Positions 1 through 15,886 of a stretch of DNA of 15,886 nucleotides are shown here, piece after piece; within the stretch, counting starts at the first letter, position 1, and every line of letters starts with the position of its first letter. Location: positions 1 through 15,886 of the forward strand of contig JAPLJE010000453.1 of the NCBI GenBank assembly GCA_026388755.1, written 5' to 3'. The DNA comes from Deltaproteobacteria bacterium (lineage in GTDB: Bacteria > Desulfobacterota > Desulfobacteria > Desulfobacterales > Desulfatirhabdiaceae). A model generated the notes under the pieces. That model ran no database searches. It was not told the origin of the DNA and saw only the letters and a program-made list of their open reading frames with translations. The translations under genes were made by a program, and so were the position numbers.

Positions 1-108
<108 letters not shown>

Positions 109-236
109 TTACCCGATGTCTTCTTAGATATAACTTCGCAGATCCGATGCCCCCATTCGCATCCTTTGAGCAAGACGCAGCATTTCGAAGAATTTTTCTT
201 TCCATCTGGTTTTTGATTCTGATAGTCATCTACTTA

Positions 237-252
237 AGCAATAGATGTGCCA
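237..252 (-). promoter_or_regulatory. Sigma-54 (-24/-12) promoter for the P-II gene
   Basis: On the minus strand the sequence reads TGGCACATCTATTGCT. It has the invariant GG and GC separated by exactly ten bases, matching TGGCAC-N5-TTGCW. It points towards the P-II gene; the start site would be near 226, giving a leader of about 130 bases. Sigma-54 control of P-II genes by NtrC-type activators is well established. No clear NtrC palindrome was found in the AT-rich DNA upstream. Confidence 0.8.
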
Positions 253-491
253 TATATAAATATTATATCAACATACTGTAATTATATTATTATATTATAT
301 ATTGCATTATTCGTATAATACATAATTGTTAAATATTAGTATATATATACATATTTGTATGTTATGGAACGCACTAATATGATGGAGCACAAGAACAGCA
401 GGGGTTTTTCTTGGTATCAAAACAGGAAAGGACAATGGTGTGCAGGTATTTTTAGACAATGGCCGATGCCCGAATTCAGGTGGGACAGTAA
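253..491. other. AT-rich spacer with no recognised gene
   Basis: Bases 253-365 are almost pure A/T with repeated TATATTA runs, which suggests an upstream activating/DNA-bending region or horizontally acquired DNA. From 380 a 45-codon open frame (ATG at 384) can be read, but it resembles nothing I recognise and overlaps the decayed IS remnant. I see no RNA gene here. Confidence 0.5.
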
Positions 492-671
492 GGGGAATCG
501 CTTAACTGGAAATACGCAAATCTGAATTTGAAATACTACGCAAAGGTATTTGGAGATCCAACGCTGACAGCTGCGCTTTTGGACCGCGTTACCCATAAAG
601 CCCATATCATCAGCTGCAATTGGGAGAGTTGTCGGTTTAAGGAATCATTGAGGCAAGCAAAGAAAAAATAA
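492..671 (+). pseudogene. istB: IS21-family IstB remnant (C-terminal about 50 codons)
   Basis: IstB is the AAA+ helper ATPase of IS21-family transposition. The frame ending at TAA 669-671 reads ...NLKYYAKVFGDPTLTAALLDR, then VTHKAHIISCNWESCRFKES. This matches the conserved IstB C-terminus (GxVFGDP..LTAAiLDRL.H.aH.i...gesyRlk). The frame is closed upstream by a TAA at 489-491, so the Walker motifs and the rest of the protein (about 200 residues) are gone, as is any IstA. It lies directly before the tandem repeats typical of an IS21-type end. This is a dead fragment. Confidence 0.78.
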
Positions 672-708
672 AGCCGGTGCCGAGCGCTTATTCCCAAACC
701 CGGCGTGT

Positions 709-766
709 ACCCCCAAATCCAGGGGGTCAAAATTGGGTTATCGGAGGGGGTCAATTTTGGGTTGTC
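709..766 (+). repeat. IS21-type terminal repeats
   Basis: Two 21-base direct repeats, 722-742 and 746-766, both begin GGGGGTCAA and continue with TTGGGTTATC or TTGGGTTGTC; they match at 18 of 21 positions and have a 24-base period. IS21-family ends carry multiple transposase-binding repeats of this kind, and the position just after the istB stop fits the right end. The first repeat also forms a short hairpin with ACCCCC at 709-714. The exact outer boundary and target duplication were not identified. Confidence 0.6.
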
Positions 767-1091
767 TTTTCGATCCGCTTCAATGCTGGATCATATTTTT
801 CAAAATTAGACAGAATGAGTCATTTTGTTCAATGTTATTGTCGGGTCGGTGCTGTTTTATTCCAAAATAAATTGATAATTATTTCAAAAATATCATACAG
901 GATCAATTCAGAAATAATTCATAAGTATTGTTGAGATAACCCGGCTAAAGAATATATGCAAGTATCCTTGAAATTACAAAGTGGGTCACACATACAAAAC
1001 AGCGATGAGCCTAATTTACGCAGACGGGGGCAATCCACATTCCTTCAAAACAGATGTTTTAAGTTGTTCCATCCGCATAAGGGAATGCGTT
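767..1091. other. Non-coding stretch; no supported gene
   Basis: About 325 bases between the IS end and the regulator stop codon. The only structure I can support is the imperfect palindrome at 805-834 listed separately. Short open frames here lack ribosome-binding sites and recognisable protein sequence. Confidence 0.45.
805..834. repeat. Dispersed palindromic repeat, copy 1
   Basis: An imperfect inverted repeat: left arm ATTAGACAGAATG (805-817), three-base centre, right arm CATTTTGTTCAAT (821-833), with 10 of 13 positions complementary. The same 30-base unit recurs at 11353-11382 with 23 of 30 identical bases, where the arms are perfect. Both copies lie in gene-fragment islands, so a small mobile or IS-derived element is likely; a transcription terminator is an alternative. 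Confidence 0.45.
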
Positions 1092-1958
1092 TCACCTATT
1101 TACACGTTTGTCATCCAGTGTCATCTGGCTTATTAACAGATCTGCAATAAAATCAATAATTTTTTCCAGATTATATTTGTTATCCAACGACAGCCTCAAA
1201 GACATGATTTCAATCAAGCCGGTCAAAGCGTAAGCTGACAGGTCCGGATCGATTTTACGGATGATTCCTTCTTTAACAGCGGCTTCTATTTCCCGTATCA
1301 CAGGCTGGGTCAGGCCATGATAGATTTTTTGAATTTTTTCCGCAGGCCATTGTTCCTCGCTTGCCAGCTCGGCCCGCAGCTGGTTTAAAATTTCACTGTA
1401 TTTGGTGTAATTTTTATAAAATACCCTTCCCCTGATTTTCAATCTCTCCTGAAAATCATTTTCCCCCTTAATGGCAATGGCGGCCTCTCCAACGATATAG
1501 CGAAACACATCATCAATCACTTCAATAAACAAATCTCGCTTGTTTTTAAAATACAGATAGAAAGTGCCGGTGGAGATCTTCAGTTGACTGGTAATATCAA
1601 CAATTTTGGTTTGGTGATATCCTTTCTGGCTGAATACCCGTATTGCCTGTTTGATAATTTCCTGACGTTTTAGATCCTTCTCTTTGTTGGTGGTCACGGA
1701 TTTTCTGACATCATATTCTACAGCTCCTTCTGAGGGGTCCACATGAATAGATTCCAGATGCGCTTTCAGAAATGTAACGGGAACGCGGGACCCTTTTTTT
1801 AATTTATTGATTTCCTTTAGCTGCTGAAGATGACTGTCATCATAATAGGCCATTGTCCGTCCGGTTTTATGCGACGGGTGCAGAATTCCATTCCTGAGAT
1901 AAAAATGAATGGTTGTGCGCGGCACTCCTGATCTTTCTTCTAATTCTTTGATCCGCAT
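1092..1958 (-). CDS. MerR-TetR hybrid transcriptional regulator
   Basis: A predicted cytoplasmic DNA-binding regulator of 288 residues with two different helix-turn-helix modules. Residues 1-70 form a MerR-type winged helix (MRIKELEERSGVPRTTIHFY, then LRNGIL...YYDDSHLQQLKEI). Residues 98-148 form a TetR-type HTH (RQEIIKQAIRVFSQKGY, then TKIVDITSQLKISTGTFYLY and FKNKRDLF). A helical TetR-like ligand-binding/dimerisation region fills the C-terminus to 288. The start is supported by AGAGGGG at 1965-1971. It is divergent from the catabolic operon starting at 2292, so it probably senses the pathway substrate or its CoA ester and controls that operon and itself. TetR proteins of such operons are often repressors released by acyl-CoA; MerR proteins often act from the promoter spacer. 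Which mode applies is not shown by the sequence. Confidence 0.88.
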   Translation of the reverse strand: MRIKELEERSGVPRTTIHFYLRNGILHPSHKTGRTMAYYDDSHLQQLKEINKLKKGSRVPVTFLKAHLESIHVDPSEGAVEYDVRKSVTTNKEKDLKRQEIIKQAIRVFSQKGYHQTKIVDITSQLKISTGTFYLYFKNKRDLFIEVIDDVFRYIVGEAAIAIKGENDFQERLKIRGRVFYKNYTKYSEILNQLRAELASEEQWPAEKIQKIYHGLTQPVIREIEAAVKEGIIRKIDPDLSAYALTGLIEIMSLRLSLDNKYNLEKIIDFIADLLISQMTLDDKRVNR

Positions 1959-1986
1959 TGATACCCCTCTTTATATTTCTTAACTA

Positions 1987-2188
1987 TAGATCTAAACTCT
2001 ACAGATTGAAAAACTGTTATTTCATAATCCGCCGCTATCAATGACTGAATCTAATTTCTATTAAATTAAATAATATATTATATCAGTATATTATTAAGGT
2101 TCATCCAATTTCATATTTAAACACTATTTAATATTGACAGTTTGTTTTCTACAGACTAAATGTGAAAACAATTCGTCATATTCTGTAG
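1987..2188. promoter_or_regulatory. Candidate operator array (CTACAGA motif) between regulator and operon
   Basis: The heptamer CTACAGA occurs three times in the divergent region: 1999-2005 and 2149-2155 on the plus strand, and 2182-2188 on the minus strand (as TCTGTAG). A TAGATCTA palindrome lies at 1987-1994, beside the first copy. A 9-bp perfect inverted repeat, AATAATATA (2069-2077) and TATATTATT (2087-2095), lies in the middle. The first two heptamers fall inside the spacers of the predicted regulator and operon promoters, which is where a MerR-type or repressing TetR-type protein would bind. Binding is inference. Confidence 0.45.
2134..2162 (+). promoter_or_regulatory. Predicted sigma-70 promoter of the catabolic operon
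   Basis: A perfect -35 box TTGACA (2134-2139) is followed after 17 bases by TAAATG (2157-2162) as the -10. It is the best sigma-70 match between the two divergent genes and leaves a leader of about 120 bases before the thiolase-like gene. A CTACAGA motif lies in the spacer at 2149-2155. On the opposite strand a weaker TTTTCA-N18-TATAGT pair could serve the regulator gene. Confidence 0.45.
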
Positions 2189-2291
2189 ATTTAACAATAT
2201 CGATCATAACTGTCAAGGCATAAATTAAAGTCGATTTTCATATATGACTGAATCCGAAGATGAATACTGCAGATAAGTTAAGGAGGCACAA

Positions 2292-3473
2292 ATGGGAAAG
2301 CAAAAGCTTGCGATCATTGGGGTTGGAGAGGTTCCGACAGGGACATATCCTGACCGATCACAGTGGGACATCATTTATGAAACCAGCATACAGGCTGTCA
2401 GGGATGCCGGAATCCATAAAAACGATGTGGAAGGCGTCATTACCGTCGCTCCCCAGGCTCAGGAGCAGCTCACGGCTGAAATATCCTTTGGGAAAATACC
2501 CGAAGAGCTCGGTTTAAAGGGATGCAGGGATGTCTGCATCTGTAATGCCGGCGGAGCTTCCACATCCAACTGCTTGCGGCTGGCGGAACAGTTGATTGAA
2601 AGTAATCAGGCAAAGATTGTCCTGATTCCGCATGTTACGGTTCACTCCACCATTCCACTGCTTGACCTGATTAATTTTTTCGCCAAAGCAGGCATCGACT
2701 TGCAGTGGGAATATCCCTATGGCACGACTTACAACGGAGTCATCGCCATGATGACCCGGCGATACATGCATGAATCCGGAACAACTGAAGAAGAAATGGC
2801 ATCCGTCGTAGTTTCCTTGAGAAAATGGGCGGCACTGGACCCCAATTCCATTTTTTACGGCAAAGAAGTCCCGACCATCGATAAGGTGCTGTCGTCGAGC
2901 ATGGTATCGTCACCCCTGCATAAACGCGAATGTAATGTTCTGGCGGATGGCGGTGCCGCACTGGTGGTGACTTCTGCGGAAAACGCAAAACAAATGGGAT
3001 GCCCGGCAGCGGTCAAACTCGGTGAGAGTTCCCGATATTTCAGCGCATTTACCACCACCCGAAGCACGGAACTGGTGAAAGACGGTTTTCGTGGTGCTAC
3101 TAAAGAAGCACTGGCAGGTGCCGGAATAACAAAAGAAGATATTGATATCTGGAATATGTACCTGGCGTATCCAGTAGGCCATCCCATGTTTATGGAAACC
3201 GTCGGCCTGTGCGGACCAGGCCAGGCGGGAAAGATGTTTATGGAAGGTCATACATGGCCCGGCGGAAAACTGCCGTGGGCAACTATTGGCGACGCCATCG
3301 GGCGGGGGCATACCGGTTCCGGTGTCAGCATGGCAACCTATGCGGAAACTGCCCGCCAGCTCATGGACAAGGCAGGTGCAAAGCAGGTGATGGATGTCGA
3401 TTATATATTTCAAAATACATCCGGCGGATCAGGCATGAACTTCATCGCAACCGTGTGGGGGAGGAACATCTAA
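2292..3473 (+). CDS. Thiolase-superfamily protein lacking the canonical cysteines; possible acyl-CoA retro-aldolase
   Basis: A 393-residue thiolase-fold protein of the SCP-x/lipid-transfer type that partners with DUF35 proteins. Visible landmarks are the N-terminal IIGVGEVP strand, the nucleophile-elbow region CNAGGAST (84-91), ADGGAALVVTSAENA (218-232), the His motif GRGHTGSG (337-344) and the C-terminal TSGGSG (376-381). Gap-free alignment of GGASTSNCLRLAEQLI to the classical xCASG...QxI motif puts Gly88 where the catalytic Cys belongs. The second catalytic Cys (CxGGGxG) is replaced by Thr376. His340 is kept. This points away from ordinary thiolysis and towards a retro-aldol role as in Ltp2. 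Cys84, four residues upstream, is the caveat. The start is set by AAGGAGG at 2279-2285. It overlaps the DUF35 gene by one base (TAATG), so the two are translationally coupled and probably form a complex. Confidence 0.85.
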   Translation: MGKQKLAIIGVGEVPTGTYPDRSQWDIIYETSIQAVRDAGIHKNDVEGVITVAPQAQEQLTAEISFGKIPEELGLKGCRDVCICNAGGASTSNCLRLAEQLIESNQAKIVLIPHVTVHSTIPLLDLINFFAKAGIDLQWEYPYGTTYNGVIAMMTRRYMHESGTTEEEMASVVVSLRKWAALDPNSIFYGKEVPTIDKVLSSSMVSSPLHKRECNVLADGGAALVVTSAENAKQMGCPAAVKLGESSRYFSAFTTTRSTELVKDGFRGATKEALAGAGITKEDIDIWNMYLAYPVGHPMFMETVGLCGPGQAGKMFMEGHTWPGGKLPWATIGDAIGRGHTGSGVSMATYAETARQLMDKAGAKQVMDVDYIFQNTSGGSGMNFIATVWGRNI

Positions 3474-4012
3474 TGGAAACTCATAAACCGTTTCCAGTCA
3501 TGCAACCCTGGACAAAGGAATTCTGGAAAGCGACAAAACAGGGCAAACTTCTGGTTCAGCACTGCAATGACTGCCAAATTAATATTTTTTTCCCGAAAAA
3601 AGTCTGCCCGGAATGCTGGTCTGAAAATTTAAGTTGGATCGAATCGAGCGGCAAGGCAAAAGTTTATACCTTTACAACCATGCTGGATATGGTGGAGCCC
3701 AAATTCATGGGTGACCTGCCTTATGTGATTGCCATGGTGGACCTCCTGGAAGAAGGCATCCGCATGACCACCCGAATTGTCAATTGCAAGCCCGAAAACG
3801 TGGCCATCGGCATGCATGTTGAAGTTGTTTTTCAAGACGTATCGGAAGACTGCGCGTTGCCGATGTTTCAGCCGGTTGAAGAATCCTTACGAATCAAAAC
3901 AACCGATCAAGAAGAAACTGAGAAAACCGTTTCTGAAACCGAAATGGGCTTAAGACTCGATGATTACCAAACGATTTTATATGAAATCGGCGGTAAAAAT
4001 AACGCGGTCTGA
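3473..4012 (+). CDS. DUF35 zinc-ribbon/OB-fold protein, with an in-frame tail of crotonase sequence
   Basis: DUF35 proteins bind thiolase-fold enzymes and help deliver or position acyl-CoA substrates. The product from the ATG at 3473 has 179 residues. Residues 1-25 form the N-terminal helix; a rubredoxin-like zinc ribbon has C31, C34, C45 and C48 (C-x2-C-x10-C-x2-C); an OB-fold (GKAKVYTFTTM onward) ends near residue 135. A 25-residue polar linker follows. Residues from about 160 (DDYQTILYEIGGKNNAV) are not DUF35 but the first strand of an enoyl-CoA hydratase. After the TGA at 4010-4012 the same frame goes straight on with YITLNRPDKYNAI, the classical crotonase start. The likely ancestral product is a DUF35-crotonase fusion; the stop leaves an intact DUF35 domain. 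An upstream in-frame start at 3209 would lie inside the previous gene and is rejected. Confidence 0.85.
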   Translation: METHKPFPVMQPWTKEFWKATKQGKLLVQHCNDCQINIFFPKKVCPECWSENLSWIESSGKAKVYTFTTMLDMVEPKFMGDLPYVIAMVDLLEEGIRMTTRIVNCKPENVAIGMHVEVVFQDVSEDCALPMFQPVEESLRIKTTDQEETEKTVSETEMGLRLDDYQTILYEIGGKNNAV

Positions 4013-4736
4013 TATATCACCTTAAATCGGCCGGATAAATACAATGCAATCAATCGTCGGATGGCAACAGAACTCATCGACGCCTTCCGCCGGGTAAGAG
4101 ACATCCCTACTGTGGGCGTAGTTGTATTGACTGGCGCCGGCAAAGCATTCTGCACCGGTGGCGACCTTGAAATTTTTCCCTCTCTTGCCGAACATCAAAA
4201 CAGCCTCAACTGGCTTTCTCATGAAGGTTTAGATGTTCAGCGGGTCATCACAAGCTGTGAAAAAGTCGTCATCTGCAAAATAAACGGGCATTGCCTGGCG
4301 GGCGGGCTTGAAGTTGCCCTTGCTTGTGATCTCCTGTATGCCAAAGCATCAGCAAAAATGGGTGCCAAGCATGCCCATATTTCGTGCCCGGGAAATCATC
4401 TTCAGCGGCCGAAAAGATTACACAGCCAAAGAGATGTATGACATGGGGCTGCTGACACGGATATTTGCCGATGATGAATTTGAGGCCAGATTTGAGGAGG
4501 TAGTGAATAATATCGGCTCTAAAAAACCTATTGCGCTTCGGATGGGCAAAGAAATCATGGCCCGTTCAGTCGATGGATGCGATATGGAGACCGCCCTTGC
4601 AGTGGAGCGAAACGGCATTCAATGGCTGACATATTCACCTGATATCCAAGCGGTGATGGATCAATTCAGGGCCCAGCCCGACCAACTGACCCAGCAGCAG
4701 AAACAGCAAAATATTCGATCCGATATGAAGATATAA
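3944..4736 (+). pseudogene. Enoyl-CoA hydratase/isomerase (crotonase) broken by a stop and a deletion-frameshift
   Basis: Crotonases hydrate 2-enoyl-CoA or rearrange acyl-CoA. The first part, in the DUF35 frame, runs from about 3944: DDYQTILYEI..., TGA at 4010-4012, then YITLNRPDKYNAI, the oxyanion-hole strand GKAFCTGGDL and GHCLAGGLEVALACDLLYA, ending at KMGAKHAHI near 4381. The sequence then resumes in another frame with RAREIIFSGRKDYTAKEMYD and GLLTRIFADDEFEAR, to a stop at 4734-4736. About 20 residues that should lie between them (the xxPGxGGxQRLPRxxG segment at the active site) are absent. A deletion of about 56-59 bases would account for both the gap and the frame change. The Glu in GGLEVALACD is kept; the second catalytic Glu position reads His within GAKHAHI, as I recall for some subfamilies. 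As sequenced, no working hydratase can be made. No good ribosome-binding site precedes 3944 or 4061, which supports an ancestral fusion with DUF35. Confidence 0.82.
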
Positions 4737-4750
4737 TAAGGAGAGTTATC

Positions 4751-5914
4751 ATGGATTTTGGTTTCACTAAAGAACAGGAAATGATCCGCAAAGAAATGGC
4801 CCGGTTCTGCAAAAAAGAATTGAACAAGGACTATGTCGCCTGGATGGACGAGAACGTTGATTTCCCTCCTCCGGAATTATGGCAGAAATTTGTAGACATC
4901 GGTATGTTTAAATACAATATCCCTAAAGAATATGGTGGTGAGGGACTTAGCATGGTGGACGGCATGATTGCCTATGAAGAGATCTGCAAGGCCTCCATGT
5001 CGGTTGCTCTGGCAGTGGGGACCACCATCGGTTTTGGCACCCGTTTTATTGCGGAAATGGGCACTGCCGCCCAGAAAGAAAAATACCTTCCTCTCATTGC
5101 TGAAGGCAAGTTGAAAATGTGCATGGCCTTAACCGAGCCGGCCGGCGGCACCGACATTCTCGGGGCAATCTCAACTTTTGCGGAGGAAAAGGAAGGCCGA
5201 TGGGTGATTAACGGAGAAAAAGTGTTTATCACTGGTGCCCATGCCTCAGATTTTATGATTACGGTTTGCAGGACCGAGCTCAATACCAAACCCAGTCAAT
5301 CTCTTTCCGTGTTTTTGATTCCGTCGGATGCCAGGGGCATCACCATCACCCGTATCCCCAAAATCAGTTGTCATCACTGTGATTCCGTAGGCATCACGTT
5401 TTCCAATGTGGAAATTCCAGCAGAAAGCATTCTTGGGACCCGCGGCGGCGGATGGTATGAAATGCTGGCTATTCTGAATCCCGAACGTATCGGCTGCGCC
5501 ATGATGGGGGTAGGCCTCATGGCCGCCGCTTACGAGGATGCCTTTCAATATGCCCAGAAACGCCATGCTTTCGGCGGTCCGATCAGCCGCTTCCAGATAT
5601 TGCAGCATTATCTGGCGGACATGTATATCAACCTGGAAAATACCCGCAACCTGACCTACAAGTCGGCCTGGTTATGTGACCAGGGCAAGCCCTATCATCT
5701 GGAAGCCACTATGGCCAAGCTAGTGGCATCGGAAGGCGCCCTGCACGCCGGTCGATTCGGAGCTGAGATCATGGGGGGATACGGTATCTGTAATGAATAT
5801 CCCATGCAAAGGTATTTGCGGGATGCCTATCAGCTTCAGTTTTCGCCGATTTCAAACGAGATGAGCAAAAACATGCTGATGCAGTTTCAAGGACTACCCA
5901 AGTCGTGGGCCTGA
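4751..5914 (+). CDS. Acyl-CoA dehydrogenase with relocated catalytic base
   Basis: FAD-dependent alpha,beta-desaturation of an acyl-CoA, with electrons passing to ETF. The 387-residue length is typical. Landmarks are the N-terminal helical domain (1-120), the FAD/substrate motif MALTEPAGGTD (125-135), the beta domain with WVINGEKVFITGA, the signature QKRHAFGGPISRFQ (269-282) and GGYGICNEYPMQRYLRDA (342-359). The usual C-terminal catalytic Glu (YEGT) is absent: after RDAYQLQF the sequence is SPISNEM, with Pro366 at the Glu position. Glu245 in LNPERIG occupies the alternative helix-G position used by isovaleryl- and long-chain acyl-CoA dehydrogenases, so activity is plausible. GGAGAG at 4740-4745 precedes the ATG by five bases. 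It follows the broken crotonase by 14 bases. Confidence 0.93.
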   Translation: MDFGFTKEQEMIRKEMARFCKKELNKDYVAWMDENVDFPPPELWQKFVDIGMFKYNIPKEYGGEGLSMVDGMIAYEEICKASMSVALAVGTTIGFGTRFIAEMGTAAQKEKYLPLIAEGKLKMCMALTEPAGGTDILGAISTFAEEKEGRWVINGEKVFITGAHASDFMITVCRTELNTKPSQSLSVFLIPSDARGITITRIPKISCHHCDSVGITFSNVEIPAESILGTRGGGWYEMLAILNPERIGCAMMGVGLMAAAYEDAFQYAQKRHAFGGPISRFQILQHYLADMYINLENTRNLTYKSAWLCDQGKPYHLEATMAKLVASEGALHAGRFGAEIMGGYGICNEYPMQRYLRDAYQLQFSPISNEMSKNMLMQFQGLPKSWA

Positions 5915-5963
5915 AAATAATAACGAATAAGTGGATGCTCCCACATTCAACCAGGAGGATAAC

Positions 5964-7515
5964 ATGTACACCTTAGGTGACATCCCTCGAAAAAACGCGC
6001 TGCATTATCCGGATAAAGAAGCCATCGTCTTTGAAGAAACCCGGCTGACCTATGAAAAACTGAACCAACGCATCAATCGCCTCGCAAACGCGCTCACAAA
6101 AATGGGATTTAACCCCGGAGACCGGGTGACGGTATTTTCGGAAAACACCCACAAATACCTTGAAGTCTATTTTGCCGCCGCCAAACTGGGAATGAGCGTG
6201 ACGCCCATCAACTTCAGGCTGTCGGATGATGAAATCATCCACATTGTTAGTGACAGTGAGGCTTCCTGTTTTTTTGCCGGGGATGGGTATGAAGCACGCG
6301 CGGGAAAGATGCGCGAACGCCTTCAGGCAATCAATGCCTGGGTTGCATTTGATAATAACACACCGGGATTTATTGTTTATGAAGACATGCTAAACGATGC
6401 CTCTGAAAAAGAACCGGATGTGACCGTCGATGAAGACGATCTGGCGGTTCTGATGTATACCGGCGGGACCACCGGTCTTCCCAAAGGCGTCATGCTGTCC
6501 CATCGCAATATCATGGCCGGTGTGATCAGTGCCAACCTGATGTCCAATATTACCAGTGACGATACGACCTGCTTTGTGCTGCCGCTTTTTCATGTGTCCT
6601 TCTGGCCGGCCTTTTGTCTGCTTCTGGCCGGCGGAAAAGTGGCCATCAACCGGAAATCCGACCTGAACGAAATCCTGCGAATTATCCAGGATGAACGCTG
6701 TACCCATATGAACGCTGTGCCCACGGTTTACGGCTGGCTGCTCCAGTTCGGAAATGTGGACGCTTACAATCTCACAAGCCTCAAATTACTCTCTTATGCC
6801 GGTAGTCCTTTTCCGCTGGAAATTTTAAAACAGTGCATTGAAAAATTCGGCCCTATTTTCGCCCAGGGTTATGGCGCGACCGAAACCGCTGGGGGTGCCA
6901 TCAGTCTTTTGCGTAAAGAGGATCACATTTTGTCGGGTACCAAATCCAAACTGCTTGCAAGCGCCGGCAAGGCATCCCTGTGTTCTGAAATCCGCATCAT
7001 GGATGAAAACGGGCTTGCGTTGCCAATCCATGAAACTGGAGAGATCGCCGTCAAAGGAAAGCATGTCATGATGGGGTATTGGAAAAACCCGGAACTGACT
7101 GAAAAAGCATTGCGGGGCGGCTGGTACTATGCCGGTGATATGGGGTACATGGATGAAGATGGGTATCTTTATCTTGTTGACCGCAAGGCCGACATGATTG
7201 TCACCGGTGGCGAAAATATATATCCCAAAGAGGTTGAAGATGTTCTGTATGAGCATCCAGCCGTTTTCATGGCAGCGGTGGTGTCGGCACCAGATAAAAA
7301 ATGGGGGGAGCGTGTCCAGGCGGTGGTGGTGCTAAAACCGGACCAGTTGGTGACAGAAGAGGAACTCATCGCTTTTTACAAAAAAAATGGGCGGATACAA
7401 ATGCCCCAACGCCATTGAATTCTGGGAGTCGATCCCGACCACTCCCGTCGGAAAAATTCTCCGCAAGGATGTAAAGAAAAAGTTCTGGGAAGGTCATGAG
7501 CGTTTAATTGGCTGA
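5964..7515 (+). pseudogene. Acyl-CoA ligase (AMP-forming), frameshifted in an A8 tract near the C-terminus
   Basis: Adenylate-forming enzymes activate a carboxylic acid with ATP and CoA. The start is set by AGGAGG (5953-5958) before the ATG at 5964; an upstream ATG at 5931 lacks such a site. Residues 1-410 hold the N-domain: P-loop YTGGTTGLPKG (165-175), A5 motif QGYGATET (301-308), and A7/A8 motifs GWYYAGD and YLYLVDRKADMIVTGGEN. The frame ends at a TGA at 7416-7418 (484 aa) after GRIQMPQRH. Removing one A from the eight-base tract at 7380-7387 restores MGGYKCPNAIEFWESIPTTP, VGKILRKDVKKKFW and a stop at 7513-7515 (516 aa). The lost tail holds the A10 motif PxxPVGKILRK with the lysine needed for adenylation (Lys497). 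As read, the enzyme should be inactive for adenylation; a sequencing error or slippage on the A tract would rescue it. Confidence 0.88.
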
Positions 7516-7583
7516 TTACGATACATCGTGTTTACCATAAACAAAATTATATCGGACAATCCTTAAACTATTAAGGAGGTATT

Positions 7584-8591
7584 ATGAGTGAATTTGTAAA
7601 AGACGAATACTTTAAAATTGACCCTGAACCACATCTTGTAGGGAATATGGAATTGGTGAACCATTTCCCTGGGGTTCAGATGTGGTGGCGGGCCATCGCA
7701 GCTATCCAACGTCCATTAATAACCGGGACTCCTCCTGAACTATTTGTGGGCATGGAACCCTGGGAAATGGAGAAATCAACTGATCCCAACAATCTTTTAA
7801 AGGCGATGGACAAATATGGCGTAGATATCGCATGCCTCCTGCCGGAATCCATGATGGATACTACCGGATATACCAGCCGTTGGTGCACCAATGGCGAAAT
7901 GGCCAAAATTGTGGAATCGAATCCGAATCGCTTCATGTACCAGCCCAATGTCTCCCCGATTAAACACAAAGGGGTGAAAAATACCATTTGGGAGCTGGAA
8001 TACTGGGTAAAGGAAAAAGGGGCAAAGATATTCAAATTTTATCCTCCGGAAGACACTTATATCAATGACGCGGATCTGTGGCCCTTTTACCAGAAAGCCC
8101 AGGAACTCGGTATTGTGTTAGACATCCATACTGGTTTCTGCTGGGTGCCTCCGGGGAAAAGCAAATATGCCCTTCCGATTTATATTGATGATGTGGCGCG
8201 GGATTTTCCGGATTTAAAGATTAATGCCTTCCACATGGGATATCCTTATTGCGATGATTTGAACATGATCGCTATGGGGCATCCCAATGTCTATGTTTGT
8301 CTGAGTCTGCTCGTCCCCTGGGCTGCAAGCGCGCCAAGAAAATTCGCCAAAATCATCGGTGAAGCCCTCCGCTGGGTGGGACCGGACAAGATTATCTGGG
8401 GAACCGATTACGCCGGTTATGGCGCACAGATCCGGGGAGCAGTGATGGGTTTACGAGAATTTCAAATTCCAGAAGATATGCAAAAAAATTATGGTTATCC
8501 GGCCATAACAGATGAAGACAGAAAAAAAATATTTGGTGGAAATCTAGCGCGACTGCTCAATGTAAATACGACCAAACGAAGAATTAAATAA
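7584..8591 (+). CDS. Amidohydrolase-2 family metal-dependent hydrolase or decarboxylase
   Basis: A 335-residue TIM-barrel protein of the amidohydrolase-2/ACMSD-like family, whose members decarboxylate aromatic or unsaturated acids or hydrolyse C-C/C-N bonds with Zn or Mn. The metal ligands are visible: Glu15 and His17 in DPEPHLV (the E-x-H form seen in gamma-resorcylate decarboxylase rather than H-x-H), His182 in DIHTGF, His217 in AFHMGYP and Asp275 in IWGTDYAG. The C-terminus KKIFGGNLARLLNV is the usual family ending. No signal peptide is present, so it is cytoplasmic. A near-perfect AAGGAGGT lies at 7572-7579, five bases before the ATG. It begins 69 bases after the ligase's restored stop and 22 bases before the next gene. 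A ring hydrolysis or decarboxylation step is inferred; the substrate is unknown. Confidence 0.85.
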   Translation: MSEFVKDEYFKIDPEPHLVGNMELVNHFPGVQMWWRAIAAIQRPLITGTPPELFVGMEPWEMEKSTDPNNLLKAMDKYGVDIACLLPESMMDTTGYTSRWCTNGEMAKIVESNPNRFMYQPNVSPIKHKGVKNTIWELEYWVKEKGAKIFKFYPPEDTYINDADLWPFYQKAQELGIVLDIHTGFCWVPPGKSKYALPIYIDDVARDFPDLKINAFHMGYPYCDDLNMIAMGHPNVYVCLSLLVPWAASAPRKFAKIIGEALRWVGPDKIIWGTDYAGYGAQIRGAVMGLREFQIPEDMQKNYGYPAITDEDRKKIFGGNLARLLNVNTTKRRIK

Positions 8592-8612
8592 ATTATTTTC
8601 AAGGAGAACATT

Positions 8613-9965
8613 TTGACAAAAAAATTCGAACATCTTTCAAAACCGATTAAAATCGGCCCCTTTGAACTTAAGAATCGAATGGTATTAGCTCCCATGAATG
8701 AAACAATGTCCGGGGTTAACGGCGAAGCCACTGAGCAAATGCTCTCTTATTTCGCAGCCCGCGCCAAAGGCGGAGCAGCTTTAGTGAGTACCGGCGCGAT
8801 TATGGGAACCCGCCTGGGCTCGGAATTTGTCTGGGGGCGAAACCTTTATTGTTTCCATCCCGGACACCTCCAGGGCCTGGGGATGCTGACGGACAGGATT
8901 CATTATTTCGGTTCCAGAGCTGCAGCTCAGATGACCATCGGATTTGGCAGACAGGGGCATTCCTATGATCACACCCAAATAGCTCCGGCCGCTACTGGCG
9001 GGCTTCCGTATGAAATTACATTGGATAAATCTCCTAAAGGTGTTGTTGATGCATACCGGTTTTCGGAATATTCGAGATATTTTATGACAGGACAGATGAC
9101 CCGGGAAATGCCTATTGATGAAATCCATAAGGAGCAAAAAGAATTTGCGGAAAGCTGCCAACTCGCTGTGATTGCAGGGTTTGATGTGATCGAGATTCAT
9201 GCGCCTCACGGATATCTGGAGCATCAGTTTCTTTCACCCCTGTCCAATAAACGCACAGATATGTATGGTGGCGAATGGCGTAATCGGAAGCGGTTTTTAA
9301 ATGAGGTCATGGAGCAGATTCGATATGCATGTCCTGGTGTCGCCGTCGGAGTAAGGATCAGCGCAGAAGAGCATATGGAAGGTGGATTGACCGAAGATGA
9401 AATGATCGATGTGGCAAAAGACTTAGAAGCCCGGGGGGCTGACTATATCAGTCTGTCAGACGGAGCTGGCTATGAGGAAGGTGGGCATTTGATTACTGAC
9501 ATGGATCGTTCAAAACATATTCCTGAACATGGTGGAGCCTTTAAAAAAGCGTTAAAGATTCCAGTTATTGTTTCGTCCCAGCATGACCCTATCAAAATTG
9601 ATGCAAACATTGCCGCCGGCAAATATGATATCCAGGCCATGGGTCGGCAACTCTTTATTGACCCAGAATATCCAAATAAAGTGATTGAAGGCCGAGAGAA
9701 GGGCATTATCCGGTGCAAGCGCTGCAACACATGTTTGATGCGTTGCCTGGCCGGTCTAGTGCCTGCGTGCCCAGACAACCCGAACCTAGGGCGGGAATAT
9801 GTAATGGATGAATATAAAATCGGACCCTGGCAGCCCCATGAATCGATTCTTCCAGAAGGGTTGATGCGGGCCAATATGCCGGCGTTAAACCGACCGTGGT
9901 GGAAGCGAGAGCTTGATGAGATTGAAGAAAACTGGCGGCCACTGCAGGGAAGAACCAGCAGGTAA
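8613..9965 (+). CDS. Old Yellow Enzyme family FMN/4Fe-4S oxidoreductase without NAD(P)H domain
   Basis: An FMN-dependent ene-reductase-type protein of 450 residues. It starts with TTG, supported by AAGGAGA at 8601-8607. The TIM barrel is clear: IGPFELKNRMVLAPMN (14-29), the active-site pair in HAPHGYLEHQFLSPLSNKR (196-214), VGVRIS, and DIQAMGRQLFIDPEYPNK (339-356). A cysteine cluster follows (C368, C371, C374 and C386, i.e. C-x2-C-x2-C-x11-C, plus C378), which matches the 4Fe-4S site of trimethylamine dehydrogenase and 2,4-dienoyl-CoA reductase. Those enzymes go on for about 250 residues with a flavin/NAD(P)H domain; here the protein ends 64 residues after the cluster. Electrons must come from or go to a separate partner. 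Likely role: reduction or oxidation of an enone or dienoyl-CoA intermediate. Confidence 0.88.
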   Translation: MTKKFEHLSKPIKIGPFELKNRMVLAPMNETMSGVNGEATEQMLSYFAARAKGGAALVSTGAIMGTRLGSEFVWGRNLYCFHPGHLQGLGMLTDRIHYFGSRAAAQMTIGFGRQGHSYDHTQIAPAATGGLPYEITLDKSPKGVVDAYRFSEYSRYFMTGQMTREMPIDEIHKEQKEFAESCQLAVIAGFDVIEIHAPHGYLEHQFLSPLSNKRTDMYGGEWRNRKRFLNEVMEQIRYACPGVAVGVRISAEEHMEGGLTEDEMIDVAKDLEARGADYISLSDGAGYEEGGHLITDMDRSKHIPEHGGAFKKALKIPVIVSSQHDPIKIDANIAAGKYDIQAMGRQLFIDPEYPNKVIEGREKGIIRCKRCNTCLMRCLAGLVPACPDNPNLGREYVMDEYKIGPWQPHESILPEGLMRANMPALNRPWWKRELDEIEENWRPLQGRTSR

Positions 9966-9970
9966 CATCT

Positions 9971-10813
9971 ATGAAAAATTCCGATCAATTACTTTCCGGA
10001 AAAACAGCTTTGGTTACAGGTGCATCCCGGGGGCTTGGGCGAGCTATTGCCTTAGCCCTCGCCAAAGCTGGAGCTAATGTCGCGGTTACTGATCTTCTGA
10101 TTGAAAACGAAGCGGTTGATAAAGAAAAATTGGCTGAATATGGACTGCTCGCCTCTTATTTCAGTGAAACAGAAAATGTTCGGACGCTTTCAACCGCCGA
10201 CGAAATAGAGAAATTCGGGTCCAGGAGCTTAGGTATAAAAATGGATGTTACCAATTCGGATGACATTCAAAAAGCTATCGCTCAAACGACGGACAAACTC
10301 GGAAGCATCGACATACTCATCAACAACGCCGGCGTGATGGACAATATGGCAATGCTTGAATATCAAACTGAGAAGATGTGGGAGCGGGATCTCAACGTGA
10401 ACTTAACCGGGGCCTTCAACTGCATCCGGGCTGTCTGGCAGCAAATGAAACAAAAAAAGTGGGGGCGTATAATCAATATATCTTCTTTTGTGGGTCTAAG
10501 CGGCGCATTTGCCCAACCAGGATACGGAGCATCCAAAGCCGGCCTGATCGGACTTACGAGATCTGTGGCATTGGAGGGTGCCAAAAATGGCATAACCGTC
10601 AATGCTGTTTTGCCAGGATTTATTGAAACAGAAGCTGTTAAGCTGCATGATCCTAAAATGATTGATCGGATTAGGGCGCGAACGCCGATGAAACGTATGG
10701 GCACACCTGAAGAAATTACACCATTAGTCGTTTTTCTGGCAAGTGATGGTGCAAGTTTCATTACAGGAGCTGCCATCCCGGTAACTGGAGGTGCGGATCT
10801 GTTTGTTTTTTAA
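9971..10813 (+). CDS. Short-chain dehydrogenase/reductase (SDR)
   Basis: An NAD(P)-dependent alcohol/ketone oxidoreductase of the classical SDR type with 280 residues. The Rossmann nucleotide motif is TGASRGLG (16-23), the structural motif NNAG lies at 118-121, and the catalytic set is Ser171/Ser172, Tyr185 and Lys189 (YGASK). The ending ASFITGAAIPVTGGAD is typical of FabG-like proteins. Residues 44-85 carry an insertion of about 15-20 residues between beta-2 and the MDVTN strand compared with FabG, a region near the cofactor's adenine ribose. It starts six bases after the preceding stop with only a weak AGG site, so translational coupling is likely. It is the last intact gene of the operon. 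A 3-hydroxyacyl-CoA or ring-alcohol substrate is inferred. Confidence 0.9.
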   Translation: MKNSDQLLSGKTALVTGASRGLGRAIALALAKAGANVAVTDLLIENEAVDKEKLAEYGLLASYFSETENVRTLSTADEIEKFGSRSLGIKMDVTNSDDIQKAIAQTTDKLGSIDILINNAGVMDNMAMLEYQTEKMWERDLNVNLTGAFNCIRAVWQQMKQKKWGRIINISSFVGLSGAFAQPGYGASKAGLIGLTRSVALEGAKNGITVNAVLPGFIETEAVKLHDPKMIDRIRARTPMKRMGTPEEITPLVVFLASDGASFITGAAIPVTGGADLFVF

Positions 10814-10911
10814 GTCAGGATAGGTGATTAGCAAGATTGTTTATAATACCAATAGATTTCAATTTGTTGCTCTTAACTGATCTATCATTAATAAGTGCAG
10901 AAGAAGATATC

Positions 10912-11088
10912 ATGGCAAACAGCAATGAAATGATGGCATTGTCCAAATCATTTTCCCGCCTGGAAGAAGAAAGGGTTTATCAGATCATTGACAATTATCT
11001 GGAAAAGAACGGCAATCCTTTAATGATTGTAAATGCTTTATCAAACGGCATGCAGGAAGTTGGACAGTTATTCAAGAATGATGAGTAA
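10912..11088 (+). pseudogene. Corrinoid-protein cap-domain fragment
   Basis: Methyltransferase corrinoid proteins (MtbC/MtaC type) have an N-terminal four-helix cap followed by a B12-binding domain with DxHxxG. The 58 codons from the ATG at 10912 match only the cap: VYQIIDNYLEKNGNPLMIVN and ALSNGMQEVGQLFKNDE. The TAA falls exactly where the family continues with the conserved (E)YFLxEL segment. No B12-binding sequence follows; instead the remnant of a receiver domain appears. A longer frame starting at 10837 adds a hydrophobic, unrelated N-terminus and is less likely. A TATAAT at 10842-10847 could be a -10 box but has no good -35. Regarded as a truncated, non-functional gene. Confidence 0.65.
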
Positions 11089-11096
11089 GCACTTAA

Positions 11097-11186
11097 GGAT
11101 TTCTCATCCAGCCCGTGACAACAGGTGATCTCGCCACGATGCTTAGAAACATGCTGGAAGAGTCAAAAAGCTCGACTTTTGAATAG
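11097..11186 (+). pseudogene. Remnant of a response-regulator receiver domain C-terminus
   Basis: The frame gga-ttt-ctc from 11097 to the TAG at 11184-11186 reads GFLIQPVTTGDLATMLRNML and EESKSSTFE. This resembles the end of a receiver domain (the conserved K-P of beta-5/alpha-5, here Q-P, then an amphipathic helix), as at the end of hybrid histidine kinases. Only about 29 codons remain, so it is debris, probably joined by deletion to the corrinoid-protein fragment just upstream. The conserved Lys is Gln here. Confidence 0.45.
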
Positions 11187-11348
11187 TTATCCTATTCTTG
11201 AGTTCTGAGGAGGTCCAATTTTATTAACATTACATGATGAATAAACTAATGTCTAAATAAAGATTAAAGACTCGAAAACCTCCAAAAACCATACAATCTG
11301 TCAGTCCAGCGGACAGTTAGGGGATTCCGCTGACGTTATCGCAAGACA

Positions 11349-11385
11349 AAACATTAGACAAAATAATCCATTCTGTCTAATGTTT
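11349..11385. repeat. Perfect 12-bp inverted repeat (dispersed repeat, copy 2)
   Basis: AAACATTAGACA (11349-11360) and TGTCTAATGTTT (11374-11385) are exact reverse complements around a 13-base loop. The A-rich left and T-rich right flanks could let it act as a weak two-way terminator. Its inner 30 bases match the imperfect palindrome at 805-834 at 23 positions, so a shared mobile-element origin is also possible. The DNA from 11187 to 11348 holds nothing else I recognise apart from a short AGCGGA/TCCGCT inverted repeat near 11310-11335. Confidence 0.55.
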
Positions 11386-11405
11386 CTTGAGGTAGGCATT
11401 GTGTT

Positions 11406-11720
11406 TCACCCATGTGTATGGGAATTGTCGGTTTGCACAACTGCCAGATCAGGACGCACCAGCGCGGGCTGATAACTGTGCAGAAGGTCGGCGGTTTTCT
11501 GTGCGTGTGATACTGCGGTAAAGATCACCCACTTATCCTCTTTAAAAATCTTCCGCCATAAAGCGACAAAGACCGAAGGATCTCTATTGTATCGGGCGTT
11601 ATGCCAATATCGGCGCACAAAAAGGCCTCGCCGATTTCTGCGACAAGTTCCTCCATTGCATAACCTTCATCACCACATTTCATCTACTTTCCGGCTTCCC
11701 AGATGCCGCGGAAGCTCTTT
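11406..11720 (-). pseudogene. ArdC-like antirestriction/zincin protein remnant
   Basis: ArdC-type proteins of plasmids and conjugative elements bind ssDNA through an N-terminal DUF1738 domain and carry a C-terminal zincin-like peptidase domain. On the minus strand, pieces of that C-terminal domain appear in shifted frames. One piece is KELPRHLGSRKVDEMW (from about 11720), perhaps the decayed HExxH helix. Another is GDEGYAMEELVAEIGEAFLC ADIGITP (about 11661-11581). The last is LWRKIFKEDKWVIFTAVSHA QKTADLLHSY, in the open frame ending at 11406. The second and third pieces match the conserved YAxEELVAElgaAFLc and LKeDkraIftAAshAqkAaDyL segments. At least two frame changes and the missing N-terminus show that the gene is dead. 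Confidence 0.65.
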
Positions 11721-11765
11721 CGGGCAATGACAGATTCAGGTACTAAAGCAAGTTATAGATATTTA

Positions 11766-11795
11766 TTGCATGTTATTCGTATAAGGCAGTATAAA
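11766..11795 (+). promoter_or_regulatory. Possible sigma-70 promoter for the AAA-ATPase remnant
   Basis: TTGCAT (11766-11771), an 18-base spacer and TATAAA (11790-11795) lie 33 bases upstream of the ATPase ATG, with GGAGGG at 11818-11823 as the ribosome-binding site. A similar string, ATTGCAT..TATTCGTATAA, also occurs at about 301-319 in the first AT-rich island. Confidence 0.4.
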
Positions 11796-11828
11796 TGAAA
11801 ATAAATTACTATAAATCGGAGGGACGTC

Positions 11829-12435
11829 ATGGACAAGATAAAGAATCCATTCTAGCCGGGCGCAGGATCTCCACCGCCGGAACTGGCTGGGCGCGACGGT
11901 GTTTTGGAACAGGCCCGCGTTCTCCTCGGTCGTGTGCGGCATAAACGCGCTGAGAAAAGTATTCTCCTGACGGGTCTGCGTGGTGTTGGCAAGACCGTTC
12001 TGCTCAACGAGATCGAACGGTCTGCTCAAGCTGAAGAATACCGCACCATCTTTATCGAAGCATATGAGGATAAACATTTGGCGACGCTTTTAGCTCCCCA
12101 CCTGCGGCGCCTGCTCTATGACCTGGACCGGGTTAAAGGCGCGGGGGATAAAGTTCGGCCTCACGCCTCGGGAAAAAGATTACCTCCGCGCCATGGCGCA
12201 TCTTGGAACCGGTCCATATAGAACGGGCGATATTGCCGCAGCCCTTAGTGAAAAGATTACCGCCCTTGGCCCGATGCGTTCCGGTCTCATCAAGAAGGGG
12301 ATGATTTATAGTCCTGCACATGGTGACATGGCATTTACAGTCCCGCTTTTTGATGAGTTCATGCGCCGTGCCATACCCGAGTTCCATCCGAAGGCCAGGA
12401 AGACCCCTTCTGCAAAAGAGAAGCACAAACCATGA
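11829..12435 (+). pseudogene. AAA-family ATPase with nonsense codon and large internal deletion
   Basis: The family consists of about 380-400-residue STAND/ORC-like ATPases with a C-terminal winged helix, common in genomic islands; their role is not well defined. From the ATG at 11829 the product reads MDKIKNPF, TAG at 11853-11855, then PGAGSPPPELAGRDGVLEQA and the Walker A GLRGVGKTVL, up to LLYDLDRVKGAGDKVR near 12155. The sequence then continues in another frame with the C-terminal domain FGLTPREKDYLRAMAHLGTG, the HTH-like GDIAAALSEKITALGPMRSG and the ending FTVPLFDEFMRRAIPEF. Walker B, the sensor motifs and most of the lid (roughly 190-200 codons) are missing. The good ribosome-binding site shows that this was once a real gene start. 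Stop codon, deletion and frameshift make it non-functional. Confidence 0.75.
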
Positions 12436-12541
12436 CCATCATCAGACAACGCCGCTTTGTCGCGCTGATGGATCAATTCATGTCGTGGCATCCCATTTCA
12501 TCGGAGATTCAGCTTCGCAGCAGGACAAAAGCGGGCCGTCA

Positions 12542-12763
12542 TTACCAGAGGATCTTCACGCCATATTCGGAGAAGCTGCTGTCCGCCGATACAATCGTCA
12601 GTTTATCCGAAATTGCCTGAGCAATCAGCAGACGATCAAACGGATCCCGGTGGTGAAACGGCAGCTTCTCGATTTTTGCCGCATGCCGTAATTCGATGTT
12701 CAACAGCAATAAACCGTTGGCCGCCAGTTGCTCCGACACGAAACGATCAGTGAATGTTTTCAC
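12542..12763 (-). pseudogene. VapC-type PIN-domain toxin, C-terminal fragment
   Basis: PIN-domain toxins are Mg-dependent RNases of type II toxin-antitoxin systems, usually about 125-130 residues. The 73-residue minus-strand frame matches the C-terminal half: LPFHHRDPFDRLLIAQA, then IVSADSSFSEYGVKILW and a stop. Acidic residues Asp40, Asp43 and Asp61 fit the third and fourth metal-ligand positions. The N-terminal half with the first catalytic Asp (LLLDTHxxLW) is absent: the frame is open upstream only to a TGA some 25 codons before, with no toxin-like sequence. The GTG at 12763 is unlikely to be a genuine start. No clear antitoxin gene remains. It lies against the ATPase fragment in the same decayed island. 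Confidence 0.7.
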
Positions 12764-12934
12764 TTCTTGGCGGCATGATGTGCGGAATATTCAATGAGCC
12801 CCGCGAGGTGACGGATAGCAGGCTACATTTCATACCAGGCGACGAAACAACTCCCCTGAAAATCATCATTCGCCTTGATCGTTCCGGATATACATGCTAA
12901 TCGAATATGTTATCTTTTATTCGGAGGAGAGCCA

Positions 12935-13474
12935 ATGTTAAAAAACACAACAGACAGTTACGGTTTGATTGCCCGTCTTTTTCACTGGATTATTTTCGTG
13001 ATGGTCATCAGCATTATCATCGGGGGAAATATCGCCGCAGATATGCCAAGCGGACCCGACAAATCGCAACTGATCGGCATGCATAAGTCGCTTGGTTTTA
13101 CGATTCTGGTCCTGGTGGTGCTGCGTCTGCTATGGCGATTTACAAATCCGCGCCCGCGCGATCTGGGAACCAGCAGGATTGAGAACAAACTGGGGCACGC
13201 CATGCACATCTTCCTGTACATCCTGCTGCTGTCACAACCCACTATCGGGATACTGATGTCGCAGTCCTTCGGTCATCCGGTTTACCCCTTTGATTTGTTT
13301 AAAGTGCCGACTTTTGTTAATGACAATATCCGGCTGGGGAAAATGCTGCTTGAAATCCACGAGACACTCTGGGTTGTGCTGGCAATATCCGTGGGGTTTC
13401 ATGCCGCCGCCGCGCTGAAACATCATTTTATTGAAAAAAACCGGACGCTCATGCGCATGATTCTGGGCAAATGA
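12935..13474 (+). CDS. Cytochrome b561 family protein
   Basis: A di-heme b-type cytochrome of the inner membrane (bacterial CybB family) that shuttles electrons between quinol and periplasmic or membrane partners. From the ATG at 12935, preceded by GGAGGAG, it has 179 residues; an upstream ATG at 12875 lacks a ribosome-binding site. There are four hydrophobic segments: about 15-33 (LFHWIIFVMVISIIIGG), 50-70 (HKSLGFTILVLVVLRLLW), 90-110 (HIFLYILLLSQPTIGIL) and 145-165 (ETLWVVLAISVGFHAAAA). Candidate heme ligands are His17, His50, the His of LEIHETLW and the His of VGFHAAAALKHHF. This is the first gene of an apparent three-gene set with the 58-aa and MBL proteins. Superoxide:quinone oxidoreductase activity is known for E. 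coli CybB; the role here is open. Confidence 0.88.
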   Translation: MLKNTTDSYGLIARLFHWIIFVMVISIIIGGNIAADMPSGPDKSQLIGMHKSLGFTILVLVVLRLLWRFTNPRPRDLGTSRIENKLGHAMHIFLYILLLSQPTIGILMSQSFGHPVYPFDLFKVPTFVNDNIRLGKMLLEIHETLWVVLAISVGFHAAAALKHHFIEKNRTLMRMILGK

Positions 13475-13520
13475 AGAAGTCAGAAAACAGAAGTTCGAAT
13501 AATTACGCTGCAGGACAGCA

Positions 13521-13697
13521 ATGACTTATAATTTTGATCCTGACAGATGGTATGATATTGAGATTGGCCACCTTGAGTTGCTTCGTCAATCTGGAAAAAT
13601 CACAGAGCCGGAATTCATGCAATGCCTGGAAGGACTCGATAGCCGGCATAAAGATATGTGGAACCGGCTGGATGGAACCTATCGGCTTCCACATTGA
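13521..13697 (+). CDS. Conserved small hypothetical protein (58 aa)
   Basis: A short acidic, soluble protein beginning MTYNFDPDRWYDIEIGHLEL and ending WNRLDGTYRLPH. It has no signal peptide or membrane segment. Two predicted helices, around residues 14-25 and 31-50, contain regularly spaced charged and hydrophobic residues (GKITEPEFMQCLEGLDSRHK) and could form a helical hairpin or coiled coil. I do not know a function; the pattern 'FDPDRWYD...L...G.I...EF...L..LD.R...MW.RLDGTY.LP' looks familiar as a small conserved hypothetical. A modest AGGA site lies six bases before the ATG. It sits between and in line with cytochrome b561 and the MBL-fold gene, 46 and 37 bases from them, so co-transcription is likely. 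Confidence 0.6.
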   Translation: MTYNFDPDRWYDIEIGHLELLRQSGKITEPEFMQCLEGLDSRHKDMWNRLDGTYRLPH

Positions 13698-13734
13698 TAT
13701 ACGGTAATAACGAAACCATTATTCAGGGAGGGAA

Positions 13735-14496
13735 ATGAAAATGAGTACACATCCAAAGACAATAACCGTATATGCCGTTATGGGCCTGACCATAGCCGCA
13801 GGTATTCTGGCAGCCGGAAACATATCCGCATCCGGAGGTACTGAATTGTCGTCAGAAACCGCCCGGATGACCTCTATGATTCACTGGCTGGGTCATGACA
13901 GTTTCCGGATTGACGGAGACGGGATTGTTATCTATATCGATCCGTATAAAATCACGGGTGGGCCCAAAGCCGATCTGATCCTGATCACCCACGATCACAA
14001 AGATCATGCCTCTCCGGAAGATGTCGCAAAAATACAAGGCAGTGATACGGTAATTGTTGCCGCTTCGGCGGCTGCCGAAAAATTTTCGGGTCAGATCCAG
14101 ACCGTTAAGCCCGGAGACAAACTAAATATCAAGGGAATTCCCATCGAGACGGTTCCGGCATACAACACCAACAAGTTTCGCAGCCCGGGAGTGCCGTTCC
14201 ATCCCCCGAAATCCGGTTATGTCGGCTACATCCTGACGGTAAAGGGAATCCGGATCTATCACGCCGGTGATACGGATGCGATTCCGGAGATGAAATCCGT
14301 TCACTGTGATGTGGCACTGCTTCCGGTCAGCGGGATATACGTCATGACCGCGGAAGAAGCGGCAAGCGCCGCAGCGATGATCCACACCAAACTGGCCATT
14401 CCCATGCATGTCGGAAAAGGCGTTGGCAGCCTGGGAGACGCCGAGCGGTTCAAGGCGCTGTCATCGGTTCCTGCCATCATTCTGCCGATGGAATAA
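13735..14496 (+). CDS. Exported metallo-beta-lactamase-fold hydrolase (UlaG/UPF0173-like)
   Basis: A 253-residue protein with an N-terminal signal peptide or membrane anchor: hydrophobic TVYAVMGLTIAAGILAAG at 11-28, possible cleavage after AGNISA near 33. The mature part is a compact MBL domain of the Lactamase_B_3 type. It shows IHWLGHDSFRI, the metal motif ITHDHKDH (His86, His88, Asp90, His91), the turn HAGDTD (His176, Asp179) and IPMHVG (His225). These residues support a binuclear metal site; substrates in this family vary and cannot be named here. GGGAGGG at 13726-13732 is very close to the first ATG, and the second ATG at 13741 has better spacing, so the product may start two codons later. 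Export to the periplasm beside a membrane cytochrome suggests an envelope role. Confidence 0.85.
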   Translation: MKMSTHPKTITVYAVMGLTIAAGILAAGNISASGGTELSSETARMTSMIHWLGHDSFRIDGDGIVIYIDPYKITGGPKADLILITHDHKDHASPEDVAKIQGSDTVIVAASAAAEKFSGQIQTVKPGDKLNIKGIPIETVPAYNTNKFRSPGVPFHPPKSGYVGYILTVKGIRIYHAGDTDAIPEMKSVHCDVALLPVSGIYVMTAEEAASAAAMIHTKLAIPMHVGKGVGSLGDAERFKALSSVPAIILPME

Positions 14497-14519
14497 TCGA
14501 AATCACGCCTCGTATCAAC

Positions 14520-14552
14520 GGATCCGGCGAGACTCTCCGCCTCACCGGATCC
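14520..14552. terminator. Hairpin between convergent genes, probable bidirectional terminator
   Basis: GGATCCGG (14520-14527) and CCGGATCC (14545-14552) form a perfect 8-bp stem. An inner GGC-GAG/CTC-C-GCC pairing lengthens it. It begins 24 bases after the MBL stop and overlaps the last codons of the opposing Hsp70-like gene. A TTTTT run follows about nine bases later on the plus strand; the minus strand has no T-run directly after it. Confidence 0.5.
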
Positions 14553-15886
14553 ACATGACGGCTTTTTCAACCTGTTCATTAAGAACCTGTTTGAGCTCGC
14601 CGAGGATATCTTCCGCAAGCTTCTTCTTCCAGCCGGCGTCGGCCGTCATCTGCTCCGTGATGGCTTTGCGGAGTTTTGACCGCTGCGACGACAGGATATA
14701 TTCCAGTTTACTGTCCGGAAGCACCCATTTACGGGAAAATCCCGGCAAGTCCCGGTCCTTGATTTTTTCCGTCATGGCATCGACCCCGTAACCCGTAACG
14801 ATCGCGCCGATGACGGCCGCAATCACCTGACCCGCTATCGGAAGGTGAAACAGCGCCAGGCCCGTGCCGCCGGATGCCATGCCAACGATGATTCCCGCCA
14901 GCATGCTCGTCAGAACGATGATTTCATCGCTTCGAATGAGCTGTTTCACGTTGAATGGGGGATGTGAAATGGAATTGACGCCCGCCGCGATATCCCGGTT
15001 CCGGAGATCCAGCACGCTGCGCGGAATATCGAATCGCCTGCAGACGGGATCCGTAAAATCCGTGAGGGCCGGAAGCAGCGTATTATTCAGCCAGTCATCC
15101 AGTTTTTTTCGGGCATCTTCTCCCCGAATCCGGCCCAGAAGATTTTTTTTGCGGTTCTCAATATCCGGCCGAATGTCGTTCAGCGTCCTCAGCCGGCCTT
15201 CGCGCCACGCTGCCAGTGAGGGACCGATGGCATAGGAAATCAGTTCGTCGGCAAGCGGCTCCGCCAGGCTGTCGATCAAGCCGGGAATGTTCTGCTCCAC
15301 GAGCGTGATGATTTCTTCGGAATCGCAGATGGTTTCAATGGCCTTCTTCAACCCGTTCGACAGGATATCCGTCCGGCCGATTCTGGCCAACCCTCTGGCT
15401 ATGGTGAATTCCGGCTCCAGGCCCCTGACGATCTTCTCTGCCGATGAAAATACCTGGCTGCAAAGCTGAAGGACTACGTCCATTCTGGAAGCACCTCCGG
15501 TTAAAACAACCAGATCAGGCATGGCCGCTTCCAGCTTGCTTTTGGCATGCGCCAACGCCGCGCCAAACGCATCTTTCCAGCTTTGGCCGTTTAACGCCTT
15601 CATGGGAAGCGTTAATATCTTCTCCATTTCATCCCGGTAGATACCGGGCTCAAATTCAATCGGGGGTTTGATGGTCCTGAATTTGAGGCTGCAATCCACA
15701 GGCTGGTCCGCCGATGTGTAGAGTTCAGGAATGGAAAAATACTTTTCCTTGCCTTCGCGGCAGGCAATGAGACACTGGCGTTTAAAATGCGGAAAATTTT
15801 GAAAAATATCCTCAAGCCGCTGCAGGTCATCGGGATTTTCTTTTTCCATCCGAATCAGCGTTCTTTCAAATATCATTTCTTCAATC
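14542..15886 (-). CDS. Hsp70-like protein with C-terminal hydrophobic domain (N-terminus beyond window)
   Basis: The frame is open to the window edge (IEE precedes the internal Met at 15876), so the gene is cut and most of the ATPase domain is missing. Numbering from that Met, residues 35-170 match the end of an actin/Hsp70-type ATPase: CREGKEKYFS, the EFEPGIYRDEMEKIL helix, and the phosphate/adenosine motif DLVVLTGGASRMDVV (121-135) followed by PEFTIARGLARIGR. Instead of a DnaK substrate-binding domain there is a helical region (about 170-310). Next comes a hydrophobic, glycine-rich segment (318-362, MLAGIIVGMASGGTGLALF ...) able to form a membrane hairpin, and then a charged helical tail (365-444). 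Non-canonical Hsp70s of this layout are poorly described. It is convergent with the MBL gene. Confidence 0.78.
   Translation of the reverse strand, partial: IEEMIFERTLIRMEKENPDDLQRLEDIFQNFPHFKRQCLIACREGKEKYFSIPELYTSADQPVDCSLKFRTIKPPIEFEPGIYRDEMEKILTLPMKALNGQSWKDAFGAALAHAKSKLEAAMPDLVVLTGGASRMDVVLQLCSQVFSSAEKIVRGLEPEFTIARGLARIGRTDILSNGLKKAIETICDSEEIITLVEQNIPGLIDSLAEPLADELISYAIGPSLAAWREGRLRTLNDIRPDIENRKKNLLGRIRGEDARKKLDDWLNNTLLPALTDFTDPVCRRFDIPRSVLDLRNRDIAAGVNSISHPPFNVKQLIRSDEIIVLTSMLAGIIVGMASGGTGLALFHLPIAGQVIAAVIGAIVTGYGVDAMTEKIKDRDLPGFSRKWVLPDSKLEYILSSQRSKLRKAITEQMTADAGWKKKLAEDILGELKQVLNEQVEKAVMWIR

Follow-up and report, generated by a model that had tools for sequence, protein, structure and literature searches.

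We analyzed a window of 15,886 nt, positions 1 to 15,886 of contig JAPLJE010000453.1 from a Deltaproteobacteria bacterium, and found an operon in which a gene for a thiolase-fold protein is followed by a DUF35 gene, a crotonase remnant, and genes for further enzymes (Table 1). The first two genes share one base (TAATG), and the DUF35 frame continues past an in-frame TGA into the crotonase. The preliminary description of this DNA had reported both features, together with Gly88, Thr376, and His340 of the thiolase-fold protein, and we observed all of them as described. A second break further into the crotonase was absent from that description.

Table 1. Positions of genes, codons, and breaks in the window
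Feature	Position	Strand	Basis
Divergent regulator, MerR and TetR domains	1092..1958	-	
Thiolase-fold protein, 393 aa, predicted retro-aldolase	2292..3473	+	homology, profile alignments, fold
Cys84 codon of thiolase-fold protein, not nucleophile	2541-2543	+	
Gly88 codon of thiolase-fold protein	2553-2555	+	
Tyr290 codon of thiolase-fold protein	3159-3161	+	
Ala292 codon of thiolase-fold protein	3165-3167	+	
His340 codon of thiolase-fold protein	3309-3311	+	
DUF35 domain (zinc ribbon C-x2-C-x10-C-x2-C, OB fold) and C-terminal linker; stop is in-frame TGA 4010-4012	3473..4012	+	
Crotonase remnant, N-terminal part, DUF35 frame, first catalytic Glu region kept	4013..4380	+	
Crotonase break: deletion and frameshift, second catalytic Glu block lost	4380..4390	+	
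Crotonase remnant, C-terminal part, other frame	4389..4736	+	
Acyl-CoA dehydrogenase; would make enoyl-CoA	4751..5914	+	
AMP-dependent acyl-CoA ligase; frame broken near 7381-7388, C-terminus in other frame to ~7512	5931..7418	+	
Amidohydrolase (Amidohydro_2), conserved in operon	7584..8591	+	
Flavin reductase, OYE type; best PDB match 2-naphthoyl-CoA reductase 6qkg	8613..9965	+	
Short-chain dehydrogenase (SDR), not a fixed operon part (8/25 loci)	9971..10813	+	

Compared with an intact protein (P0134), the crotonase has lost ∼21 residues at the second break, with a net loss of ∼56 bases and a shift of frame, and the second catalytic Glu region lies within the missing block. In the assembled contig, the hydratase half is dead; this copy is therefore either decaying or misassembled. 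No second intact copy was found in the same genome (∼93% complete). Among the 120 homologues listed, 119 carry both DUF35 and crotonase, one of them from a near-identical strain, and both catalytic Glu residues are present in all 120 when aligned. The unbroken fusion that the preliminary description proposed to look for in relatives exists.

The best PDB sequence matches of the DUF35 domain of one intact homologue, L008 from Desulfosarcina widdelii, were Shy (E 5e-20) and ChsH2 (E 3e-19), followed by four other chains at E 6e-12 and weaker. The predicted structure of the whole L008 protein is of low confidence (pLDDT 68.9, pTM 0.53): DUF35 is mostly confident, residues 143-158 fall below pLDDT 50, and the crotonase is partly modelled. 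The best 50 matches listed from a fold search with this model were all of the crotonase fold; the model therefore contributes little, and the absence of DUF35 among them is no counter-evidence. Further along the operon, the amidohydrolase and the flavin reductase are conserved beside the thiolase-fold gene; PDB and family searches yielded no function for the former. The SDR occurs in only 8 of the 25 long loci; a dehydrogenase of the SDR kind acting on hydroxyacyl-CoA is therefore not a fixed partner. In the window's own operon, the SDR would fit ordinary beta-oxidation.

Active-site residues of the thiolase-fold protein

We compared the thiolase-fold protein with three homologue sets: close homologues (n = 121 with the query), wider loci (n = 56), and sister proteins (120 listed). 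The 56-row alignment was made without six loci whose matched stretch was ≤300 residues (L029, L059, L060, L062, L063, and L065) and without the near-copies L001 and L068; L067, at 32%, is another protein and was left out, and the tree additionally omitted L031, L053, and L003. Profile search, MAFFT, and hhalign all placed Gly88 at the nucleophile position, in line with Sal Gly89 and the Cys of true thiolases, as had been proposed for this residue. Gly88 is conserved in 120/121 close homologues, 56/56 loci, and 120/120 listed sister proteins. Tyr290, which lies at the HDxF His (YLAY here, in place of the HDxF/NEAF thiolase motif), is present in 121/121, 56/56, and 120/120, respectively. His340 (GHTG) shows the same counts as Tyr290, its conservation in the 56 loci being partly built in by GRGHTGSGV, one of two search patterns. 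Together with Tyr293 and Asn148, these three residues are invariant in the 56 locus and 120 listed sister proteins.

A single-sequence phmmer alignment against 7yvy put Cys84 on the catalytic Cys, with a gap, and so disagrees with the profile alignments. Cys84 is a Cys in 121/121 close homologues (query counted) but in only 33/56 wider loci and 0/120 listed sister proteins. We rejected it as the nucleophile since it is not conserved family-wide, and Gly88 stands at that place by sequence alignment, as opposed to superposed coordinates; a Cys84 there was one of the two conditions named in the preliminary description as refuting its reading, and neither condition applied. Thr376 had been read as replacing the second catalytic Cys. 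The residue is as stated and the position holds Cys in 96/120 listed sister proteins, but it carries little weight: 7yvy and BbsB keep the nucleophile Cys and likewise show no Cys at the Thr376 position and Ala at the Ala292 position, so we set aside both residues as evidence against a thiolase. Judged from alignment, His340 alone is no argument for an aldolase either, since this residue also corresponds to the GHP-motif His of thiolases. It aligns with the acid Tyr344 of Ltp2, and neither known aldolase, Sal or Ltp2, has His there.

The predicted fold matched the thiolase superfamily along the whole chain, with thiolases (6esq and 7yvy) matching as well as aldolases, and the PDB sequence profile matches included Sal and Ltp2. 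In the tree, where the reference rows are long branches, the family fell on the same side as Sal, Ltp2, and 4u4e. Scores against the NCBIfam models lay far below cut-off for both BbsB (109 bits, cut-off 750) and BbsA (37 bits, cut-off 250).

Hydratases beside the thiolase-fold/DUF35 pair

Across 62 loci, we observed a DUF35-crotonase fusion in 12 and a separate crotonase downstream of DUF35 in 21; in another 18, DUF35 was followed by a MaoC-type gene. One pair is accompanied by three gene arrangements and two folds of hydratase. The preliminary description had allowed that DUF35 and crotonase might always be separate genes; the fusions contradict this, and the many relatives with separate neighboring genes equally show that fusion is not the rule. 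In marine Proteobacteria, the pair is followed by MaoC-type (HadA/HadB-like) genes in 18/18 readable loci; the second MaoC-type protein was under the Pfam cut-off in 3/5 scanned and had no match in 2/5. A single origin of the fusion was rejected (p-AU 0.003), with the fusion group fixed by gene layout before the tree was made and the test run after it was seen. The occurrence of relatives in Nocardia and marine Proteobacteria leaves the anaerobic setting of the preliminary description only partly standing, as it does not hold for Nocardia or the marine MaoC branch.

Proposed aldol cleavage and its alternatives

A Cys-free thiolase-fold protein with a catalytic-type Tyr is thus encoded beside DUF35, and across the loci a hydratase is fused to or lies beside DUF35, the window's own crotonase being broken. 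With exchangeable hydratases beside one thiolase-fold/DUF35 pair, a hydratase-aldolase module is the best fit, like ChsH1-ChsH2-Ltp2 and Shy-Sal. We give a probability of about 0.6 to the reading that the thiolase-fold protein, together with DUF35, acts as a retro-aldolase on beta-hydroxyacyl-CoA, fed by a crotonase that hydrates enoyl-CoA. We infer that the proteins form a complex with the following chemistry and residue roles. The ligase and acyl-CoA dehydrogenase would supply the enoyl-CoA, the crotonase (part of the DUF35 chain in this subgroup) would hydrate it, and the aldolase would then cut the C-C bond of the beta-hydroxyacyl-CoA. The beta-hydroxyl would rest on the Gly88 backbone and lose its proton to Tyr290, and His340 would protonate the acyl-CoA enolate, giving acetyl-CoA (or propionyl-CoA) and an aldehyde or ketone. 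Tethering hydratase to aldolase would make sense because removal of the hydrated product overcomes an unfavorable hydration equilibrium. The proposed module, built on a crotonase rather than on MaoC, gains strong indirect support from the aldolase-type site, the Shy/ChsH2-like DUF35, the fusions, and the MaoC-type genes found at the position of the crotonase; the broken hydratase here speaks against it.

Among other readings, a different Cys-free reaction on a CoA ester is unlikely but heads the alternatives. For example, His340 could serve as the base in decarboxylating or hydrolyzing a beta-ketoacyl-CoA, or the protein could carry out aldol addition in the synthetic direction. A Cys-free relative, TbSLP, is described in an excerpt of PMC12329534 as decarboxylating malonyl-CoA very slowly, and the conserved amidohydrolase and flavin reductase have no assigned role; however, the constant association with a hydratase best fits a beta-hydroxyacyl-CoA substrate, and the operon looks degradative by its gene types (ligase and acyl-CoA dehydrogenase). 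Slightly less probable is ordinary beta-oxidation, in which ligase, acyl-CoA dehydrogenase, crotonase, and SDR would act with a thiolase of unusual nucleophile (Cys84 or Cys94) and with DUF35 as in BbsAB. The window holds the complete set of gene types, the phmmer alignment favors Cys84, and His340 matches the GHP His, but the Cys84 counts and the scarcity of the SDR speak against it, the Cys94 position is Ile, Leu, or Val in 120/120 listed sister proteins, and the HDxF His is Tyr in all three homologue sets.

We consider it very improbable that the thiolase-fold protein lacks catalysis and serves only as a CoA-binding scaffold to position the crotonase: the classical thiolase nucleophile is absent, but the five invariant residues exceed what a scaffold needs. 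Equally remote is a selenocysteine at the TGA, whereby DUF35 and crotonase would be made as one protein. The TGA column is Cys in 120/120 relatives listed, and both SelA and a tRNA-Sec match scoring above cut-off are present in the genome, yet no stem-loop follows the TGA (RNA fold z +1.33, 190/200 shuffles at least as stable), and there is a second lesion in the crotonase and a third in the ligase.

Returning to the hydratase-aldolase reading, the operon of these sulfate-reducing and related bacteria probably serves aldol-type cleavage of a carbon chain, and Tyr/His is best explained as a third catalytic set in thiolase-fold aldolases beside those of Sal and Ltp2. On a wider proposal, our judgment is evenly divided: a large, uncharacterized Tyr/His thiolase-fold aldolase family would act through DUF35 as the cleaving half, with the hydratase half swapped between the unrelated crotonase and MaoC folds and with DUF35-crotonase fusions arising or being lost more than once, and the crotonase version would shorten acyl-CoA by retro-aldol cleavage in sulfate reducers and Chloroflexota without a hydroxyacyl-CoA dehydrogenase or thiolase step. 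If true, the DUF35 hydratase-aldolase principle would be wider, working in anaerobic lineages and with a hydratase whose fold is unrelated, probably on substrates other than steroid side chains, and a third residue set would be able to cleave. The label "acetyl-CoA C-acetyltransferase," given by one source to many family members, would need correcting. The Desulfosarcina widdelii proteins are defined candidates for a direct test.

Comparison with known systems

The only cases we know of in which DUF35 couples a hydratase to an aldolase come from the breakdown of steroid side chains, where the hydratase is of the MaoC type. None of the matches listed from our literature searches on the DUF35-crotonase pairing, related operons, and the module described this operon. 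In a Desulfotomaculum acetone cluster, genes described as DUF35, acetyl-CoA acetyltransferase, and enoyl-CoA hydratase are numbered consecutively 04021-04023 (PMC8084838).

Two other thiolase-fold systems share part of the arrangement. In BbsAB benzoylsuccinyl-CoA thiolase (7pxp), found in anaerobes, the thiolase fold also has a DUF35 partner, but BbsB keeps the nucleophile Cys and HDAF, and the DUF35 chain has no hydratase. In the 6esq system, DUF35 likewise holds the thiolase fold to a second enzyme, but the catalytic Cys and HDCF are kept, and the partners named in the excerpt of PMC12329534 are HMG-CoA synthase and PhlA, with no hydratase.

Ltp2-ChsH1-ChsH2 (steroid C3 side chain, MaoC hydratase; 6ok1) shares the thiolase fold, Gly and Tyr, a second catalytic residue at one place, the C4 zinc ribbon of ChsH2, and, in marine relatives, two MaoC-type genes as in ChsH1/ChsH2. 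Ltp2, however, uses Tyr/Tyr where Tyr/His is found here: its YDHF is replaced by YLAY, with Ala for His296, and His340 lies at the place of catalytic Tyr344. The order also differs, MaoC then DUF35 in ChsH2 and DUF35 then crotonase here. Sal-Shy (Comamonas, steroid C5 side chain; 9myr) likewise combines the thiolase fold with Gly in the nucleophile position and a catalytic Tyr where HDxF has its His, and it has a DUF35 partner with the hydratase on one chain. Of the catalytic Tyr302 and acid Cys304 in Sal's YDCY, the former is kept as Tyr290 and the latter is Ala292; Gln352 is His340. The Shy hydratase is MaoC rather than crotonase, and its zinc site is Cys3His1 in the excerpt of PMC12329534, whereas a C4 site is predicted here.

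Active site of the thiolase-like protein

The preliminary description had placed Gly88 of the thiolase-like protein where a thiolase has its catalytic cysteine. A profile search aligned Gly88 to Gly89 of Sal and to the cysteine of the thiolases 6esq and 7yvy, and both MAFFT L-INS-i and hhalign gave the same placement, confirming that observation. One single-sequence alignment differed and placed Cys84 on the 7yvy cysteine. Conservation decides between Gly88 and Cys84. Among the matches listed, Gly88 was Gly in 120 of 121 close homologues (the query and 120 listed of 1052 matches; the exception has Cys), in 56/56 wider loci and in 120/120 sister proteins (listed of the 592 matches of the L005 protein), while Cys84 was Cys in 121/121, 33/56 and 0/120, respectively. 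We therefore rejected Cys84 as the nucleophile, a role proposed by one pairwise placement only and lacking conservation in the sister proteins.

In the same listed matches, Tyr290 and His340 were invariant in all three sets (121/121, 56/56 and 120/120), although the invariance of His340 in the 56 loci is partly by construction, as this residue is contained in one of the two search patterns. Ala292 was Ala in 121/121 close homologues and 56/56 wider loci, and Ala (46/120) or Ser (74/120) in the listed sister proteins. Tyr290 aligned with Tyr302 of Sal and Tyr294 of Ltp2, and His340 with Gln352 and Tyr344; we infer that His340 may serve as the acid. As described in one source, the catalytic residues are Tyr302 and Cys304 in Sal and Tyr294 and Tyr344 in Ltp2, the hydroxyl in Sal is in contact with Gly89, and the nucleophile Cys of SCP-2 thiolases is replaced by Gly in Sal, which is therefore unable to perform thiolysis (PMC12329534). 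Our alignment suggests that this replacing Gly is Gly89.

The sister family (L005, G003:C39; P0241-P0360) shares 42% identity with the window protein and has the same Gly/Tyr/His set. The L005 gene too stands beside DUF35 and crotonase genes, and in many of the family the Thr376 position is occupied by Cys.

Fused and separate hydratase partners

We compared the hydratase partner across 62 loci (L005 and L006-L066). DUF35 and crotonase were fused in 12 loci; a separate crotonase gene followed DUF35 in 21, and was seen too in L029 and L030; a more distant crotonase (35-37% identity) lay upstream in four; a MaoC-type gene followed DUF35 in 18; and five were cut off or ambiguous. The fusion that had been proposed is real: among 120 listed of 5147 matches of the Desulfosarcina widdelii fusion, 119 combined zinc ribbon, OB fold and ECH domains and kept the four zinc cysteines (the 120th is without the DUF35 domain), and all 120 kept both catalytic glutamates. 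The DUF35 of this fusion matched that of Shy (E 5e-20) and ChsH2 (3e-19), and more weakly the archaeal AACT complex (6e-12), 6htj, PhlB and BbsA. On the tree, the fusion label required at least three changes, by either repeated fusion or repeated splitting. A single clade of fusions was rejected (p-AU 0.003).

The 18 MaoC loci belong to marine Gamma- and Alphaproteobacteria and relatives, and every marine-group locus whose contig extends past DUF35 carries the MaoC-type gene (L053 stops at DUF35). The 17 MaoC rows of the tree formed a single clade (100/100). The first MaoC-type protein matched Pfam FAS1_DH_region above cut-off (3/3 scanned); the second matched MaoC_dehydratas below cut-off in 3/5 scanned and gave no match in 2/5. 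NCBIfam matches were below cut-off throughout (HadA for one first protein, HadB for two second proteins). The second protein was present in 17 loci (the L046 contig ends too early), and D-x4-H, the spacing of the catalytic pair of MaoC hydratases, was kept in 17/17.

Other carriers include Thermodesulfobacteriota, such as D. widdelii and Desulfatibacillum alkenivorans, Chloroflexota, records titled Deltaproteobacteria, SAR324, Nitrospirae and others; two Nocardia carry separate crotonase genes. Among eight genomes searched in the window's family, matches at E 1e-60 occurred in the window's own and one other (42% identity), so the operon is patchy there.

The damaged window copy and its operon

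The window comprises the first 15,886 bases of contig C171 (19,487 bases).

Features of the window and their coordinates
Feature	Position	Strand	Remark
MerR-TetR regulator	1092-1958	-	divergent, upstream; N-terminal MerR domain, then TetR domain
Thiolase-like gene	2292-3473
DUF35 gene			1-base overlap with thiolase-like gene
In-frame TGA	4010-4012		ends DUF35 frame
Crotonase sequence	to 4736		after DUF35
Acyl-CoA dehydrogenase (ACDH)
AMP-dependent ligase			frameshift at 7381-7388 (about 7385), near C-terminus, within a run of A
Amidohydrolase
Flavin reductase	8613-9965		OYE type, 450 aa
Short-chain dehydrogenase (SDR)
Two short frames	11904-12435		first 105 aa, AAA_16 match; second without Pfam match

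The window copy of the putative module is damaged. Without its stop, the DUF35 frame would read through into the crotonase; after about 120 crotonase residues, a short deletion removes a block that takes in the second catalytic glutamate region, and a frameshift leaves the remainder in another frame. No second fusion copy was found in the window's genome (839 contigs, 93% complete). An intact 439-residue fusion, P0134, matches the three window pieces at identities of 97%, 99% and 97%, and P0001 shares 390 of 393 residues with the window thiolase-like protein. Each lies on a 4,455-base contig, probably the same one, and thus from a near-identical strain. The crotonase lesions are therefore recent, or else assembly errors. 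The TGA column is Cys in 120/120 relatives, the genome encodes SelA and tRNA-Sec, and no stem-loop was present 3' of the TGA.

We took 25 crotonase-type loci that extend at least 8 kb downstream and at least 1 kb upstream, and scored partner genes anywhere in them by identity thresholds. ACDH was found in 24, amidohydrolase in 23, flavin reductase in 21, ligase in 20, regulator in 19 (match at least 30% identity) and SDR in eight; the SDR is thus not a fixed part, and other dehydrogenases could substitute. In 12 MaoC-type loci all six fell under the thresholds; a more distant ACDH (28-30%) lies directly upstream in L043, L044 and L048.

The OYE-type flavin reductase aligns with 2-naphthoyl-CoA reductase (714 residues) over positions 11-416 of the latter and so is without the C-terminal part of that enzyme. 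The two short frames may be what is left of a broken ATPase gene. In a Desulfomonilaceae locus (L026:13614-16592), the TRAP transporter parts DctP and DctM, fitting organic acid uptake, lie downstream of the SDR.

Proposed reaction and related systems

The reading as a putative hydratase-aldolase module is well supported. The ligase and ACDH would yield an enoyl-CoA, which the crotonase would hydrate. Held by DUF35, the thiolase-fold protein would then cleave the beta-hydroxyacyl-CoA by retro-aldol reaction. We speculate that the substrate of the flavin reductase and amidohydrolase might be the aldehyde or ketone set free in this step, or else a ring. Upstream of the thiolase-like gene in strain HTCC2080 lie two genes (L054:6311-8951) that resemble, below cut-off, the phenylacetyl-CoA epoxidase subunits PaaA and PaaC, a hint that the substrate of the marine branch is an aryl-CoA.

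According to a further source, Sal binds Shy via DUF35, and in ChsH1-ChsH2-Ltp2 the hydratase is said to need aldolytic cleavage to overcome an unfavourable equilibrium (PMC11321319). The DUF35-crotonase fusion may serve the same purpose. Sal-Shy and Ltp2-ChsH1-ChsH2 are the closest systems, although by its catalytic residues the window system is a member of neither.
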